The notes beneath the pieces are model-generated. The model saw only the letters and a program-made list of their open reading frames with translations, had not been told where the DNA came from and made no database searches. Shown in pieces: positions 1 through 64,000 of a stretch of DNA of 64,000 nt. The position numbers and the translations under genes are program-made. This DNA is from Pedobacter frigiditerrae (lineage in GTDB: Bacteria; Bacteroidota; Bacteroidia; Sphingobacteriales; Sphingobacteriaceae): positions 744,001-808,000 of the forward strand of contig NZ_SJSK01000001.1 in the NCBI RefSeq assembly GCF_004331645.1. Direction: 5' to 3'. Every line of letters begins with the position of its first letter. Position 1 is the stretch's first letter.

Positions 1-2101
1 CTTTATTGAGCTGGTCTTGCTTGTTCTTTATCTCATTTAAATTGGCGTTTTTTTCTTTAGATTGTTGACTTAACTCTTTTTGTTGTTTAGCCATTTCTTC
101 TAATCGATCAATTTTATTTTGCAAGTTTTGCTCAAACTCTAGTTGTTTGTAGAGCTCTAAAATACGGTCTAATTCATTTTTTAAGGTTTTATTGTCTAGT
201 TGCATTTTAGCTAACTCTTCCCTTGTCATGTCTTTATTGTTAAGCTCCATTAATTGTTGCAGTTTTTGCAATAATTGTTTGGTCTTTTCATCTAAAACAT
301 TGTTAAACAAATCGTCAATTTGTTTTTGCTTTTCTTTTAGTTCTTCGTTAAGTGTATTGTTTTCTTGTTTTTCTAGGGTGTTTTTCTCGTTCTGTTTTTT
401 GATATCCTTAACAGCTTCTTCCAACTGTTTTTGTTTATCTAATAATTGTTCAACTTGCTTTTTATCTTCAAAGGTTAGCTGTTTTTTATCTAGTAAATCT
501 TGCGCAAGCTTTTTACTGTCTTTTTCAATTTTATTGGCCAATTTAATGGTCGATTCCATTTTTTGTTTCAATGCCTCACTGCCTTCCGCCATTTTTTCGG
601 CAACTTGCTGCTGGGTAGGAACCTGATAAGTTTTTATTTCTGAACGAGAAACTTTTGCGCCGTTTACACCATCGTTATCGGCTACTTCAAAATAGTATTC
701 TAATACTTGTCCGGGTTTTACGGTTATATCATTTAAATTCCACAGGTAGAAAAAGGCATTTTCAATTTGATTGTTTTTAATGGAGATAATTTTACTTTGG
801 CTACCTACATTTTTGCCATCTTCTTTTATATTGAACTTGAATTTTAATGATGAAAAACCATAATCATCTGCAATATTTCCTGAAAAATAAAGCGCCTTTG
901 TGCTAGCGGAATCTGGTGTTTCTGTGACGACAATGCTTGGAAATTGGTCGGCAATTACAGCAATTTGATGAGTTAAAGAATCAGCATTGCTTACAAAAGT
1001 GTTTTTTGGAACGATGCGATAATTGCTGTTTTTTCGTATAGTTGTGCTGAAACTAGCCACATCATCTTCAACGGTTAATTTGTAAGGTTGATTTTGTAAT
1101 ATGAATGCTAACTCATCACTGTTTTCTGTGTGTAATTCCCAAGTAACTTTTGTCCCTTCTGGGATTAACAGATCGCCTACATTACTCAACTCTTCACTTT
1201 TCCTATTCAGATAAGCCGGGAAATTAAGCTTAGCACTCATGTTAAGCAATGATGGTTTTGGTTTTACATCTAACACAAAAGAACTAGAATTAAATCCGCC
1301 ACCAAAAAAGCGTAGTGATTTATTCTTTTGAATGTTTTTAAAAGTATAACTGAAATGGCTGATGTTCTCTTTTTCTAGTTTGTAAGTATTTGCGCCATCT
1401 TCGATATAAACTTCTTGAGGAAATTCATTACCTGTTAATTCTACTTTCACGGTAAAATCATCTCCCTGTGTAACCCTTAAATTTTTGTTTAAAACATTAA
1501 AATCAAAAGGAGCTTTCGGTAAAATTTCTTCGTTGTAACGGATGAAGCTATTTGTGCCTTCTTTTAAAATGGCAGGGGCAATAATTCCAATGAACAAGAT
1601 TATCGCCAATGGCACCAAAATATATTTAATATGCTTTTTATTATCGTTAAGGTTAATGGCGCTTGCAAAAGGAATTGGCTTTAGATCGCCAATCTTTTGG
1701 TCTATACCCGCCAAAATTAGCTGACTGTTTTGGGGAGAATCATCAGCCAATGCTTTAAGCTGCAAGGTGTTTAACAATCTATCCTTAACATTAAAAAAGT
1801 GATTCCCAATTAAACTTGCTGCTTGTTCTATACTTAATGTTTTGCTTAGTTTAAAATAGGCCAAAGCGGGTTTAACAATCCAAAACCCAATAGCTGTTAA
1901 AGAAATCAGTAAAAAAGAAAAGAATAAAGTGGTTTTTGTCGCTGTTCCGGGATGGGTATAATAAACCAAAACGAAGAGACAAAGATATAGGCCTAAAATA
2001 CTTGCTGCGGCATAAATGCTTCCACGTAAAAGTTTATTGAGGTAAAACTTTCGAGTAAATTCATTAATCTTAGCTATAAGAAGGTCGTAATTACTGCCCA
2101 T
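1..2101 (-). CDS. DUF4175 family membrane protein, partial (N-terminal ~700 residues)
   Basis: This reading frame is open on the minus strand from the ATG at 2101 to the window edge with no stop, so the C-terminus is missing. I translated it by hand. It begins MGSNYDLLIAKINEF, has two hydrophobic segments near residues 25-75 and a third near 155-175, then a large periplasmic part with beta-rich Ig-like stretches. From about residue 490 it is Lys/Glu/Gln-rich and strongly coiled-coil in character (for example KQKQIDDLFNNVLDEKTKQL). This is the layout of Bacteroidetes DUF4175 proteins, which are large inner-membrane proteins of unknown function often found near BatA/MoxR-type gene clusters. The plus-strand Cys/Ser/Phe-rich frame at 192-626 is its antisense shadow. 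The family call rests on architecture rather than on a search. Confidence 0.8.
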   Translation of the reverse strand, partial: MGSNYDLLIAKINEFTRKFYLNKLLRGSIYAAASILGLYLCLFVLVYYTHPGTATKTTLFFSFLLISLTAIGFWIVKPALAYFKLSKTLSIEQAASLIGNHFFNVKDRLLNTLQLKALADDSPQNSQLILAGIDQKIGDLKPIPFASAINLNDNKKHIKYILVPLAIILFIGIIAPAILKEGTNSFIRYNEEILPKAPFDFNVLNKNLRVTQGDDFTVKVELTGNEFPQEVYIEDGANTYKLEKENISHFSYTFKNIQKNKSLRFFGGGFNSSSFVLDVKPKPSLLNMSAKLNFPAYLNRKSEELSNVGDLLIPEGTKVTWELHTENSDELAFILQNQPYKLTVEDDVASFSTTIRKNSNYRIVPKNTFVSNADSLTHQIAVIADQFPSIVVTETPDSASTKALYFSGNIADDYGFSSLKFKFNIKEDGKNVGSQSKIISIKNNQIENAFFYLWNLNDITVKPGQVLEYYFEVADNDGVNGAKVSRSEIKTYQVPTQQQVAEKMAEGSEALKQKMESTIKLANKIEKDSKKLAQDLLDKKQLTFEDKKQVEQLLDKQKQLEEAVKDIKKQNEKNTLEKQENNTLNEELKEKQKQIDDLFNNVLDEKTKQLLQKLQQLMELNNKDMTREELAKMQLDNKTLKNELDRILELYKQLEFEQNLQNKIDRLEEMAKQQKELSQQSKEKNANLNEIKNKQDQLNK

Positions 2102-2253
2102 AAGTTTTTAACGAATATAAAGGTAAAAATCATGTGTCATAAATACCGATAAACAGGTTGAGGGATGATTTTTATATAATCAGGCATAAGTTAACAAAAA
2201 ATCAATATAAACTTTGTTTCAAAACCTTAATTTTAACATTTCAAAACCCAAAT

Positions 2254-3771
2254 ATGAAAAGATTATTGATTTCGACAATGTTCATCGGTATGATAGTTAC
2301 AAATACGATGGCTCAAAAAACCATAACCACTTGGAATAAAAATCAAGTTGTTGCTCATCGTGGCGCATGGAAAAAGCTTGGATTACCAGAAAACTCTATC
2401 GCATCCTTGCAACAAGCGGTAAAATTAGGCTGTCATGGGTCTGAGTTTGATGTTCATTTATCTAAAGATAGCGTAATGGTGGTAAACCATGATCCAAATT
2501 TCTTGGGCATTAACATTGGTAAATCTACTTACAAGGAGTTGTTAGCTAAAAAACTTTCGAACGGAGAGTCTATACCAACTTTAGAATCTTATCTAAAAGC
2601 GGGAATGAAACAGAAAAAAACAAAACTTATTTTAGAATTAAAGCCTCAAAATTTAGGAAGGGAAAGAGATTCGCTTTTAACCGCAATGGCTTTAAAAATG
2701 GTAAGGAAAATGAAAGCGGAAGCTTGGGTTGAGTACATCAGTTTTGGATATGATATCTGTACGCAAATTATAGGAGCTATGCCAGGGGCGAAGGTCCAAT
2801 ACCTAAAAGGAGATGCCACTCCTGAAAAAATGAATGCAGACCACTTTTCTGGTGTAGATTACCATTTTTCGGTGTATCAAAAAAATGTGGATTATATTCC
2901 TAAATTTAAGAAATTCGGGATTACGTTGAATGGATGGACTGCAAATTTACCTCAAGAAATAGAATATTTGTTGGCTAACAACTTTGATTACATTACCACA
3001 AACGAGCCAGAATTAACTTTTGAATTGATTAAAAAATCTCCGGTGGCTAAAGGCTGGAAATTAAAATGGGCCGATGAGTTTAATGGTAAAGGATTGCCTG
3101 ACCCAAATAATTGGACTTATGATGTAGGAGGCTCTGGTTGGGGAAATGAAGAAAAACAATTTTATACCAATGCAGATACTTTAAATGCAAAAGTAGACAA
3201 AGGAGTTTTAAGCATTATTGCTCGCAAAGCGGATAAAGAGAATATGAAATTTACTTCTGCCAGGGTAACGACCAGAAAGAAATTTGATTGGAAATACGGT
3301 CGATTAGAAGTAAGGGCAATGCTGCCAAAAGGAAAAGGTCTTTGGCCTGCCATTTGGATGTTGCCTGGAGATTGGAAATATGGAAATTGGCCTAGCAGTG
3401 GCGAAATTGATGTAATGGAGCATGTTGGTTACGAGCCAGACACAGTTTATACAACTGTTCACACTAAATCTTTTAACCATAAAATAAACACGCAAGTGGG
3501 TAAAGGGTTAAAAGTTATAAATCCTTATACAGAATATCATCTTTATGCAATAGAATGGTTTGCAGACCATATAGATTTCTTTATTGATGACCAAAAAGCA
3601 TTAACCTTTAAAAATAGTGGTAAAGGAAGTGAGCAATGGCCATTTGACCAATCGTTTCATTTATTAATGAACGTTGCAGTTGGTGGTGGTTGGGGAGGCA
3701 AAAAAGGAATTGATGAATCTGTTTTTCCTGCCGAGATGAAGGTAGACTATGTAAGGGTTTATCAGAAATAA
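2254..3771 (+). CDS. Secreted GDPD-GH16 fusion (glycerophosphodiesterase + family 16 glycosidase)
   Basis: The 505-residue protein starts at the ATG that opens a signal peptide (MKRLLISTMFIGMIV, ending near TMAQK). The longer frame from 2158 has no leader and a charged extension. Residues about 30-270 form a glycerophosphodiester phosphodiesterase domain: HRG at 35-37, ExD at 64-66 and the NHD at 78-80. Residues about 275-505 form a GH16 domain of the laminarinase type with the EIDVME catalytic motif at 384-389 (E384 nucleophile, E389 acid/base). GDPD enzymes hydrolyse glycerophosphodiesters, and GH16 enzymes cleave beta-1,3/1,4-glucans, agar or carrageenan. Having both in one exported chain is unusual. 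Possible substrates are glycerophosphate-decorated glycans, which is inference. The gene is monocistronic and ends at a shared terminator. Confidence 0.88.
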   Translation: MKRLLISTMFIGMIVTNTMAQKTITTWNKNQVVAHRGAWKKLGLPENSIASLQQAVKLGCHGSEFDVHLSKDSVMVVNHDPNFLGINIGKSTYKELLAKKLSNGESIPTLESYLKAGMKQKKTKLILELKPQNLGRERDSLLTAMALKMVRKMKAEAWVEYISFGYDICTQIIGAMPGAKVQYLKGDATPEKMNADHFSGVDYHFSVYQKNVDYIPKFKKFGITLNGWTANLPQEIEYLLANNFDYITTNEPELTFELIKKSPVAKGWKLKWADEFNGKGLPDPNNWTYDVGGSGWGNEEKQFYTNADTLNAKVDKGVLSIIARKADKENMKFTSARVTTRKKFDWKYGRLEVRAMLPKGKGLWPAIWMLPGDWKYGNWPSSGEIDVMEHVGYEPDTVYTTVHTKSFNHKINTQVGKGLKVINPYTEYHLYAIEWFADHIDFFIDDQKALTFKNSGKGSEQWPFDQSFHLLMNVAVGGGWGGKKGIDESVFPAEMKVDYVRVYQK

Positions 3772-3797
3772 AATTGATAACCAAAAACCTTAAAACC

Positions 3798-3831
3798 AAA
3801 AAAGCCTCCCGATATTCGGGAGGCTTTTTGG
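3798..3831. terminator. Bidirectional terminator between GDPD-GH16 and cold-shock gene
   Basis: A perfect inverted repeat, AAAGCCTCCCGA - TAT - TCGGGAGGCTTT, is flanked by A-runs on the left and T-runs on the right. It can therefore act on both strands. It sits between two convergent genes. Confidence 0.85.
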
Positions 3832-3847
3832 TAAAATATGATAATAA

Positions 3848-4039
3848 TTAGATTACTTTCACATTAACGGCGTTTAAACCTTTTTTACCGCTTTCAACAT
3901 CATATTCAACTTTATCGTTTTCACGAATTTCGTCGATAAGACCTGTTGAATGTACAAAAATTTCGCTATCGCCGTTTGCAGGGATAATAAATCCGAAACC
4001 TTTAGTTACATTAAAAAATTTTACTGTTCCTTCTTGCAT
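3848..4039 (-). CDS. Cold-shock domain protein (CspA family)
   Basis: A 63-residue single-domain cold-shock protein that binds single-stranded nucleic acid and melts RNA structure. It starts MQEGTVKFFN and carries RNP1 (KGFGFI, about residues 13-18) and RNP2 (IFVHS, about 27-31), with the usual acidic loop and hydrophobic end NAVNVKVI. A longer frame from 4075 is rejected because its first codons form the promoter -7 element (TACCTTGC, 4072 to 4065 on the minus strand). Length and motifs are normal for the family. Confidence 0.95.
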   Translation of the reverse strand: MQEGTVKFFNVTKGFGFIIPANGDSEIFVHSTGLIDEIRENDKVEYDVESGKKGLNAVNVKVI

Positions 4040-4064
4040 TGTATTGTATTTAATAATTAAGTGT

Positions 4065-4098
4065 GCAAGGTACATAATTAATTATTAATAAATGCAAA
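4065..4098 (-). promoter_or_regulatory. Promoter of the cold-shock gene
   Basis: Reading the minus strand, TTTG (4098-4095) is followed after 22 bases by TACCTTGC (4072-4065), close to the Bacteroidetes consensus TTTG / TAnnTTTG. It predicts a transcript starting near 4059 with a leader of about 20 bases before the ATG at 4039. Confidence 0.6.
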
Positions 4099-4135
4099 TC
4101 CCTCATTTTTTGGCAAATAACTATGAAACAGGCTT

Positions 4136-5089
4136 TTATTTCGCAAGTCTGCCCACTAGATTTACGGTAATTTCGCTTGAATGTGGGATACCTAAGGTAG
4201 TCCCAGGAGTTATTTTTAACAGGTTTTTTAAATAAACATCTGTAATGCCTTGATACAATCTTTTTCTAGCCGCCATATCCTCCTCCATAACGCCATCAAC
4301 CCTGTTTACATACATTTTTCCATTAGCAGCAACAACCAAAGAAAAGCGATAGGCAAAGGCTTTATAAGATTTTTTAATTTCAATTCTATACTCGGGATAA
4401 ATATAATCATAAGCCTGAGTTCGATGTGTTGTAGCATCTTGTGTGCTAAATTTTTCTACTGTAATAAAATCTCCTTTAGGCGTAAATACAACAGGTTCTC
4501 TTGCCGCAAAGGCTATCTTGGCATTTGATGGGTCTTTGTTTGTCTTGTTTGAAAGATCTTTAATAAATAAGGTATCTGCTTTTGTTGGTCTTTGTAACTC
4601 ACCTACAGTAGTATGAAGGACTTTTTCTATGTAATTTTGGGTATAGTAAGTACAATAAACATCAGAGCGAACATCATCATCTCCTGCTATAACTCTACCA
4701 TCAACCTGTAGCCGTTGTAATATCAGGCTATCTTTAGTGATGGTTTTTACCCTAAAATATTCTCTTGCAAAATTATAAACTTGTCCGTGGTCAAACTGAA
4801 GGAAAAAGGCTTCCATCCCTTGTTTTTCTGGACTATAGGCAAGCATGGTATCTGGAGACTTAAATTGGATTATCCATGTAGGTTCTTGTTGAAAACCATC
4901 TTTGTTAAAAGACAATCCGTTTTTAAACCTACGTTTAACTTCATAAAAGCGGATGCCATTTACATCTCTAAAAGTTAAATCACTCTCAGATTTTTCCTCT
5001 CCATTTGATTTTTCAGATTTAGAGTTACAGGCACAACAAAAAAGCAAACTTATAATTAGAACAGAAAAAGATAGGTGATTAAATTTCAT
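4136..5089 (-). CDS. Putative exported lipoprotein of unknown function
   Basis: The 317-residue protein has a hydrophobic leader ending LLFCCACNS, which is a plausible but weak lipobox. The mature part is mixed alpha/beta with no recognised domain. It begins with an E/K/S-rich linker, and the C-terminal 90 residues (about YPEYRIEIKKSYKAF to NLVGRLAK) look like a compact alpha/beta unit reminiscent of TonB C-terminal folds, which is a weak resemblance only. I chose the ATG at 5089 over 5101 because MKFNHLS gives a cleaner signal sequence. A TATATTTG element about 30 bases upstream could be its promoter. Function unknown. Confidence 0.6.
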   Translation of the reverse strand: MKFNHLSFSVLIISLLFCCACNSKSEKSNGEEKSESDLTFRDVNGIRFYEVKRRFKNGLSFNKDGFQQEPTWIIQFKSPDTMLAYSPEKQGMEAFFLQFDHGQVYNFAREYFRVKTITKDSLILQRLQVDGRVIAGDDDVRSDVYCTYYTQNYIEKVLHTTVGELQRPTKADTLFIKDLSNKTNKDPSNAKIAFAAREPVVFTPKGDFITVEKFSTQDATTHRTQAYDYIYPEYRIEIKKSYKAFAYRFSLVVAANGKMYVNRVDGVMEEDMAARKRLYQGITDVYLKNLLKITPGTTLGIPHSSEITVNLVGRLAK

Positions 5090-5125
5090 TTTAAACGACA
5101 CTCACAAATAACAGCGGCAAATATA

Positions 5126-5989
5126 TTATTGTTTCTTTTTTAAAAGGATAACATTTGCAACTTTTCTTTCTCCTTCATGGTCCCATTTTTTATTATCGGA
5201 AGGAAAATTAACCACTCCGTTTTCAGCATATGAAGAAACCCATAAGGTTGTAGAACCACCACCGTCTAAATTAATAGAACTTGTACAACCCAACCAACGC
5301 ATTAAGCTAGTTAATTCATAAAGGCTCATCCCCGCAGCGTTTTCTTGCCTTCCGTCTACAGTAAGCAAGATTATGTTTCCACCTGGTTTAATTCCAACGG
5401 CAGTTCTGGGGTGGCGGGCTTTGGTAAAGGATGTGGTATCTAATTGTTCGTTTTGTAAATTAAAGGTTAATAAAGGGCCGCTAAGCATTACATCTTTTTC
5501 TGTTAAGGAGTTTTCCCAGTTTGGAGAATTATCCCACTTTTTTAAACTTAATTTACCTTGGTCTATAACTATTGCAGCTTTCTGATGCCTTGCCCTATTT
5601 CCATTTTTATCTAATACATTTTGTTTAATTATCACACCGTCCATTTTAATAAAATCGACAGAACCGCCATTTGCAACGTCGAAAAATGTACCGTTAATGG
5701 CTGCAAAGGCATGAAGCTCTTTTCCAAATGTTGAAGTTGTTTTCTTCTCCTTTATTTCGTTACCAAATGCAAAAACCGGAGCATTGCCCTTCCTTTTGAT
5801 TTCTATATAGGAGATATATTGATTTGCAGCGAATAGATTTTTTTGGTTAAAATGATGTGTAATTAATTTGGTTTTGGGTGCAATTTTTTGCTTTTGCCAT
5901 TTTGCTTTAACCAATGTTATGGAGTCCGTATTTTGCGCAAATGTAGTTTGACTAATTAACAACAATAGGATAAAGAATGCTGATTTCAT
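5126..5989 (-). CDS. Phosphodiester glycosidase (NAGPA-domain) family exported protein
   Basis: The 287-residue protein has a signal peptide (MKSAFFILLLLISQTTFAQN). The body matches the NAGPA / DUF2233 phosphodiester glycosidase fold: AAINGTFFD near residues 93-101, SGPLLTFN near 170, RHPRTAVGIK near 192, TVDGR near 210 and the C-terminal NLDGGGSTTLW near 241. In the family these Asn/Gly-rich motifs surround a Ca-dependent active site that removes sugar-1-phosphodiester caps, as in human uncovering enzyme and bacterial cell-envelope proteins. It lies between the aspartyl protease (26 bases upstream) and the lipoprotein on the same strand, so the three may be cotranscribed. The substrate here is unknown. 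Confidence 0.85.
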   Translation of the reverse strand: MKSAFFILLLLISQTTFAQNTDSITLVKAKWQKQKIAPKTKLITHHFNQKNLFAANQYISYIEIKRKGNAPVFAFGNEIKEKKTTSTFGKELHAFAAINGTFFDVANGGSVDFIKMDGVIIKQNVLDKNGNRARHQKAAIVIDQGKLSLKKWDNSPNWENSLTEKDVMLSGPLLTFNLQNEQLDTTSFTKARHPRTAVGIKPGGNIILLTVDGRQENAAGMSLYELTSLMRWLGCTSSINLDGGGSTTLWVSSYAENGVVNFPSDNKKWDHEGERKVANVILLKKKQ

Positions 5990-6014
5990 GTTTACTAATA
6001 ATATACTTAGAAAA

Positions 6015-7268
6015 TTAAATTCTCCTTTTTAGCTTGAGAAGTTTGATAATGTTTTTATCATTTCTAATAATTTCAACAACTATAGTTTTACCATTATCAG
6101 ATTTAAACAACTTTGTAATTTCTTCTAAAGAGTATAATTCGGCAAGTTTAAAGTCTATCCCAACAATTTCATCCTGTTCTAGAAAGCCATGTTTTTCTGC
6201 TGAAGAGCCCGGTTCTATTCTTCCTATAAAGTATCTTTTATTATTATCGGGATCGGTATAAACCTCCATACCAGACATATCGTGGTCAAAAGGTAAATTA
6301 TAGCCCTGATTTGGCTTAAAGTAAATTGCATTATTTGGATAATCATAAGTCATGTCAAATCGCCTTAAGAATTCAGCACCAAGATTTCCATCTTGAGAAT
6401 TATAACCAATTTGCGCGGCAACAGACTCAAATGCAGGGAAGCCGGTTATTATATTTTTAAATTTATAATTGCCCAGCTTTAAAAGAGGAATTCTTCCAAC
6501 GCGACCATCAATCAGTCCGCTCAAACCTACCCCTAAATTTGCAGCAACGCTAGAATCAGGTAGAGGAAATGGTGCTCCATTTAATGCTTCCATTGATAAA
6601 GCGTGCCCCGCACCACAATCAACAATTAATTTTACTTTAACATTGTTTAATTGAGGTGTTTGTAAATCGACAGTTATGTATGGTTTTTTATTTTCTATCT
6701 CAATTGGGAACTTTGCCCCTCTTTTCTTGATTTTTACATCTGGTAAAATAAAACTAACTCGCTGATTTGTATAATTTACCTTCACTACAAAGCTGTTAAA
6801 GAAATAAAAGCCGATGATGCCATAAATCTTTTTACCAAGATAACTAGATAAATTAAAAATATCTTTTTTTAAGATGGCAGTTGGTATGTTGTTAATGCTC
6901 GCTTCTTTTATTTGAGCATTTAGTTCTCCAGTTACAAAAGCATCAATCTCTTCACCTTGGCCAAGCCCTCGTATTTTTGTAGAACGTAAATTTTTAAGAC
7001 CGAGAGTGTCTATTAATGTTGGCTCAGTAATGATTAAAGGACCAGCTCCTGTATCTAAAATGAAGTTATAAGGCCCCTTATTGTTAATGTAAATAGGTAT
7101 TACGATTAAATTCTTTATAAATTCAAAATTTATGAAGGATCTTTTTTGTTTATCAGGAAAAGTAAAGACTTGAGAATAACCCTTTAATGAAAAAATCAAT
7201 TGAAAGGCAATGATTCCAATAAAACTGAATATTAAAGGGATTTTTATTACCCGTTGCCAATATTTCAT
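6015..7268 (-). CDS. Retropepsin-like aspartyl protease with C-terminal PDZ domain
   Basis: The 417-residue protein has a long N-terminal hydrophobic anchor (about residues 10-30). It contains two retropepsin-type active-site motifs, LDTGAG at 71-76 and VDCGAG at 216-221, each followed by a hydrophobic-Gly strand pattern. This suggests a two-lobed single-chain protease in which the second motif has Cys in place of Thr. Residues about 325-415 form a PDZ domain (GRIEPGSSAEKHGFLEQDEI). This is the arrangement of Bacteroidetes 'aspartyl protease family' proteins facing the periplasm. It is divergent from the PBP4-type gene, with only 53 bases between start codons. Confidence 0.85.
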   Translation of the reverse strand: MKYWQRVIKIPLIFSFIGIIAFQLIFSLKGYSQVFTFPDKQKRSFINFEFIKNLIVIPIYINNKGPYNFILDTGAGPLIITEPTLIDTLGLKNLRSTKIRGLGQGEEIDAFVTGELNAQIKEASINNIPTAILKKDIFNLSSYLGKKIYGIIGFYFFNSFVVKVNYTNQRVSFILPDVKIKKRGAKFPIEIENKKPYITVDLQTPQLNNVKVKLIVDCGAGHALSMEALNGAPFPLPDSSVAANLGVGLSGLIDGRVGRIPLLKLGNYKFKNIITGFPAFESVAAQIGYNSQDGNLGAEFLRRFDMTYDYPNNAIYFKPNQGYNLPFDHDMSGMEVYTDPDNNKRYFIGRIEPGSSAEKHGFLEQDEIVGIDFKLAELYSLEEITKLFKSDNGKTIVVEIIRNDKNIIKLLKLKRRI

Positions 7269-7321
7269 GAAACTAAATTAATAAATTAGGGCGCACATTT
7301 CTATCAATAATAGATATATAA

Positions 7322-8653
7322 ATGGAAAACAATTCCCTAGTTAATAAAAAACACAAGTTATATCTGATTTTTCTTTGTGTGATAATGTTTTCGTCCTGTT
7401 CCACAAATAAGATTATCGCCCATAAAGTAAGCAAAGAATTTAAAAATTCTAAAATAATTGATAAATATCAAGTGGGCTTTGCACTTTATGATATGCAGAA
7501 GAAGGAAATGATTTTTCAGAAAGATGCAGATAAATATTATACACCAGCATCTAATACTAAACTTTATACTTTTTATGCAGGGTTAAAAATGATGCCAGAT
7601 TCAATCCCCTCATTAAGATATATTGAACAAGGCGATTCGCTTATTTTTTGGGGAACAGGAGATCCTTCGTTTTTGCACACGCAGTTAAAGGGCTTAAATG
7701 CATATAGCCTTTTAAAATCAACCAATAAAAAGTTGTTTTTTGCACCCGGAAGATATACTGGCGATTTTTATGGAAACGGTTGGCAATGGGATGATTACAA
7801 CGAGTATTATCAGGCAGAAATTAATGAATTGCCATTGTTTGATAATATGGTTTTGATAAGCGCAAAAAACAAGGGTAAAATGGAAATATTGCCTCAAACT
7901 TTTGCTTCATGTTTTGCATTGGATAGTACAAGTACTCAAACTTTTAAAGTAACCAGAGACTTTAATATCAATAGATTCGTTTATCCAAAAACAGAAATTG
8001 CAGCAAAGTACGGGCAACAAGTACCGTATAAAGTTTCAAGTTCAACAGCAATTAATTTATTGTCAGACACTTTAAACAAATACATCGGCATCATTAACAT
8101 GAAAATGCCATCAGCAGCAAAAACTATTTATAACACTAAAAGCGATTCGGTATTTAAACAAATGATGCTTCCGAGCGATAATTTTATTGCCGAACAGCTT
8201 TTGTTGGTTTATGGGAATAAAATAGGAGATGATTTAAATACCGCTAAAACAATAGCTTACATTAATAATACTTATTTATCGGCCTTGCCAGACAAACCTA
8301 AATGGGTTGATGGTTCTGGCTTGTCTAGAGGAAACTTATTTACACCCAGAGATATGGTTAAGCTTTTGGAGTTAATTTATGGCGAAGTAAATAATCAAGA
8401 AAAACTGTTTAATATGCTGCCTGCTGGCGGGAAAACAGGGACACTAAAAAATGCTTATCCAAAAACAGACAATCCATTTGTATTTGGTAAAACAGGAAGC
8501 CTTTCTAATAACCATAACCAAAGTGGCTATGTGGTTACAAAGTCTGGTAGGGTATTAATATTCTCATTTATGAACAATAATTTTGTTATTCCAACTGCAG
8601 ATGTTAGGAAGGAAATGGTAAGGGTAATGACATACATTCACGATAATTTTTAA
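7322..8653 (+). CDS. dacB: PBP4-type D-alanyl-D-alanine carboxypeptidase/endopeptidase (S13), lipoprotein
   Basis: The 443-residue peptidase S13 protein trims D-Ala or cleaves cross-links in peptidoglycan. Its three active-site boxes are visible: SNTK at 77-80 (catalytic Ser and Lys), SDN at 285-287 and KTG at 371-373. A lipobox, MFSSC (Cys26), suggests a lipid-anchored periplasmic enzyme. The length is close to E. coli DacB (477). The stop codon is followed directly by the start codon of the esterase, so it probably leads an operon running to 13312. The symbol is given by family and not by proven orthology. Confidence 0.88.
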   Translation: MENNSLVNKKHKLYLIFLCVIMFSSCSTNKIIAHKVSKEFKNSKIIDKYQVGFALYDMQKKEMIFQKDADKYYTPASNTKLYTFYAGLKMMPDSIPSLRYIEQGDSLIFWGTGDPSFLHTQLKGLNAYSLLKSTNKKLFFAPGRYTGDFYGNGWQWDDYNEYYQAEINELPLFDNMVLISAKNKGKMEILPQTFASCFALDSTSTQTFKVTRDFNINRFVYPKTEIAAKYGQQVPYKVSSSTAINLLSDTLNKYIGIINMKMPSAAKTIYNTKSDSVFKQMMLPSDNFIAEQLLLVYGNKIGDDLNTAKTIAYINNTYLSALPDKPKWVDGSGLSRGNLFTPRDMVKLLELIYGEVNNQEKLFNMLPAGGKTGTLKNAYPKTDNPFVFGKTGSLSNNHNQSGYVVTKSGRVLIFSFMNNNFVIPTADVRKEMVRVMTYIHDNF

Positions 8654-9445
8654 ATGAAACGACTAATTATTTTAACGATAGCCTTAATTTGGCAACTTTC
8701 GGCATATTCGCAAGACCTACTTGTTTATCAAAGTAAAAACTTACCAAGGGCAGATACAACTTGGGTTTTTAAACCAAAAAACTATAAAAAGATTGATAAG
8801 CTCCCAGTTATGTTTTTGTTGCATGGCTACAGCGGCAATTACAAGCAGTGGAATAATATCATGGATGCACAAAAATATGCAGATGAGTATGGGTTTGTTA
8901 TTGTTTGTCCTGATGGCTTATTTAGTAGTTGGTACCTCAATAGCCCTGCAAAAGCTGATTGGCAATATGAAACTTTTTTCTTTGATGAGCTTTATCCAGA
9001 TATCAAAAACAAATACAAAGTGGATGATAAAAATGTATTTATAAGCGGATTAAGTATGGGAGGACATGGTGCATTATATCTGTTTATAAAACGCCCAGAT
9101 TTATTTAGCGGAGCAGGAAGTACAAGCGGAGGCATAAAATTATCAGATGGATTTGGTAAATTTGGGTTGGGAGATTTATTGGGAAACCCTCAAGCTGATA
9201 GTGAGTTATGGAAGAAATTTTCGGTTACAGAAAACATCAATCAACTAAAAGGAAATGAAAAACCATTTATTTTTGATTGTGGATCATCAGATATGTTCTA
9301 TGTTTCCAACAACCAGCTTAAGCAAAAATGTGATGAGTTAAAACTCAACGCAACCTACATTTCTCAACCAGGAGGCCATAATAAAGCTTATTGGACAAAG
9401 TCTATCAAACAACAATTTGAATTTTTTAAGAATCAATTGAAATAG
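8654..9445 (+). CDS. Exported alpha/beta-hydrolase esterase (esterase D-like)
   Basis: The 263-residue protein has a signal peptide (MKRLIILTIALIWQLSAYSQ). It has the fold markers of the putative esterase / feruloyl-esterase group: LLHGYSG near residue 55 (oxyanion region), the nucleophile elbow GLSMGGHG with Ser134, an Asp in the region FDCGSSDMFY, and the final His in PGGHNKAYW. It starts at the base after the stop of the S13 gene and ends one base before the GH18 gene, so translational coupling is likely. The ester substrate is unknown. Cell-wall O-acetyl groups or feruloylated glycans are possible, by inference. Confidence 0.85.
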   Translation: MKRLIILTIALIWQLSAYSQDLLVYQSKNLPRADTTWVFKPKNYKKIDKLPVMFLLHGYSGNYKQWNNIMDAQKYADEYGFVIVCPDGLFSSWYLNSPAKADWQYETFFFDELYPDIKNKYKVDDKNVFISGLSMGGHGALYLFIKRPDLFSGAGSTSGGIKLSDGFGKFGLGDLLGNPQADSELWKKFSVTENINQLKGNEKPFIFDCGSSDMFYVSNNQLKQKCDELKLNATYISQPGGHNKAYWTKSIKQQFEFFKNQLK

Positions 9446-9446
9446 A

Positions 9447-10502
9447 ATGAAATTTAAAAATCTACTGTTTGCACTAACAATTATTTTAACAATAAACGCT
9501 TGTAAAAAAAACGATTCGCCTGCGCCTGTAGAGCCAGCACCAAACACGACAACACCTAACCCCACGCAATATGTAACAGATAATAGCTTTAAAATTGTTG
9601 CTTATATGCCAAGTTACAGAGACCCTAACACGGTTTCAGATGCGAAATATAAAATGATTACTCATTTGTTTTATGCTTTCCTAAGCCCAAATGCATCTGC
9701 AGATGGTTCTTTAATGGCATTGCCTCAGCAAGCAAGATTTTCTGCGGTGCAACAAAAAGCAAAAGCTAATAACGTCAAATTTGGCATCTCTATTAGCATA
9801 GCAACAGGTGTAACAGAAGCAACCTTTGCCGCCGTAGCTAAATCTGAAACAGCCCGAGCTAATCTTGTAAAGAATATAGTAACCTTTGCTAAAAACAATA
9901 ATTTGGATGGAGTAGATATGGATTGGGAATATCCAAGAACAGAAAATGGTAACCCAAACACAGACTTTACCTTATTAATGAAAGAATTATCGACAGAATT
10001 ACATAAGGTTAATAAATTTTTGAGCGCCGCCATTACGCCGGCTGTATACACTTCTACCAACAAAGATGCAATACAGACTGAGGTTTATCAATATGTAGAT
10101 TTCTTCAACATCATGCAATATGATGGGCCTGGTTATGATAGCACAGAACCATTAAACCATGCGTCTATGAAGATGACGGAAGCAAGTTTAAATGTATGGT
10201 TAAACACTAAGGCAATGCCAAAAGAAAAAGCGATACTGGGTATGCCGCTCTACGGAAAAGATAATGCTGGAGCATCAATAGGTTATAGAGAAATTGAAGC
10301 TTCTGGCGCAGACGTAACTTTAAATGTAGCTACAGTCAATGGAAAAACATATGGTTACAATGGAATAACATTAATTAAAGCAAAAACCCAAAAAGCAAAA
10401 GAAAGGGCAAATGGAATTATGTTTTGGGAATTCTCTCATGACACCAATAATGATAAATCCCTAATTCGAGCAGCAAATGATCAGTTGGGAAGAACATATT
10501 AA
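9447..10502 (+). CDS. GH18 family glycosidase (chitinase/endo-N-acetylglucosaminidase-like), lipoprotein
   Basis: The 351-residue protein has a lipoprotein leader (ILTINACKKN) followed by a Pro/Thr-rich linker and a GH18 TIM barrel. The catalytic signature LDGVDMDWE is intact (D154, D157, D159 and proton donor E161), as are the MQYDGPGYD strand and a C-terminal IMFWEFSHD strand. GH18 enzymes cleave GlcNAc-beta-1,4 linkages in chitin, glycoproteins or peptidoglycan-like glycans. Its place in an operon with a PBP4-like peptidase favours a role in cell-wall or amino-sugar glycans, but this is inference. Its stop overlaps the next start by one base. Confidence 0.9.
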   Translation: MKFKNLLFALTIILTINACKKNDSPAPVEPAPNTTTPNPTQYVTDNSFKIVAYMPSYRDPNTVSDAKYKMITHLFYAFLSPNASADGSLMALPQQARFSAVQQKAKANNVKFGISISIATGVTEATFAAVAKSETARANLVKNIVTFAKNNNLDGVDMDWEYPRTENGNPNTDFTLLMKELSTELHKVNKFLSAAITPAVYTSTNKDAIQTEVYQYVDFFNIMQYDGPGYDSTEPLNHASMKMTEASLNVWLNTKAMPKEKAILGMPLYGKDNAGASIGYREIEASGADVTLNVATVNGKTYGYNGITLIKAKTQKAKERANGIMFWEFSHDTNNDKSLIRAANDQLGRTY

Positions 10503-11545
10503 TGCAAGAAGAGTTTAAAGATTTAGCAATACCATTAGGACCACAAATACGGGTTGACGATAAAATTTATCTTTATTTTGGAGGTACAGCTTATTTGGGC
10601 ATTCCACAAAATGATGATTTTATCAAACTTTATGTTGAAGGAATAAAAAAATACGGCCTCAACAATGGTACAAGTAGAGGCAATAATGTTCAGCTTGGTA
10701 TTTATGGAGATGCAGAAAATTTTGCAGCTAAAAAATTTGGTGCTGAGGCATCATTAATAACTTCTAGCGGATACTTAGCCGCTCAATTAACTGTGAAAAT
10801 GCTCTCAAATTTTGGCGAAATTAGGTATGCGCCTTCAAGTCACCCTGCATTGTGGTTAAAAGTAGATCAAAAAATTAATGACGCATTTTCTTCTTGGTCA
10901 ATTCGCCTAGTTGATGAAATAAATCAAAGTGAAAAAACAAAATGGGTTGTCATTAGCAACTCAATGAATAATCTTTACCCTGAGATTTATGATTATTCAT
11001 TTCTAAAAGACATATCAAAGGAAAAGCAAATTACTTTGTTGGTTGACGACTCCCACGGAATAGGTGTAAATAACCATGGCTTAAGCGCTTTGTCATCTAT
11101 TCATAATCAAGAAAACCTGGAAGTGGTTCTAATCGCCTCTATGGCAAAAGCCTTGGGGGTTGATGCAGGAATAGTTTTAGGCTCAGAAAAAATTATCCGC
11201 CAGTTAAAAAAAAGCAACGAATTTTTGGGTGCTTCGCCACCATCGGCAGCGGGGCTTTTTGCATTTATGCAGGGCGATGAGATTTATAGAAGGGAACTAA
11301 TAAAGCTTAAGGATAACATTTTTACTTTAAGCGACGAATTAAAAGGAAATGATGATTGGCATTTTATCGAAGATTTTCCAGTGTTTTTCTTTAAAAATGC
11401 AGACATTAGCAAAAAGTTGCTGACAAACAACATTCTTGTGTCCTCCTTTTCTTACCCAGATAAGGATGGGCCAATTGTAAATAGAATTGTTTTAAGTAGT
11501 TGGCACGATAAATCAGACATTAAAAAATTAATCGAATCCTTTTAG
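10502..11545 (+). CDS. PLP-dependent aminotransferase-fold enzyme, AONS/BioF-like
   Basis: The 347-residue cytosolic fold-type I PLP enzyme resembles the alpha-oxoamine synthase group (8-amino-7-oxononanoate synthase, 2-amino-3-ketobutyrate CoA ligase). Visible markers are GTSRGNNVQLG near residue 60, VDDSHGIG at 181-188 (Asp183 for the PLP ring nitrogen, His185), and ASMAKALG with the Schiff-base Lys216. It is shorter than BioF (about 385). No other biotin genes are nearby, and the neighbours are exported hydrolases, so a biotin role is doubtful. It overlaps the GH18 stop by one base (TAATG). Confidence 0.8.
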   Translation: MQEEFKDLAIPLGPQIRVDDKIYLYFGGTAYLGIPQNDDFIKLYVEGIKKYGLNNGTSRGNNVQLGIYGDAENFAAKKFGAEASLITSSGYLAAQLTVKMLSNFGEIRYAPSSHPALWLKVDQKINDAFSSWSIRLVDEINQSEKTKWVVISNSMNNLYPEIYDYSFLKDISKEKQITLLVDDSHGIGVNNHGLSALSSIHNQENLEVVLIASMAKALGVDAGIVLGSEKIIRQLKKSNEFLGASPPSAAGLFAFMQGDEIYRRELIKLKDNIFTLSDELKGNDDWHFIEDFPVFFFKNADISKKLLTNNILVSSFSYPDKDGPIVNRIVLSSWHDKSDIKKLIESF

Positions 11546-11555
11546 AATAGAAAAT

Positions 11556-12110
11556 ATGAAAAACTTTATAATTATTTGCTTCTTATTGCTAGTTGGCCAC
11601 CAAACTGTAAATGCACAAAAAGCATTAAGGGTTTATGTGGTTAGGCACGCAGAAAAATTAACAGGCGACCCTAAAGAAAAAGACCCAGAATTATCTCCAG
11701 AAGGTAGCGAAAGAGCTCAAGCGCTTGCAAAAGAACTAAAGGGACAAAAAATTGATTCTATTTTTTCTACGAATTATAAAAGAACCAAGTTAACAGGATT
11801 TCCATTAGCAGATAAAATAGGGATTTCCATCAAAACCTATAATCCAGATCAAACAAAAGCACTTGCAACTCAATTAATCGAAAATGCAAAAGGCAAGAAT
11901 ATTTTAATTGTTGGACATTCGAACACTGTTTTAGAAATAATTGAAGCTTTTGGTGGAGAAAAACCAGTTAAGCCTTTAACTGATGATGACTATGATTACC
12001 TTTTTACAGTTACAGTTAAAGGAAAAAAGGTTGAAGTAAAAACGAGCCGTTATGGCGCATCTCACCATACCGAGGGTGGAGAAGCTAAAGCAATGAAAAG
12101 CAATAAATAA
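11556..12110 (+). CDS. Exported histidine phosphatase family protein
   Basis: The 184-residue protein has a signal peptide (ending VNAQKALR) and a phosphoglycerate-mutase/SixA-type histidine phosphatase domain. It has the RHAEK motif near residues 29-33 (phosphohistidine acceptor), the second Arg in the region SIFSTNYKRT, and the second catalytic His in VGHSNTVLE. An exported location argues for a periplasmic phosphatase acting on a small phosphoester. It lies ten bases after the AONS-like gene. The substrate cannot be read from the sequence. Confidence 0.85.
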   Translation: MKNFIIICFLLLVGHQTVNAQKALRVYVVRHAEKLTGDPKEKDPELSPEGSERAQALAKELKGQKIDSIFSTNYKRTKLTGFPLADKIGISIKTYNPDQTKALATQLIENAKGKNILIVGHSNTVLEIIEAFGGEKPVKPLTDDDYDYLFTVTVKGKKVEVKTSRYGASHHTEGGEAKAMKSNK

Positions 12111-12121
12111 TTGATCATCTT

Positions 12122-13312
12122 TTGCAACCTTCATCGAGTATTTATACCCTACAATTCGGATTGGTTTGTTTAAGTTCTTTTCTTTTTTCGGCTAGTTTTA
12201 ATATGCTAATTCCAGAGTTGCCAGCTTACTTATCGGCTTTAGGTGGTTCTGAATATAAGGGGTTAATTATTGCACTTTTTACCTTAACCGCTGGAGTTTC
12301 TCGTCCTTTTAGCGGAAAGTTAACAGACACCATTGGCCGTGTTCCCGTAATGGCGGTGGGTTCTATTGTTTGTTTTTTATGCGGATTTTTATATCCAATA
12401 TTAACATCAGTTGCAGGATTTCTATTCTTGAGGTTATTACATGGTTTTTCTACTGGTTTTAAACCAACTGCAACTTCTGCTTATGTTGCAGATTTGGTTC
12501 CTCCTGATAGATGGGGCGAAGCAATGGGTGTTCATGGTGTTTGTTTTAGCACGGGTTTGGCTATTGGACCTGCAATTGGAAGCGCCATAACAGATCATTT
12601 TTCTATTGATATGCTATTTTACTGTTCGTCGCTTTTTGCGTTGCTATCCATCGTTATTTTAGCAAACATGAAAGAGACATTGCCTAACAAGCAAAGGTTT
12701 AAGGCAGCTCATTTAAAAATCAAAAAAGCAGACATTATCGAATGGCAGGTTCTTCCGGCAGCGTTGATCGTTTTATGGAGTTATATTAGTTATGGTGTAA
12801 TCTTAACTGTAATTTCAGATTGGAGTCATCATTTAGGGACAAGCAATAAGGGATTGTTTTTTATGGTGTTTACACTTGCTTCACTGCTCATTAGATTTAT
12901 TGCAGGGAAGGTTTCTGATAAATACGGACGAATGGTAATTTTACGGATTTCCCTTTCAATTTTAATGGTTTCTCTTTTAGGAATAGCTTTTGCAAACTCA
13001 GAATTTCTCTTAATGACAGCATCTGCAATTTATGGAGTAGCAACGGGAATGTTATCTCCTAGCGTAACTGCATGGACAATTGATTTAAGCAAGCCTGGCC
13101 ACAGGGGAAAAGCTGTTGCTACAATGTATATCTTCATGGAAGTTGGGATAGGGTTAGGAGCTTTATTAGCAGGAAGTATCTTTATTAATGATGTGGCAAC
13201 AATACCAAGTATATTTTACATCTGCACCGGCATTACTTTTATAGGATTAATCTATCTTCAATTTATTTACAAGCCAAAACCTCTTCAAATAGCTCCTGAA
13301 AATGAAAATTAG
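12122..13312 (+). CDS. MFS transporter, apparently TTG-initiated
   Basis: The 396-residue major facilitator has about 12 hydrophobic segments, the A-like motif GKLTDTIGR between helices 2 and 3, and a second-half counterpart GKVSDKYGR. No ATG lies upstream in frame. The start is read as TTG at 12122, eleven bases after the previous stop, and an internal ATG would delete most of helix 1. The transported compound is unknown. Position at the end of a cell-wall/hydrolase operon suggests uptake or export of a breakdown product (inference). Confidence 0.85.
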   Translation: MQPSSSIYTLQFGLVCLSSFLFSASFNMLIPELPAYLSALGGSEYKGLIIALFTLTAGVSRPFSGKLTDTIGRVPVMAVGSIVCFLCGFLYPILTSVAGFLFLRLLHGFSTGFKPTATSAYVADLVPPDRWGEAMGVHGVCFSTGLAIGPAIGSAITDHFSIDMLFYCSSLFALLSIVILANMKETLPNKQRFKAAHLKIKKADIIEWQVLPAALIVLWSYISYGVILTVISDWSHHLGTSNKGLFFMVFTLASLLIRFIAGKVSDKYGRMVILRISLSILMVSLLGIAFANSEFLLMTASAIYGVATGMLSPSVTAWTIDLSKPGHRGKAVATMYIFMEVGIGLGALLAGSIFINDVATIPSIFYICTGITFIGLIYLQFIYKPKPLQIAPENEN

Positions 13313-13343
13313 ATTCGAACTTGGGACTAAATGGTAGAAGGGA

Positions 13344-14027
13344 TTAAAGTTTCTCAAACGGAATATCCATCAAATCATAATCTTGCCATCCGTTAAAATC
13401 GAAATGCCACCATTCGTTATAGATTACTTTAAAACCATTGGCTTGCATCGTTGCAATTAAAAAATCTCTGTTTTTGATGATTGTCGCAGGAAGTTTTTCG
13501 AAGTGTGGAGCTGCTTCTGGCGCAAAACTATCATACGGTGTAGGCATAGGCACATCTTTGCCCGTTTTAAAGTCTATGATGGTTAAATCTACTGCACAGC
13601 CACGATTATGTTTAGAGCCTTTATTTGGATTTGCTACAAAGTTTTTATCACTTGCTTTTTCCCAGAAGGCAAGTGTAATGGCATAAGGGCGATAAGCATC
13701 AAATATTTTTAGTCCGTAGCCTTTTGTTTTTAAAACCGCTTGAATTTTTTTAAGATGTTCTACAACAGGTTTTCTGGCAAATGCCTTTGCTTGATTATAC
13801 ATCACTTGCTGCATAAAATTATTTTTTGTCGCATAGCGGATGTCTAATACCACAGAGGGAATAGCTTTTTTGATCTCAATTAACTCGTTATTGGGATTGG
13901 CGTTATAATCAGCTTTGTATGCTCTATAGTCATTAATAATTTTTAAACCATAAGGGTTTTGTGCATTTTTCTGTGCGCAAGAAGTAAGGCAAATAGATAA
14001 AAAGAAAAGGATTATACAATTTTTCAT
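13344..14027 (-). CDS. VanX/DdpX-like D-alanyl-D-alanine dipeptidase (M15D), lipoprotein
   Basis: The 227-residue zinc dipeptidase has the full VanX active site: SKHNRGCAVD (zinc ligands His140 and Asp147), EWWH with Glu205 as catalytic base and His208 as third zinc ligand, and Arg113 in AYRP. The leader has a clear lipobox (LTSC, Cys17), so it acts in the periplasm and not in the cytosol as classical VanX does. It follows alanine dehydrogenase by three bases on the same strand. The pair suggests catabolism of D-Ala-D-Ala rather than vancomycin resistance. No vanHA or vanRS genes are present. Confidence 0.9.
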   Translation of the reverse strand: MKNCIILFFLSICLTSCAQKNAQNPYGLKIINDYRAYKADYNANPNNELIEIKKAIPSVVLDIRYATKNNFMQQVMYNQAKAFARKPVVEHLKKIQAVLKTKGYGLKIFDAYRPYAITLAFWEKASDKNFVANPNKGSKHNRGCAVDLTIIDFKTGKDVPMPTPYDSFAPEAAPHFEKLPATIIKNRDFLIATMQANGFKVIYNEWWHFDFNGWQDYDLMDIPFEKL

Positions 14028-14030
14028 TTG

Positions 14031-15257
14031 CTATTGATTAGAAACAACTAATAATTCCAAATCTTTAAAAGGAAGATTGTAAATATTGGCTAAATCTTTA
14101 TTGGTTAAGTGACCTTGATAAGCATATAAAGCTTCGCGAATTCCTGGTTTATTCCACACCAAATTCATTAGTCCGCCCATATCGCCTATATCAACTAGAA
14201 TTGGGGCAAAGATATTAGTCAAGGCATAAGATGCTGTTCTAGGGACTCTTGATGCAATATTTGGCACACAATAATGAATCACATCGTGTTTTCTAAAAAC
14301 AGGGTCTTTGTGATTTGTAACCTCAGAAGTTTCGAAACAACCACCTTGGTCAATGCTTACATCAACCACCACAGAGTGAGGTTTCATTCTGGCAACGGTT
14401 TCTTCCATCACCAAACAAGGGCTGCGGCCATGTTCAGAGCGAATAGCTCCAATCACCACATCGCAAGTTGTAATTGCTTTCGCAAGTACAATTGGCTGCA
14501 TAACTGAAGTAAAAACCCGACTTCCTAAATTATTTTGTAAGCGTCTTAACCTAAAAATAGAGCTGTCAAAAACCTTAACTTCTGCACCTAAAGAAAGCGC
14601 TGTTCTAGCAGCATATTCACCAACAGTTCCCGCACCTAGAATTACAATCTCAGTAGGCGGAACACCTGTAAAACCACCTAACATTAAACCTTTACCACCA
14701 AATGCGCTACTTAAATATTCTGCTGCGATAAATATAGAAGCTGAGCCTACAATTTCGCCCATGGCACGTACTACACTTAAAACATTACCTTCATCTCTTA
14801 AGTTCTCAAAGCATAAGGCATTAATTTTTTTATGAAGAATTGCTTTTAAATTGGCTTCTTTTAAAGTTCCAATTTGTAAGGCTGAGATTAAAGTTTGCCC
14901 TTTGCGCATTAAACCCACCTCTTCTAATGTTGGTGGGGCAATTTTAACAATGATATCTGCCGCGTAAACGTCTTTTTTGCTGTAAGAAATTTGAGCCCCT
15001 TGTTCGCTATAGTCTTTGTCTGTAAAGTTTGCGGCAACACCCGCTCCAGATTCAATTACCACTCGATGCCCATTATTAACCAACAGCGCAACAGAAAGTG
15101 GAGTCAGTGCAATTCTACATTCTTGAAATGAAGTTTCCTTTGGGATACCGATGTATAGATTATTGCTTTTTTGGTTGGTTTCCAGCATCTCCTCTTGGGT
15201 CTGCATTAATCCTCTCTGAGCAATAGCGGCCATGCCTTCTCTTAATCCTGTAGCCAT
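14031..15257 (-). CDS. ald: Alanine dehydrogenase
   Basis: The 408-residue NAD-dependent enzyme interconverts L-alanine and pyruvate plus ammonia. It belongs to the Ald/transhydrogenase (PntA-like) family: IGIPKET near residue 36, RIALTP near 47 and the Rossmann motif VILGAGTVGEYAA near 205. An N-terminal extension of about 33 residues precedes the usual start, which is typical of Bacteroidetes versions. A TATCTTCA -7-like box lies just upstream on the minus strand. The next gene is the VanX-like dipeptidase three bases downstream, so the two are probably cotranscribed. Confidence 0.92.
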   Translation of the reverse strand: MATGLREGMAAIAQRGLMQTQEEMLETNQKSNNLYIGIPKETSFQECRIALTPLSVALLVNNGHRVVIESGAGVAANFTDKDYSEQGAQISYSKKDVYAADIIVKIAPPTLEEVGLMRKGQTLISALQIGTLKEANLKAILHKKINALCFENLRDEGNVLSVVRAMGEIVGSASIFIAAEYLSSAFGGKGLMLGGFTGVPPTEIVILGAGTVGEYAARTALSLGAEVKVFDSSIFRLRRLQNNLGSRVFTSVMQPIVLAKAITTCDVVIGAIRSEHGRSPCLVMEETVARMKPHSVVVDVSIDQGGCFETSEVTNHKDPVFRKHDVIHYCVPNIASRVPRTASYALTNIFAPILVDIGDMGGLMNLVWNKPGIREALYAYQGHLTNKDLANIYNLPFKDLELLVVSNQ

Positions 15258-15389
15258 GATAATCTGGTAGTTTTTAGGTGTTTGAAGATACGGAAATTTT
15301 TTGAAAGAACGAGAAAACGGTTGATAGTTGACGGTTGATGGTCAATAGCCAGATAGGATACATACAGACAGGCAATGAACCATCAATTA

Positions 15390-15818
15390 TTAGCCATTTA
15401 CCTCATCATTAAAAGTAAATGTTCTATGCTCTTCACCAGTAATTAAAATCTCTACCTTGATGTACTTTTCTGGTAAAAGGCCTTCTACTTTGCTTGGCCA
15501 TTCTACAAGACAATAATCGCCGCTGTAAAAATATTCTTCATAACCAATATCATAAGCCTCTTGTTGGGTTTTCAATCTATAAAAATCGAAATGATAAATT
15601 AATCCGGCTTTGCTTTCATATTCGTTAACGATAGAAAAAGTAGGACTGCTCACCACGTCTTTGACTCCCAGAACGGAGCAAAAAGCCTTAATAAAAGTCG
15701 TTTTTCCTGCAGCCATTTCACCTTCGAAAATGAAAAATTTATTACCGTTTGCAAATGCTAATAATTGCCCTGCTACGGAATTTAACTCAGCCGTGCTATT
15801 TATAGAAATGGATTTCAT
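15390..15818 (-). CDS. tsaE: tRNA threonylcarbamoyladenosine biosynthesis ATPase TsaE
   Basis: The 142-residue P-loop protein needed for t6A37 tRNA modification has Walker A (GEMAAGKTT at 33-41), SSPTFSIVNEY, FDFYRL and LVEWPSK motifs, all diagnostic of TsaE/YjeE. The ATG at 15818 is preceded by TATCTTTG with only four bases between, which predicts a leaderless mRNA. Confidence 0.95.
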   Translation of the reverse strand: MKSISINSTAELNSVAGQLLAFANGNKFFIFEGEMAAGKTTFIKAFCSVLGVKDVVSSPTFSIVNEYESKAGLIYHFDFYRLKTQQEAYDIGYEEYFYSGDYCLVEWPSKVEGLLPEKYIKVEILITGEEHRTFTFNDEVNG

Positions 15819-15822
15819 TTTG

Positions 15823-15830
15823 CAAAGATA
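15823..15830 (-). promoter_or_regulatory. tsaE -7 element abutting the start codon
   Basis: On the minus strand TATCTTTG is an exact TAnnTTTG match. Four bases (CAAA) separate it from the tsaE ATG, so transcription should begin at or within a base or two of the start codon. The -33 box is weak. Confidence 0.55.
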
Positions 15831-15913
15831 AAAAAAAGCCAGTCCGAAAGTCCGAAGTAAATTTTCACTTCTGCCCCCTCTTTTCTGGAGAGGGGATTAA
15901 GGGGTGAGGCTTT

Positions 15914-17467
15914 TTACTTAGAACTGTATGTAACCACTGGGATAATCATTTCTTCTAATGAAATTCCGCCATGTTGAAACGTTTCATTATAGTAATTAAC
16001 AAACTGATTGTAGTTGTTTTGATAAACGAAATACTTATCTTCCTTGGTAAAAATATAATTTGAGCTTATGTTTATTTTAGGCAGTTTTGCTTCGTGTGGA
16101 TTTTTAATTAAGAAAACATCTTTAGCATTATAATTAAGGTTTCTTCCTTGCTTATAACGCAAATTGGTGTTTGTATTTCTATCTCCAATTACTTTACTAG
16201 GGTGTTTAACCCTAATTGTTCCATGGTCTGTAGTAATGATTAATTTAACTCGTTTTTGAGAAATCTTTTTTAATAAATCTAATAAAGGAGAATGCTCAAA
16301 CCACGATAAAGTTAAAGAACGATAAGCGGCATCGTCGTTAGCCAGTTCCCTAATCATTTGCATATCTGTACGAGCATGAGACAGCATGTCGACAAAGTTG
16401 TAAACAATGGCATTAAACTCATTATCCATTAAATTACTTACTTTTTCTGTTAAGTCTTTACCTTGGTCAAAAGTTAAAATCTTATGATAACTGAACTTGC
16501 AATCTTTACGTAAGCTTCGTTTAATTTGGTCTGCTAAAAAAGCTTCCTCATGCATGTTTTTTCCTCCCTCATCATCATCATTTTGCCACAATGCAGGGAA
16601 TCTTTTTTCCATATCTAAAGGCATCAAGCCTGAAAAAATAGCGTTACGAGCGTACTGGGTTGCGGTAGGTAAAATACTTGAGTAAGTGTCTTCTTCTTCC
16701 AGTCTAAAATATTCGCTAATTAGAGGGTTTATGATTTTCCATTGGTCGTAACGTAAATTGTCAATCAGAATGAAAAAAACAGGTGTCTTATCATTAATTA
16801 AAGGAAATGCTTTTTTCTTTAATAATTCATTAGATAATAATGGTGCTTTTTCTTTTCCATTAACCCATCCCAAATAATTGTCTTCAATAAATTTAGAGAA
16901 TTGCATATTGGCCTCAGATTTTTGCATGGTTAAAATCTCATGCATCTGTGGGTCGTCTAACTTCTCTAATTCAAGTTCCCAAAAAACTAATTTTTTATAA
17001 ATGTCTACCCATTCTTCATAGCTTAAGCGGTCATTTAAAGTCATGCCAATATTTCTAAAATCTTGTTGGTATGCTGATGAAGTTTTTTCGCTAACCAAAC
17101 GTTTGTTATCTATAATTTTCTTTATGGTTAGCAAAACCTGTTTCGGATTAACCGGCTTAATCAGATAGTCGTCTATTTTAGAACCAATGGCATCTTCCAT
17201 TAAGTTTTCTTCTTCACTTTTAGTGATTAAAACAACGGGTACATCTGAGCGGATATTTTTAATTGCAGACAGTGTTTCTAAGCCACTTAATCCAGGCATA
17301 TTTTCATCTAGAAAAACCAAATCGAAATGTTCTTTTCCAAAGGCTTCTAAAGCATCGTTACCATTTGTGAAAGTAGTTACGTGATATCCTTTTTCGTTGA
17401 GCAATAATATATGTGGTTTTAATAGGTTAATCTCATCATCGGCCCATAAAATTTTGGTTTCCTGCAT
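15914..17467 (-). CDS. porX: T9SS response regulator with PglZ domain (PorX)
   Basis: The 517-residue protein has a receiver domain at about residues 3-120 (acidic pocket D10/D11, phospho-acceptor D54, K107 in IKPVN) and a C-terminal PglZ / alkaline-phosphatase-superfamily domain. That domain shows FILIDNLRYDQW near 250, THGT-type metal residues (TTDHGTIRVKHPS) near 415 and a closing HGGISLEEM. This is the layout of PorX, which with the histidine kinase PorY and sigma factor SigP controls type IX secretion in Bacteroidetes and has oligonucleotide phosphodiesterase activity. No porY is adjacent, as is usual. It is transcribed opposite to the HD gene. Confidence 0.93.
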   Translation of the reverse strand: MQETKILWADDEINLLKPHILLLNEKGYHVTTFTNGNDALEAFGKEHFDLVFLDENMPGLSGLETLSAIKNIRSDVPVVLITKSEEENLMEDAIGSKIDDYLIKPVNPKQVLLTIKKIIDNKRLVSEKTSSAYQQDFRNIGMTLNDRLSYEEWVDIYKKLVFWELELEKLDDPQMHEILTMQKSEANMQFSKFIEDNYLGWVNGKEKAPLLSNELLKKKAFPLINDKTPVFFILIDNLRYDQWKIINPLISEYFRLEEEDTYSSILPTATQYARNAIFSGLMPLDMEKRFPALWQNDDDEGGKNMHEEAFLADQIKRSLRKDCKFSYHKILTFDQGKDLTEKVSNLMDNEFNAIVYNFVDMLSHARTDMQMIRELANDDAAYRSLTLSWFEHSPLLDLLKKISQKRVKLIITTDHGTIRVKHPSKVIGDRNTNTNLRYKQGRNLNYNAKDVFLIKNPHEAKLPKINISSNYIFTKEDKYFVYQNNYNQFVNYYNETFQHGGISLEEMIIPVVTYSSK

Positions 17468-17568
17468 TATATATACTTTTTATGTAATTTAAAGTTTTTA
17501 AAAGAGCTGGTCTTTTCTACTGTCGATAAAAATAGCAATTTTTGTACCGTATAATTTATTTTTAAGAA

Positions 17569-18792
17569 TTGAACAAAAAGAAAATAATAAACGACCCCGT
17601 TTATGGATTTATTACCATACCATCTGCATTAGTTTACGACCTGATTTCGCATCCTTATTTTCAAAGGTTAAGGTATATTAAACAGCTAGGAATGACTCAT
17701 TTGGTTTATCCAGGAGCAATTCATACGCGTTTTCATCACGCCATAGGCGCAATGCACCTCATGAGTTTGGCATTAGAGGTTCTTAGAAATAAAGGACATT
17801 ATATTTCTCCAGAAGAAGATGAAGCCGCAACCATTGCTATCCTATTGCATGACATAGGTCACGGACCATTTTCTCATGCATTGGAGCATACGCTAGTCAA
17901 CGGAATTAGCCATGAAGACATTTCTATGGTGATGATGGATAAGTTGAATGAAGAATTTAACGGACGACTAACAGCTGCAATTAATGTTTTCAAAGGAAAC
18001 TATCATCGTGGTTTTTTCTGTCAACTAATTTCTGGGCAGCTAGATTTAGATAGGATGGATTACCTTAATCGCGATAGCTTTTTTACGGGTGTAAGTGAAG
18101 GTGTAATTAGCTTTGATAGAATCATTAAAATGTTCAACGTCGTTGATGATAATTTGGTAATCGAAGAAAAAGGGATTTACTCGATAGAAAAATTCTTGAT
18201 TGCTCGTAGATTAATGTATTGGCAGGTTTACTTACATAAAACCGTTATTGCAGCAGAACAATTGTTGGTTAAAATATTAGAAAGAGCAAAAGAATTAGCA
18301 TCTGCAGGAGAAATATTATTCGCTACGCCAGCATTACAACATTTCTTGCAGAACGATATTACAGAGCATAATTTTTTTGAAGGCGAAAATCATTTACTGC
18401 AATTTTCAAAACTAGACGACCAAGATATTTATGCTGCCATAAAGGTTTGGGAAAACCATGATGATATGATTTTGTCTAAGCTTTGTAAAATGTTAAACTC
18501 TCGAAATTTATATAAAGTAGAAATTAGCAATGCAGAACCAGGTGCTGCTAGAATAGAACATTTAGCTGTTCAAACAGCTTTAGCGTTAAACCTAGAAGAG
18601 GATGATGTTGCTTATTTTGTTTTTACAGACACCATTAGAAACAGGGCATACAATGCGGGTAATAGTAATATCAATATTTTAATGAAGAATAATGATTTGG
18701 TAGATATTGCAAAAGCATCAGATTTGTCTAACTTAGAATCTTTAGATAAGACGGTAAAAAAGCACATCCTTTGCTATACAAGAGATATTTAG
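17569..18792 (+). CDS. HD-domain phosphohydrolase (dGTPase-like), TTG start
   Basis: The 407-residue protein opens with INDPVYGFI, typical of this HD family, then RLRYIKQLG, TRFHHAIG and the metal motif LLHDIGHGPFSHALEH near residues 91-107 (two consecutive H/D sites), with a further LDLDRMDYLNRD near 160. Relatives hydrolyse dNTPs or nucleotide phosphates. The only sensible start is TTG at 17569, since family members begin within a few residues of INDPVYG. Confidence 0.9.
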   Translation: MNKKKIINDPVYGFITIPSALVYDLISHPYFQRLRYIKQLGMTHLVYPGAIHTRFHHAIGAMHLMSLALEVLRNKGHYISPEEDEAATIAILLHDIGHGPFSHALEHTLVNGISHEDISMVMMDKLNEEFNGRLTAAINVFKGNYHRGFFCQLISGQLDLDRMDYLNRDSFFTGVSEGVISFDRIIKMFNVVDDNLVIEEKGIYSIEKFLIARRLMYWQVYLHKTVIAAEQLLVKILERAKELASAGEILFATPALQHFLQNDITEHNFFEGENHLLQFSKLDDQDIYAAIKVWENHDDMILSKLCKMLNSRNLYKVEISNAEPGAARIEHLAVQTALALNLEEDDVAYFVFTDTIRNRAYNAGNSNINILMKNNDLVDIAKASDLSNLESLDKTVKKHILCYTRDI

Positions 18793-18870
18793 CATTTTTT
18801 AACATAATAAAATAACCTTTTACCAGTTAAACAGTCTTATCCTTGTGGTAAGATTAAGGAATGTTGTTTA

Positions 18871-18901
18871 TTTGTTCATATCAATTTAACATTTAACTTT
18901 G
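18871..18901 (+). promoter_or_regulatory. lpxD promoter (leaderless type)
   Basis: TTTG (18871-18874), 19 bases, then TAACTTTG (18894-18901) matches the Bacteroidetes sigma-A consensus exactly. The lpxD ATG begins four bases later, at 18906, so the transcript is predicted to start at the initiation codon. Confidence 0.7.
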
Positions 18902-18905
18902 TAAG

Positions 18906-19976
18906 ATGCAATTTACTGCCAAGCAGATAAGCGAGTTTTTAGATGGAACCATCGAAGGAGATGAAACCGTAAAAGTTGGGGAGCTTTCTAAGATAGAAGA
19001 TGGCAGCAATGGCTCGCTTTGTTTTCTGTCTAATCCTAAGTATGAGAATTATTTATACACTACAAAAGCATCGGTGGTAATCGTTTCTAGTGATTTTGTA
19101 CCAACACAACCAGTAAGCGCTACTTTAGTAAAAGTTAAAGACCCGTATAGCGCTTTTTCTGTCTTATTAGAAAAATATAATGAAGCATTAAATCATGATT
19201 ACGCTCCAGCAGGGATAGTCCAACCTTGTTTTATACACCCGACAGCAAAAATTGGAAAGAACGTATTTATTGGCGCTTTTTGTAGCATAGAAGAAAATGT
19301 TGAAATAGGAGATAACACCAGAATATATTCGCAAGTGTATGTTGGTAAAGATTCTAAAATTGGAAGTGATAACATCATTTTTCCTGGGGTTAAGCTTTAT
19401 AACCGCTCTATATTAGGAAACAAAATAACCATACATTCAAACGCGGTAATAGGTAGTGATGGTTTTGGCTTTGCCCCACAAGCAGATGGGACCTATAATA
19501 AGATTGCACAGATTGGGAACGTTGTTATAGAAGACGATGTGGAAATTGGTGCAAATACAACAATTGATAGAGCAACAATGGGTTCTACTTTTATCCGCAA
19601 AGGAGCCAAATTGGATAATCTAATTCAAATTGCACACAATGTGGATGTTGGCGCTCATGCTGTAGTTGCTGCTCAAACAGGAATATCGGGAAGTACAAAA
19701 CTGGGTGATAATTCAGTTATTGGAGGTCAGGTTGGTATTGCAGGTCATTTGAATTTGGGTAAGGGCACTCAGATCGGCGCACAAGCAGGAATTAATTTTA
19801 ATACCGAAGAAAATAAACAATGGCATGGTAGCCCTGCACAGCCATTAAAAGAATGGATGCGCTCTACTGTAATTTTTAAAAAATTGCCAGAAGTTGATAA
19901 ACGCATAAGAGATTTAGAGGCCAAGATAGCAGAATTAACAGCTATTATAGAACAAATAGGTACAATACAAAAATAA
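18906..19976 (+). CDS. lpxD: UDP-3-O-acyl-glucosamine N-acyltransferase LpxD
   Basis: The 356-residue enzyme performs the third step of lipid A synthesis, adding the N-linked acyl chain to UDP-3-O-acyl-GlcN. It has an N-terminal uridine-binding domain ([13 protein letters not shown]) and a long left-handed beta-helix of hexapeptide repeats from about residue 105 to 310. The helix includes GSDGFGFAP and the catalytic-His region [10 protein letters not shown]. It ends in a short coiled-coil helix ([11 protein letters not shown]). Two bases separate it from lpxC-fabZ, so the lipid A genes form an operon. Confidence 0.97.
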
Positions 19977-19978
19977 GA

Positions 19979-21388
19979 ATGAACGTTAAGCAAAAAACTA
20001 TAAAAAGTGAAATTTCTGTGGCTGGCGTAGGTTTGCACACTGGAGCAAATGTTACGTTAACTTTTTGCCCTGCACCAGACAATCACGGTTTTAAGTTTCA
20101 AAGAATAGACCTTCCTGGTCAGCCAATTGTAGATGCAGACTGTGATAATGTTACGGATACAGCCAGAGGGACTACAATTACTCAAAATGGAGCAAGTGTA
20201 AGTACAGTTGAGCACGTAATGGCGGCCCTGGTTGGTATGGATTTGGATAATGTTTTGTTAAAACTAGATGGGCCAGAAACACCAATTATGGATGGAAGCT
20301 CTATTAAGTTTATTGAAGCATTAGAAGAGGTTGGCGTTGCTTCTCAAGAAACTGACCGAGAATATTTCACCATTCCTCATAACATCACTTATACAGAAGA
20401 AGATAGAAAGGTAGAAATTGTGGCAATGCCATTAGATGACTATCGTTTTACTTGTATGATTGACTATAATTCTCCTGTTTTAGGAAGTCAACACGCAGGA
20501 ATATCTAGCATTGCTGAGTTTAAGAAAGAAATAGCGTCATGTAGAACTTTTTGCTTTTTGCATGAATTAGAATATCAATTACAAAACAACCTAATTAAAG
20601 GAGGCGATTTAAATAATGCCATTGTTATTGTAGATAAAGAAGTAACTAAAGAAGAATTAGAACACTTAGCCAAAATTTTCAATAGAAGTGCCATAGAGGT
20701 TGCCCCACAAGGAATATTGAACAATATGGAGTTGCGTTATCAAAATGAACCAGCTCGCCATAAACTGTTAGATATGATCGGTGATTTAGCTTTGGTTGGC
20801 GTTCACTTAAAAGGCCATATCATGGCAGCAAGACCTGGTCATGCAGCAAATGTTGCTTTTGCTAAAAAGATTAAGGCAGCAATTAAAAAAGAAAAAGGCA
20901 AGAAAATACAAAAGGTTTATGACGCAAATGCAAAACCATTGTATGATGTAATGCAGATCATGGATATTTTGCCTCATAGACAACCATTTTTGTTTGTAGA
21001 TAAAGTATTAGAGCTTTCTAAAACTCACGTTGTAGGCGTTAAAAATGTAACAATGAATGAGGATTTTTTTAGAGGACATTTTCCCGGAGCACCTGTATTA
21101 CCTGGTGTAATCCAAATAGAAGCCATGGCTCAGGTTGGTGGAATTTTGGTTTTAAGTACAGTTCCAGACCCAAGAAATTACCTAACTTATTTCTTGAAAA
21201 TAGATAACGTGCGTTTTAGAGCACAAGTATTGCCCGGAGATACGATTATATTTAGATGCGATTTAATGGAGCCTATTCGTAGGGGAATTGCACAGATGAA
21301 GGGCATTGGAATGGTAGGAGAAAAAATAGTAGTTGAAGCCGAAATGATGGCTCAAATTTCAAGAGTTAAAGAAAGCGAAACAGCATAA
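19979..21388 (+). CDS. lpxC-fabZ: Bifunctional LpxC-FabZ (UDP-3-O-acyl-GlcNAc deacetylase / 3-hydroxyacyl-ACP dehydratase)
   Basis: The 469-residue fusion has residues 1 to about 300 as LpxC, the zinc deacetylase committing to lipid A, with zinc site His79 (VEHV) plus His261 and Asp265 (RHKLLD). From about residue 318 it is FabZ, a hot-dog-fold dehydratase with LPHRQPFLFVDKV and the catalytic His367 (GHFPGAPVLPG) and Glu381. The fusion is a known signature of Bacteroidetes. Its stop overlaps the lpxA start by one base. Confidence 0.97.
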   Translation: MNVKQKTIKSEISVAGVGLHTGANVTLTFCPAPDNHGFKFQRIDLPGQPIVDADCDNVTDTARGTTITQNGASVSTVEHVMAALVGMDLDNVLLKLDGPETPIMDGSSIKFIEALEEVGVASQETDREYFTIPHNITYTEEDRKVEIVAMPLDDYRFTCMIDYNSPVLGSQHAGISSIAEFKKEIASCRTFCFLHELEYQLQNNLIKGGDLNNAIVIVDKEVTKEELEHLAKIFNRSAIEVAPQGILNNMELRYQNEPARHKLLDMIGDLALVGVHLKGHIMAARPGHAANVAFAKKIKAAIKKEKGKKIQKVYDANAKPLYDVMQIMDILPHRQPFLFVDKVLELSKTHVVGVKNVTMNEDFFRGHFPGAPVLPGVIQIEAMAQVGGILVLSTVPDPRNYLTYFLKIDNVRFRAQVLPGDTIIFRCDLMEPIRRGIAQMKGIGMVGEKIVVEAEMMAQISRVKESETA

Positions 21389-22182
21389 TGATACAACCGT
21401 TAGCATATATACACCCACAAGCAAAAATTGCAGATAATGTTGTAGTTGAGCCATTTGCTGTAATTCACAAAGATGTAGAAATTGGGGAAGGCACTTGGAT
21501 TGGTTCTAACGTTGTGATAATGGATGGCGCAAGAATTGGTAAAAACTGCCGCATTTTTCCAGGCTCTGTAATTTCTGGTGTTCCGCAAGATTTAAAATTT
21601 GCAGGTGAGGTTACTACCGCAGAAATCGGTGATAATACAACCATTCGCGAATGTGTAACCATTAACCGTGGTACAAAAGACAAATGGAAAACGGTTATTG
21701 GAAAAAACTGCTTAATACAAGCTTATTCTCACGTTGCGCATGATTGTGAAGTAGGTGATTATTGCATATTCTCTAACAGCACAACCTTAGCAGGTCACAT
21801 TACCATTGGAGATTATGTGGTATTGGCAGGTTTGGTTGCTATTCACCAATTTGTAAAAGTTGGTTCACATGCTTTTGTAACTGGTGGTTCATTGGTTCGT
21901 AAAGACGTTCCTCCTTATGTTAAGGCGGCTAGAGAGCCACTTTCTTACGTAGGTATCAATTCAGTTGGATTGCGTAGAAGGGGTTTTTCTCCAGAAAAGA
22001 TTAACGAAATTCAAGAGATTTATCGTGTGTTGTTTGTAAAAAACAATAACGTTACCAAAGCTTTAGATATCATAGAAGCAGAATTCCAGCCAACCGAAAT
22101 ACGTGATGAAATTGTAGATTTTATTCGCAACTCTAACCGTGGGGTAATGAGAGGTTTTGGTACAGGAAGCAAGGAACGATAA
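21388..22182 (+). CDS. lpxA: UDP-N-acetylglucosamine O-acyltransferase LpxA
   Basis: The 264-residue enzyme performs the first step of lipid A synthesis. It has a left-handed beta-helix of hexapeptide repeats (IHPQAKIADNVVV, IGKNCRIFPG), the catalytic His in YSHVAHDC near residue 122-126, and a helical C-terminal domain (RRRGFSPEKINEIQEIYR). Length matches E. coli LpxA (262). It is the last gene of the lpxD / lpxC-fabZ / lpxA unit. Confidence 0.97.
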   Translation: MIQPLAYIHPQAKIADNVVVEPFAVIHKDVEIGEGTWIGSNVVIMDGARIGKNCRIFPGSVISGVPQDLKFAGEVTTAEIGDNTTIRECVTINRGTKDKWKTVIGKNCLIQAYSHVAHDCEVGDYCIFSNSTTLAGHITIGDYVVLAGLVAIHQFVKVGSHAFVTGGSLVRKDVPPYVKAAREPLSYVGINSVGLRRRGFSPEKINEIQEIYRVLFVKNNNVTKALDIIEAEFQPTEIRDEIVDFIRNSNRGVMRGFGTGSKER

Positions 22183-22271
22183 TCTTAAGGCCTAAGGTTT
22201 CAAGGCTGAGGGTTGAAGGTAAGGTTAAGTCTTATATCTCTCAATATGCATATCTCAATACGCAATACTAA

Positions 22272-22886
22272 ATGAATATCTCCCTAAACAACGTTGGTCG
22301 CCGGTTTAATAAAGAATGGATATTTAAAAATATAGACTATACGTTTAAGCATGGCGAAAAATATGCTGTTTTAGGCCCGAATGGTTCTGGAAAATCTACT
22401 TTGTTAAGTATTTTATTGGGAAGCTTAACCCCTTCGGAAGGCGAAATCGGGTATTCAAATCTGGAGGTAATTAGGGTTGAGGATGTATATCAATACATCA
22501 GCTTTGCTGCGCCGTATTTAGATTTAGTAGAAGAATTCACTTTACAAGAAACCATCGATTTTCACTTTCAATTTAAGGCTTATGCCCATGGATTAAATGC
22601 CGCCGAGGTGTTGGGCCTGCTTGGGTTAAAGAAATCACAAGACAAGGCTTTAAAACACTTCTCCTCTGGAATGAAACAAAGAACCAAGCTTGCCTTGGCT
22701 TGTTGCTCCAATACACCACTTTTATTTTTAGATGAGCCTACCTCAAACTTAGACACACAAGGTGTAGATTGGTATTTGCAGCTCATCGAAAAGTTTGCTC
22801 CAAATAAAATGGTTATCGTAGGGTCTAATCAAGAGCATGAATACGGCTTCTGCAAAAACTTACTGAGTATTTCTGATTATAAATAG
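22272..22886 (+). CDS. ABC transporter ATP-binding protein
   Basis: The 204-residue ATPase has Walker A (GPNGSGKST near residues 37-45), the Q-loop area SFAAPYLD, signature FSSGMKQR near 134 and Walker B LLFLDEPTSNLD near 158. It resembles small ATPases that work with a separate membrane subunit, such as heme-exporter or ABC-2 types, but no permease is adjacent. A repeat-derived spacer (22195-22270) separates it from lpxA. Confidence 0.88.
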   Translation: MNISLNNVGRRFNKEWIFKNIDYTFKHGEKYAVLGPNGSGKSTLLSILLGSLTPSEGEIGYSNLEVIRVEDVYQYISFAAPYLDLVEEFTLQETIDFHFQFKAYAHGLNAAEVLGLLGLKKSQDKALKHFSSGMKQRTKLALACCSNTPLLFLDEPTSNLDTQGVDWYLQLIEKFAPNKMVIVGSNQEHEYGFCKNLLSISDYK

Positions 22887-23350
22887 GTTTTTAGCCATCA
22901 TCGGATGAATATTGCTGGTATACAACGATTCGTCTAATAACTATATGGATAATTATAGTTGTTTTTGGGAAATGATTATCAGAAGCTTTTGGCAATTACA
23001 GTCCCGCTTTCCGTTTTACTTCGTGGTTAGCCGCAAGGGCTAACCCTACGTGTTCACTACAATCGGGTTTATTTAACAGAGCCAGTAGTTCTTTTGACAG
23101 TTTGCAACCCTAAATAGTTGCAAAAGCCTTCGTTTATAAACAGGTCCAGATAGCTATCGGGAGAAGCGTTACCCTTTTTAATGGCATCCGGAGCATAGTC
23201 GAAGGATAATTAAAAGATTTAGCGTAAAGCCAGGCTTGCTTTAACCCCTAAGCCGTCTTCGCTTTTCCTATTAATTTAATGTTGATTATGTTAAATTTTT
23301 CGCAAAAAACTAGTCTATTTCTCTTTAAAACCATACTATAAAAATATTTT
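22887..23350. repeat. Gene-free stretch of degenerate interspersed repeats
   Basis: No coding frame is supported. The sequence holds small hairpins: GGTTAGCC-gcaag-GGCTAACC at 23025-23045 and TTTGCAAC...GTTGCAAA at 23101-23124. It also has a block starting ggcaattacagtcccgcttt, which looks like repeat DNA scattered in Pedobacter-like genomes, and a decayed piece of the GTCGAAGGA repeat near 23190-23215. These family links are from memory and pattern, not a search. Confidence 0.5.
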
Positions 23351-23360
23351 TAATTTGCTA

Positions 23361-23391
23361 TTGCATAATTGAAATATAGTATATACCTTTG
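23361..23391 (+). promoter_or_regulatory. Promoter of a putative small RNA upstream of efp
   Basis: TACCTTTG (23384-23391) is an exact -7 element. A TTG at 23361-23363 lies 20 bases upstream as a partial -33 box. The predicted transcript starts near 23397, well before the efp promoter. Confidence 0.5.
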
Positions 23392-23396
23392 CGCCA

Positions 23397-23575
23397 CGAA
23401 ACAAGGCGGAATTAATAGCTAAATATCGTACAAATTGATTAAAATAGATTGCTTCAAGTTTCTAAATAAGAAGATAAAGCAATTTTAATATAATAAGAAT
23501 TTCATAGTTTAGTTTTAGGTTTAGGTTGATTGTAGCTTCGGAGTGGTTCCCGAAGCTATCTTTTTTTAAAGCTTT
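23397..23575 (+). ncRNA. Putative small RNA, about 180 nt
   Basis: This non-coding stretch begins just after an exact -7 box and ends in a strong hairpin with a T-run. It contains an internal hairpin (GATTGCTTC ... AAGCAAT, 23448-23483) before the terminal one. A separate -7-like box (TACCTTGC, about 23592-23599) serves efp, so this stretch looks like its own transcript. It matches no family that I can name. A long efp leader with an attenuator is the alternative. Confidence 0.4.
23536..23572 (+). terminator. Terminator of the putative small RNA
   Basis: TAGCTTCGG ... CCGAAGCTA forms a GC-rich stem-loop followed directly by a T-run (TATCTTTTTTT). This is the form of an intrinsic terminator on the plus strand. 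Confidence 0.65.
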
Positions 23576-23646
23576 TTTAGAAAATATTTTTTTACCTTGC
23601 GCCTTCAAAAAAAGAAGACCAAATAATTAGTGATTTTTAAAACATC

Positions 23647-24207
23647 ATGGCAAAAGCATCAGAAATAAAAGTAGGTAACATTCTTCGTGTAAACAATGAA
23701 CTAGTTACAGTAGAAGAGTGGAATCACCGCACACCAGGTAAAGGCGGAGCATTTTACACTGGTAAATTTCGTAACATTAAAACATCAAGGCTTATTGAAG
23801 CTCGTATGAACACAGACGAGGTTGTGGAGATTTGCCGCGTAGAGACTAATGATTATCAATACTTATATGAAGAGGGTGACTCTTTGGTGGTTATGGATAA
23901 CAATTCTTATGAGCAATTTAATGTGGCTAAATCTTTATTTGGCCCATCTATTAAGTTCTTGAAAGAAGGAATGAGCATTTTAGTAGCTATTGAAAGCGAA
24001 GAACCGATTCAAGCAAGTCTTCCAAATTTTGTTGAAATGGAGGTTGTTTATTCGGAGCCAGCAGTAAAAGGTGATACTTCTACCAATGCTTTAAAAGCGG
24101 CAACAGTAGAAAACAATGTGGAAATTAAAGTTCCTTTGTTTGTTAACCAAGGTGACAGAGTTAAAATTGATACTCGCACTGGAGAATACGTAGAGAGAGT
24201 AAAATAG
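23647..24207 (+). CDS. efp: Translation elongation factor P
   Basis: The 186-residue factor relieves ribosome stalling at polyproline. The KOW-like N-domain carries the modification-site loop TPGKGGAF with Lys32 at the tip, followed by two OB domains. The C-terminal signature (VPLFVNQGDRVKIDTRTGEYVERVK region) is complete. A weak promoter (TACCTTGC near 23592) lies about 50 bases upstream. Confidence 0.97.
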   Translation: MAKASEIKVGNILRVNNELVTVEEWNHRTPGKGGAFYTGKFRNIKTSRLIEARMNTDEVVEICRVETNDYQYLYEEGDSLVVMDNNSYEQFNVAKSLFGPSIKFLKEGMSILVAIESEEPIQASLPNFVEMEVVYSEPAVKGDTSTNALKAATVENNVEIKVPLFVNQGDRVKIDTRTGEYVERVK

Positions 24208-24267
24208 GAGTAGGATTTAAGGATTATAAGATTTTCAAGATTATAGTTCCTTAACAAATTTTGTCAT

Positions 24268-24310
24268 AGCCGCAGATTCGCTGATTAAATCAATCAGTAA
24301 ACCTGCGGCT
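24268..24310. repeat. Palindromic 'AGCCGCAGATT' hairpin, copy 1
   Basis: AGCCGCAG pairs with CTGCGGCT, with a second inner stem TGATT/AATCA, and is followed by TTCTTTTT. It resembles the hairpins at 29093-29161 and 48093-48143 in sequence and may end efp transcription. Confidence 0.6.
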
Positions 24311-24321
24311 TCTTTTTGTAA

Positions 24322-24384
24322 TGTCATCCTGAGCGTAGTCGAAGGATTTTAGACAAATTAGTCTTCGACAAGCTCAGACTGACA
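24322..24384. repeat. GTCGAAG / CTTCGAC interspersed repeat, copy 1
   Basis: It runs from TGTCATCCTGAGCGTAGTCG to TCTTCGACAAGCTCAGACTG then ACA, with the two halves forming an imperfect inverted repeat (TGTCA...TGACA ends; GTCGAAG against CTTCGAC). A second copy is at 50816-50872. Confidence 0.7.
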
Positions 24385-24405
24385 ATCTCTTTTGTAAGTT
24401 TGTAT

Positions 24406-24972
24406 ATGCTTAAATCAGCCTTAAGAAAACAAGCCTTAAATCAACGCAGTGCTTTAACCGAGGATAATCTCCAAGAGTTAAACGAAAAGTTGTTAGCGCA
24501 GTTTAAAAAGCTCGATTTATCGAATATTAAAAGCTTACATATCTTCTTGCCAATCATTCATCAAAAGGAGCCAGATACTTTTTTAATTATCGATTGGTTG
24601 CAACAACAACACCCAGAAATAGAAATTGTAATACCAAAGGCAGATTTTAAGACAAGTATCATGAGTCATCATTCTTATCTAGATAAAGAAGACCTGCTTA
24701 ACAATCATTATCATATTCCAGAACCTCAAAAAGCAAAACTATTTACGACAACACCAGACATGGTAATTGTTCCTTTGCTGGCATTTGATAAAAAAGGATA
24801 TAGGGTTGGTTATGGAAAAGGTTTTTATGACCGCTTTTTGTCGAAATTAGCTACACAAAAAATAGGACTATCATTTTTTGATGCGGTAGAAGAAATTATT
24901 GATGTACATTTGAATGATATCCGATTGGATAAATGCATTACACCAAATCAAATTTATATATTTAAAGATTAG
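24406..24972 (+). CDS. 5-formyltetrahydrofolate cyclo-ligase family protein
   Basis: The 188-residue enzyme converts 5-formyl-THF to 5,10-methenyl-THF with ATP. It shows the N-terminal LRKQALNQR helix, the folate/ATP site VIVPLLAFDKKGYRVGYGKG near residues 123-142 and FYDRFL after it. I chose the ATG at 24406. A TTG two codons earlier lies inside the exact -7 element TAAGTTTG (24395-24402), so it cannot be in the mRNA. Confidence 0.93.
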   Translation: MLKSALRKQALNQRSALTEDNLQELNEKLLAQFKKLDLSNIKSLHIFLPIIHQKEPDTFLIIDWLQQQHPEIEIVIPKADFKTSIMSHHSYLDKEDLLNNHYHIPEPQKAKLFTTTPDMVIVPLLAFDKKGYRVGYGKGFYDRFLSKLATQKIGLSFFDAVEEIIDVHLNDIRLDKCITPNQIYIFKD

Positions 24973-25016
24973 TAGAAAGCATTAATCTCAATACGCACAT
25001 CTCAATACGCATTAAA

Positions 25017-25178
25017 ATGGAAAAGGAATTCAAAATAACTTCTGCAAAACATTACGAAGAAACCATGATTGCCATTTTCGAAATGCAAGAACAAGAAGAT
25101 CCATTAACGGCTGCTCAAATAGCAGAAATGGAATTAATGCTTAAGGCTTCTGAGAAATATGAGGCTGAAGAGCTTTAA
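25017..25178 (+). CDS. Small acidic protein of 53 residues, unknown
   Basis: This open frame starts MEKEFKITSAKHYEETM and ends EKYEAEEL. It is Glu-rich and helical in pattern, with a hinge at DPLTAAQIAEME. Codon use is like its neighbours. Its last 38 bases overlap the 3' end of hutG on the other strand. The pattern 'ITSAKHYEE...LTAAQIAEMELMLKASEKYE' recalls the N-terminal helices that precede the HTH in HigA-like antitoxins of Bacteroidetes, without the HTH. This is a weak, memory-based resemblance. Confidence 0.55.
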   Translation: MEKEFKITSAKHYEETMIAIFEMQEQEDPLTAAQIAEMELMLKASEKYEAEEL

Positions 25179-26166
25179 TAAAATCAGTAATTAGATAGGC
25201 AATTGTCTTTCCTGTTTTAATATCAACTCTGCCATCTTCCATTTCTGTTGCACCTTCACAAATGTGCAAATAAGCGAAATTTTTCCTGTTGGATAAGAGG
25301 ATATTTCTAATATCATTTAATTCAAAACCCGATGACGTTTGAGCACTAGATAAGACTTTTTCTATGCTATCTAAGTCGATTTCTAAACCGCTGGGGTCAG
25401 CTAAATCAGCAATAAAATCATTCCAATTTTCTGATACAGATTTTGGGCTTTGCAGCAAATCTTCGAAGTAAAATGCCTTGATATTTGGATTAGCTGCAAT
25501 ATAATTAGGTAAGGTTTGGTTCACATAATTTTGGTGCAAGCCAAATATTTTATACTGATTCAAATAGCCGCTACCTAATGCTGTGCTAAAACCATTGCCG
25601 CTGTGCCTTCCTTCTGCCCTGTCCCTTAAATCTGCATGGGCATCAATATTTACTACATTAATTTTATGTCCACCAGTTCCCATAGATGCTCCAGCGATAA
25701 TTGGCGCTGCATTATTATGTCCGCCACCAATAACGATTGGAACTTTGCCAGCATTAACTATTTTCTGAATAATTGGGTAAACCAAAGCATCAATAGTATT
25801 TACTTTTTTTCTTAATCCTTGTAAACTTGCGTCTGTTGGCTCCTCAATTTCGAAATGTCCTAAAACCAAGATTTCCTCCCCAGATAAAAACGGATTGCTC
25901 TGAATGTTTAACAATGCTTTTAGAGCTGAATTCCACGCAGTTTTTGTACCAGCTATACCTAAATTTGCCCTTACGCCAATATCTTCAGGAATGCCAAGTA
26001 AAACATATTGAGCAGGGGAATCCATCAAAGCTTGAATATTTATTTCGCCTTCTGCACAGGTTGGACAATCATAAACATAAACATGTTGACCTAGTTTTTC
26101 CTCGGCAACTCTCTCATTTATCAATAAATCGATATCGCTCTGCGTGTAAATTTTAAAGCTATCCAT
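25141..26166 (-). CDS. hutG: Formimidoylglutamase (arginase/ureohydrolase family)
   Basis: The 341-residue Mn-dependent hydrolase performs the last step of histidine degradation: formimidoylglutamate to glutamate and formamide. Metal-site motifs are GGGHNNA near residue 145, NIDAHADLR near 173 (two Asp and His ligands) and EIDLDSIE near 263. It overlaps hutI by eight bases upstream, so the two are translationally coupled. hutH and hutU are not in the window. Confidence 0.9.
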   Translation of the reverse strand: MDSFKIYTQSDIDLLINERVAEEKLGQHVYVYDCPTCAEGEINIQALMDSPAQYVLLGIPEDIGVRANLGIAGTKTAWNSALKALLNIQSNPFLSGEEILVLGHFEIEEPTDASLQGLRKKVNTIDALVYPIIQKIVNAGKVPIVIGGGHNNAAPIIAGASMGTGGHKINVVNIDAHADLRDRAEGRHSGNGFSTALGSGYLNQYKIFGLHQNYVNQTLPNYIAANPNIKAFYFEDLLQSPKSVSENWNDFIADLADPSGLEIDLDSIEKVLSSAQTSSGFELNDIRNILLSNRKNFAYLHICEGATEMEDGRVDIKTGKTIAYLITDFIKALQPHISQKP

Positions 26167-27400
26167 TATAAATTTCCCCGTTTAAAATAACTGTTTCAAT
26201 TTGGCTCTGGCCGAAACTATAAGGCAAAAATGCCAAAGAAGGCATCGCTCTAGTAATGAATAAATTTGCCTTTTTGCCAATGGCGATGCTTCCCATTTGA
26301 TTGCTGAGTTCCATTGCTGCGGCTCCATTTAAAGTAGCTGCATTGATCGCTTCTTCTGGCAACATTTTTAGTTTAATACAGGCTAAGGAAACTACGAAAT
26401 TCATATTTCCTGATGGTGTTGAACCTGGATTATAATCTGTTGCAATGGCAACTTTTGCACTGTTATTGATTAAACCTCTGGCATTTGCAAAAGGAATATC
26501 TAAGTAAAAGGAACAGGAAGGTAAAAGTGTTGCAATGGTTTCGTTATGAGCTAAAGTTGATAAAACTTCATTGTCTGTTTCTTCTAAATGGTCTACTGAA
26601 ATGGCATTATGCTTTACGCCAATTTGAACACCTCCAGAAATTGAAAGCTGGTTAGCATGGATTTTTGGTTTCAATCCGTATTTCGCAGCAGCGGATAAAA
26701 TTTCATCAGTTTCTGCGATAGAAAAAAATCCTTTTTCGCAAAAAACATCAATATAATCAGCTAAATTTTCTTTGGCAACTAAAGGTAATAATTGGGCGAT
26801 AATCAAATTAATATAACCTTTATGATTTTCTTTATAAGCTAAGGGATAAGCGTGTGCTGCTAGTAATGTTGCTTTAATTGGAATAGGAAAAGCTTCTTTC
26901 AATCTTCTGATAACTCGCAACATTTTCAGCTCGCTTTCTACGGTTAAACCATAGCCACTTTTTATTTCTACCGCACCAGTTCCTTGCTTAATCATATCGG
27001 CTAACCGTAGGCTTGCCCTTTTAAAAAGCTCATCTTCGGTTGCTTGTTCTAGTTTTTTTGCTGAGTTTAAAATTCCCCCGCCAGCTGCAGCGATATCTTC
27101 ATAAGTTTTCCCTTCAATTTTCATTACAAACTCCTCTTCTCTTGGAGCAGCAAAAACAATGTGTGTATGGCTGTCGCACCAAGAAGGGAAAACGAATTTG
27201 CCTTTGGCATTGATGGAAGATGGAAGATGTAAAATGGAAGATGGGATTTCACTCATCAAACCAAAATCTTTAATTAACCCATCTTCTAATAAGAGCCAGG
27301 CATTTTCTAAAACGGGCAAATTGGCCATTTCATTACCACGAAGAGAAATTTTCTCTTTTGGGTGGACGCCTACTAGCCCTTTGATGTTTATAATGAGCAT
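26159..27400 (-). CDS. hutI: Imidazolonepropionase
   Basis: The 413-residue amidohydrolase opens the imidazolone ring in histidine catabolism. Markers are the metal motif DSHTHIVFA near residue 77, EIKSGYGLT near 148, the HANQ region near 250 and ATDYNPGSTPSG near 327. Residues about 53-65 (IPSSILHLPSSI) correspond to a tandem TCTTCCA-type DNA repeat inside the gene, just before the metal motif. The enzyme otherwise looks intact. Confidence 0.93.
   Translation of the reverse strand: MLIINIKGLVGVHPKEKISLRGNEMANLPVLENAWLLLEDGLIKDFGLMSEIPSSILHLPSSINAKGKFVFPSWCDSHTHIVFAAPREEEFVMKIEGKTYEDIAAAGGGILNSAKKLEQATEDELFKRASLRLADMIKQGTGAVEIKSGYGLTVESELKMLRVIRRLKEAFPIPIKATLLAAHAYPLAYKENHKGYINLIIAQLLPLVAKENLADYIDVFCEKGFFSIAETDEILSAAAKYGLKPKIHANQLSISGGVQIGVKHNAISVDHLEETDNEVLSTLAHNETIATLLPSCSFYLDIPFANARGLINNSAKVAIATDYNPGSTPSGNMNFVVSLACIKLKMLPEEAINAATLNGAAAMELSNQMGSIAIGKKANLFITRAMPSLAFLPYSFGQSQIETVILNGEIYNG
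27212..27244. repeat. GATGGAA tandem repeat inside hutI
   Basis: GATGGAA-GATGGAA-GAT then AAAATGGAAGATGG: four near-copies of a 7-base unit in coding DNA, read in hutI as SSILHLPSSI on the minus strand. The frame is kept. Confidence 0.7.
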
Positions 27401-27483
27401 TTTTGGTTAAATGTTTAAATTGTAAAATTGGTTAATTGAGCCCGGTTACAGTTAACCAATTACAACAATTAACCAGTTAAACT

Positions 27484-28251
27484 TTATGCTAATTCCAGCA
27501 ATACCGGACAGTGGTCAGAATGCAAGGCGTCAGGTAATATCTTAACATTTTTTAGCCTGCTTTCCATAGGCCTGCTTATCAAGTGATAATCAATTCGCCA
27601 ACCTAAGTTTTTACCTCTAGAACCAGCTCTATAACTCCACCATGTGTAATGATGTGGGTCTTTATTAAAATGCCTGAACGAATCTATAAAGCCATTATTC
27701 ATAAACAACTCCATCCATTCACGTTCTTCGGGTAAAAACCCAGATGAATTAGCATTAGATTTTGGGTTATGAATATCTATTGCTTGATGGCAGATGTTAT
27801 AATCGCCAGAGATAATTAAGTTAGGATGTTCTTTTCTGATTTCATCAATATAGACATCAAAAAACTTCATAAACTCATACTTTTTGATTTGTCTTTCATC
27901 GCCACTAGAACCTGATGGCATATATAAACTCATTAAAGAAAAGGTATCAAAATCGGCTCTTAAAACCCTTCCTTCGGCATCAATCCAAGATTCACCACAG
28001 CCATAAGAAATGTTGTTAGGTTTAATCTTTGTTAAAATGGCAACACCGCTATATCCTTTTTTCTCTGCAGGAAACCAATAATGGTGATAGCCTAATTGCT
28101 CTATCAGGGCAATAATTTCGGGGATTTGTTCTTTTAAGGCTTTCACTTCTTGCAAACAAACCATATCTGCATCTGTAGCTTGTAGCCAATTAAAAAGACC
28201 TTTTGTTGAGGCGGCTCTAATGCCATTTACATTATAGGAGATAATTTTCAT
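27484..28251 (-). CDS. xth: Exodeoxyribonuclease III / AP endonuclease
   Basis: The 255-residue member of the EEP nuclease family repairs abasic sites. Metal and catalytic motifs: NVNGIRAA at the N-terminus, LQEVKA near residue 34 (metal Glu), SGDYNICH near 146 (Asp/Asn), GWRIDYHL near 217 and SDHCPVLLEL at the end (catalytic His). Length is normal for the ExoA/XthA group. Confidence 0.95.
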   Translation of the reverse strand: MKIISYNVNGIRAASTKGLFNWLQATDADMVCLQEVKALKEQIPEIIALIEQLGYHHYWFPAEKKGYSGVAILTKIKPNNISYGCGESWIDAEGRVLRADFDTFSLMSLYMPSGSSGDERQIKKYEFMKFFDVYIDEIRKEHPNLIISGDYNICHQAIDIHNPKSNANSSGFLPEEREWMELFMNNGFIDSFRHFNKDPHHYTWWSYRAGSRGKNLGWRIDYHLISRPMESRLKNVKILPDALHSDHCPVLLELA

Positions 28252-28321
28252 TTTAGTATCAAGTATTTAGTATCAAGTAGCGAGACTGGGTGGATAAGCA
28301 TTTGCTCCAAACCATTTATCT

Positions 28322-29032
28322 TCACTTGTTTATTGCAGCTTTTTTCAGTTCTTTTTCTAGTTTTTTTGCTTCTCTTTTCTTCAATATAGTAATGGTCATT
28401 TTTACATCAGTTATAGGCCTGTCTCCTTTTGCTGTTGGCTCAGCCGCAATATTATCAACCATTTCTAAACCTTTTACCACTTCGCCAAAAACAGTGTAAT
28501 TTCTATCTAAATGTGGTGTGCCGCCAATAGTTTTGTAAACCTGACGTTGCCATTCTGGAATTTTAAATTTCATCCTGTTTTTCTCAACAGCATTTAAAGT
28601 AGAATCGTTCCATACTTTTCCTTGAACGATATAAAATTGAGAGCCACTTGAAGCCTTTGTTGGATTAGCAGCATCACCTTCTCTGGCCGCGGCTAATACG
28701 CCCTTTTTATGAAATAAACTATCTACAAATTCTGCAGGAATGGTGTATTTCGGCCCGCCCTCTCCAAGCGCAGCGCCAGCTACAGCATTTTTAGAATCGG
28801 GATCCCCTCCTTGAATCATAAAAGCTTTTATCACCCTGTGAAATAATGTGCCATCAAAAAAACCTTCCTTAGCTAACTTTAAAAAATTATCACGATGTAA
28901 AGGTGTTTCATTGTAGAGTTTAATAATCACTTCACCTTTAGATGTTGTAATTTTTACATATTGATTTTTAGGTTTTGCAGCAAAAGCAGTAACTAAACAA
29001 AGGCTTAAGAGAAGTGTAAAGAGTTTTTTCAT
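28322..29032 (-). CDS. Exported cyclophilin-type peptidyl-prolyl isomerase
   Basis: The 236-residue protein has a signal peptide (MKKLFTLLLSLCLVTAFAAK) and a cyclophilin domain: FHRVIKAFMIQGGDP near residue 63, SGSQFYIV near 128 and FGEVVKGLEMVD near 188. It probably assists periplasmic protein folding. A Lys/Glu-rich tail (KKREAKKLEKELKKAAINK) ends it. A TACCTTAG box 19 bases upstream on the minus strand may be its -7 element. Confidence 0.93.
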   Translation of the reverse strand: MKKLFTLLLSLCLVTAFAAKPKNQYVKITTSKGEVIIKLYNETPLHRDNFLKLAKEGFFDGTLFHRVIKAFMIQGGDPDSKNAVAGAALGEGGPKYTIPAEFVDSLFHKKGVLAAAREGDAANPTKASSGSQFYIVQGKVWNDSTLNAVEKNRMKFKIPEWQRQVYKTIGGTPHLDRNYTVFGEVVKGLEMVDNIAAEPTAKGDRPITDVKMTITILKKREAKKLEKELKKAAINK

Positions 29033-29092
29033 ACTTAAAATGAATTTATGCTAAGGTATTTAAAAATTGGAAGAGATTATAACTAAAAAGGT

Positions 29093-29161
29093 AGCCACAG
29101 ATTAGCAGATTACTTTTGGATAATAGAATTATTGCTCATAAGAATCTGCTAATCTGTGGCT
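29093..29161. repeat. Palindromic 'AGCCACAGATT' hairpin, copy 2
   Basis: AGCCACAGATTAGCAGATT (29093-29111) and its exact reverse complement (29143-29161) form a perfect 19-base stem with a 31-base loop. It separates the cyclophilin gene from the copper island. Confidence 0.8.
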
Positions 29162-29203
29162 TAAAATCAATGATAGTTTTAATTTACCATTTTTTAACAA
29201 TTG

Positions 29204-29647
29204 ATGAAATCTCAATTCAAAAAATTATGTATAGCTTTGTTAATAATGAAGTTAAAGCAAAAATCAGCAATAGGCCTTTGCATCTTTTACCTTTTAAGCG
29301 TAATTGGCGTGGCTTTGAGCATTCATTTTTGTGGCGGCAAATTAGCTTCTGTTTCAGTTACAAATGCACAAGTAGCTTGTAAATATTGCAACGCAAAAAC
29401 TACAGATAAAAAGGATGATGGTTGTTGTAAAAACACCAAGATTGACGCTAAGGTTAAGGATTCTCATCAAGTAGAGAGTGCTTTCAAATTACCAAAACTA
29501 TTTAGTTTTGAAACATTATTACATCCAAAATTTGCTGATTTATTAAGTCAAGTTTTACCTTCTTATTTTAGTAAGGTTGTAAACAAAGCACCACCCAAGT
29601 CCAAGGGCGTGGCTTTACACATTTTCAACTGCGTTTTTAGAAATTAG
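29204..29647 (+). CDS. HYC_CC_PP family small exported protein
   Basis: The protein is up to 147 residues. The ATG at 29246 is the more likely start because it gives a normal signal sequence (MKLKQKSAIGLCIFYLLSV). The three family marks are present: HFC in IHFCGGK, a vicinal CC in DGCCKNTKI, and PP in KAPPKSK, plus an extra CKYC pair. The family is of unknown function and often sits beside heavy-metal genes. The Cys-rich core and the HMA and copper genes downstream suggest metal binding (inference). Confidence 0.8.
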   Translation: MKSQFKKLCIALLIMKLKQKSAIGLCIFYLLSVIGVALSIHFCGGKLASVSVTNAQVACKYCNAKTTDKKDDGCCKNTKIDAKVKDSHQVESAFKLPKLFSFETLLHPKFADLLSQVLPSYFSKVVNKAPPKSKGVALHIFNCVFRN

Positions 29648-29735
29648 ATAATGAGCTAAGCTAAGTATTATCCTTATGCATTGTTTTTTTTCCCATCGGG
29701 GAGATGAATATTTACTCATTTATAAAAATTTCAAG

Positions 29736-30272
29736 ATGAAAACGACCAAAATCATATTCAGTTTTTTGATGCTTTTTGCTATAAACAAAGTGTCGGCTCA
29801 ACAAATTACTACAGTAGAAATGCAAGTAACAGGATTAACTTGTTCTATGTGTTCTCAAGCTACTGAAAAGTCTTTGCGTACTTTAGATTATGTAAGTAAT
29901 GTAACACCAGATTTAAATAAAAACCTATTTGTGATTACCTTCAAAAAAGACAAAGTGGTAAACTTCGACCAATTGAACAAAAAGGTTAAGGAAGCAGGTT
30001 TTTCTGTTGGAAAACTAGATGCTACAGTAAACTTTAATCAAGTAAAAATTGATGAAGAAGGACAAGCAATTGTAGGTTCAAATGTTTATCGTTTTGCCAA
30101 TGTAAAAAGTAAGGTTTTAAACGGATCGGTTAAAGTGAGTGTAATAGATAAAAGCTTCATTTCTAATGCTGCATTTAAACAGAAATCGGCAACCGTAAAG
30201 TTTGATTCTTATCCAAGTGGTACTGGAATTATCAATGGTAAAAAGACTAGAATTTATCACTTAAGCATATAA
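29736..30272 (+). CDS. Exported protein with N-terminal heavy-metal-associated (HMA) domain
   Basis: The 178-residue protein has a signal peptide (MKTTKIIFSFLMLFAINKVSA) and an HMA ferredoxin-like domain with the metal motif GLTCSMCSQA near residues 33-42. The C-terminal 100 residues are not recognised but are beta-rich. It probably binds Cu(I) in the periplasm and passes it to neighbours. I chose the ATG at 29736, since the longer frame from 29676 has no leader peptide. The next gene follows after two bases. Confidence 0.85.
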   Translation: MKTTKIIFSFLMLFAINKVSAQQITTVEMQVTGLTCSMCSQATEKSLRTLDYVSNVTPDLNKNLFVITFKKDKVVNFDQLNKKVKEAGFSVGKLDATVNFNQVKIDEEGQAIVGSNVYRFANVKSKVLNGSVKVSVIDKSFISNAAFKQKSATVKFDSYPSGTGIINGKKTRIYHLSI

Positions 30273-30274
30273 AA

Positions 30275-31138
30275 ATGATAAGGAAATTGATAGGATTACT
30301 GCTGGTATTTATTGGCTTTAATCAATCTGCCTTTGCTCAAGAACTCTATGTTTTTACTGAGCCTGCTAGTAATATGCCAAAGAATTCAATCGCTATTCGT
30401 TTAACCAACGAGGGGATGTTTAAACCAAGCTTTACAAATAGAACGATTGTTGAAGGTATGGTTGGGCTGAATAAGAGCCTAATGTTTCACCTGCAAGGTT
30501 TTATGTCTGATATGGATGGAAAATATCGGGTAGAAGGTGGAAGTTTTTATGCAAAGTATAGGTTTTTGTCTATGGATAATGATCACAGCCATTTTCGTGG
30601 GGCGCTTTATGGCAGAGTAAGCACAAGTAAACGTGATATGGTTAGTGAAGACATTAATTTAGAAGGAGATAATTCTGGTTGGCAAGGCGGGTTAGTCTTT
30701 ACACAATTGATTCACAAATTGGCATTATCAGCCACGCTTGGTTACAGTAGTACTTTTAAAAAGCAAGAAGATATGCTGTACTTTGATCCAGGCATGATGT
30801 TTCATTCGCCGACACCAATGTTTATGGCAATGAAAATGCCTAATGAAATGTTTAATTACAGCCTTTCATCAGGATATTTATTGCTCCCTTTTGTCTATAA
30901 AAACTACAACCAACCTAACTTTAATTTGTATTTTGAAGTACTAGGGAAGACTAATCCCGCAAATGGAAATTCGTACCTAGATTTGGCCCCAGCTATTCAA
31001 GTAATTTTAAACAGCAAAACGAGAATAGATGTAGGTTATCGTTTTCAAGCAACAGGAAATATGCCAAATAGATATTTGAAAAACATGTATTTAGCAAGAA
31101 TAGAATTTAATTTTTTTAACGCATTAAGTAAGAAATGA
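30275..31138 (+). CDS. Putative outer-membrane beta-barrel protein, Met-rich
   Basis: The 287-residue protein has a signal peptide ending SAFAQE, then alternating amphipathic strands with aromatic girdles and a C-terminal strand ending in aromatic residues (YLARIEFNFFNALSKK). No domain name can be given. Residues about 165-195 hold a Met/His-rich loop (PGMMFHSPTPMFMAMKMP) typical of copper-binding stretches. It overlaps the DUF3347 gene by four bases (ATGA) and lies in a copper operon, so a copper-related envelope role is likely by context. Confidence 0.7.
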   Translation: MIRKLIGLLLVFIGFNQSAFAQELYVFTEPASNMPKNSIAIRLTNEGMFKPSFTNRTIVEGMVGLNKSLMFHLQGFMSDMDGKYRVEGGSFYAKYRFLSMDNDHSHFRGALYGRVSTSKRDMVSEDINLEGDNSGWQGGLVFTQLIHKLALSATLGYSSTFKKQEDMLYFDPGMMFHSPTPMFMAMKMPNEMFNYSLSSGYLLLPFVYKNYNQPNFNLYFEVLGKTNPANGNSYLDLAPAIQVILNSKTRIDVGYRFQATGNMPNRYLKNMYLARIEFNFFNALSKK

Positions 31139-31662
31139 AAATAAAATTTAAACAGATGAAAAAAATATTAGTAATGATTGCTGTATTCAGCATCACAATT
31201 TTCTCTGTCGCAAAAGCGCAAACAGCGACAACAAAAACCGAGTTTGATAAAACTTTAAATGCCTATTTTAACATTAAAAATGCTTTGGCAAAAGACAACG
31301 CAACTTTAGCAAGTCAGAACACTAAAGTTTTGTTAACTAACATTGAAAGTTTTCCAACCAAAAAATTAGCTGCAAGTCAGCAAGCATTATGGAAAACAGA
31401 AACTGCAAAAATTAAAACTGCGGCCTTAGCAATAAGCAATGAAAAAGTAATTAAAGTACAAAGACAGAGCTTTTGGGCGGTTTCTACTGCCATGATTAAT
31501 TTGGCTAAAGCTTTTAAATTAAACAGCGAAGTAGTTTATGTGCAATATTGTCCAATGGCGAAAAAAAGCTGGTTAAATGAAGTGGAAGATGTTCAAAATC
31601 CATTTTATGGCAGTATGATGTATGACTGTGGTGAAGTAACAGAAACTATTGCGAAAAAATAG
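31135..31662 (+). CDS. DUF3347 domain exported protein
   Basis: The protein is up to 175 residues. The ATG at 31156 may be the true start, giving the signal peptide MKKILVMIAVFSITIF. The helical DUF3347 domain has YFNIKNALAKDN near residue 43 and the conserved end VQYCPMAKKSWLNEV...NPFYGSMMYDCGEV with two Cys and several Met. In Bacteroidetes this domain occurs with copper and heavy-metal efflux genes and is thought to bind metal. The next gene starts at the base after its stop. Confidence 0.85.
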   Translation: MKIKFKQMKKILVMIAVFSITIFSVAKAQTATTKTEFDKTLNAYFNIKNALAKDNATLASQNTKVLLTNIESFPTKKLAASQQALWKTETAKIKTAALAISNEKVIKVQRQSFWAVSTAMINLAKAFKLNSEVVYVQYCPMAKKSWLNEVEDVQNPFYGSMMYDCGEVTETIAKK

Positions 31663-32226
31663 ATGAGGCTGTATATCAAAAATATGGTGTGCGACCGATG
31701 TAAAATGGTGGTTAAAGCTGAGTTAGAAAAACTTGGCTTTAACCCTATTTCTATTCAATTGGGAGAAGTAAAAATTGAGCAAGAAAATATAAGTGAAGAA
31801 GAGAAGAATGGCTTGAAGCTCGCTTTAGATAGATTCGGTTTTGAGCTTTTAACTGAAAAAAAGCAACAGCTAGTTGAGCAAGTTAAAACGGTGATTATTG
31901 AATTGGTTCATTATTCTAAAGAAATACTGAAGCTTAATTTATCGGATTATTTGAGTGAAAAATTAGGCATTGAATATGCTAATTTAAGCGCTGCTTTTTC
32001 TGAGCACGAAAGTCAAACCATTGAAAAATACTTCATCGCACAAAAAATCGAAAAGGTTAAGGAATTGCTAGCCTACGGAGAAAAATCGTTAAGTGAAATT
32101 GCTTACGACTTAAACTACAGCAGTGTTGCTCATCTATCAACGCAGTTTAAAAAAGTAACAGGCTTAACACCATCGGCCTATAAATCTAACAAAAAATTGG
32201 AACGCAAAACGCTGAATGAAGTTTGA
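31663..32226 (+). CDS. AraC-family regulator with N-terminal HMA-like metal domain
   Basis: The 187-residue protein has residues 1-65 as a compact HMA-like unit with CDRC (Cys10, Cys13 in NMVCDRCKMVV). Residues about 120-180 form an AraC-type helix-turn-helix (KVKELLAYGEKSLSEIAYDL, then SVAHLSTQFKKVTGLTPSAYK). The joint architecture suggests a one-component metal sensor. It closes the first copper transcript and precedes the copper ATPase, so autoregulation of the island is a fair inference. No direct DNA target can be read here. Confidence 0.82.
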   Translation: MRLYIKNMVCDRCKMVVKAELEKLGFNPISIQLGEVKIEQENISEEEKNGLKLALDRFGFELLTEKKQQLVEQVKTVIIELVHYSKEILKLNLSDYLSEKLGIEYANLSAAFSEHESQTIEKYFIAQKIEKVKELLAYGEKSLSEIAYDLNYSSVAHLSTQFKKVTGLTPSAYKSNKKLERKTLNEV

Positions 32227-32245
32227 GTTCTTATCTTACATCAAC

Positions 32246-32274
32246 GTTTTAAAATATCGTTCTACGTAAATTTG
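32246..32274 (+). promoter_or_regulatory. Promoter of the YgiD-like gene
   Basis: TAAATTTG (32267-32274) is an exact -7 match with a TTTT box 17 bases upstream. It lies 19 bases before the ATG at 32294. Confidence 0.5.
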
Positions 32275-32293
32275 TACAAGTAAAACGATAAAG

Positions 32294-33118
32294 ATGGAAA
32301 CGCTAAATCAATTTAAAAAGTTCACTTCAGGGCTAGATGCAACAGCATTCATGCCGGTTCTATTTATGGGGCACGGTTCACCTATGAATGGCATTGAATT
32401 AAATGAATTTAGCTCAAAGTGGATTGACATTGCTCAGAACATTCCTGTGCCAAAAGCTGTTTTAGTGGTGTCGGCACATTGGTTTACCAAGGGAACTAAA
32501 ATTACGGCAATGGATATGCCACCAACAATTCACGACTTTGGAGGCTTTCCACAGGCCCTTTTTGATGTGCAATATCCAGCTCCTGGTAATCCGCAGTTAG
32601 CAAAAGAAACTTCAGATTTAGTAAAATCTACAGACATTTTTTTAGATCACGATTGGGGTTTAGATCATGGCGCTTGGTCGGTGATTAAACACATGTTTCC
32701 TAAAGCAAATATTCCTGTTTTGCAATTAAGTATCGACTACACAAAAGATGCGCAGTATCATTATAATTTGGCAAAGGAATTATGCACATTGCGCAAAAAA
32801 GGAGTGCTGATTTTAGGTAGTGGCAATATGGTTCACAATCTTAGAATGGTAAGTTGGGAAATGATAAATGGCGGAGGTTATGACTGGGCTATTGAAGCGA
32901 ACGATAAGTTTAAAAATGCCATTTTAAATAAAAACCATCAAGCGTTAATCAATTATCAAACCATGGGAAGTGATGTCATGTTAGGTATTCCAACACCAGA
33001 ACATTATTTGCCATTAATGTATACACTGGGTTTGCAAAATGAAAAAGAAGGGGCTACTTTGTTTAATGATAAAGCCGTTGGTGGTTCTCTTACAATGACT
33101 TCTGTGCAGATTGGGTAA
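32294..33118 (+). CDS. ygiD: Class III extradiol dioxygenase, YgiD / DOPA-dioxygenase-like
   Basis: The 274-residue LigB-superfamily enzyme has zinc/iron ligands from GHGSPMN near residue 27, SAHWFTKG near 64, DHDWGLDHGAWS near 120 and LGSGNMVHNLR near 178. YgiD-type enzymes act on 4,5-dihydroxy-aromatics such as DOPA in vitro, but their natural role is unclear. It has its own promoter and interrupts the two halves of the copper island. Confidence 0.88.
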   Translation: METLNQFKKFTSGLDATAFMPVLFMGHGSPMNGIELNEFSSKWIDIAQNIPVPKAVLVVSAHWFTKGTKITAMDMPPTIHDFGGFPQALFDVQYPAPGNPQLAKETSDLVKSTDIFLDHDWGLDHGAWSVIKHMFPKANIPVLQLSIDYTKDAQYHYNLAKELCTLRKKGVLILGSGNMVHNLRMVSWEMINGGGYDWAIEANDKFKNAILNKNHQALINYQTMGSDVMLGIPTPEHYLPLMYTLGLQNEKEGATLFNDKAVGGSLTMTSVQIG

Positions 33119-33281
33119 TTCGACTTCGTGATTGCCGTGAAAACGGGAATCGTAAAGCGTTATGCTTTAATCATCTTTCCTCCGCATTAAGATTAACAGT
33201 CGAGCTGGTAATGACGATAACTATTTAAAATTATGTAAATCTTATCGGTTATTATGTAACAAAGGCTCAGTCTGCTTGTTA

Positions 33282-33289
33282 TAATTTTG
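33282..33289 (+). promoter_or_regulatory. -7 element of the copper ATPase gene
   Basis: TAATTTTG is an exact TAnnTTTG match. It places the mRNA start near 33296 and rules out initiation at the TTG at 33287, leaving the ATGs at 33305/33308. No clear -33 box is visible, as expected of an activator-dependent promoter. Confidence 0.5.
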
Positions 33290-33304
33290 TATATCAAATT
33301 TAAA

Positions 33305-35818
33305 ATGATGACACATAATTATCAAGTTACCGGAATGACCTGTTCTGGTTGTGAAAATAAAGTTAAAAGCAGTTTATTGTTGTTGCCAGAAGTTACGGCA
33401 GTTGATGTTTCTAAAGACACCAAATCTGCAAAAATAACAATGACCAACCATATTGATTTAGCAGTTTTACAACAAGCTTTGGGAAACCATTATCAAATTA
33501 GTTTACCAAGCGGTGGAGCTTCAACAGAAGAAAAAAAATCGTGTTGCGCAACACATACACATCAAAAAGCGCCGATAATAGTACATCCTGCTCAGGCAGG
33601 TAAATTCTATTGCCCAATGCATTGCGAAGGAGATAAAGTTTATGATAAAGCAGGAAGTTGCCCTGTTTGCGGAATGGATTTGGTACAACAGCCAATTATC
33701 AATCATTCGGTTGAATATACCTGCCCAATGCATCCCGAAATTATAACTGATAAGCCAGGAGATTGCCCTATCTGTGGGATGGACCTAGTAAGGAAAGAAA
33801 CGTCTATTAGCGAAGAAAACAAAAGCTATAAAAATCTTTTAGGGAAGATGAAAATTTCCCTTCTTTTCACTATTCCAATATTTATTATTGCAATGGTTGG
33901 TATGTTTCATCCTAATCCTTTAAATCGAATAATGGATGATGAGAAATGGAATTGGGTGCAATTTATTCTTTCAATACCTGTTGTTTTTTATACCTGTTGG
34001 ATGTTTTTTGTAAGAGCTTATAAATCAATCATCACTTGGAATTTAAACATGTTTACGCTAATAGGGATTGGTGCTGGGGTTGCATTTCTTTTTAGTGTTT
34101 TTGGACTATTATTTCCCCATCTTTTTCCTCAAGAGTTTGAAAGCGATCATGGTTCAGTACATCTCTATTTTGAAGCCACGACTGTTATTTTAACGCTTGT
34201 GTTGTTAGGGCAGTTAATGGAAGCAAAAGCGCATGATAAAACAAGCGGGGCAATTAAAGCATTGTTAAAATTGGCACCTACAGAAGCAATAGTAGTTGTA
34301 AATGGTATAGATCAACCGATATCAATTCACGATATAAAAAAGGGAGATTTATTACGTGTAAAACCTGGGGATAAAATACCTGTAGACGGTAAAATAAATC
34401 AGGGTTTTAGTAGTGTTGATGAGTCCATGATAACTGGAGAGCCAATTCCGGCTGATAGAAAAGAAGGAGACAATGTAATTGCGGGCACCATAAACGGAAC
34501 AAGATCCTTTGTCATGCAAGCAGATAAAATAGGTTCGGAAACCTTACTTGCTCAAATTGTTCAAATGGTTGAAGACGCTAGTCGTTCAAGAGCTCCAATA
34601 CAAAAACTGGCAGATACCATAGCGAAATATTTCGTTCCAATTGTAGTTGTTATTGCTATTATTACTTTTTTCATTTGGCAACAATTTGGTCCAGAACCTC
34701 GGTTAATTTACGGATTGATTAATGCTGTTGCCGTATTGATTATTGCTTGTCCCTGTGCTTTGGGTTTGGCAACGCCAATGTCTGTTATGGTTGGTGTCGG
34801 CAAAGGTGCTCAAGTTGGCGTTTTGATAAAAAATGCTGAGGCCCTGGAGAAAATGAATAAAGTAGATGTTTTAGTTATAGATAAAACAGGAACGATAACA
34901 GAAGGAAAACCTTCTTTGGAAAAAATAGTTTCATTTGATAATAATGAAGATGATTTGCTTAAGAAAATAGCTTCCTTAAATCAGCAAAGCGAACATCCTT
35001 TAGCAAAGGCCGTGGTAGATTTTGCCAAAGCAAAAAGCGTTAAGCTGGTGTCAGTAAATGATTTTGAAACCATTGTTGGTAAAGGTGTAGTAGGAACTTA
35101 CGAAGGCTCAAAGATATCGCTTGGCAATCAAAAATTGATGGAGCATATTGGGGCAATTGTTTCCGCTTCAATAGCAGAGAAAGTTATAGCCGAACAGCAA
35201 CTAGGAAAGACCGTTTCTTATATCGCTATTGATGAGCAAATTGCTGGATACATAACCATTACTGATGCAATAAAAGAGACAAGTAAAAATGCAATTGCTG
35301 AACTACTAAACCAAGGAATTGAAGTGATTATGCTTACTGGAGATAATGAAAACACAGCCAAAACAGTAGCAGAAGAATTAAAATTAAGTTCGTTTAAGGC
35401 AGGTTGTTTGCCCGAGGATAAACTTAAGGAAATTAAGAAATTGCAAGCAACAGGAAAAATTGTAGCAATGGCAGGCGATGGAATTAACGACGCTCCCGCT
35501 TTAGCGCAAGCAGATGTTGGTATTGCAATGGGAACAGGGACGGATGTTGCAATCGAAAGCGCAAAAATAACCCTAGTAAAAGGTAACTTGCAGAGCATTG
35601 TAAGGGCAAAAAAATTAAGTCACCATGTGATGAGAAACATTAAGCAAAACCTGTTTTTTGCATTTTTCTATAATGTATTAGGAATTCCTATAGCAGCGGG
35701 TGTTTTATATCCTGTATTTGGTTTATTATTATCACCTATGATTGCTGCTTTAGCAATGAGTTTCAGTTCAGTTTCAGTAATAGGAAACGCACTTCGTTTA
35801 AGAACGGTTAAAATTTAA
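33305..35818 (+). CDS. copA: Copper-translocating P-type ATPase (CopA)
   Basis: The 837-residue P1B-type pump starts with an HMA domain (GMTCSGC at 10-16). Two heavy-metal-binding HMBD/YHS-like motifs follow: YCPMHCEGD...CPVCGMDL and YTCPMHPEI...CPICGMDL, near residues 97-160. Then come eight membrane segments with CPC at 482-484 (Cu(I) path), the phosphorylation motif DKTGT at 526-530, the TGD hinge region and GDGINDAP. It exports Cu(I) from the cytosol. The multicopper oxidase follows after six bases and is surely cotranscribed. Confidence 0.95.
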   Translation: MMTHNYQVTGMTCSGCENKVKSSLLLLPEVTAVDVSKDTKSAKITMTNHIDLAVLQQALGNHYQISLPSGGASTEEKKSCCATHTHQKAPIIVHPAQAGKFYCPMHCEGDKVYDKAGSCPVCGMDLVQQPIINHSVEYTCPMHPEIITDKPGDCPICGMDLVRKETSISEENKSYKNLLGKMKISLLFTIPIFIIAMVGMFHPNPLNRIMDDEKWNWVQFILSIPVVFYTCWMFFVRAYKSIITWNLNMFTLIGIGAGVAFLFSVFGLLFPHLFPQEFESDHGSVHLYFEATTVILTLVLLGQLMEAKAHDKTSGAIKALLKLAPTEAIVVVNGIDQPISIHDIKKGDLLRVKPGDKIPVDGKINQGFSSVDESMITGEPIPADRKEGDNVIAGTINGTRSFVMQADKIGSETLLAQIVQMVEDASRSRAPIQKLADTIAKYFVPIVVVIAIITFFIWQQFGPEPRLIYGLINAVAVLIIACPCALGLATPMSVMVGVGKGAQVGVLIKNAEALEKMNKVDVLVIDKTGTITEGKPSLEKIVSFDNNEDDLLKKIASLNQQSEHPLAKAVVDFAKAKSVKLVSVNDFETIVGKGVVGTYEGSKISLGNQKLMEHIGAIVSASIAEKVIAEQQLGKTVSYIAIDEQIAGYITITDAIKETSKNAIAELLNQGIEVIMLTGDNENTAKTVAEELKLSSFKAGCLPEDKLKEIKKLQATGKIVAMAGDGINDAPALAQADVGIAMGTGTDVAIESAKITLVKGNLQSIVRAKKLSHHVMRNIKQNLFFAFFYNVLGIPIAAGVLYPVFGLLLSPMIAALAMSFSSVSVIGNALRLRTVKI

Positions 35819-35824
35819 GACAAC

Positions 35825-38185
35825 ATGAAAAAATTAGCACTTCTTTTGTTTTTAGTCTCTATTTATTTATCAGGTTATGCCCAAACCCAAACAACATATG
35901 CTTGCCCAATGCATCCAGAAGTTAAAGATGATAAACCAAGTAAATGTCCCAAATGCGGAATGAAGCTAGTTGAGGTTAAATCGAAGTCTAAACAAGCTAA
36001 TCCTGCTCCAGGTGCAAACCAAAAACCTCTTCAGGTTTCAACAAGCAAAGTTGTGCCAAAAACAGTTCGATATGATTTATATGTTCGAGATACCACAGTA
36101 AATTTTACTGGAAAACAAAAAAGAGCTATTGCTGTAAATGGACAGATACCAATGCCAACATTAACATTTACAGAAGGCGATACAGCAGAAATATATGTAC
36201 ATAATGAGTTAAATGAAGAAACATCTTTGCATTGGCATGGTCTATTTGTGCCAAATAAATATGACGGTGTGCCTAACTTAACTCAAATGCCAATAAAGCC
36301 ACATACCACACATTTATATAAATTTCCAATTATACAAAGTGGAACGCATTGGTACCATAGCCACACAGGTTTGCAAGAGCAAATTGGCATGTATGGGTCT
36401 ATGATTTTAAATAAAAGAGCTGAGCCCACAATTCCAACAATACCTGTTATTTTGAGTGAGTGGGCTGATATGAATCCAAAGGAAATTGATAGAAGTTTAC
36501 ACAATGCGACAGATTGGTTTGCCATCAAAAAAGGCAGTACACAAAGTTATGCGGAAGCGATAAAAGAAGGTCATTTTAAAACAAAAATTACCAACGAGTG
36601 GAAACGTATGAATGCAATGGATGTAAGCGATGTTTATTATGATCAATTTTTGATAAATGGCAAAAATCAATTCACTGCTAAAAATTTTAAAGCAGGAGAT
36701 AAAGTAAGGTTAAGGATATCCAACGCAGGTGCTTCGTCTTATTTTTGGCTTACTTATGCTGGCGGTAAAATAACCGTTGTTGCCAATGATGGCAATGATG
36801 TGGTTCCTGTAGAAGTGGATCGATTGATGATTGCCGTCTCAGAAACCTATGATGTGATTGTTGAAATCCCAAAAAACTTGAGTTATGAGTTTTTGGTTAC
36901 ACCAGAGGATAGAACAAAATCTGCCTCATTATGGCTAGGTAATGGGATCAAAATGGCAGCACAAAAATTACCTAGGTTAGACTATTTTGAGGGGATGAAG
37001 ATGATGAATGATATGATGGAAATGAATGGCAATCTAAAGGAAATGAAGGGAATGAAAATGCAAAACCAGATCATGGATATGAATATGGTAATGTACCCTG
37101 AAATATCTGGTGATGATAATGCTAAAATGGATCATGATATGGACGGAATGGATATGACCTCAACAAAAGGAGATATTGTAACGCTAAATTACACGATGTT
37201 GAGAGCCCCAAAAAGTACAGTTTTACCTAATGGACCAATTAAGGAATTGAAGTTTGACCTAACTGGGAATATGAACAGGTATGTTTGGACTTTAGATAAT
37301 AAAACTGTTTCAGAGACTGATAAAATCTTAATAAAAAAAGGAGAAAATGTTAGGGTGATACTTTACAACAATAGCATGATGAGGCATCCAATGCATTTGC
37401 ATGGACATGATTTTAGATTAGTAGGGAAACAAGGCGATTTTGCCCCGTTAAAAAACGTGTTAGACATTATGCCAATGGAAAGGGATACCTTGGAGTTTGC
37501 CGCTACAGAAAGTGGAGATTGGTTTTTTCATTGCCACATTTTGTATCACATGATGAGCGGAATGGGCAGAGTTTTTAGCTATGAAAATTCGCCAGCAAAT
37601 CCAGAAATACCAAATCCGAAATTAGCACAAAGAAAATTATTTGCCGATGATAGAATGTTTCATTTTATGGCCGAAAATGATTTTGCAAGTAACGGAAACG
37701 ACGGTATGGCCATGTTTGCCAATACTCGGTGGAGCATAGGAACTGAATGGCGCTTAGGTTATAACAAAATGCATGGTTTTGAAACTGAAACCCATATTGG
37801 AAGATACATTGGCAAAATGCAATGGTTGATGCCTTTTGTTGGATTTGATTGGCGTTATAGAAAAATGGGTATGGATGAACAAGAAAGGAATATTTTCGGT
37901 CAAACCAACACCAAAGATAACAGGACAGTTGTAAGTATAGGAGCAGAATATACCTTGCCCATGCTAGTTAAGGCACAAGCTGAAGTTTATAATGACGGTA
38001 TTATAAGACTGCAATTGATGAGGGAAGACATTCCTATTTCAAAAAGATTGCGAATGAGTTTTATGGTAAATACTGATAAAGAATATATGAGCGGTTTTAA
38101 ATACATCGCGAATAAATACTTCTCGTTAACAACCCATTATGATAGCGACATGGGTTTTGGAGTAGGCTTTTCTCTTAATTATTAA
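35825..38185 (+). CDS. Multicopper oxidase with N-terminal metal-binding motif and C-terminal CopB-like barrel
   Basis: The 786-residue protein has a signal peptide (to SGYAQ) and an HMBD motif (YACPMHPEV...CPKCGMKL, about residues 22-48). Three cupredoxin domains carry all copper ligands: HWH 136-138, HWYHSH 175-180, HPMHLHGH 521-528 and HCHILYHMMSGM 569-580. A Met-rich insert lies near 390-450. After residue about 620 the chain resembles the outer-membrane protein CopB (WSIGTEWRLGYNK, TETHIGRY, FVGFDWRYRK, GVGFSLNY). It probably oxidises Cu(I) in the periplasm at the outer membrane. Normal CopA-type oxidases stop near 600 residues. Confidence 0.88.
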   Translation: MKKLALLLFLVSIYLSGYAQTQTTYACPMHPEVKDDKPSKCPKCGMKLVEVKSKSKQANPAPGANQKPLQVSTSKVVPKTVRYDLYVRDTTVNFTGKQKRAIAVNGQIPMPTLTFTEGDTAEIYVHNELNEETSLHWHGLFVPNKYDGVPNLTQMPIKPHTTHLYKFPIIQSGTHWYHSHTGLQEQIGMYGSMILNKRAEPTIPTIPVILSEWADMNPKEIDRSLHNATDWFAIKKGSTQSYAEAIKEGHFKTKITNEWKRMNAMDVSDVYYDQFLINGKNQFTAKNFKAGDKVRLRISNAGASSYFWLTYAGGKITVVANDGNDVVPVEVDRLMIAVSETYDVIVEIPKNLSYEFLVTPEDRTKSASLWLGNGIKMAAQKLPRLDYFEGMKMMNDMMEMNGNLKEMKGMKMQNQIMDMNMVMYPEISGDDNAKMDHDMDGMDMTSTKGDIVTLNYTMLRAPKSTVLPNGPIKELKFDLTGNMNRYVWTLDNKTVSETDKILIKKGENVRVILYNNSMMRHPMHLHGHDFRLVGKQGDFAPLKNVLDIMPMERDTLEFAATESGDWFFHCHILYHMMSGMGRVFSYENSPANPEIPNPKLAQRKLFADDRMFHFMAENDFASNGNDGMAMFANTRWSIGTEWRLGYNKMHGFETETHIGRYIGKMQWLMPFVGFDWRYRKMGMDEQERNIFGQTNTKDNRTVVSIGAEYTLPMLVKAQAEVYNDGIIRLQLMREDIPISKRLRMSFMVNTDKEYMSGFKYIANKYFSLTTHYDSDMGFGVGFSLNY

Positions 38186-38186
38186 T

Positions 38187-38657
38187 TTACTTCCTTCGCA
38201 GGTAATTAAATTCTGATTTCCCTTTTTTGCCATTTTTTTCTCCTTCTACCCAAGCTAAAAGCTCATCTTTTGCCTTGTTTTGATAAACAATTCTTTGGGG
38301 GAAATCATGAGATGGGTTTTCGAAGATGAATGTATTTTCCTTAACGGGAAGAAGCTTAAACTTGATGGTTTGGTTGTCGTTTTGCCCACTAACTTTTGAA
38401 CAGTAATAAAAATTGCCATCAATCTTTTTGATAACTAGCGTTTCCGTTAATACACTGTCTCCTTTTAAATTATGGCGATAACTTTTGCCTATTAAACTAT
38501 CCTTATACTTTAACCAGGTTTCAGTTATTTTTCCTTTCGCTGTTTTCATTTCCCAGCTGCCCAACATAAAGTTAAACTGTTTAATAGATTTGTTTTGCGC
38601 ATTGGCGGATAATTGAACGATAAATATGAAGGCCAATAAGATTAAATATTTTTTCAT
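38187..38657 (-). CDS. DUF6265-like exported protein
   Basis: The 156-residue protein has a signal peptide (MKKYLILLAFIFIVQLSANAQ). The body starts FNFMLGSWEMKT and carries ENPSHDFPQRIVYQ, the hallmark of DUF6265 lipocalin-like proteins of unknown function. The start at 38657 gives an ATGA overlap with the upstream DinB gene's stop, which favours it over 38702. It is convergent with the oxidase gene, one base away. Confidence 0.8.
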   Translation of the reverse strand: MKKYLILLAFIFIVQLSANAQNKSIKQFNFMLGSWEMKTAKGKITETWLKYKDSLIGKSYRHNLKGDSVLTETLVIKKIDGNFYYCSKVSGQNDNQTIKFKLLPVKENTFIFENPSHDFPQRIVYQNKAKDELLAWVEGEKNGKKGKSEFNYLRRK

Positions 38658-39178
38658 TTTAGAGTCAATTGAATATGTGCTAAATGGTGTTTGCCATGCC
38701 AAGCATAGTTGCCAACTAAATAACCTAATGTAAATTGTTTTTCTGCGCCTGGATGAAAATAGGTCCTATCGAATGCATTAATATCTAGTGTTTTCAATAG
38801 CGCAACTAAGCGCTTGTGCATTGCGTTTAAAATGTCAATCGAAAGTTGGATGTCTTCTGTTTTTCCGTCAGCTAATTCTGCCCACCTTTCCTCATGATAT
38901 GGTCTTACTGTCGGGTTGTCCTCTGTTAAAGTTAAATGCACACGAGTGTAAGCGTTAATGTGGCTATCGGCTAAATGATGTACAACTTGCCTCACAGTCC
39001 AGCCATCTGGGCGATAAGGAATTTCTAAATCAGTATTGCTTAAGCCAGTGGTAATTTCTACAATTTCTTGAGGTAAGGTTGCTAATTGTTCAATCCATTC
39101 TTTAAGCACATTTTCGGTAATGGTTTTTGGTGGATTGTATTCTCCAATAGGATATTTTAAACTTTCTAAATCATGCAT
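38654..39178 (-). CDS. DinB-fold putative metal-dependent hydrolase, YfiT/bacillithiol-transferase type
   Basis: The 174-residue four-helix DinB protein opens LKYPIGEYNPPK, typical of the YfiT group. Its metal ligands are His in RQVVHHLADSH near residue 66 and in WHGKHHLAHI near 158. YfiT-type enzymes are zinc/nickel thiol-S-transferases or hydrolases, but the substrate is unknown here. It is coupled to the downstream DUF6265 gene by a four-base overlap. Confidence 0.85.
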   Translation of the reverse strand: MHDLESLKYPIGEYNPPKTITENVLKEWIEQLATLPQEIVEITTGLSNTDLEIPYRPDGWTVRQVVHHLADSHINAYTRVHLTLTEDNPTVRPYHEERWAELADGKTEDIQLSIDILNAMHKRLVALLKTLDINAFDRTYFHPGAEKQFTLGYLVGNYAWHGKHHLAHIQLTLK

Positions 39179-39282
39179 ATTAAATTATATTATGTAAACC
39201 ATCTAAGGATTATAAGAAGATATAAGCGTTGTATTTTTATAGCGGCAAACTATAGAAAACATAAGATTTAAAATCGTTTTGT

Positions 39283-39307
39283 GAACTTCGTGTCTTTGTG
39301 GTTAAAA
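39283..39307 (-). repeat. ACCACAAAGACAC interspersed element, copy 1
   Basis: Read on the minus strand this is TTTTTAACCACAAAGACACG and continues AAGTTCA. Related stretches occur at 42077-42104 and 62645-62680, all outside genes. Confidence 0.45.
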
Positions 39308-39325
39308 AACTATTACATTAGGAAA

Positions 39326-40726
39326 TTATATTATTTTCTTCAACATTTTTAGCGCCCATTCTTTACCAACATAGGGAGGATAAATCATTCTATTAAAATC
39401 TAGTCTTCTTTGGAACATAATTGCTCTTTCATGAGAGAAATTCTTGAAGCCAAAAAATCCGTGACTGCTTCCAATTCCGCTTCCATTTACACCGCCAAAA
39501 GGCAATTTCGGATTAGAAATATGTATTAAAACATCGTTTACACAAGTACCGCCTGCGCTGGTGTTTTTAATGACGTCTTTTACCATCTTGCTACTTTTAC
39601 TAAAAATATAAAGTGCCAGTGGTTTGCTTTTTGCATTGATTTGGTCAATTACTTCCGCTATATTTTGGTAAGTAATAATTGGTAAAATAGGGCCAAATAT
39701 CTCTTCTTCCATTATTTTAGCCCCATTAGGAATTTTACTTAAAATAACCGGGTAAATGGTTTGTTCTTGTTCATCAAAATTTCCTCCCCAATCTATTCTT
39801 GCTCCTTTTTCTACAGCTTCATCAACTAAGGTCTTTAACCTTACAAAATGCTTTTGACTGATGATTTTACCATAAACGCGATGGTCTATTTTAGTTTCTG
39901 TTTTAAAAAACATTCTGCTTGCCGCGGCTTTATACAATCTAATAAATTCATCATGTTGTTGCTCGTGTACAAATATGTAATCTGGCGCTATGCAGGTTTG
40001 TCCGCTGTTAACCAATTTGCCCCAGGCAATCTTCTCCGCTGCTTTTTCTAGGTTAACATCTTTATCAATTATTGTTGGCGATTTGCCCCCAAGTTCTAAA
40101 GTAACCGAGGTCAAATTTTTAGCAGCGGCTTCCATTACTACTTTTCCTATTGCTGTGCTTCCAGTAAAAAAGATATGGTCAAAAGGCAGTTCTAAAAGCG
40201 CAGAAGAAATATCAGCATTGCCCTCAAAACAAGCAACTTCCTGTTCATTAAACGCTTCTTCAATAATTTTTGAAACAATTTTGCTCGTTTGCGGACTTAA
40301 TTCTGACGGTTTGACAATACAACAATTTCCTGCTGCTATTGCAGAAATCAGAGGACTCATTGTTAATTGAAATGGATAATTCCAAGGAGCAATTATTAAA
40401 CAAACACCTTTTGGCTCATAATACAATCTGTTTTTTGCAAATGGATTACTTAATGTTGCGGCAATGTGTTTTGGGCGCATCCAACCACTTAACTTTTTAA
40501 TGGCGAAGTCCAATTCTCCATAAATGAAAATCAACTCTGTTAATGCGGCCTCAAATCTGCTTTTCCTTAAATCACTTTGTAAAGCCTGATAAATTTCAGA
40601 CTCATTTTTTAGAATGGCATTTTTTAAAGCTTTTAGTCTTAAAATCCGCTGTGCTGCGTTTTCTTTTCTAAGCGTATATTTGTAAGCTTGTTGTGATTTA
40701 AAAACTTGATTGATTTTTTGCTCCAT
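39326..40726 (-). CDS. Aldehyde dehydrogenase (class 3-like)
   Basis: The 466-residue NAD(P)-dependent enzyme has APWNYPFQLTM near residue 112, FTGSTAIGK near 187, the general-base Glu in TLELGGKSP near 210 and the nucleophile Cys in NSGQTCIAPDY near 244. A C-terminal hydrophobic/basic tail (EWALKMLKKII) is typical of class 3 fatty-aldehyde dehydrogenases. It stands alone, divergent from the next gene, and the substrate is not evident. Confidence 0.92.
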   Translation of the reverse strand: MEQKINQVFKSQQAYKYTLRKENAAQRILRLKALKNAILKNESEIYQALQSDLRKSRFEAALTELIFIYGELDFAIKKLSGWMRPKHIAATLSNPFAKNRLYYEPKGVCLIIAPWNYPFQLTMSPLISAIAAGNCCIVKPSELSPQTSKIVSKIIEEAFNEQEVACFEGNADISSALLELPFDHIFFTGSTAIGKVVMEAAAKNLTSVTLELGGKSPTIIDKDVNLEKAAEKIAWGKLVNSGQTCIAPDYIFVHEQQHDEFIRLYKAAASRMFFKTETKIDHRVYGKIISQKHFVRLKTLVDEAVEKGARIDWGGNFDEQEQTIYPVILSKIPNGAKIMEEEIFGPILPIITYQNIAEVIDQINAKSKPLALYIFSKSSKMVKDVIKNTSAGGTCVNDVLIHISNPKLPFGGVNGSGIGSSHGFFGFKNFSHERAIMFQRRLDFNRMIYPPYVGKEWALKMLKKII

Positions 40727-40843
40727 ACCATTGAGAACTAATAAGTTCTTGATTTGTTAAATATAGTTAAATGACTAGTAAAGTTCATTAAAAACACATC
40801 CAAATAAAGCATATTGCGTATATAATTCCATATTCCCTGTAAA

Positions 40844-42073
40844 ATGATAAAGAAGATATTTTTGGTTTTAATTTTAGTCAACTTATTTAGCAATGCTGAT
40901 GCACAGAAAACAGCAGTTAAAAAGGTAAAAGAAGAACCTTTTGTGGCTAAAGTTTTGGTAATTGGAAATGGGAATGCGGCACTTGCTGCAGCGGTACAAT
41001 CTGCTGTTTCTGGAGTCAAGACCAGCATATTACTACAAGCTGGTGGTTTTGACCTTTCACCGGTTGAAGAGGGATTGAGTTCGGGAATTCAAACCAAGTT
41101 CTTAAAAAAATATAAGGAATTCCTAATGGAAAAGGATAGTACTAAGGTTGTTCCTTTCGACAAACAGAAAGCTAATGCTTCATTAAATGTTTGGGTTGAT
41201 AGCATTAAAAATCTAAGCATCATTAAAAACGTTATGTGGGTAAAAGCCGAACGTTCAGGAAAAAATTGGGTTTTTAAATTAAGCGATGGGAGTACAATTA
41301 GGCCAAAAGTTTTAATCAATCCTGCAGATGCGAAACTGAATGAAGCTTTAAAAATAATTGCTCCGAGTGCAAATTGGAATAAACTAGATTACAACCAAAC
41401 ACTTTATAGAACAAGTGTGGCAAGTGGAAAACTAGAAAATGGGAATACAGCAACTATTTTTTCAATGTACCAGTTGCTATTGAAAGAGCAAGAAAATTTG
41501 GTTTGGATTAATGACCCGGAAAGTATGTCCTTGGGTCAAGCCGCAGGAGCGACGGCTGCTTATGCTGCGTTTTTCGACTTAAAAACATCTGAATCTAATC
41601 TCAAAAAAATTCAAGGCGAATTGATTAATTATAAATTAGATTTAATGCCGTTTGGTGATATTAAACAGCCTGATACCAATTGGAAGGCAATACAATTTGT
41701 TGGGGTTACAGGTATTTTAAAAGCAGAAATAGATGGTAAATCTGCTAAATTCTCGCCAAATAAATTGGTAACTACCGAAGAAATTAGACAACCCATAAAA
41801 GACTTTTATTACAAGGCTCAAATTTGGTTCGATGATTATAAAAACTCGATAATGACTATCGGCTCGTCTTTAGATATGATCAGTTACGTTGGAAATAAAT
41901 CTTTAGAATCTATGAAAAAGGAGATTCCTAAAAAGTGGAAAACATCTTATCAGTTTAAAACAGAATTTGATTTAGAGCGACAGATTAACAGAAGGGAGCT
42001 CGCTGTTTTATTACAAGATTATATGCCGCCCTTTAATGTGAATGTTGATGAAAAAGGTAAGGTCGTTAGATAA
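40844..42073 (+). CDS. Exported protein with degenerate FAD/Rossmann N-terminus
   Basis: The 409-residue protein has a signal peptide (MIKKIFLVLILVNLFSNADAQ) followed by a dinucleotide-binding-like strand-turn-helix, VLVIGNGNAALAAAVQSA at 38-53. The third Gly of GxGxxG is Ala (GNGNAA). The middle repeats the layout of FAD-dependent oxidoreductases such as the 'xanthan lyase'-annotated Bacteroidetes group (SLGQAAGATAAYAAFFD near 229). An exported FAD-fold protein with an altered nucleotide loop may be non-catalytic. The function is unknown. Confidence 0.65.
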   Translation: MIKKIFLVLILVNLFSNADAQKTAVKKVKEEPFVAKVLVIGNGNAALAAAVQSAVSGVKTSILLQAGGFDLSPVEEGLSSGIQTKFLKKYKEFLMEKDSTKVVPFDKQKANASLNVWVDSIKNLSIIKNVMWVKAERSGKNWVFKLSDGSTIRPKVLINPADAKLNEALKIIAPSANWNKLDYNQTLYRTSVASGKLENGNTATIFSMYQLLLKEQENLVWINDPESMSLGQAAGATAAYAAFFDLKTSESNLKKIQGELINYKLDLMPFGDIKQPDTNWKAIQFVGVTGILKAEIDGKSAKFSPNKLVTTEEIRQPIKDFYYKAQIWFDDYKNSIMTIGSSLDMISYVGNKSLESMKKEIPKKWKTSYQFKTEFDLERQINRRELAVLLQDYMPPFNVNVDEKGKVVR

Positions 42074-42076
42074 GAG

Positions 42077-42104
42077 TTTGAACCACAAAGACACAAAGTA
42101 CACC
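42077..42104. repeat. ACCACAAAGACAC interspersed element, copy 2
   Basis: GAACCACAAAGACACAAAGT and flanks, just after the stop of the Rossmann-like gene. It is the same motif as at 39283 (inverted) and 62645. Confidence 0.45.
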
Positions 42105-42265
42105 ATGTATTATTGAGATTTCATTGTGTTTTTTGATTATTTAAACCTTCTGCCCATAAGCCCCCCAACCTTTAACCTTTCTACTGTAACATTTGTAAAA
42201 TCTTGATAAGCTTTAGATTATGTAAATGCTTTTTTTCTATAAATTGCAAGCATAACCTAACTTAT

Positions 42266-43909
42266 ATGAAGAAATTATACCTTTTTAACCTGTTTTTTCT
42301 GCTATTGCTATGCAATTCCTTCGCGCAAAATCAACAGGATTACAGCAACAATGCCAAATTAGCCCAAAGGGTTAAAGCACTTGCAGACAAATATCCCCAA
42401 TTAGTTAAATCGAAAACCTTAACGCAAACAGTTGGCGGAAAAGACATTTTAATGTTAACCATCGGCTCTGGCAAAACAGAACAAAAACCAGCAATTGTTG
42501 TGGTTGGTGGCGTAGAAGGTAAACATCTTTTGGGTGTAGAAATGGCGATTGGTTTTGCAGAAAAACTAATGGCATCATCATCTACAGATAGTATTAAAAC
42601 ATTGTTAAACAAACAAACTTTCTATGTTTTCCCGAACATGAGTCCAGATGCTACAGAGCAATATTTTGCAAAAGTGAGATCTGAGAGAAGTGGTAATGCA
42701 ACCAAAACCGACGACGATAGAGATGGGAAGTTAAACGAAGATGATGTTGATGACTTAGATGGAAACGGAAAAATCACAATGATGAGAATCGTGGACCCAA
42801 CAGGAAAGTATAAATTAAATACTGACGACCCTCGTTCTTTATTAGTCGCTGATTTTACCAAAGGTGAAACAGGAAAATACATTTTATTGCCAGAAGGAAT
42901 TGATAATGATAAGGATGGCGAGTTTAACGAAGATGGAGAAGGCGGGATAAGTTTCAATAAAAATTCTAGCTATAATTTTAAACCATTTGTTTCAGGAGCG
43001 GGAGAATATGCAGTTTCAGAAAAAGAAAATAGAGCATTATTTGATTTCTTATATGATGCCTTTAACGTTTATGCCGTTGTAACTTTCGGCCCAACAAATA
43101 ACTTGTCAACGCCAGTTACATTTAATCCAATGGCGCTAACTAAAAGAATAATTACGGGTTGGTATGAGGCGGATGTTAAAGCAAATGCATTAGTTTCTGA
43201 AAGATACAACAAGATTACCAAAACAAAGGATGCTCCAAAAACACAAGCAGAAAGTGGAGATTTTTCTCAATGGGGATATTTTCACTATGGTCGTTTAAGT
43301 TTTAGCACACCGGGTTGGTGGGTTCCTAAAGTTGTTCCCGATTCCGCTCGTAAAGAGAAGAAATTTGTAAATGAAGACCCAATTGCTTCTTATTTGAGAT
43401 GGGCAACAAGCCAAGGAATTACCAATACTTTTACACCGTGGAAAGCAGTAACTCATCCAGATTTTCCTGGACAAACTGTAGAAGTTGGTGGAGTTGACCC
43501 ATTTGTGTTAATCAACCCGCCTTATAAATTGGTAGATGGAATTGTGGCAAAACATACAGATTTTGTGGTGAGCTTGGCAGCAATGGCACCTCAAATAGAT
43601 TTCATTAATTTGAAGACAGAAAAAGTAGCGGATGGATTAACACGCGTTACACTCAGCGTATTAAATACAGGAGATTTGTCTACTTATACCAAAATTGGCG
43701 ATAGAAGTTATTTCTTGAAAAAGATTGTAGTTAAAGTGAATACAAATGCTAATCAAACTGTTGTTAGCGGACGAAAAAACCAATCGTTAGAAAGTATTCA
43801 GGGTAAGGAATACAAAGAATTAACATGGTTGATAAAAGGTAGCGGTAAAGTAACGATCGATGCAGCTAGCCCAACTACAGGAAGTAAATCAATCGAGGTA
43901 TCACTATAA
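42266..43909 (+). CDS. M14 carboxypeptidase-like protein lacking catalytic residues
   Basis: The 547-residue protein has a signal peptide (MKKLYLFNLFFLLLLCNSFAQ). It aligns by eye with the next gene through most of its length but lacks the M14 active site. Where the neighbour has HxxE it has ExxH (GVEGKH, Glu84/His87). The third zinc His is replaced (VTFGPTNN near 274), and the catalytic Glu is replaced by FSTPGWW near 348. Two Ca-loop-like inserts (DDDRDGKLNEDD and DNDKDGEFNEDG) are kept. The start at 42266 is preferred over 42203 because it gives the leader. It is likely a pseudo-enzyme or a binding partner of the paralog. Confidence 0.85.
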   Translation: MKKLYLFNLFFLLLLCNSFAQNQQDYSNNAKLAQRVKALADKYPQLVKSKTLTQTVGGKDILMLTIGSGKTEQKPAIVVVGGVEGKHLLGVEMAIGFAEKLMASSSTDSIKTLLNKQTFYVFPNMSPDATEQYFAKVRSERSGNATKTDDDRDGKLNEDDVDDLDGNGKITMMRIVDPTGKYKLNTDDPRSLLVADFTKGETGKYILLPEGIDNDKDGEFNEDGEGGISFNKNSSYNFKPFVSGAGEYAVSEKENRALFDFLYDAFNVYAVVTFGPTNNLSTPVTFNPMALTKRIITGWYEADVKANALVSERYNKITKTKDAPKTQAESGDFSQWGYFHYGRLSFSTPGWWVPKVVPDSARKEKKFVNEDPIASYLRWATSQGITNTFTPWKAVTHPDFPGQTVEVGGVDPFVLINPPYKLVDGIVAKHTDFVVSLAAMAPQIDFINLKTEKVADGLTRVTLSVLNTGDLSTYTKIGDRSYFLKKIVVKVNTNANQTVVSGRKNQSLESIQGKEYKELTWLIKGSGKVTIDAASPTTGSKSIEVSL

Positions 43910-43924
43910 AAATCAGAAAAGACG

Positions 43925-45655
43925 ATGAAAATTAAACATACAATTCTTCTGGTTGCATTTATTTTGTGTGCCGGAATTTTAAAAGCCCAACAGCCCGAAA
44001 ATATTTTAGCAGCGGTTGGCACACCTCCAAATCCGAAGGTTCAAGTAAGCTGGAATAGATATAACGACCACGCCGCAATAACAGACATTTGCAAAAAATT
44101 AGCTGCGGCTCATCCCAATTTGGTAAAACTTGAATCAATGGGAAAATCCTTTAAAGGGAAAGAGCTTTGGGTAATGACCATTACAGATTCAAAAGTTGGC
44201 AGCGGCGATAAAAAACCCGCTATGTACATTGATGGAAATATCCACTCCAATGAAATTCAAGGTAGTGAGTTTGCTTTATACACCGCTTGGTATTTGGCAG
44301 AAATGTACGCTTCTGGCAATAAAGCAATCATGTCTTTACTGGCGGATAAAACTTTTTATATCGCTCCAACTATCAATCCTGATGCGAGAGATAATTTTAT
44401 TCATCAAGCAAACACCGCACATTCTCCACGAACAGGTTTAATTCCTATCGACAATGACCGTGATGGGACAACAAATGAAGATGGTTTTGATGATTTAGAT
44501 AACGATGGGCAAATTGTAATGATGCGTCGCAAAAGTGTAACTGGTCGTTATAAAGTTGATCCAACCGATAACAGAAGAATGATTTTGGTGAGCGGAGAAG
44601 AAAAGGGAGAATACGAACTTTTGGGCAGCGAAGGAATTGATAATGACGGAGACGGATTTGTAAACGAAGATGGTGAAGGTGCTTATGACCCGAACCGTGA
44701 TTGGGGATGGAACTGGCAACCAAATTACATTCAAGGAGGTGCTTATAAATACCCTTTTTCAATTCCAGAAAACAGAGCGATTGTAGATTTTGTGATGAAA
44801 CATCCTAACATCGCGGCAGCACAATCTTACCACAATAATGGGGGTATGATTTTAAGAGGTCCGGGAGCTTTAGAAGATTTGGATACTTACAATGCGTTAG
44901 ATATTAGAGTTTATGATGCATTAGGTAAAAAAGGTGAAGAAATGCTGCCGGGATATAAATACTTAGTTGTTTATAAAGATTTATATTCTGTTTTTGGGGG
45001 AGAGTTAGATTGGTTTTACGGCGGTAGAGGAATTTATACTTTCTCTAACGAGTTATGGACTGGTTATTCGATGTACAATAAAACTGATGGAGAAGACAGC
45101 CAAACGCAATTATACACTTTCGATAAGGATTTGTTAATGAAAGATGCTTTTGTTGATTGGCATCCTTTTAAACATCCAACTTACGGCGATATAGAGATTG
45201 GTGGTTTCAAGAAAACTTACACTCGTTTACACCCAGGCTTTTTGCTAGAAAGCGATGCGCATCGTAACATGGCTTTCAGTGTTTACCACGCTTACAACAC
45301 GCCAAAATTGTCTGTTGGAGAAATTGAAGTAAAAGATATTGGTGGGTTAACACAGGTTACGGCAATTATCAATAACGAAAGAATGATTCCAACACACTCT
45401 AGTCAGGATGTGAAAAATAACATAGAAACTCCAGATATTATTTCTTTAACTGGCGGAACCGTTGTTGCCGGAATGATTGTAACTAATCGTGATATGAATT
45501 TTACCGTTGAACAAAATAGAGACCCGGCAAATATTAAGGTTCAAAATATCCCTGGAAACTCTTTTGTAACTGTTCGTTGGTTAGTAAAAGGTGGAAGTAA
45601 GTTCACTGTTAATGTGAGTAGTAAAAAAGGTGGTTTAGCCAGTAAATCTAATTAA
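43925..45655 (+). CDS. M14 zinc carboxypeptidase with calcium-loop insert
   Basis: The 576-residue secreted peptidase has a signal peptide to LKAQQ. The M14 zinc site is complete: HSNE (His107, Glu110), His303 in AQSYHNNGG, and the catalytic Glu376 in FSNELW. An insert carries EF-hand-like Asp-rich loops (DNDRDGTTNEDGFDDLDNDG near 177-195 and DNDGDGFVNEDGEG near 239-252), which suggests calcium stabilisation. The C-terminal domain after about 440 is beta-sandwich-like. It lies fifteen bases after the degenerate paralog and nine bases before the S9 peptidase. Confidence 0.92.
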   Translation: MKIKHTILLVAFILCAGILKAQQPENILAAVGTPPNPKVQVSWNRYNDHAAITDICKKLAAAHPNLVKLESMGKSFKGKELWVMTITDSKVGSGDKKPAMYIDGNIHSNEIQGSEFALYTAWYLAEMYASGNKAIMSLLADKTFYIAPTINPDARDNFIHQANTAHSPRTGLIPIDNDRDGTTNEDGFDDLDNDGQIVMMRRKSVTGRYKVDPTDNRRMILVSGEEKGEYELLGSEGIDNDGDGFVNEDGEGAYDPNRDWGWNWQPNYIQGGAYKYPFSIPENRAIVDFVMKHPNIAAAQSYHNNGGMILRGPGALEDLDTYNALDIRVYDALGKKGEEMLPGYKYLVVYKDLYSVFGGELDWFYGGRGIYTFSNELWTGYSMYNKTDGEDSQTQLYTFDKDLLMKDAFVDWHPFKHPTYGDIEIGGFKKTYTRLHPGFLLESDAHRNMAFSVYHAYNTPKLSVGEIEVKDIGGLTQVTAIINNERMIPTHSSQDVKNNIETPDIISLTGGTVVAGMIVTNRDMNFTVEQNRDPANIKVQNIPGNSFVTVRWLVKGGSKFTVNVSSKKGGLASKSN

Positions 45656-45664
45656 TAAAATAAA

Positions 45665-48076
45665 ATGAAAAAATATCTAGTTTTCTTTCTCTTTCTATCA
45701 GCTGCTGCACAAGCACAGCAAGTTGCTCCGTTAACGGTTCAAAAAATAATGAGAGACCCAAAATGGATGGGCGTTGCCCCAACAAATTACCGTTGGTCTG
45801 ACGATAGCAAAACCATTTTTTTTAGCTGGAATCCAGAAAATAAAGAAAAGGATCAAGCCTATAAAGTAAGCGTATTAACCAATAAACCAGAAACTACTGA
45901 AGACAATGCTGCTGAAAAAGCTGCTGGTACAGTTTATACTTACAACAAAGACAAATCTTTAGGTTTATTTGAAAAGGGTGGTGATGTTTATTTGTACAAC
46001 TTCGAACAGAAAAAAGAAACAAGGTTAACCAACACCGTAGACCGCGAAAACGGCACAAAATTTTTGTACAATAACGATGTTATTTTTCAGCGTGGCGATA
46101 ACTTATTTCAATTGAGTTTGTCAACTAGCGAGACTAAACAATTAACAAATTTTGTAAAAGGAAAAAGACCAGGTTTGGGCGGGCCAACCGTTCCTGGAGC
46201 TCCAGAAAGAGTTGCGCCAACAGTTCAAGATACTTGGTTAAAAACGGACCAAACAGAACTATTTGACATCATTAAAAAACGTAATAAAACAGGAGGAAGG
46301 GGACAGGGTTTTGCAGGAGCGGCTGGTGGTCGTCGTTTTGGTTTTGGCAGTGCAGATGCCAACTTTAAAACTATAAAGGCAATTTATTTAGACGATAAAT
46401 TTCTATCTGGTTTAACCGTTAGTCCAGATGGTAGGTTTGTTACTTATCGTTTAACAAGTCCAGTTACTACAAATCATAACACCATTGTTCCAAACTATGT
46501 AACGGCTTCTGGTTATACTGAAGACATTGCTGGTCGTACTAAGGTTGGTGAAACATTAACGGTTTCAGAGAGCTTTATTTATGATGGTACAAAAGACAGC
46601 GTTTATACGGTTCATACTTCTCAAATCCCAGGTATAAAAGATTTGCCAGATTATGTAAAAGATTATCCTAAACAACTAGAAGAGAGAACTAAGAAAAACG
46701 AAGACCGTAAAATCAATTTTGGTTCGCCAATTTGGAATGAAAATGGTACAACAGCTATCATCACCGCAGATGCAAACGATAACAAAGATTTATGGATTTT
46801 AAAGTTAGATGCTAATACGGGGAATGTAAGTATTTTAGACCGTCAACGTGATGAGGCTTGGATAGGCGGACCAGGTGTTGGGCGTAACATAGAATGGATT
46901 GATAACAACCGTTTTTATTTCCAAAGTGAAGCAACGGGTTATTCTCATTTGTATACATATAACATAACTAATGGGGAGAAAAAACAATTGACTAGTGGTA
47001 AATGGGAAGTTCAAAGAGCAATTTTATCTAAAGACAAAACTACTTTTTACATCAGTGGAAATAAGGAACATCCTGGTATTACGCACTTTTATAAGCTAAG
47101 CGTAAATGGTGGCGATTTAGTTCAAATTACAGCAATGAAAGGTGGAAATGAAATTACCATGTCTCCAGACGAAAAATGGTTAGCCATCAATTATTCATAT
47201 ATGGACAAACCTTGGGAGCTTTATATTCAAGCGAATAAACCAGGAGCTAAAGCAGTTCAGATTACCAAATCAACTTCGGCAGAATTTGATAGCTACAAAT
47301 GGCGCCAACCAGATTTGGTTTCATTTAAAAACAGATATGGCGATGATGTGTATGCAAGAGTTTATCCGGCAGCAAATCCACACCCAAATAAACCTGCTGT
47401 AGTTTTTGTACATGGGGCTGGTTATTTACAAAACGTTCATTATTGGTGGAGCCAATATTTTAGAGAATACATGTTCAATAATATGTTAGCAGATAATGGC
47501 TATACTGTTATCGATATCGACTACACGGCAAGCTCTGGTTATGGTAGAAATCACCGTACGGGAATTTATAGGAATATGGGCGGTAAAGATTTAACAGACC
47601 AAGTAGATGGCGTTAAAATGTTGGTAGAGAAGTATGGGGTGAATCCTAAACATATTGGTCTGTATGGCGGCTCTTACGGAGGTTTTATCACCTTGATGGG
47701 ATTGTTTAAGGAACCAGAAGTTTTTGCAGCTGGGGCGGCTTTACGTTCGGTTACAGATTGGGCGCATTATAACCACGGCTACACGGCTAATATTTTAAAT
47801 GAACCTTACAATGACCCAATCGCTTATAAGCGCAGCTCGCCTATTTATTATGCCGATAAATTAAAAGGGAACTTAGTGATGTTGCATGGAATGGTAGATG
47901 TAAATGTTCACTTCCAAGACATCGTACGTTTAACACAACGTTTCATAGAGCTTGGAAAAGATAATTGGGAGCTAGCGGTTTATCCTGTAGAAGACCACGG
48001 CTTTGTAGAGCCAAGCAGCTGGACTGATGAATACAAACGTATTTTTAAAATCTTCGAAACCACTTTGAAGAAATAG
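45665..48076 (+). CDS. S9 family prolyl-oligopeptidase / DPP-IV-like peptidase
   Basis: The 803-residue exported serine peptidase has a signal peptide (MKKYLVFFLFLSAAAQAQQ), an N-terminal beta-propeller of YXXD/TLYW-type repeats, and a C-terminal alpha/beta-hydrolase domain. The catalytic triad is Ser670 (GLYGGSYGG), Asp745 (GMVDVNVH) and His778 (VEDHGF). It probably removes dipeptides from oligopeptides outside the cytosol. With the M14 pair upstream, it makes a three-gene peptide-degrading operon. Confidence 0.94.
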   Translation: MKKYLVFFLFLSAAAQAQQVAPLTVQKIMRDPKWMGVAPTNYRWSDDSKTIFFSWNPENKEKDQAYKVSVLTNKPETTEDNAAEKAAGTVYTYNKDKSLGLFEKGGDVYLYNFEQKKETRLTNTVDRENGTKFLYNNDVIFQRGDNLFQLSLSTSETKQLTNFVKGKRPGLGGPTVPGAPERVAPTVQDTWLKTDQTELFDIIKKRNKTGGRGQGFAGAAGGRRFGFGSADANFKTIKAIYLDDKFLSGLTVSPDGRFVTYRLTSPVTTNHNTIVPNYVTASGYTEDIAGRTKVGETLTVSESFIYDGTKDSVYTVHTSQIPGIKDLPDYVKDYPKQLEERTKKNEDRKINFGSPIWNENGTTAIITADANDNKDLWILKLDANTGNVSILDRQRDEAWIGGPGVGRNIEWIDNNRFYFQSEATGYSHLYTYNITNGEKKQLTSGKWEVQRAILSKDKTTFYISGNKEHPGITHFYKLSVNGGDLVQITAMKGGNEITMSPDEKWLAINYSYMDKPWELYIQANKPGAKAVQITKSTSAEFDSYKWRQPDLVSFKNRYGDDVYARVYPAANPHPNKPAVVFVHGAGYLQNVHYWWSQYFREYMFNNMLADNGYTVIDIDYTASSGYGRNHRTGIYRNMGGKDLTDQVDGVKMLVEKYGVNPKHIGLYGGSYGGFITLMGLFKEPEVFAAGAALRSVTDWAHYNHGYTANILNEPYNDPIAYKRSSPIYYADKLKGNLVMLHGMVDVNVHFQDIVRLTQRFIELGKDNWELAVYPVEDHGFVEPSSWTDEYKRIFKIFETTLKK

Positions 48077-48092
48077 ATTAGACTTTAAGTTT

Positions 48093-48143
48093 AAGCCACA
48101 GATTCGCAGATTATATATATTCTGTTAATCTGTGGCTTTTTTT
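48093..48143 (+). terminator. Palindromic 'AAGCCACAGATT' hairpin, copy 3, acting as terminator
   Basis: AAGCCACAGATT (48093-48104) pairs with AATCTGTGGCTT (48127-48138) and is followed by a T-run, downstream of the S9 gene. Its stem matches copy 2 at 29093-29161. Confidence 0.75.
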
Positions 48144-48499
48144 CGACAAACTTTTTTCGTGGTCTGTTGCTTACAGACTATTTGTTTGCAACTCGCTTTT
48201 ATATCTTGCCAAGAACCACAAACCTTTGTTCTTTAAACCTGACGGAAGGGAAAATACTTTTTGCTTTTCTTAAGCTTTGACAACTTTTATAGCATGATGG
48301 AAAGAATTTGTCAAAGCTAAATCCAAATGGATTGTCTGCCTGCAGTAGGCAGGTAGCGAACGGCGGGACTGCATTAACCAAGAGCTTCATCATTCATTTG
48401 CTAAATTATAAAATAGACAAAAACTAATCTTTCTTAGCGCTATATAGTTTTTGTCTATAAGCCCATCAAGATTAAGTATGTGCTATTAGTTAATCTTGG
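48144..48499. other. Gene-free region with interspersed repeat and inverted repeats
   Basis: No supported gene. It contains CTGCCTGCAGTAGGCAG (near 48340), a common repeat core in related genomes (memory). It also has a perfect 14-base hairpin ATAGACAAAAACTA / TAGTTTTTGTCTAT at 48413-48458 and a 9-base inverted repeat CAAGATTAA ... TTAATCTTG at 48467-48498 that touches the peroxiredoxin promoter. A 64-codon minus-strand frame at 48199-48393 falls in the repeat and is not accepted. Confidence 0.55.
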
Positions 48500-48530
48500 T
48501 TGATAACGACCTTAAATAAGCGTACCTTTG
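48500..48530 (+). promoter_or_regulatory. Promoter of the peroxiredoxin operon
   Basis: TACCTTTG (48523-48530) is an exact -7 element. TTG (48500-48502) or TTGG (48496-48499) serves as -33. The upstream inverted repeat at 48467-48498 could bind a regulator. Confidence 0.6.
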
Positions 48531-48552
48531 CGGCATAAAATTTAAAATAATT

Positions 48553-49185
48553 ATGGCATTTGTAGGTAAAAAGTTCCCAAACGTTAGTATTGATGCAATG
48601 TCCGAAATGGGCGATGATTTGAAAATCAATATATTTGAAGAAGCGACTAGCAAAAACAAAAAAGTATTATTATTCTGGTATCCAAAAGATTTCACTTTTG
48701 TTTGTCCAACAGAATTACACGCATTCCAAGCAGCATTACCAGATTTCGAAAAAAGAAACACAATTGTAATTGGTGCTTCATGTGATACAAACGAAGTTCA
48801 CTTTGCGTGGTTAAACACAGTAAAAGAAAATGGCGGTATTGAAGGCGTAACTTATCCTTTATTAGCTGATACTCATAGACACTTATCTACTATTTTAGAT
48901 ATCCTTGACCAAGAAGTTGCTTATGATGAAGATGGAAACGAATCATTTGCTGGTTCAAATGTTTCTTATCGTGCAACTTATTTAATTGACGAAACTGGTA
49001 AAGTATTCCACGAAAGTGTTAACGATATGCCATTAGGTAGAAACGTTAAAGAATATTTACGTTTAATTGATGCTTATAGCCACGTTCAAAAACATGGTGA
49101 AGTTTGTCCAGCAAACTGGGAAGAAGGAAAAGAAGCAATGAACGCAAACAGAACTGGCGTTGCTGAATATTTAAGCGCAAACTAA
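48553..49185 (+). CDS. 2-Cys peroxiredoxin (AhpC/TSA family)
   Basis: The 210-residue peroxidase has the peroxidatic Cys in DFTFVCPTEL near residue 56 and a resolving Cys in EVCPANW near 181. It reduces hydrogen peroxide and organic hydroperoxides, probably using the thioredoxin encoded 14 bases downstream. It is the first gene of a three-gene redox operon. Confidence 0.95.
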   Translation: MAFVGKKFPNVSIDAMSEMGDDLKINIFEEATSKNKKVLLFWYPKDFTFVCPTELHAFQAALPDFEKRNTIVIGASCDTNEVHFAWLNTVKENGGIEGVTYPLLADTHRHLSTILDILDQEVAYDEDGNESFAGSNVSYRATYLIDETGKVFHESVNDMPLGRNVKEYLRLIDAYSHVQKHGEVCPANWEEGKEAMNANRTGVAEYLSAN

Positions 49186-49199
49186 TTAATTAAAACATT

Positions 49200-49508
49200 A
49201 TGTTTTTAGAATTAACAGAAGACAATCTTCAACAACATTTATCAGACAACACAAAAGTGATGGTGCAATACGCAGCATCATGGTGTGGCAACTGCAGAAT
49301 CATGAAGCCAAAGTTTAAAAAAATGGCCGCTGAAAATGAGGATGTAGCTTTTTTGATTGTTGATGCAGAAAAATATCCTAACTCTAGAAAGTTTGCTAAC
49401 GTTGATAATTTACCAACTTTTGCAGCTTTTGAAAATGGTGCTTTGGTAGACCAAGTGCAAACCAATAAAGCTGAGGGATTGGCAGAATTATTCACAAAAA
49501 TTAACTAG
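49200..49508 (+). CDS. Thioredoxin-family protein (CGNC)
   Basis: The 102-residue single-domain thioredoxin fold has the active site WCGNC near residues 28-32 in place of the usual WCGPC, and cis-Pro in NLPTFAAF. It has no signal peptide, so it is cytosolic. It is presumably the electron donor for the adjacent peroxiredoxin. Confidence 0.93.
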   Translation: MFLELTEDNLQQHLSDNTKVMVQYAASWCGNCRIMKPKFKKMAAENEDVAFLIVDAEKYPNSRKFANVDNLPTFAAFENGALVDQVQTNKAEGLAELFTKIN

Positions 49509-49515
49509 ACTAAAG

Positions 49516-49764
49516 ATGAAGATTCCAGTAATCAGACAACTTTTTCAAAATAGTACTCCAGAAAAACTGGAGGCAACATTAGAAGTTTTAGAAGCTTTTT
49601 GTGAGTTCAGAGGTGTGAGTGAAGAAGAAGTAAACGTGGCAGGAGAAATGATTACCAATATCTGTGGAGCTTTAGAAGTTCACGCAGAAGTAAATGGTGG
49701 CGCACTAGAAAAAGACGCATTAAATGCATTTGCTCAGCGAGTAATGGGTTCAATCGATAGATAA
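49516..49764 (+). CDS. DUF6952 family protein
   Basis: The 82-residue, acidic, all-helical protein (MKIPVIRQLFQNST, then EVLEAFCEFRGVSEEEVNVAGEM) is conserved in Bacteroidetes directly after peroxiredoxin and thioredoxin genes. It has two Cys, at FCEF and NICG. Its function is unknown, and a redox accessory role is inferred only from context. Seven bases separate it from the thioredoxin gene. Confidence 0.82.
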   Translation: MKIPVIRQLFQNSTPEKLEATLEVLEAFCEFRGVSEEEVNVAGEMITNICGALEVHAEVNGGALEKDALNAFAQRVMGSIDR

Positions 49765-49788
49765 TCAATCATCCCTATTTGATTAATA

Positions 49789-49820
49789 CTAAACCCTCCC
49801 GAATTTCGAGAGGGTTTTTT
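49789..49820 (+). terminator. Terminator of the redox operon
   Basis: AAACCCTC ... GAGGGTTT stem with inner CG pairs, followed by TTTTTTG. Confidence 0.85.
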
Positions 49821-49829
49821 GTTTGTTGA

Positions 49830-49895
49830 GACGTTATTGCGAGAGCCCGCTCCAACAATTTGGACGTCGATTTTTCATCGCCCGAAGCAATCTCA
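49830..49895. repeat. ATTGCGAG ... GAAGCAATCTC interspersed repeat, left copy
   Basis: CGTTATTGCGAGAGCCCGC, about 20 variable bases, then CCGAAGCAATCTC. The inverted counterpart is at 50286-50340. Confidence 0.65.
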
Positions 49896-49915
49896 TTTTA
49901 TGTTTAACAACATTT

Positions 49916-50269
49916 CTAATTGAACCCTTCGATAATTAATTCTGCAATTGGTATTTTGAAAACATATAAAATTGAAATTAGTATAATAGTCAATAAGTAA
50001 GATTTCGCATTTCTTAATCGTTGCCTTTTATAGTTATTGCTAACCCCAAGTAGACACAAAATGAGAACTATAATTAAAGCTGCCCAATTCCCTATAAAAA
50101 TGTTGATAGACAGCTCTCCAATTCTTTCGGATTCAGCACCTTCGCCAAATGCAAACCAGTATATTAGAGGAATGGCCAAAAACCACACAAAGCCACACAT
50201 TATAAAAGCTACTGTAAAAACAATTAGAAAATGTAATGGTGCTATCTTAGATTTTAATATCTCTTTCAT
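49916..50269 (-). CDS. Small membrane protein of unknown function
   Basis: The 117-residue protein has three strong hydrophobic segments (LHFLIVFTVAFIMCGFVWFL; NWAALIIVLILCLLGV; LLTIILISILYVFKI) and basic loops. The start at 50269 (MKEILKSK) is chosen because the longer frame to 50341 runs through an interspersed repeat. No family is recognised. It sits alone between two inverted copies of that repeat. Confidence 0.65.
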   Translation of the reverse strand: MKEILKSKIAPLHFLIVFTVAFIMCGFVWFLAIPLIYWFAFGEGAESERIGELSINIFIGNWAALIIVLILCLLGVSNNYKRQRLRNAKSYLLTIILISILYVFKIPIAELIIEGFN

Positions 50270-50285
50270 ACTTTTAATCCATAAG

Positions 50286-50340
50286 GAGATTGCTTCGGTC
50301 ATTACCGATGAAGAATCGGAGAATGAACCTCGCAATGACA
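50286..50340. repeat. ATTGCGAG ... GAAGCAATCTC interspersed repeat, right inverted copy
   Basis: GAGATTGCTTCGG ... CCTCGCAATGACA is the reverse-complement form of the copy at 49830-49895. The two enclose the small membrane protein gene. Confidence 0.65.
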
Positions 50341-50353
50341 AAACTTCTTGGTT

Positions 50354-50806
50354 TTACTTCTCCAAAATCATCTCTACATGAGGTATTCCATCTTCTAAAA
50401 ACTCTTCGCCCTCGGCTACAAAACCAAAACCTTCATAGAATTTTTTAAGGTAGAGCTGTGCGCCAATTCTTATTTTATTGGTTGAATAAGTTTCTAAAGT
50501 GTGAGTAATACTTTTTTCAAGTAAAGTAATTCCAATGCCCAATCCTCTATATTTTGGAGAGGTAATCACTCTTCCGATGCTTGCTTGTGGAAAGGAAGCA
50601 CCGGGCGCAACTAAACGAGTATAAGCGGCCAATTGATCGCCTTGCCAAGCCATTAAATGAAATGACTTTTTATCCTTGCCATCTACATCTTGGTAAACGC
50701 AATTCTGCTCGACAATAAAAACCTCACTTCGCAATTGTAAAATGGCGTAAAGCTCCTTTGTGTTGAGTTCATCAAAAGATTTATAAATCCAAGTTAGTTG
50801 CATCAT
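50354..50806 (-). CDS. GNAT family N-acetyltransferase, ElaA-like
   Basis: The 150-residue protein shows the ElaA pattern: LQLRSEVFIVEQNCVYQDVDGKD near residues 24-46, then the acetyl-CoA loop GRVITSPKYRGLGIG near 98-112 (Q/RxxGxG/A) and FYEGFGFVAEG near 129. The substrate is unknown. The start could be either of two adjacent ATGs. Confidence 0.9.
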   Translation of the reverse strand: MMQLTWIYKSFDELNTKELYAILQLRSEVFIVEQNCVYQDVDGKDKKSFHLMAWQGDQLAAYTRLVAPGASFPQASIGRVITSPKYRGLGIGITLLEKSITHTLETYSTNKIRIGAQLYLKKFYEGFGFVAEGEEFLEDGIPHVEMILEK

Positions 50807-50815
50807 TTATTTGTT

Positions 50816-50872
50816 TGTCATGCTGAGCTTGTCGAAGCATGATGTAAAGTCTTCAACAAGCTCTGACTGACA
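50816..50872. repeat. GTCGAAG / CTTCGAC interspersed repeat, copy 2
   Basis: TGTCATGCTGAGCTTGTCGA ... CTTCAACAAGCTCTGACTGA then CA. It is homologous to 24322-24384 and lies between the GNAT gene and the end of ppc. Confidence 0.65.
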
Positions 50873-50882
50873 ACTTGCTTAA

Positions 50883-53468
50883 CTACGCCAAATTCCTTCC
50901 AGCGTTAACAATTCCATAAACTGTACGAATTGCTAGCTTTTCATAAGCTTGACGTTTTTCGTCTGTTAATTCATGTTGCAGTTTTTCTAAAGCAAAATGT
51001 TGTATCAATACCAAAGGCAAAATAATTTTCTCTCTAACCGCAATAGAGCGCTTCTCTACAGGATAATTTTCCATTAAGCTTTGATGACCCGCTAGTTTTA
51101 ACAACATGGCCTTAGAAAGCTCAAATTCATCGTGAAGAACACTCCAGAATTTGCCGAACTTCTCATCCTTAGCTAAATATTCGGTTATGGTAAAATCAGA
51201 TTTACTCATAGACATCATACAGTTGTCTATAATGGTTTTGAAATAACCAGATTGATGATAAGTTTTTTCTACCTGCTCCCAATTACCAGCTTTTTCTTGA
51301 TTTTTTAATGCCGTTCCAATGCCGTAAAAACCTGGAATATTTTGTTTCAACTGGCTCCAAGAAGTCACAAAACTAATTGCTCTTAAATCTTCCAATTTCA
51401 AAGCTTCTCCAGAGTTTCTTTTAACTGGTCGGCTACTGATTGTGATTTTAGAAAGCAAACTTAAGGGAGATAAAGTTTCTAGGTACGATAAAAACAAGGG
51501 ATGTTTACGTAACGCCAAGAAAGACTCATAGCTGTCATTTGCCATCACTTCTAAGGCATCATAATTAGCTTTATCTAATAATACATTGTGTTTTGCTTTT
51601 ACACCCGATGAAATACCGGCATTAATTAATTGTTCAATGTTAAAAGCAGCGCTATCTATTGACCCATATTGTGAGCTAATCGTTTGGCCCTGTATGGTTA
51701 ATTGAATGTTTTTATTTGCAATTTCTTTACCCATTGAAGCATAAAAGCGGTGTGTTTTACCCCCGCCACGAGAAGGTGGGCCACCACGACCATCAAAAAA
51801 TGCCAATTTAATATTGTGTTTTTCTGCAGTTTCGGTTAAACCAACTTTTGCTTTAAAAATAGACCAGTTTGCCATTAAGTAACCGCCATCCTTTGTGCTG
51901 TCTGAGAAGCCAAGCATGATATCTTGTTTTCCGCCTCGGTGCTCTAAATGTTTTTTGTAGAACGGATGGGTGTATAATGTCTCCATGATTTCGGCTGCGC
52001 CGGATAAATCATTTACGGTTTCAAAAAGGGGAACAAAGTCGATGGTTAACTCATCAGCCTCCCAGCCATTCCATAAAAACAGCTCGATTAATTGTAAAAT
52101 ATCACTCGCCTGTTGGCAATTACTGATAATGAAACGATGACAGGCCATTTCTCCATTGCTCTGTTGCATTTCCTTAATTTGGAAAATGGTTTGCAAGGTA
52201 TCGGCAATTAAACTGTCTTGCTCGTCAGCATAAATAATTTTAGCATTTCTAAACGAAAGGGCTTTAATTTTTTCGGCTTCAGATAAGCTATCATAATCTT
52301 CGTTAAACAAAGCGTTAATCGGTTTCTGCTGGCGGCAATAAGCATGTACATCACGTAAAATCCTACTGTCTTGTCTAATGTCTAATGATGCGAAATGACT
52401 ACGATATAACTCTACTTTTCTCGTTAAATTTTCAACTAAATCAACAAATAAACCATCATGGTCTTTAATTAAAGTAGCTGAGATTTTATTTAAGTTTTCA
52501 ATAATTAAATCAGAGATATCTTGAGCTTCAATATTGGTATCAAAAGCATTTTTATAAAGCAAATCTTGTAAAACAGATATACTATCTTCAACCCCCCTAA
52601 AAGTGATACGACGTTTTAGATTTCTAAAATCGCGGTAGTAACATCTAAATAAAATCTGACGAAGCATTTTAGAAACCTGCAATGTAGTTTCTGCATGCAC
52701 ATTTGGGTTTCCGTCTCTATCGCCACCTGGCCAAAAACCAAGTTCAATAATTTTTTTAGGGTCGATGTGGTACTCGCTCAATAGAGAGTTTAAGCCAGAT
52801 TGAATATTTGCTGCGGCGAAGTAGAAAACATTTTCTAGGTACCAAGTTAAACTCAAGGCTTCATCAACAGGTGTTGGCGCTTTTTTATTAAAAAATGGTG
52901 TTTTACCTAATTGTTGTAATAATTGATTGATGGTAGTAATATCGTTTCCTTTAATGGCAATCGTTAAATCGTTAATGATTGCCAATACACTTCCAGGATA
53001 AAACTGTGTTGGATGCGCCGTTAAAACCAAACGCAAAGAGAAATCCTCTATCAATTGGTCTACTTTTTCATGCAAAGTTTTATCATCGTTTGCCTTTAAG
53101 AAAAGTGCTCTTAAAGAACTTTGTTCGTCGCTAACGTTTAATTTATTAAAAGACGCATCTTCAACGGCATCAAAAAGTACAACTTGTCTTTCTATGTATT
53201 GAATAAACCTAAAAAGCAAATCAACAACATCTTTTGAATCTGTATTTGTAGTGTATTTCTTAAAAAAGTCTTCAATCAGCTTTGCTGGAGTTTGATGATT
53301 TTTAACACCATCTTCACAACTTTTAATGAAAAGAGGCAATAAGGTTCCAGTATCTTTTACCTTATAAAATGGCAAGGTTAAGAATAAGCTATTGTATAGT
53401 TCGAACCTAGAAATTACTTCGTTATTGAAAATAGATTCGCGTTGACTAGTAGGTTGGTTTGATTGCAT
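50883..53468 (-). CDS. ppc: Phosphoenolpyruvate carboxylase
   Basis: The 861-residue enzyme fixes bicarbonate onto PEP to give oxaloacetate. Signature motifs: LTAHPTQ (catalytic His, near residue 150), FWPGGDRDGNPNV near 247, LGFSDSTKDGGYLMANW near 521 and FFDGRGGPPSRGGG near 562 (Arg/Gly loop). Length is normal. The ATG at 53492 in frame is rejected because it lies inside the promoter. The ATG at 53468 is four bases after the -7 element. Confidence 0.95.
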   Translation of the reverse strand: MQSNQPTSQRESIFNNEVISRFELYNSLFLTLPFYKVKDTGTLLPLFIKSCEDGVKNHQTPAKLIEDFFKKYTTNTDSKDVVDLLFRFIQYIERQVVLFDAVEDASFNKLNVSDEQSSLRALFLKANDDKTLHEKVDQLIEDFSLRLVLTAHPTQFYPGSVLAIINDLTIAIKGNDITTINQLLQQLGKTPFFNKKAPTPVDEALSLTWYLENVFYFAAANIQSGLNSLLSEYHIDPKKIIELGFWPGGDRDGNPNVHAETTLQVSKMLRQILFRCYYRDFRNLKRRITFRGVEDSISVLQDLLYKNAFDTNIEAQDISDLIIENLNKISATLIKDHDGLFVDLVENLTRKVELYRSHFASLDIRQDSRILRDVHAYCRQQKPINALFNEDYDSLSEAEKIKALSFRNAKIIYADEQDSLIADTLQTIFQIKEMQQSNGEMACHRFIISNCQQASDILQLIELFLWNGWEADELTIDFVPLFETVNDLSGAAEIMETLYTHPFYKKHLEHRGGKQDIMLGFSDSTKDGGYLMANWSIFKAKVGLTETAEKHNIKLAFFDGRGGPPSRGGGKTHRFYASMGKEIANKNIQLTIQGQTISSQYGSIDSAAFNIEQLINAGISSGVKAKHNVLLDKANYDALEVMANDSYESFLALRKHPLFLSYLETLSPLSLLSKITISSRPVKRNSGEALKLEDLRAISFVTSWSQLKQNIPGFYGIGTALKNQEKAGNWEQVEKTYHQSGYFKTIIDNCMMSMSKSDFTITEYLAKDEKFGKFWSVLHDEFELSKAMLLKLAGHQSLMENYPVEKRSIAVREKIILPLVLIQHFALEKLQHELTDEKRQAYEKLAIRTVYGIVNAGRNLA

Positions 53469-53472
53469 GGCG

Positions 53473-53504
53473 AAAAGGTACGGAATTTGCACCTAAACAA
53501 CAAA
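53473..53504 (-). promoter_or_regulatory. ppc promoter (leaderless type)
   Basis: On the minus strand TTTG (53504-53501), 20 bases, then TACCTTTT (53480-53473), a one-base variant of the consensus. The spacer CGCC leads straight into the ATG at 53468. A second possible -7 (TAATTTTG, 53519-53512) lies upstream. Confidence 0.6.
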
Positions 53505-53774
53505 AATATTACAAAATTAGTTAGGAAAACGGCGATATTATCAAATAATTTTAAAATTCATATAGAATTAACCTTAAGATTATTTCGGCGAATTTTAAAT
53601 TATTGAAAGGCAATTTAGTTATTTTTAATAAGGACTTAAAAATTGAAAGTATATATTTTGAACTTTTACAAATAATTCCTACCTTGTATTCTTAAAGGTT
53701 AAACAAATCTTTTAAAAGTATCTATAGATTTTCTTGTAAGAAGAAATCTATAACTAATTGTTAATTTTTTGGGA
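53505..53774. other. AT-rich intergenic stretch
   Basis: It is very AT-rich, with no supported gene or repeat apart from the upstream edge of the ppc promoter. Some short mirrored AT tracts (for example AGATTTTCTTG / AAGAAATCT near 53725-53750) could fold weakly. Confidence 0.5.
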
Positions 53775-53808
53775 AAAACAGTCCCGACGTTTACGTCGGG
53801 ACTGTTTT
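53775..53808. terminator. Terminator after the drug efflux operon
   Basis: AAAACAGTCCCGACG - TTTA - CGTCGGGACTGTTTT is a perfect 15-base stem with A/T ends on both sides, directly after the stop of the MFS gene. Confidence 0.85.
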
Positions 53809-53810
53809 AT

Positions 53811-55358
53811 TTAATGGGCATCGACCGCTATGTTGGTATTCTTTTTAAACTTTTGCAGGTACAGCAAAGGAATAGAAAACAACATAACCAGTCCAGCTAC
53901 CCAATAGGCATCATTGTAAGTAAGCAACATCGTTTGCTTAATTACAGTACCTTCAATAGCTTTCATAGCCATTAGTTTTGCATCTAGATATGATGCTCCT
54001 CTTGACATAAAATTGCTGATTAAGCCATTTAACTTTTGGGTAAACGCAGGATTGTAATCGTTTATATTGGTCAATAAATTGGCTCTGTGGCCACCGGCAC
54101 GAAGATGAATTAATGTCGTAAGTGCAGCTATCCCGAAAGAACCGCCTAATTGCCTGCTCATGTTATTTAATCCAGAGCCTTGTCCAATTTCAGGTCCAGA
54201 TAAATCTTGCATAGCCAAAGTGGTAAGCGGAACAAACAATAAAGCCATCCCAAAACCCCTAATCACTAATGGCCAGAAAAAATCGTCAGTTCCAGAAGCT
54301 AGGGTTGATTTGCTCAACATCCAACAGAACACAAAAAATAAAAACATTCCGCCTGTTGCCATGAATTGTGCTGGCACACCTTTTTTAAGCATGATACCAA
54401 TAAAAGGCATCATCGAGATGGTACAAATTCCTCCAGCAATAAAGAGCTTTCCTGTTTGTAAAGGCGTAAATCCTAATAGATTTTGTGCGAAAACAGGGAA
54501 AACGAAAACAGAACCATACAATCCAAAACCTAAAATAAAGGAAGTGAACATCCCAATGGAGAAACTTCGCTTTTTCATAATTTTAAGGTTCACAATCGGG
54601 TGGTCGGTACTTAACTCTCGCCAAATAAATAACAATAAACCAAAAACTGAAGTTGCTGCTAAAACAACAATATATGGTGTAGCAAACCAATCTTCGCTTT
54701 CGCCTTTTTCTAACAAAGTCTGCAAACTACCAACTGCAACAGCTAATAAGCCTATGCCATACCAGTCTACTGGTTTTCCTTTTCCATCCTTTGGTGTCTC
54801 TCGAATAAAAGTTATCGTACAATAGGCCGCGAGGATCCCGACAGGAATGTTTACATAAAAAATCCAAGGCCAATCTGCTATTTCTAGAATATAACCACCA
54901 ATTGTTGGTCCTACTGTTGGTCCTACAACCGCACCTAAGCCAAATAGGGCCGTAGCAATACCCACATCTTCACGCGGCCAAGTTTCTATCAAGATGGCTT
55001 GAGCTGTTGAGATTAAGCCACCACCAGCTAAACCTTGTAAAATCCTAAATAAAATCAATTCATTTAAAGAGGTGGCGTTACCACAGAGAAAAGAAACAAG
55101 GGTGAAAACGATAATGGAGGTTAAGAAATAATTTTTACGTCCGAAACGACTGCCCAACCAACCCGACATAGGCAGGATGATCACATTTGCAACGGCGTAA
55201 CCTGTAGATAACCACGCAATATCCTCGAGGGTTGCGCCCAAGTTACCTTGTATTTGAGGAATAGCTACGTTTACAATCGTAGTATCAATCAGCTCCAAAA
55301 GCGAAGCCGTGATTACGGTAAACGTAATGATCCATTTTTTAAAACCTACTTCGGCCAT
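53811..55358 (-). CDS. DHA2-family MFS multidrug efflux transporter (EmrB/QacA type)
   Basis: The 515-residue proton-driven pump has about 14 membrane segments. It shows the DHA2 start ITASLLELIDTTIVNVAIPQI, WLSTGYAVANVIILPMSGWLGSRFGRK (motif A) and GLGAVVGPTVGPTIGG (motif C of antiporters). It forms a three-part system with the HlyD-type adaptor (five bases upstream) and the TolC-like channel. Confidence 0.93.
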   Translation of the reverse strand: MAEVGFKKWIITFTVITASLLELIDTTIVNVAIPQIQGNLGATLEDIAWLSTGYAVANVIILPMSGWLGSRFGRKNYFLTSIIVFTLVSFLCGNATSLNELILFRILQGLAGGGLISTAQAILIETWPREDVGIATALFGLGAVVGPTVGPTIGGYILEIADWPWIFYVNIPVGILAAYCTITFIRETPKDGKGKPVDWYGIGLLAVAVGSLQTLLEKGESEDWFATPYIVVLAATSVFGLLLFIWRELSTDHPIVNLKIMKKRSFSIGMFTSFILGFGLYGSVFVFPVFAQNLLGFTPLQTGKLFIAGGICTISMMPFIGIMLKKGVPAQFMATGGMFLFFVFCWMLSKSTLASGTDDFFWPLVIRGFGMALLFVPLTTLAMQDLSGPEIGQGSGLNNMSRQLGGSFGIAALTTLIHLRAGGHRANLLTNINDYNPAFTQKLNGLISNFMSRGASYLDAKLMAMKAIEGTVIKQTMLLTYNDAYWVAGLVMLFSIPLLYLQKFKKNTNIAVDAH

Positions 55359-55363
55359 TGTAA

Positions 55364-56449
55364 TTAATTTACAGAAACTGAAACTTTAACACTCATTCCT
55401 GGGCGTAATTTTTCTAGTAATTCTTTGTCTTTTGATTGGATTTTGATTTTTACTGGCACACGTTGCACAACTTTAACAAAGTTACCAGTTGCATTATCTG
55501 GCGGTAAAAGCGAACCTTTTGCACCCGTAATTGGAGCGAAATTATAAACCTCTCCATCAATTGGTTGGTCTTCGTAAGCATCAACCGTGATCTTAACTTT
55601 CGAACCAACTTTGATTTTCTCTAATTGTGTTTCTTTAAAGTTAGCTGTAACGAATAAGCTATTTTCGTTAACAATGGCAAATAAAGATTGACCTGGTTGT
55701 ACCAATTGTCCTTTTTGAACATTTTTTTTAGAAACAATACCAGTTGCAGGCGCTTTAATCGCCGTATATGATAATTGCAATTTGGCAAAATCTACATCAG
55801 ATTGACGTTGACTTACACCCGAATTACTGACTCCAAGTTGAGATTGAGTTGTTCCAACTTGTTTAACAGCTGCTGTATATTGGTCTTGTGCAGCTTCATA
55901 CGCTGCTTGAGCTGCTGCTTTTGCGGCTTCTGCCGATTCTTTATTGGCTTTTGCCTGATCGAAAGCTTGTTGTGTTATTGCGCCGTCTTTTATCAAGTTA
56001 GCATAGCGATTAAAATCTTTCTGCGCCAAATTTAACTTAACATTTGCTGCTTGAACATTTGATTTAGCTGCTTCGATATTTGCTTTAGCAGTGCTCGTAT
56101 TGGCAGAAGTTGCAACAATTTGTGCCTGAGTAACACCGACACCTGCATTTGCACCAACTTGACCAGCTTCTGCTTGTTCTAATTTAATTTTATAATCGCG
56201 GTCATCTAAAGTTACCAAAACTTGGTCTTGGCTTACTTTTGTGTTTTCTTCAAAGTTGATGTCTTTTACATAACCACCAACACGAGCTACAACCGGACTG
56301 ATATCGCCATCTATTTGCGCATCGTCTGTATCTACGTGTTTGCTTGCATACATATATTCGCTAATACCGAATGCTGCTCCAGCAACCACCAAAATTGCTA
56401 GCACGATTGGTAAAACTTTGTTTTTCTTTTTTTCTGGTTTTGTTGTCAT
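55364..56449 (-). CDS. HlyD/EmrA-type membrane fusion adaptor
   Basis: The 361-residue protein has one N-terminal membrane segment (VLPIVLAILVVAGAAFGI) and a biotinyl-lipoyl half (DISPVVARVGGYVKDI). A long Ala/Gln-rich coiled coil follows (about 85-190, AKANKESAEAAKAAAQAAYE), then the second lipoyl half (IKAPATGIVSKKNVQKGQLV) and a beta-barrel. It bridges the inner-membrane pump and TolC. Confidence 0.93.
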   Translation of the reverse strand: MTTKPEKKKNKVLPIVLAILVVAGAAFGISEYMYASKHVDTDDAQIDGDISPVVARVGGYVKDINFEENTKVSQDQVLVTLDDRDYKIKLEQAEAGQVGANAGVGVTQAQIVATSANTSTAKANIEAAKSNVQAANVKLNLAQKDFNRYANLIKDGAITQQAFDQAKANKESAEAAKAAAQAAYEAAQDQYTAAVKQVGTTQSQLGVSNSGVSQRQSDVDFAKLQLSYTAIKAPATGIVSKKNVQKGQLVQPGQSLFAIVNENSLFVTANFKETQLEKIKVGSKVKITVDAYEDQPIDGEVYNFAPITGAKGSLLPPDNATGNFVKVVQRVPVKIKIQSKDKELLEKLRPGMSVKVSVSVN

Positions 56450-56473
56450 TGTCTTTATGTTGTTATGGTTATA

Positions 56474-57790
56474 TTATTGAGAAACTTTTCCTGTTGATTT
56501 TAATAAGGTATAGTAAGCTAGTTTCGCATCGGCTTTTGCCAACTCTAAATTGATTTTAGCTTGATATAAAAGTGTTTCTGCATCAATTCTATCTGTAGCA
56601 GAGGCAATGTTGTTTTTGTATTTTGATTCTAATAATCTATCGTTCTCCGTTGCTTGAGCTATAGAAGTTTCTAAAACATTGATGCGCTTAACTGCTAACT
56701 GATAGTTCTGATAATTTCTATTCAACTCTGTTTTTACATTGTCTGACAAAACATCTTTTTGCAAACCAATTTCTTTTTGCTGAATTTTTGCTTCAGCTAC
56801 TTTGTTCTTGTTGTTCCATAAAGAAGCTACATTCCAAGAAACGGTAGCGCCAATGGTAATAGGCATGATAAATTGCTCAGAAGGAGGGATAAAACTGCCA
56901 CTTGGATTGATGTAATATAAATTTGCGCCCACACCAACTGTAGGTCTTGTATTTGCTTTAATGCTTTTAATGTTAAAATCAGCAACCTTATTTTGCAAAT
57001 CTAGTTGCTGTAATTCTTGCCGGTTTGCAAAAGCAGTGCTGATATAATTGCTTAGCGGCTGTACGGCTTGCAAAGGCAAATCACTTTCAGCAATTGTAAT
57101 TTCAGTATCTTCGGATAAACCTAAAAGGATGTTTAAGTTGTAGTTGATGATTTTACGATTGTTCTCTATTTCTAAATCTGTTAAAGAAACATTTGCTTGT
57201 TGTAATTGAAATCTCAACACATCATTTTTGGTTACAATGCCTTGTTCGAAAAATCTTTGTGCTTGTTTAAGCTGACTTGCTATTGCTTCTAAATTTTGAG
57301 CAATAACCTTTTTGCTTTGCATTACTTTAAATAGAGAGAAATAAGTATTGATAACAGCATAGCTAACTTCCTCTTTATTTTTGTCGGCATCTAAACGAGC
57401 AACATCGGTTAATAATTTGGTTGATTCTGTTGCGTATCTATATTTTCCACCACCATAAATTACTTCTTGTATAGCGGCGGTACCTACAAAGGCGTCGGCT
57501 CTGTTTGGTAAATGGATGGGATTACCCCCTCCAATGGTTAAAGTATTTGTAGGGATTTCTGCGTGATTATATAAAAAACTTGCAGATGCAGTTGGCAAGA
57601 CGTTGTCTTTTTCTACAGCTAATCTTGCAACGGCTTCATCAATTTTATTTTGAGAAAGTTTTAGGTTTTTGCTATTGACAACACCTAAATCTATGGCTTC
57701 TTGTAAAGTTAATTTTTTAAGTGATTGGGCTTGTAAAACTGCAGGAAGCAGTAAAATTGATAATAAGAGTTTGAATTTATTTTTTATCAT
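56474..57790 (-). CDS. TolC family outer-membrane channel
   Basis: The 438-residue protein has a signal peptide (MIKNKFKLLLSILLLPAVLQA) followed by two repeats of helical hairpins. Typical openings are KLTLQEAIDLGVVNSKNLKLSQ and, in the middle, QAQRFFEQGIVTKNDVLRFQLQ. Its start overlaps the TetR stop by four bases (ATGA). Confidence 0.93.
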   Translation of the reverse strand: MIKNKFKLLLSILLLPAVLQAQSLKKLTLQEAIDLGVVNSKNLKLSQNKIDEAVARLAVEKDNVLPTASASFLYNHAEIPTNTLTIGGGNPIHLPNRADAFVGTAAIQEVIYGGGKYRYATESTKLLTDVARLDADKNKEEVSYAVINTYFSLFKVMQSKKVIAQNLEAIASQLKQAQRFFEQGIVTKNDVLRFQLQQANVSLTDLEIENNRKIINYNLNILLGLSEDTEITIAESDLPLQAVQPLSNYISTAFANRQELQQLDLQNKVADFNIKSIKANTRPTVGVGANLYYINPSGSFIPPSEQFIMPITIGATVSWNVASLWNNKNKVAEAKIQQKEIGLQKDVLSDNVKTELNRNYQNYQLAVKRINVLETSIAQATENDRLLESKYKNNIASATDRIDAETLLYQAKINLELAKADAKLAYYTLLKSTGKVSQ

Positions 57791-58404
57791 TTTGTTGGTT
57801 TTGTTAAATGAGTAATGATGAAATCTTGTAGGTGAGCTACTAAGCGCTTTCTTAGAACTTCCTTTTGTTTTTCGTCATTCATATCAATGTTGTCTTCTGC
57901 TTTGGTTGGCGAAATAGCAACCATGCTGATGGTGCCCATAATGGTTAGAATGCTCATTCTTACATCAACATTTCTGAAACTTCCTTCTGCAATGCCATTT
58001 TCAATGATTTTTTCAATTACCATTCTGTTGCTTGCCATTGCGTCTTTAATTTGGCCAAACATCTCTGGACGTTGAGTTAGAGAAAGTTCCCTATGCATCA
58101 TTTTATGGAAGGTAATGTTTGAAAAAATTCGAGTAACATATTGTTCAACTACTTTTAGCAGTTTTTCTTTGGCTGGAATTTGCTCATCGTTAATTTGATT
58201 GAGCTGAGATTTAAAACCGCAAATACGGTCTTCCATAATTTCTAAGAAAACACCTTCTTTACTGCCAAAATAATAATTAATCATCGCCATATTGGCACCC
58301 GACTCTTTTGCGATTTGACGAGTTGATGTTCCCTCAAAACCAAGCTCAGCAAACAAAGTCTCTGCTGCCCTAAGTATATCAGTTTTTTTATCAGTTTTTT
58401 CCAT
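57787..58404 (-). CDS. TetR/AcrR family regulator of the efflux operon
   Basis: The 205-residue protein has an N-terminal HTH (ILRAAETLFAELGFEGTSTRQIAKESGANMAMINYYF, about residues 11-47) and a helical ligand domain. The ATG at 58404 is chosen over 58425 because the promoter -7 box spans 58430-58423, so the longer start cannot be transcribed. As first gene of the efflux operon and next to a palindrome, it is expected to repress its own operon until a toxic ligand binds (family knowledge plus inference). Confidence 0.92.
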   Translation of the reverse strand: MEKTDKKTDILRAAETLFAELGFEGTSTRQIAKESGANMAMINYYFGSKEGVFLEIMEDRICGFKSQLNQINDEQIPAKEKLLKVVEQYVTRIFSNITFHKMMHRELSLTQRPEMFGQIKDAMASNRMVIEKIIENGIAEGSFRNVDVRMSILTIMGTISMVAISPTKAEDNIDMNDEKQKEVLRKRLVAHLQDFIITHLTKPTK

Positions 58405-58422
58405 TGCTACTATTTCACCTGA

Positions 58423-58455
58423 CAAAATTAATCAATCGATTGATTAATTGTCAAA
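58423..58455 (-). promoter_or_regulatory. Promoter of the tetR-tolC-hlyD-MFS operon
   Basis: On the minus strand TTTG (58455-58452), 21 bases, then TAATTTTG (58430-58423): both boxes match the Bacteroidetes consensus. The predicted mRNA start is near 58417. Confidence 0.7.
58426..58449. promoter_or_regulatory. 24-bp palindromic operator for the TetR regulator
   Basis: AATTAATCAATC followed by GATTGATTAATT is a perfect 24-base palindrome. It covers nearly the whole spacer of the promoter and part of the -7 box, the classic position for TetR repression. Confidence 0.75.
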
Positions 58456-58621
58456 TTGTTTGAATCACTTTTACAATTGGATGATAATGTGTAGATTTAG
58501 GCTTAGGATAAAAAACATAGAGTTCTCCTTTATCAATGGAGCAATAATATTAGGTGTAGAATACTATGAATTGCAATCGCTAGCAAGCGGATAACCATTT
58601 CGCTATCATCGTAGGCAAGGA
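58456..58621. other. Intergenic stretch with no clear feature
   Basis: I see no gene, terminator or known repeat here. It leads into a more GC-rich segment at about 58600-58830. Confidence 0.5.
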
Positions 58622-58834
58622 ATGTTGTCTGCACCCTACCTGATATACTTGCACAATTTACTAGACATGGGCGGCATTAAAGGTGGCAGCCTTCATCTTG
58701 ACCAGCTCAGTCTTATGCGTGGAAGCAACAAGCTGTCTGTTTCCCACTTTCTTGAAGATTACCGGGCCCACAATCCCACTAATGAATTTCACTGTTATTC
58801 TAGCTATGACCAGTATGTTATAGGAAGGCTATAA
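58622..58834 (+). CDS. Doubtful 70-residue ORF of unlike composition
   Basis: An ATG-to-stop frame starting MLSAPYLIYLHNLLDMGG and ending SSYDQYVIGRL. It is visibly richer in G+C and uses codons such as CTG, CTC, CGG and GCC more than its neighbours. It has no recognised domain and no obvious ribosome site. It could be a remnant of a horizontally acquired gene rather than a working one. Confidence 0.3.
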   Translation: MLSAPYLIYLHNLLDMGGIKGGSLHLDQLSLMRGSNKLSVSHFLEDYRAHNPTNEFHCYSSYDQYVIGRL

Positions 58835-58890
58835 ACACATCTAAACACTCCTTCGACAAGCCTTCAATATAAAACTATATAAAATCTATA

Positions 58891-58959
58891 TTAAGTCCAA
58901 GTATTAATATAAATATATGGACTTAGTATGGATTATATATGGACTTACTATGGACTTAC
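58891..58959. repeat. Four-unit 11-bp periodic array (TATGGACTTA) with an inverted copy
   Basis: Units begin at 58916, 58927, 58938 and 58949, exactly 11 bases apart: TATGGACTTAG, TATGGATTATA, TATGGACTTAC, TATGGACTTAC. An inverted half, TTAAGTCCA, lies at 58891-58899. This looks like phased protein-binding sites (iteron-like) or a young microsatellite. Confidence 0.7.
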
Positions 58960-59239
58960 ATAAAAGGAGAGTGCCACCGCAACACTCCATTTTCACTACT
59001 AGGGAATCGGGGCAAATGTAATCCCATTCGGTTAATGTTTAACCCATGGGTTAACTAAGGTAGACAATTGATATAGAATTACTCCACAGATTCTGGTTCT
59101 GATTCTTTAAATCCCCAAAATCAGTCTTTTGAGGCGCCTTTTAAAACATTTAGAAAAGCTATCAAAAAGAGAAGCTGTAATTTTTCATTTAATTTACAAT
59201 AAGTATATTTATTTATCGGTTATTAATAATCAAGCTTTG

Positions 59240-61747
59240 ATGAATAAGTTTTTCCTTTTACTAATTCTTGCATTAACCTCCTTTACCCCAAAATCTGCAA
59301 TAGATTCTAACAATAGCTGGATAAGAATAAATTTACTAGGCTATCAACCTAAATCTGTTAAAGTTGCTATTTGGGCGAGCAAAACTAATCAGGTTCCTGA
59401 TAAATTCGAGCTAATTGACCAAAAAGGAAAGGTAGTTTACACTTCAAGTAATATCAAATCTTTTGGTGATTATGGTCCATTTACAGCAACTGCCAGGTTA
59501 AATTTTTCAGATTTTAAAACACCGGGAAAATATTTCATTCGCATTTCAGAAATCAAATCTCCAGAAATAATTATAGGTGATGAAGTTTATCGCCACACGG
59601 CAGACTTCGCCTTGCGTTACATGCGTCAACAACGAAGTGGATTTAATCCTTACCTACAAGACAGTTGCCATACTCACGATGGTTTTGTTTTATACGGTGC
59701 AAGAGCTGGCATAAAAGATAGCACACATATCGATGCATCTGGTGGATGGCATGATGCAAGTGATTATTTGCAATATTCTACAACCTCTGCTAATGCAACC
59801 TATCATTTATTAATGGCTTATAGAGATTTTCCTCAGGTATTTGCCGATATAAAAAAAGCGAATGGTTTGGATGGTAAAAATGGCATTGCCGATGTATTGG
59901 ATGAAGCAAAATGGGGATTAGATTGGTTGTTAAAAATGCATCCGAAGGATAATATCATGTTTAATCAGCTTGCGGATGATAGAGACCATATTTCGATGAG
60001 AATTCCGAAAGAAGATAGTCAATATGGAAAAGGTTTCGAACGACCTTTATACTACATAGATGGCGAACCTCAACAACGCGGCAAGTTCATGAACAACACC
60101 AAAGGCACAAGTTCTACTGCGGCTAAATTTGCAAGTGCTTTTGCGCTGGGTTCTAGCATATTCGTAAAATCTAATGAAACTTATGCCCAAAACTTAGGTA
60201 AAAAAGCAAAAAGTGCTTTGGCTTATGCGAACATTAAAAAAGGCGTAACACAAACGGTCTCGGTAAAATCTCCTTACATCTACGCTGAAGACAACTGGGT
60301 TGATGATATGGAATTGGCTTATGCTTCCATTCCTTTAGTAGATAAAAAATATTTGAATAAGAGTTCGAAGGAAGCTCTGAACTATGCCAAATTAGAACCG
60401 GTTACACCTTGGCTAACAAAAGATACCGCGAACCATTATCAATATTATCCTTTTGTAAATATTGGACATTATGAATTATCGAAACTCAATCCGACGATGC
60501 GCAAACAATTGACTGGATATTATAAACTAGGGATTGAGCGCGTTTGGGAAAGGGCACAGAAAAATGCATTTTATCGGGGCATCCCATTTATATGGTGTAG
60601 CAATAACTTGACTGTTGCCTTTGCACAACAATGTTTTTGGTATAAAAAGTTAAGTGACGAAGATACTTTTACGGAATTGGAACAGGCAAACTTCGATTGG
60701 CTTTTTGGATGTAATCCTTGGGGAACGAGTATGGTTTATGGTTTGCCTACTTGGGGTGATACACCTGTTGACCCACATTCTGCATTTTCACATTTAAAGC
60801 AATATCCAATTGATGGTGGCTTGGTTGATGGACCGGTTTACACGAGTATCTACAAAAACCTAATCGGAATTCAATTGACCAAGCCTGATGATTACGCTGA
60901 ATTTCAAAGTGATTTAGCAGTTTATCATGATGATTATGGAGATTACAGCACCAATGAACCCACAATGGACGGGACAGCTTCCCTCATCTATTTGTTGGCA
61001 GCATTTGATAGCAGGGTAAAAACTTTGCCTAAGGAATTTCAAGCAGAATTAGGGGCTATTACCAGAGGGAAAAAGACAGAAAAAAAGATTGCCTTAGTTT
61101 TTACAGGGGATGAATTTGCTGACGGCGGAAATAGTATCAATAAAACATTGGTTGATGAAAATGTAAGGGCTTCTTTCTTTTTAACTGGTCGATTTTACGG
61201 AAAATTTAAAAACATAAAACTTATTCAGTCTTTAAAGGCAAATGGCAATTATTTAGGCGCTCATTCAAATGCCCATTTATTATATAATGATTGGACTAAA
61301 AGAGACAGTTTGTTGGTTTCGGAACTTCAGTTTAAAAGTGATTTGATATGGAATTATGGAGCAATGGAAAAGTTTGGGATAAGGATGGATAGTGCGAAAT
61401 ATTTCCTTCCTCCGTATGAGTGGTACAATCAACAAATTGCAGATTGGACAAGCCAAATGGATTTACAATTGATAAATTTCACTTCGGGCACTCGTTCTAA
61501 TGCAGATTACACTTATCCAGAATTGGGAAAATCTTATAGAAGTAGTGATGAAATTTATAAATCGATAATTGAGTATGATAAAAGTAAACCAGATGGTTTA
61601 AATGGCTTTATTTTTTTACTGCATATAGGAACAGACCCAAGAAGAACAGACAAACTTTATGATAGATTGCCAGAATTGATTAAATATTTGAAGAAAGAGG
61701 GGTATGAACTAGTCAAAATCAACGAATTATTAAAAACAGAGCGTTAA
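59240..61747 (+). CDS. GH9 glycosidase fused to a polysaccharide deacetylase domain
   Basis: The 835-residue exported protein has a signal peptide (MNKFFLLLILALTSFTPKSA) and an N-terminal Ig-like CelD_N domain (about 25-115). The GH9 (alpha/alpha)6 barrel follows, with WHDASDY (Asp172, Asp175) and catalytic Glu573 in STNEPTMDG. From about 612 to the end is a NodB-type deacetylase domain with TGDEFADG (Asp624), HSNAH (His675, His679) and a C-terminal IFLLHIG. GH9 includes cellulases and exo-glucosaminidases, so the joined deacetylase points to chitin or chitosan oligosaccharides (inference). The ATG at 59240 opens the leader. The frame from 59129 does not. Confidence 0.9.
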   Translation: MNKFFLLLILALTSFTPKSAIDSNNSWIRINLLGYQPKSVKVAIWASKTNQVPDKFELIDQKGKVVYTSSNIKSFGDYGPFTATARLNFSDFKTPGKYFIRISEIKSPEIIIGDEVYRHTADFALRYMRQQRSGFNPYLQDSCHTHDGFVLYGARAGIKDSTHIDASGGWHDASDYLQYSTTSANATYHLLMAYRDFPQVFADIKKANGLDGKNGIADVLDEAKWGLDWLLKMHPKDNIMFNQLADDRDHISMRIPKEDSQYGKGFERPLYYIDGEPQQRGKFMNNTKGTSSTAAKFASAFALGSSIFVKSNETYAQNLGKKAKSALAYANIKKGVTQTVSVKSPYIYAEDNWVDDMELAYASIPLVDKKYLNKSSKEALNYAKLEPVTPWLTKDTANHYQYYPFVNIGHYELSKLNPTMRKQLTGYYKLGIERVWERAQKNAFYRGIPFIWCSNNLTVAFAQQCFWYKKLSDEDTFTELEQANFDWLFGCNPWGTSMVYGLPTWGDTPVDPHSAFSHLKQYPIDGGLVDGPVYTSIYKNLIGIQLTKPDDYAEFQSDLAVYHDDYGDYSTNEPTMDGTASLIYLLAAFDSRVKTLPKEFQAELGAITRGKKTEKKIALVFTGDEFADGGNSINKTLVDENVRASFFLTGRFYGKFKNIKLIQSLKANGNYLGAHSNAHLLYNDWTKRDSLLVSELQFKSDLIWNYGAMEKFGIRMDSAKYFLPPYEWYNQQIADWTSQMDLQLINFTSGTRSNADYTYPELGKSYRSSDEIYKSIIEYDKSKPDGLNGFIFLLHIGTDPRRTDKLYDRLPELIKYLKKEGYELVKINELLKTER

Positions 61748-61775
61748 AGGCATAAATATTTTTAAAATAAATATT

Positions 61776-61783
61776 TACCTTTG
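61776..61783 (+). promoter_or_regulatory. -7 element before the 60-residue membrane protein gene
   Basis: TACCTTTG exactly matches TAnnTTTG. It lies 20 bases before the ATG at 61804. Confidence 0.5.
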
Positions 61784-61803
61784 GACACAAATTATATACA
61801 AAA

Positions 61804-61986
61804 ATGAGTACAGAAGAAAATAAAAACAGTTTTGAGTGGGTGTGGTACGTTATTGGTCTTTTAACTGGTATGTTAGCAGTTTTAGCCGTTACCACTAGTT
61901 TTGGTTATGTAGTTTTAGGCGGTATTTTAGGTCTAATCTTCGCTGCTGTATTTTTAAATAAAATTGTAAAAGGCCGCGAATACTAG
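61804..61986 (+). CDS. Small two-segment membrane protein, unknown
   Basis: The 60-residue protein has a charged N-terminus (MSTEENKNSFEW) and two hydrophobic stretches (VWYVIGLLTGMLAVLAV; YVVLGGILGLIFAAVFL), ending KIVKGREY. It has its own promoter-like box. No family is recognised, but the sequence reads as a genuine gene. Confidence 0.75.
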   Translation: MSTEENKNSFEWVWYVIGLLTGMLAVLAVTTSFGYVVLGGILGLIFAAVFLNKIVKGREY

Positions 61987-62014
61987 GTCTTTAGATAATT
62001 TATTCTTTTTTGCC

Positions 62015-62584
62015 ATGAAGAAATTAAGTTTATGCCTTATGTTGGCATTGTTTGGTATTGCAGTAAATGCGCAAACAACTCCTGTCAAATTTCCAAATGT
62101 AGATGCAAGCCCCATGGATGCATTATATTATCCTTTAAATGCTGTAAAAGTTAAAAAGGATGATACGTCATTGCCAATTATCAAAGTAGTTTATTCTCGT
62201 CCGATGAAAAAAGGGAGAGAGATTTTTGGGGTATTGGAGCAGTTTGACAAAGTTTGGCGCTTAGGAGCAAATGAAAATACCGAAATCTATTTCAGGAAAT
62301 CAGTTATCATTGGGGGAAAAAAAATAAAGACAGGAACATATAGTTTATTTGCTATTCCGACTAAGGATAAATGGACAATAATTGTAAATAAACAAACTGA
62401 TAGATGGGGAGCTTTTAACTATGATCAGGCAAAAGACGTAGTGAGAGTTGATGTTCCTATAACAAGGTTCGAAAAAGTGTTAGAAGCTTTTTCTATGACA
62501 TTTACAGAAGCTAATGATGGTGCTAATTTAGTGATGGCTTGGGATACAACGCAGGCGATATTGCCAATTAAGTTTAAGAAATAG
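62015..62584 (+). CDS. DUF2911 family exported protein
   Basis: The 189-residue protein has a signal peptide (to VNAQTTP) and a DUF2911 domain: VYSRPMKKGREIFG near residue 59, VWRLGANENTEI near 82, KTGTYSLFAIPT near 105 and WGAFNYD near 126. The family is common in Bacteroidetes and has no known function. Confidence 0.9.
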   Translation: MKKLSLCLMLALFGIAVNAQTTPVKFPNVDASPMDALYYPLNAVKVKKDDTSLPIIKVVYSRPMKKGREIFGVLEQFDKVWRLGANENTEIYFRKSVIIGGKKIKTGTYSLFAIPTKDKWTIIVNKQTDRWGAFNYDQAKDVVRVDVPITRFEKVLEAFSMTFTEANDGANLVMAWDTTQAILPIKFKK

Positions 62585-62595
62585 TTTTTAACCAT

Positions 62596-62639
62596 ATGCA
62601 TAGAAAAAGGGAAGCTAAAACTTCCCTTTTTCTATGCAT
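62596..62639. terminator. Terminator after the DUF2911 gene
   Basis: ATGCATAGAAAAAGGGAAG - CTAAAA - CTTCCCTTTTTCTATGCAT is a perfect 19-base stem with a six-base loop. The stem itself supplies the T-run. Confidence 0.8.
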
Positions 62640-62644
62640 TTATA

Positions 62645-62680
62645 ATTTTAACCGCAAAGAAACAAAGAGCGCAAAGAAAA
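62645..62680. repeat. ACC(A/G)CAAAGAxAC interspersed element, copy 3
   Basis: AACCGCAAAGAAACAAAGAG, then CGCAAAGAAAACC. It is related to the elements at 39283 and 42077. Confidence 0.4.
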
Positions 62681-62720
62681 CCATATAAGAAATATAAGTT
62701 TATATCAATGCCTTATATTG

Positions 62721-63212
62721 TTAATTTCCCTTTTTCTGTGCGTTTATATTTCTCTTCCTCAAGAAACTATCTAAGTATAATAACCCCAAAGCTACATCAA
62801 CTAATACGAAGACTTGGATTGTAGTTGCATTTATATATTTACCAGCATCAAAATTGATGGTGGGCATTTTGAAATCAAAACTTGCACCGCTTGTTGCAAT
62901 GGCATAAATGAATATGCCAATTATAGATAGAGCGAAAAATGCGCCAATGCTATAAATAATTCGATTGTCTATTTTTGTTTTTAACGCAACAGGCTTCAAT
63001 TCTAAATTTACCTTGTCCATTACATTACGGGTAAAGGACATAGAAGGTTCTTCAAAATCTAATTGATTAAGTTCGTTATGAACGGCCAATAATTCTTGAT
63101 AAGCGCTATGATATTGAATATTGACAGTTATCTTTTTTTCAATTTCAATTTTTTCTTCGACAGTAAAATTACCGTCGATGTAGTTCCAAAGTTGTTCTTC
63201 TATCGTGTTCAT
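62721..63212 (-). CDS. Putative anti-sigma factor, membrane-anchored
   Basis: The 163-residue protein has a cytosolic helical N-part (EEQLWNYIDGNFTVEEKIEIEKK, typical of anti-sigma domains but without the zinc HxxxCxxC motif). One membrane segment (IIYSIGAFFALSIIGIFIYAIA) lies near residue 84 and a second hydrophobic stretch (TTIQVFVLVDVALGLLYLD) near 131. Its start overlaps the sigma factor's stop by four bases, which supports a regulator pair. Confidence 0.8.
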   Translation of the reverse strand: MNTIEEQLWNYIDGNFTVEEKIEIEKKITVNIQYHSAYQELLAVHNELNQLDFEEPSMSFTRNVMDKVNLELKPVALKTKIDNRIIYSIGAFFALSIIGIFIYAIATSGASFDFKMPTINFDAGKYINATTIQVFVLVDVALGLLYLDSFLRKRNINAQKKGN

Positions 63213-63793
63213 ATCAATTCCTTAACTTCATCCTTTAACAAATATTGTAATTTTTCTTTTAATCGTTGTCTCGCCCTGTGCAATTTTACCTTAACGGTAT
63301 TGGGCTCCATACTTAAGGCTTCACCAATTTCATCTAAACTTTGTTCGCCCTTATAAAACAGGGTGATGATTGCTGCATCATCTGGTAAAAGCATATCAAT
63401 TGCTTGGCTTAAATAGGCATAACTTGATTTCTTTTCAGCCGAATTACTGGCGTCAAAATCATTTCCATTGTTGGCAATTTGTAATACGTTTTCATCATCA
63501 TTTATAGATTGAGTATCCAATCTTTTTTTGCGAAGAAAAGTCATAGCAGTGGTATAAGTTATTGTATAAAGCCAAGTAGAAAATTTAGATGTTTGTTTAA
63601 ATGTTCCCAATGCTCTATAGGCCTTAACAAAAACATCTTGTGCAACTTCCTCGGCATCTTCCCTGTTTTTTGCGAAACGTATTGCCAGTGTAAATACAAA
63701 GCGCTGATGGCGTTTAACTAACACCGCATATTGTGCGGTATCGCCATTCAGCACTGCTGTAATTAAATCTAAATCTGTTTCCTTTTGCTGCAT
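63209..63793 (-). CDS. ECF-type RNA polymerase sigma factor
   Basis: The 194-residue sigma-70 family ECF factor has region 2 (KRHQRFVFTLAIRFAKNREDAEEVAQDVFVKAYRAL, about residues 23-58) and region 4 (LPDDAAIITLFYKGEQSLDEIGEALSMEPNTVKVKLHRARQRL, about 134-176). With the overlapping anti-sigma gene it should form an envelope-stress type switch (inference). Confidence 0.93.
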   Translation of the reverse strand: MQQKETDLDLITAVLNGDTAQYAVLVKRHQRFVFTLAIRFAKNREDAEEVAQDVFVKAYRALGTFKQTSKFSTWLYTITYTTAMTFLRKKRLDTQSINDDENVLQIANNGNDFDASNSAEKKSSYAYLSQAIDMLLPDDAAIITLFYKGEQSLDEIGEALSMEPNTVKVKLHRARQRLKEKLQYLLKDEVKELI

Positions 63794-64000
63794 AAGATAT
63801 AACTAAGACGCAAGGTTTTTGGATTAGGTTACAGTAGAAGGATTAATTGTTCTAGAAATGGTTAACTGTGTAAAATGTATAATCGTTTAACTGTTGTATA
63901 TAACATAAAGTTCGCATTTAAATTCGATTAACCAGTTCAATCATTTAACCAATTAACCAAACTTCTTCATCTTTTTTCACACAGGGTGTAACCTAATTTT
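63794..64000. other. Upstream region of the sigma factor gene, window end
   Basis: No gene visible. It contains several TTAACCA motifs in both directions (63860-63960), like those between hutI and xth at 27405-27480, which may be a low-grade interspersed repeat or binding sites. Confidence 0.4.

Follow-up and report, generated by a model that had tools for sequence, protein, structure and literature searches.

A predicted zinc-free M14 pseudo-carboxypeptidase encoded directly ahead of a predicted active M14 carboxypeptidase in Bacteroidota

The window, 64,000 nucleotides of Pedobacter frigiditerrae DNA, includes two adjacent genes that predict members of the M14 metallocarboxypeptidase family (Table 1). 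The second product, AC, carries the zinc ligands and the catalytic glutamate of the family, whereas the first, PS, has lost them all. PS is probably a zinc-free M14 pseudopeptidase dedicated to the active AC as its partner, to which it would contribute binding of the substrate C-terminus. The same dead and living pair occurs in the same order in many members of the phylum, and the dead copy is therefore suggested to be a working partner.

Table 1. Positions in the window of the PS and AC genes, their neighbours and the residues discussed.
Feature	Position	Strand	Basis
PS, predicted M14 pseudo-carboxypeptidase, 547 aa	42266..43909	+	Pfam PF00246, 6.3e-18; pLDDT 89.2; Z 30.5 to carboxypeptidase T
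AC, predicted active M14 metallocarboxypeptidase, 576 aa	43925..45655	+	PF00246, 8.1e-37; zinc ligands and catalytic Glu present
S9/DPP IV-like peptidase, next in the Pedobacter run	45665..48076	+	near the pair in 12/77 named loci
FAD-oxidoreductase-like protein, upstream of PS in Pedobacter	40844..42073	+	near the pair in 12/77 named loci
PS E84-G-K-H87, replaces H69-x-x-E72 zinc motif	42515..42526	+	alignment to AC and carboxypeptidase T
PS F274-G275; G275 at the position of third zinc ligand H196	43085..43090	+	alignment
PS T348-P349; P349 at the position of catalytic E270	43307..43312	+	alignment
AC H107-S-N-E110, zinc motif	44243..44254	+	H and E in 132/132 AC
AC H303, third zinc ligand	44831..44833	+	H in 130/132 AC
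AC E376, catalytic Glu	45050..45052	+	E in 132/132 AC
PS R141, R127 equivalent	42686..42688	+	alignment and spacing; R or K in 118/128 PS
PS N231-K232, N144-R145 equivalent, C-terminal carboxylate binding	42956..42961	+	N in 117/128, K/R in 119/128 PS
PS first acidic DxDxDG loop, probable Ca site, also in AC	42710..42754	+	listed positions in 93-100% of PS
PS second acidic DxDxDG loop, probable Ca site, also in AC	42902..42934	+	listed positions in 90-100% of PS

PS and AC are on the same strand with PS first and 15 bases between them, and the two proteins are 30% identical. The N-termini of both look like signal peptides by eye. A sequence-only reading had described shared calcium-loop inserts and a common C-terminal layout, and alignment bears this out, with two DxDxDG loops and the same layout in each protein.

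PS matches PF00246 with 65.8 bits (cut-off 21.6). This profile is matched by 46 of 46 members of the PS alignment, so that the label of zinc carboxypeptidase is misleading for PS. The predicted fold is that of a complete carboxypeptidase (rmsd 2.6 over 289 residues to carboxypeptidase T, structure 6f79), and the best 50 solved structures found by fold with the PS model are all zinc carboxypeptidases. The AC model was poor (mean pLDDT 76) and the fold search was therefore limited to the PS model. NCBIfam assigned no family to PS or AC. On sequence and model, PS fits the definition of an M14 pseudopeptidase, having the family fold, lost catalytic residues and evident selection.

The substitutions that the sequence-only reading had seen by eye were confirmed in reading frame, residue number and alignment. 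MAFFT pairs E84-H87 of PS with H107-E110 of AC, F274-G275 with Y302-H303, and T348-P349 with N375-E376. Alignment of a 46-member PS profile to the solved structure of carboxypeptidase T, the comparison with an M14 structure that had been proposed, likewise matches E84 to the zinc-binding His of the HxxE motif and H87 to its zinc-binding Glu. A second, intact HxxE set elsewhere in PS would have refuted the reading, but no HxxE occurs anywhere in the protein, where E84-H87 is also the single ExxH; the single HxxE of AC is the active one.

This loss extends to the whole family. PS and AC labels were assigned by similarity to PS or AC, independently of the active-site residues. Of the 128 distinct PS sequences of full length, counting the window PS, none keeps a zinc ligand or the catalytic Glu, whereas all four residues are kept in 130 of 132 AC proteins; the contrast is far beyond chance. 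PS resembles active M14 enzymes (carboxypeptidase T, CPA/CPB) in its PF00246 domain and predicted fold, but differs in lacking equivalents of H69, E72, H196, Y248 and E270. R155, another arginine invariant in AC, is also lost. What is conserved among relatives is this loss and not the exact exchange of HxxE for ExxH, which had been put forward as the key change and which describes the window PS and many of its kin but not the family. Exact ExxH is present in 64/128 PS, [ED]xxH in 80/128 and KxxH in 12/128. The E84 position holds K in those 12 and S, M, A, Q or R in 13 more, and H87 is replaced in 28/128. ExxH was therefore rejected as a conserved new metal site. The same variation tells against PS still being an enzyme with a site rebuilt from E84/H87 or other residues. 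The 46-member PS alignment shows H340, H397 and N144 without variation, which speaks for such a site, but the loss of all five active-site residues and the zinc carboxypeptidases that make up the 50 best fold matches render this explanation very improbable.

Several rows were set apart from these counts. A third M14 type accounts for seven of them (L070, L071, L170 and L174-L177), which scored as AC yet were excluded from the 132, since they make up a separate branch (three rows in the tree) and are found in the absence of PS; an Asp is aligned at H196 in this type. Their inclusion would raise AC to 139, 130 of them with all four residues, and AC would then also be found in the absence of PS. 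The PS and AC residue counts leave out another five rows as short or divergent, namely the AC of L152 (cut at a contig end), the two frames of the split PS of L154, a fragment of PS at the start of a contig (L161) and a divergent M14 protein (L171). A weak AC-like frame in genome G106 (L069; 195.5 bits), which lies at a contig start without PS, is outside the 132 AC set throughout, but counts against the pairing.

PS is under purifying selection and has not decayed: across 7 Pedobacter pairs the median dN/dS is 0.048 for PS and 0.018 for AC. The faster divergence of PS (mean distance 0.48 versus 0.36 for AC), its lost active site and one PS split over two frames (L154, genome G481) are what a decaying duplicate of AC would show. 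However, full-length open frames in 128 distinct PS proteins and a dN/dS of about 0.05 led to rejection of pseudogene decay. In a quick tree with five long branches flagged, PS is also set apart by a 99% branch, so that a single old origin suffices, and decay is left with next to no probability. The earlier suggestion of selection on a pseudo-enzyme, made from retained length, is upheld by these values. PS and AC distances are strongly correlated (Mantel r 0.91 over 94 pairs, with 0 of 999 permutations as high), although parallel distances are also expected from plain co-inheritance of neighbours.

PS followed by AC is a two-gene unit widespread in Bacteroidota. Among the best 80 of 319 loci in a scan of named genomes, 78 have AC directly downstream of PS on the same strand, which places one dead and one predicted active paralogue side by side, and the other two loci stop at contig ends. 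The median gap is 13 bases, counted from the first ATG. PS leads in each of the 133 fetched loci that carry the two genes, a set in which some genomes appear twice. Both genes were present in 20 of the 99 genomes of a Pedobacter sample and one alone in none. AC scored above 600 bits in 10 of 295 genomes of a class sample, and PS was found in 10 of those 10. These counts agree with the earlier proposal that the altered protein is tied to an active copy. That it should always be adjacent holds only nearly, as PS and AC are on different contigs in G276, G381 and G550, yet both are kept.

A match was found in 43 genomes of the phylum sample, with PS in 36 and none in 7 (hand count). PS adjoins AC in 35 of the 36, including the split PS of G481 and a cut PS in G678, and is unlinked in one. 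Genomes without PS were G426, G490, G501, G520 and G539 (third M14 type), G720 (divergent) and G498, where AC is at a contig start. No fusion of PS and AC was seen among the listed open frames of the genomes scanned, in a check that covered all but a few weak-match frames of >1,000 aa, and this counts against the partnership.

R127, N144 and R/K145 in carboxypeptidases grip the C-terminal carboxylate of the substrate. By sequence alignment the equivalents are present in PS as R141, N231 and K232, with Lys replacing Arg at the last, a feature that the sequence-only reading had missed. This retention is only suggestive, since 40 of 82 AC-invariant positions are also kept in PS and the three positions are not significant against that baseline; the losses of R155 and of the Y248 position also tell against a role in binding. 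A circular-shift test was weakly positive, with pocket windows mildly more conserved than the remaining domain; the observed value was reached by 19, 31, 22 and 55 of 416 shifts at half-widths of 0, 2, 3 and 5, respectively.

Kept carboxylate-binding positions would also suit PS as an exported protein that binds peptides or glycans independently and shares only its regulon with AC, and the three genomes with unlinked PS are consistent with this. Such a role is unlikely, as in the samples searched the order is fixed and co-occurrence nearly complete, which goes beyond expectation for mere co-regulation. Alternatively, PS could be an inhibitor or chaperone of AC that caps the active site or aids folding without binding substrate, taking over the job of the propeptide of digestive procarboxypeptidases. 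PS is encoded first and close to AC, and the M14 match of AC starts near residue 46-53, seemingly too early for a complete prodomain to fit at the N-terminus. This role is also given a low probability; it leaves unexplained why R127/N144/R145 persist in roughly nine of every ten PS, a pattern that by itself is not significant.

On the most likely reading, with PS as a zinc-free partner that contributes C-terminus binding, both proteins would be exported and would associate, most likely as a heterodimer or small complex. PS would hold the C-terminal end of the substrate via its kept R127/N144/R145-type residues, and may thereby present peptides to AC or control access to it. All hydrolysis would be performed by AC.

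Dead or presumed dead M14 domains are known from eukaryotes, including AEBP1/ACLP, CPXM1, CPXM2, CPD domain III and Ecm14, and a 2024 review of inactive metallopeptidases names M14 pseudopeptidases from vertebrates (four) and yeast (one, characterized) (PMC11266112). Among the five in Table 2 of that review, H69 is kept in all five, E72 in four, H196 in two and R127 in three, and R145 is changed in all five. PS differs from these in that all zinc ligands are lost and R127, N144 and R/K145 are mostly kept. Relative to the pseudopeptidases tabulated there, the pattern of the PS family is thus nearly the opposite, and it comes with a fixed active partner; the role of a dead enzyme for its living relative therefore becomes testable in a two-gene cassette. 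CPD domain III, suggested to present substrates to the active CPD domains (PMC11266112) and in this a precedent for PS, adjoins active M14 domains within one chain, whereas PS is a separate bacterial gene ahead of its active partner.

A further precedent is offered by the M16B pairs TTHA1264/TTHA1265 and SPH2681/SPH2682, which are described as heterodimers; in M16B heterodimers the HXXEH motif lies in one of the two chains, and the partner of TTHA1264 is the product of the neighbouring gene (PMC12731061). M16B is an unrelated family of clam-shell build, and PS and AC are paired here as genes, their dimer being a proposal. More tentatively, the pair may amount to a two-subunit carboxypeptidase of ancient origin in Bacteroidota, with PS as its obligate substrate-receiving half, a zinc-free M14 subunit that retains only the residues gripping the C-terminus. 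This would give M14 an equivalent of the M16 heterodimers of active and inactive chains, and perhaps the first M14 pseudopeptidase family to be described from bacteria. Neither a bacterial M14 pseudopeptidase nor a PS-AC pair was found in the open-access papers searched, by title and start of abstract, a body of text that mostly excludes subscription papers and leaves absence unproven.

The S9-like and FAD-like genes are outside the phylum-wide unit; beyond Pedobacter they adjoin the pair at just a few loci. The FAD-like product matches PF12831 with 22.9 bits, under the cut-off of 27. A wider conserved operon was rejected, as clustering of the neighbours found no gene besides PS and AC in more than 12 of the 77 named loci. 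Flanking the pair on the opposite strand are two genes, each present in 10 of the 77 named loci.

Two adjoining genes predict members of the M14 carboxypeptidase family, an upstream pseudo-carboxypeptidase (PS) and a downstream carboxypeptidase predicted to be active (AC). The frames are separated by 15 bases, PF00246 is the sole Pfam match for each product, and the two proteins share 30% identity. With PS as the query, PS and AC were the only matches in this genome.

The M14 gene pair and other genes of the window
Feature	Position	Strand	Details
Multicopper-oxidase-like gene (presumed)	35825-38185		
FAD-oxidoreductase-like gene	40844-42073	+	precedes PS; PF12831 match below cut-off only
PS, pseudo-carboxypeptidase	42266-43909	+	547 aa; PF00246 (Peptidase_M14) 6.3e-18
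AC, predicted active carboxypeptidase	43925-45655	+	576 aa; PF00246 (Peptidase_M14) 8.1e-37
S9/DPP IV-like peptidase gene	45665-48076	+	begins 9 bases after AC

In the PS-AC alignment, E84-x-x-H87 of PS faces H107-x-x-E110 of AC, G275 faces H303 and P349 faces E376, in agreement with the sequence-only reading that the HxxE motif had become ExxH and that the third zinc ligand and the catalytic Glu had been lost. A profile of 46 PS sequences likewise sets E84 and H87 on the HxxE zinc motif of carboxypeptidase T, and in the corresponding AC profile all four active residues pair with their counterparts in a solved carboxypeptidase T. HxxE was not found anywhere in the whole PS protein, which has 4 histidines, and this excludes a second HxxE set.

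Residues (bovine CPA numbering) were counted in 128 full-length PS and 132 AC sequences after removal of repeats; this set excludes 5 short or divergent rows, and 7 rows belonging to a third M14 type were treated separately. His69, Glu72, His196 and Glu270 are each absent from PS (0/128), and all four are kept in 130 of the 132 AC, the two exceptions having an undetermined residue and a Leu, respectively, at position 196. The exact ExxH form, which might have been a conserved change, turned out to vary, as ExxH is found in 64/128 PS, E/D-x-x-H in 80/128 and KxxH in 12/128. Across the aligned sequences, the clear signal in PS is the wholesale loss of metal and catalytic positions. In carboxypeptidases, R127, N144 and R145 bind the C-terminal carboxylate of the substrate, and PS has R/K at position 127 in 118/128, N144 in 117/128 and K/R at position 145 in 119/128. 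This retention is only suggestive and not significant, because 40 of the 82 positions invariant in AC are kept in PS (31 are lost). Acidic loops are retained in both proteins and probably bind calcium.

An AlphaFold2 model of PS, based on this protein together with 45 relatives, was confident (mean pLDDT 89.2, pTM 0.88). The nearest solved structures are metallocarboxypeptidases (best Foldseek E 2.6e-14), and the model superimposes on a carboxypeptidase T with a VIA-align Z of 30.5 and an rmsd of 2.6 over 289 residues. Modelled fold and residue pattern together place PS as a member of the M14 family that is not an M14 peptidase. Median pairwise dN/dS values (Nei-Gojobori; seven Pedobacter pairs with dS <1.2 in both PS and AC) are 0.048 for PS and 0.018 for AC; the neighbouring FAD-like and S9 genes give 0.074 and 0.040, respectively.

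Orthologous pairs occur in the genus sample, where PS was found in 20 of 99 genomes and the same 20 have a full-length adjoining AC. The remaining 79 have neither, some giving weak partial matches of AC to other M14 proteins. In the class sample, AC scored >600 bits in 10/295 genomes and PS is present in all 10, and in the phylum sample further families outside the class carry the pair. A scan of 84,980 species genomes revealed at least 319 stretches encoding relatives. In the best 80 of these, which were kept, titles name Sphingobacteriaceae, Chitinophagaceae, Cytophagales, Flavobacteriaceae, Saprospiraceae and Bacteroidales. AC lies directly downstream of PS on the same strand in 78 of these 80 loci, with a median gap of 13 bases (n=78, counting to the first ATG in the AC frame), and in the other two the contig stops 247 and 20 bases after PS. 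Wherever a fetched locus carries both genes, PS is the first (133 of 133, repeats included). Adjacency to AC held in 78 of the best 80 loci but is not universal, as PS and AC are on different contigs in three genomes (G276, G381 and G550); no AC was found behind PS within the stretch examined in these, and both genes are present nonetheless. Two unlinked PS copies, L067 and L065, have the longest terminal branches in the tree (2.43 and 2.19, respectively), and that of a third (L163) is 0.9.

PS and AC fall on opposite sides of a branch with 99% SH-aLRT in a quick tree (99 rows, five long branches flagged), and one ancient split therefore suffices. Branching inside PS and inside AC is mostly similar by eye, though deeper forks differ. 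G138 (locus L064), from the same family as Pedobacter, groups in both halves with f68/Arcicella, which belongs to another family, a placement that movement of the pair as a unit would produce; its PS is a long branch. PS and AC distances are correlated (r 0.91, 94 loci; 0/999 permutations as high), though co-inheritance of neighbours would give the same result.

Fixed order, co-occurrence and the keeping of both genes when unlinked point to PS being a partner of AC. The N-termini of both resemble signal peptides; x-x-A-Q is found near the N-terminus in 96/128 PS and 101/132 AC, and a lipobox-like pattern in 5/128 and 2/132. The x-x-A-Q pattern fits Bacteroidetes exports starting with Gln (the Q-rule, in the part of PMC10653852 consulted). 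AC is predicted to be a working zinc carboxypeptidase, and PS to lack both zinc and catalysis. Most likely, the two would form a complex in which PS would receive or gate peptide C-termini for AC.

The portion of a 2024 review consulted (PMC11266112) lists M14 pseudopeptidases, four from vertebrates and one (Ecm14) from yeast, and in its Table 2 H69 is kept in 5/5, E72 in 4, H196 in 2, R127 in 3 and R145 in 0, nearly the reverse of the PS pattern. The same source raises the possibility that substrates are presented to the active domains of carboxypeptidase D by its inactive third domain. The arrangement of adjoining dead and active genes is similar to that of M16B pairs in bacteria, though the fold differs; the part of PMC12731061 seen describes two such pairs as heterodimers. 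No description of the PS family was found in the open-access titles and abstracts searched.

Some clusters are larger. In L161 (genome G678) and L154 (G481) two AC genes follow a single PS, as they do in two Bacteroidales loci among the best 80 of 319 (L140 and L148), where the two AC-type genes are consecutive. The Leu at the third zinc ligand belongs to the first AC of L161, perhaps a second pseudo-enzyme, and PS of this locus is cut by the contig start. PS of L154 is split over two frames, by a frameshift or an assembly error. L158 (G626) and L159 (G461) carry a second, divergent PS-AC pair, and since G461 also holds an ordinary pair, PS and AC appear to have been duplicated or acquired together. 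The third M14 type (L070, L071, L170 and L174-L177) shares the acidic loops and aligns H/E/Asp/Glu with the zinc and catalytic residues, the Asp alignment being uncertain, and His with N144; five phylum-sample genomes have no other match.

Apart from PS and AC themselves, neighbours were found in at most 12 of 77 loci from the best 80 of 319. The FAD-like gene is upstream of PS in most Pedobacter loci fetched; its product has GNGNAA at the nucleotide-binding start and is possibly another degenerate enzyme. The translated 35825-38185 product, which we take to be multicopper-oxidase-like, has an N-terminal YACPMHPEV...CPKCGMKL segment that presumably resembles a heavy-metal-binding domain.
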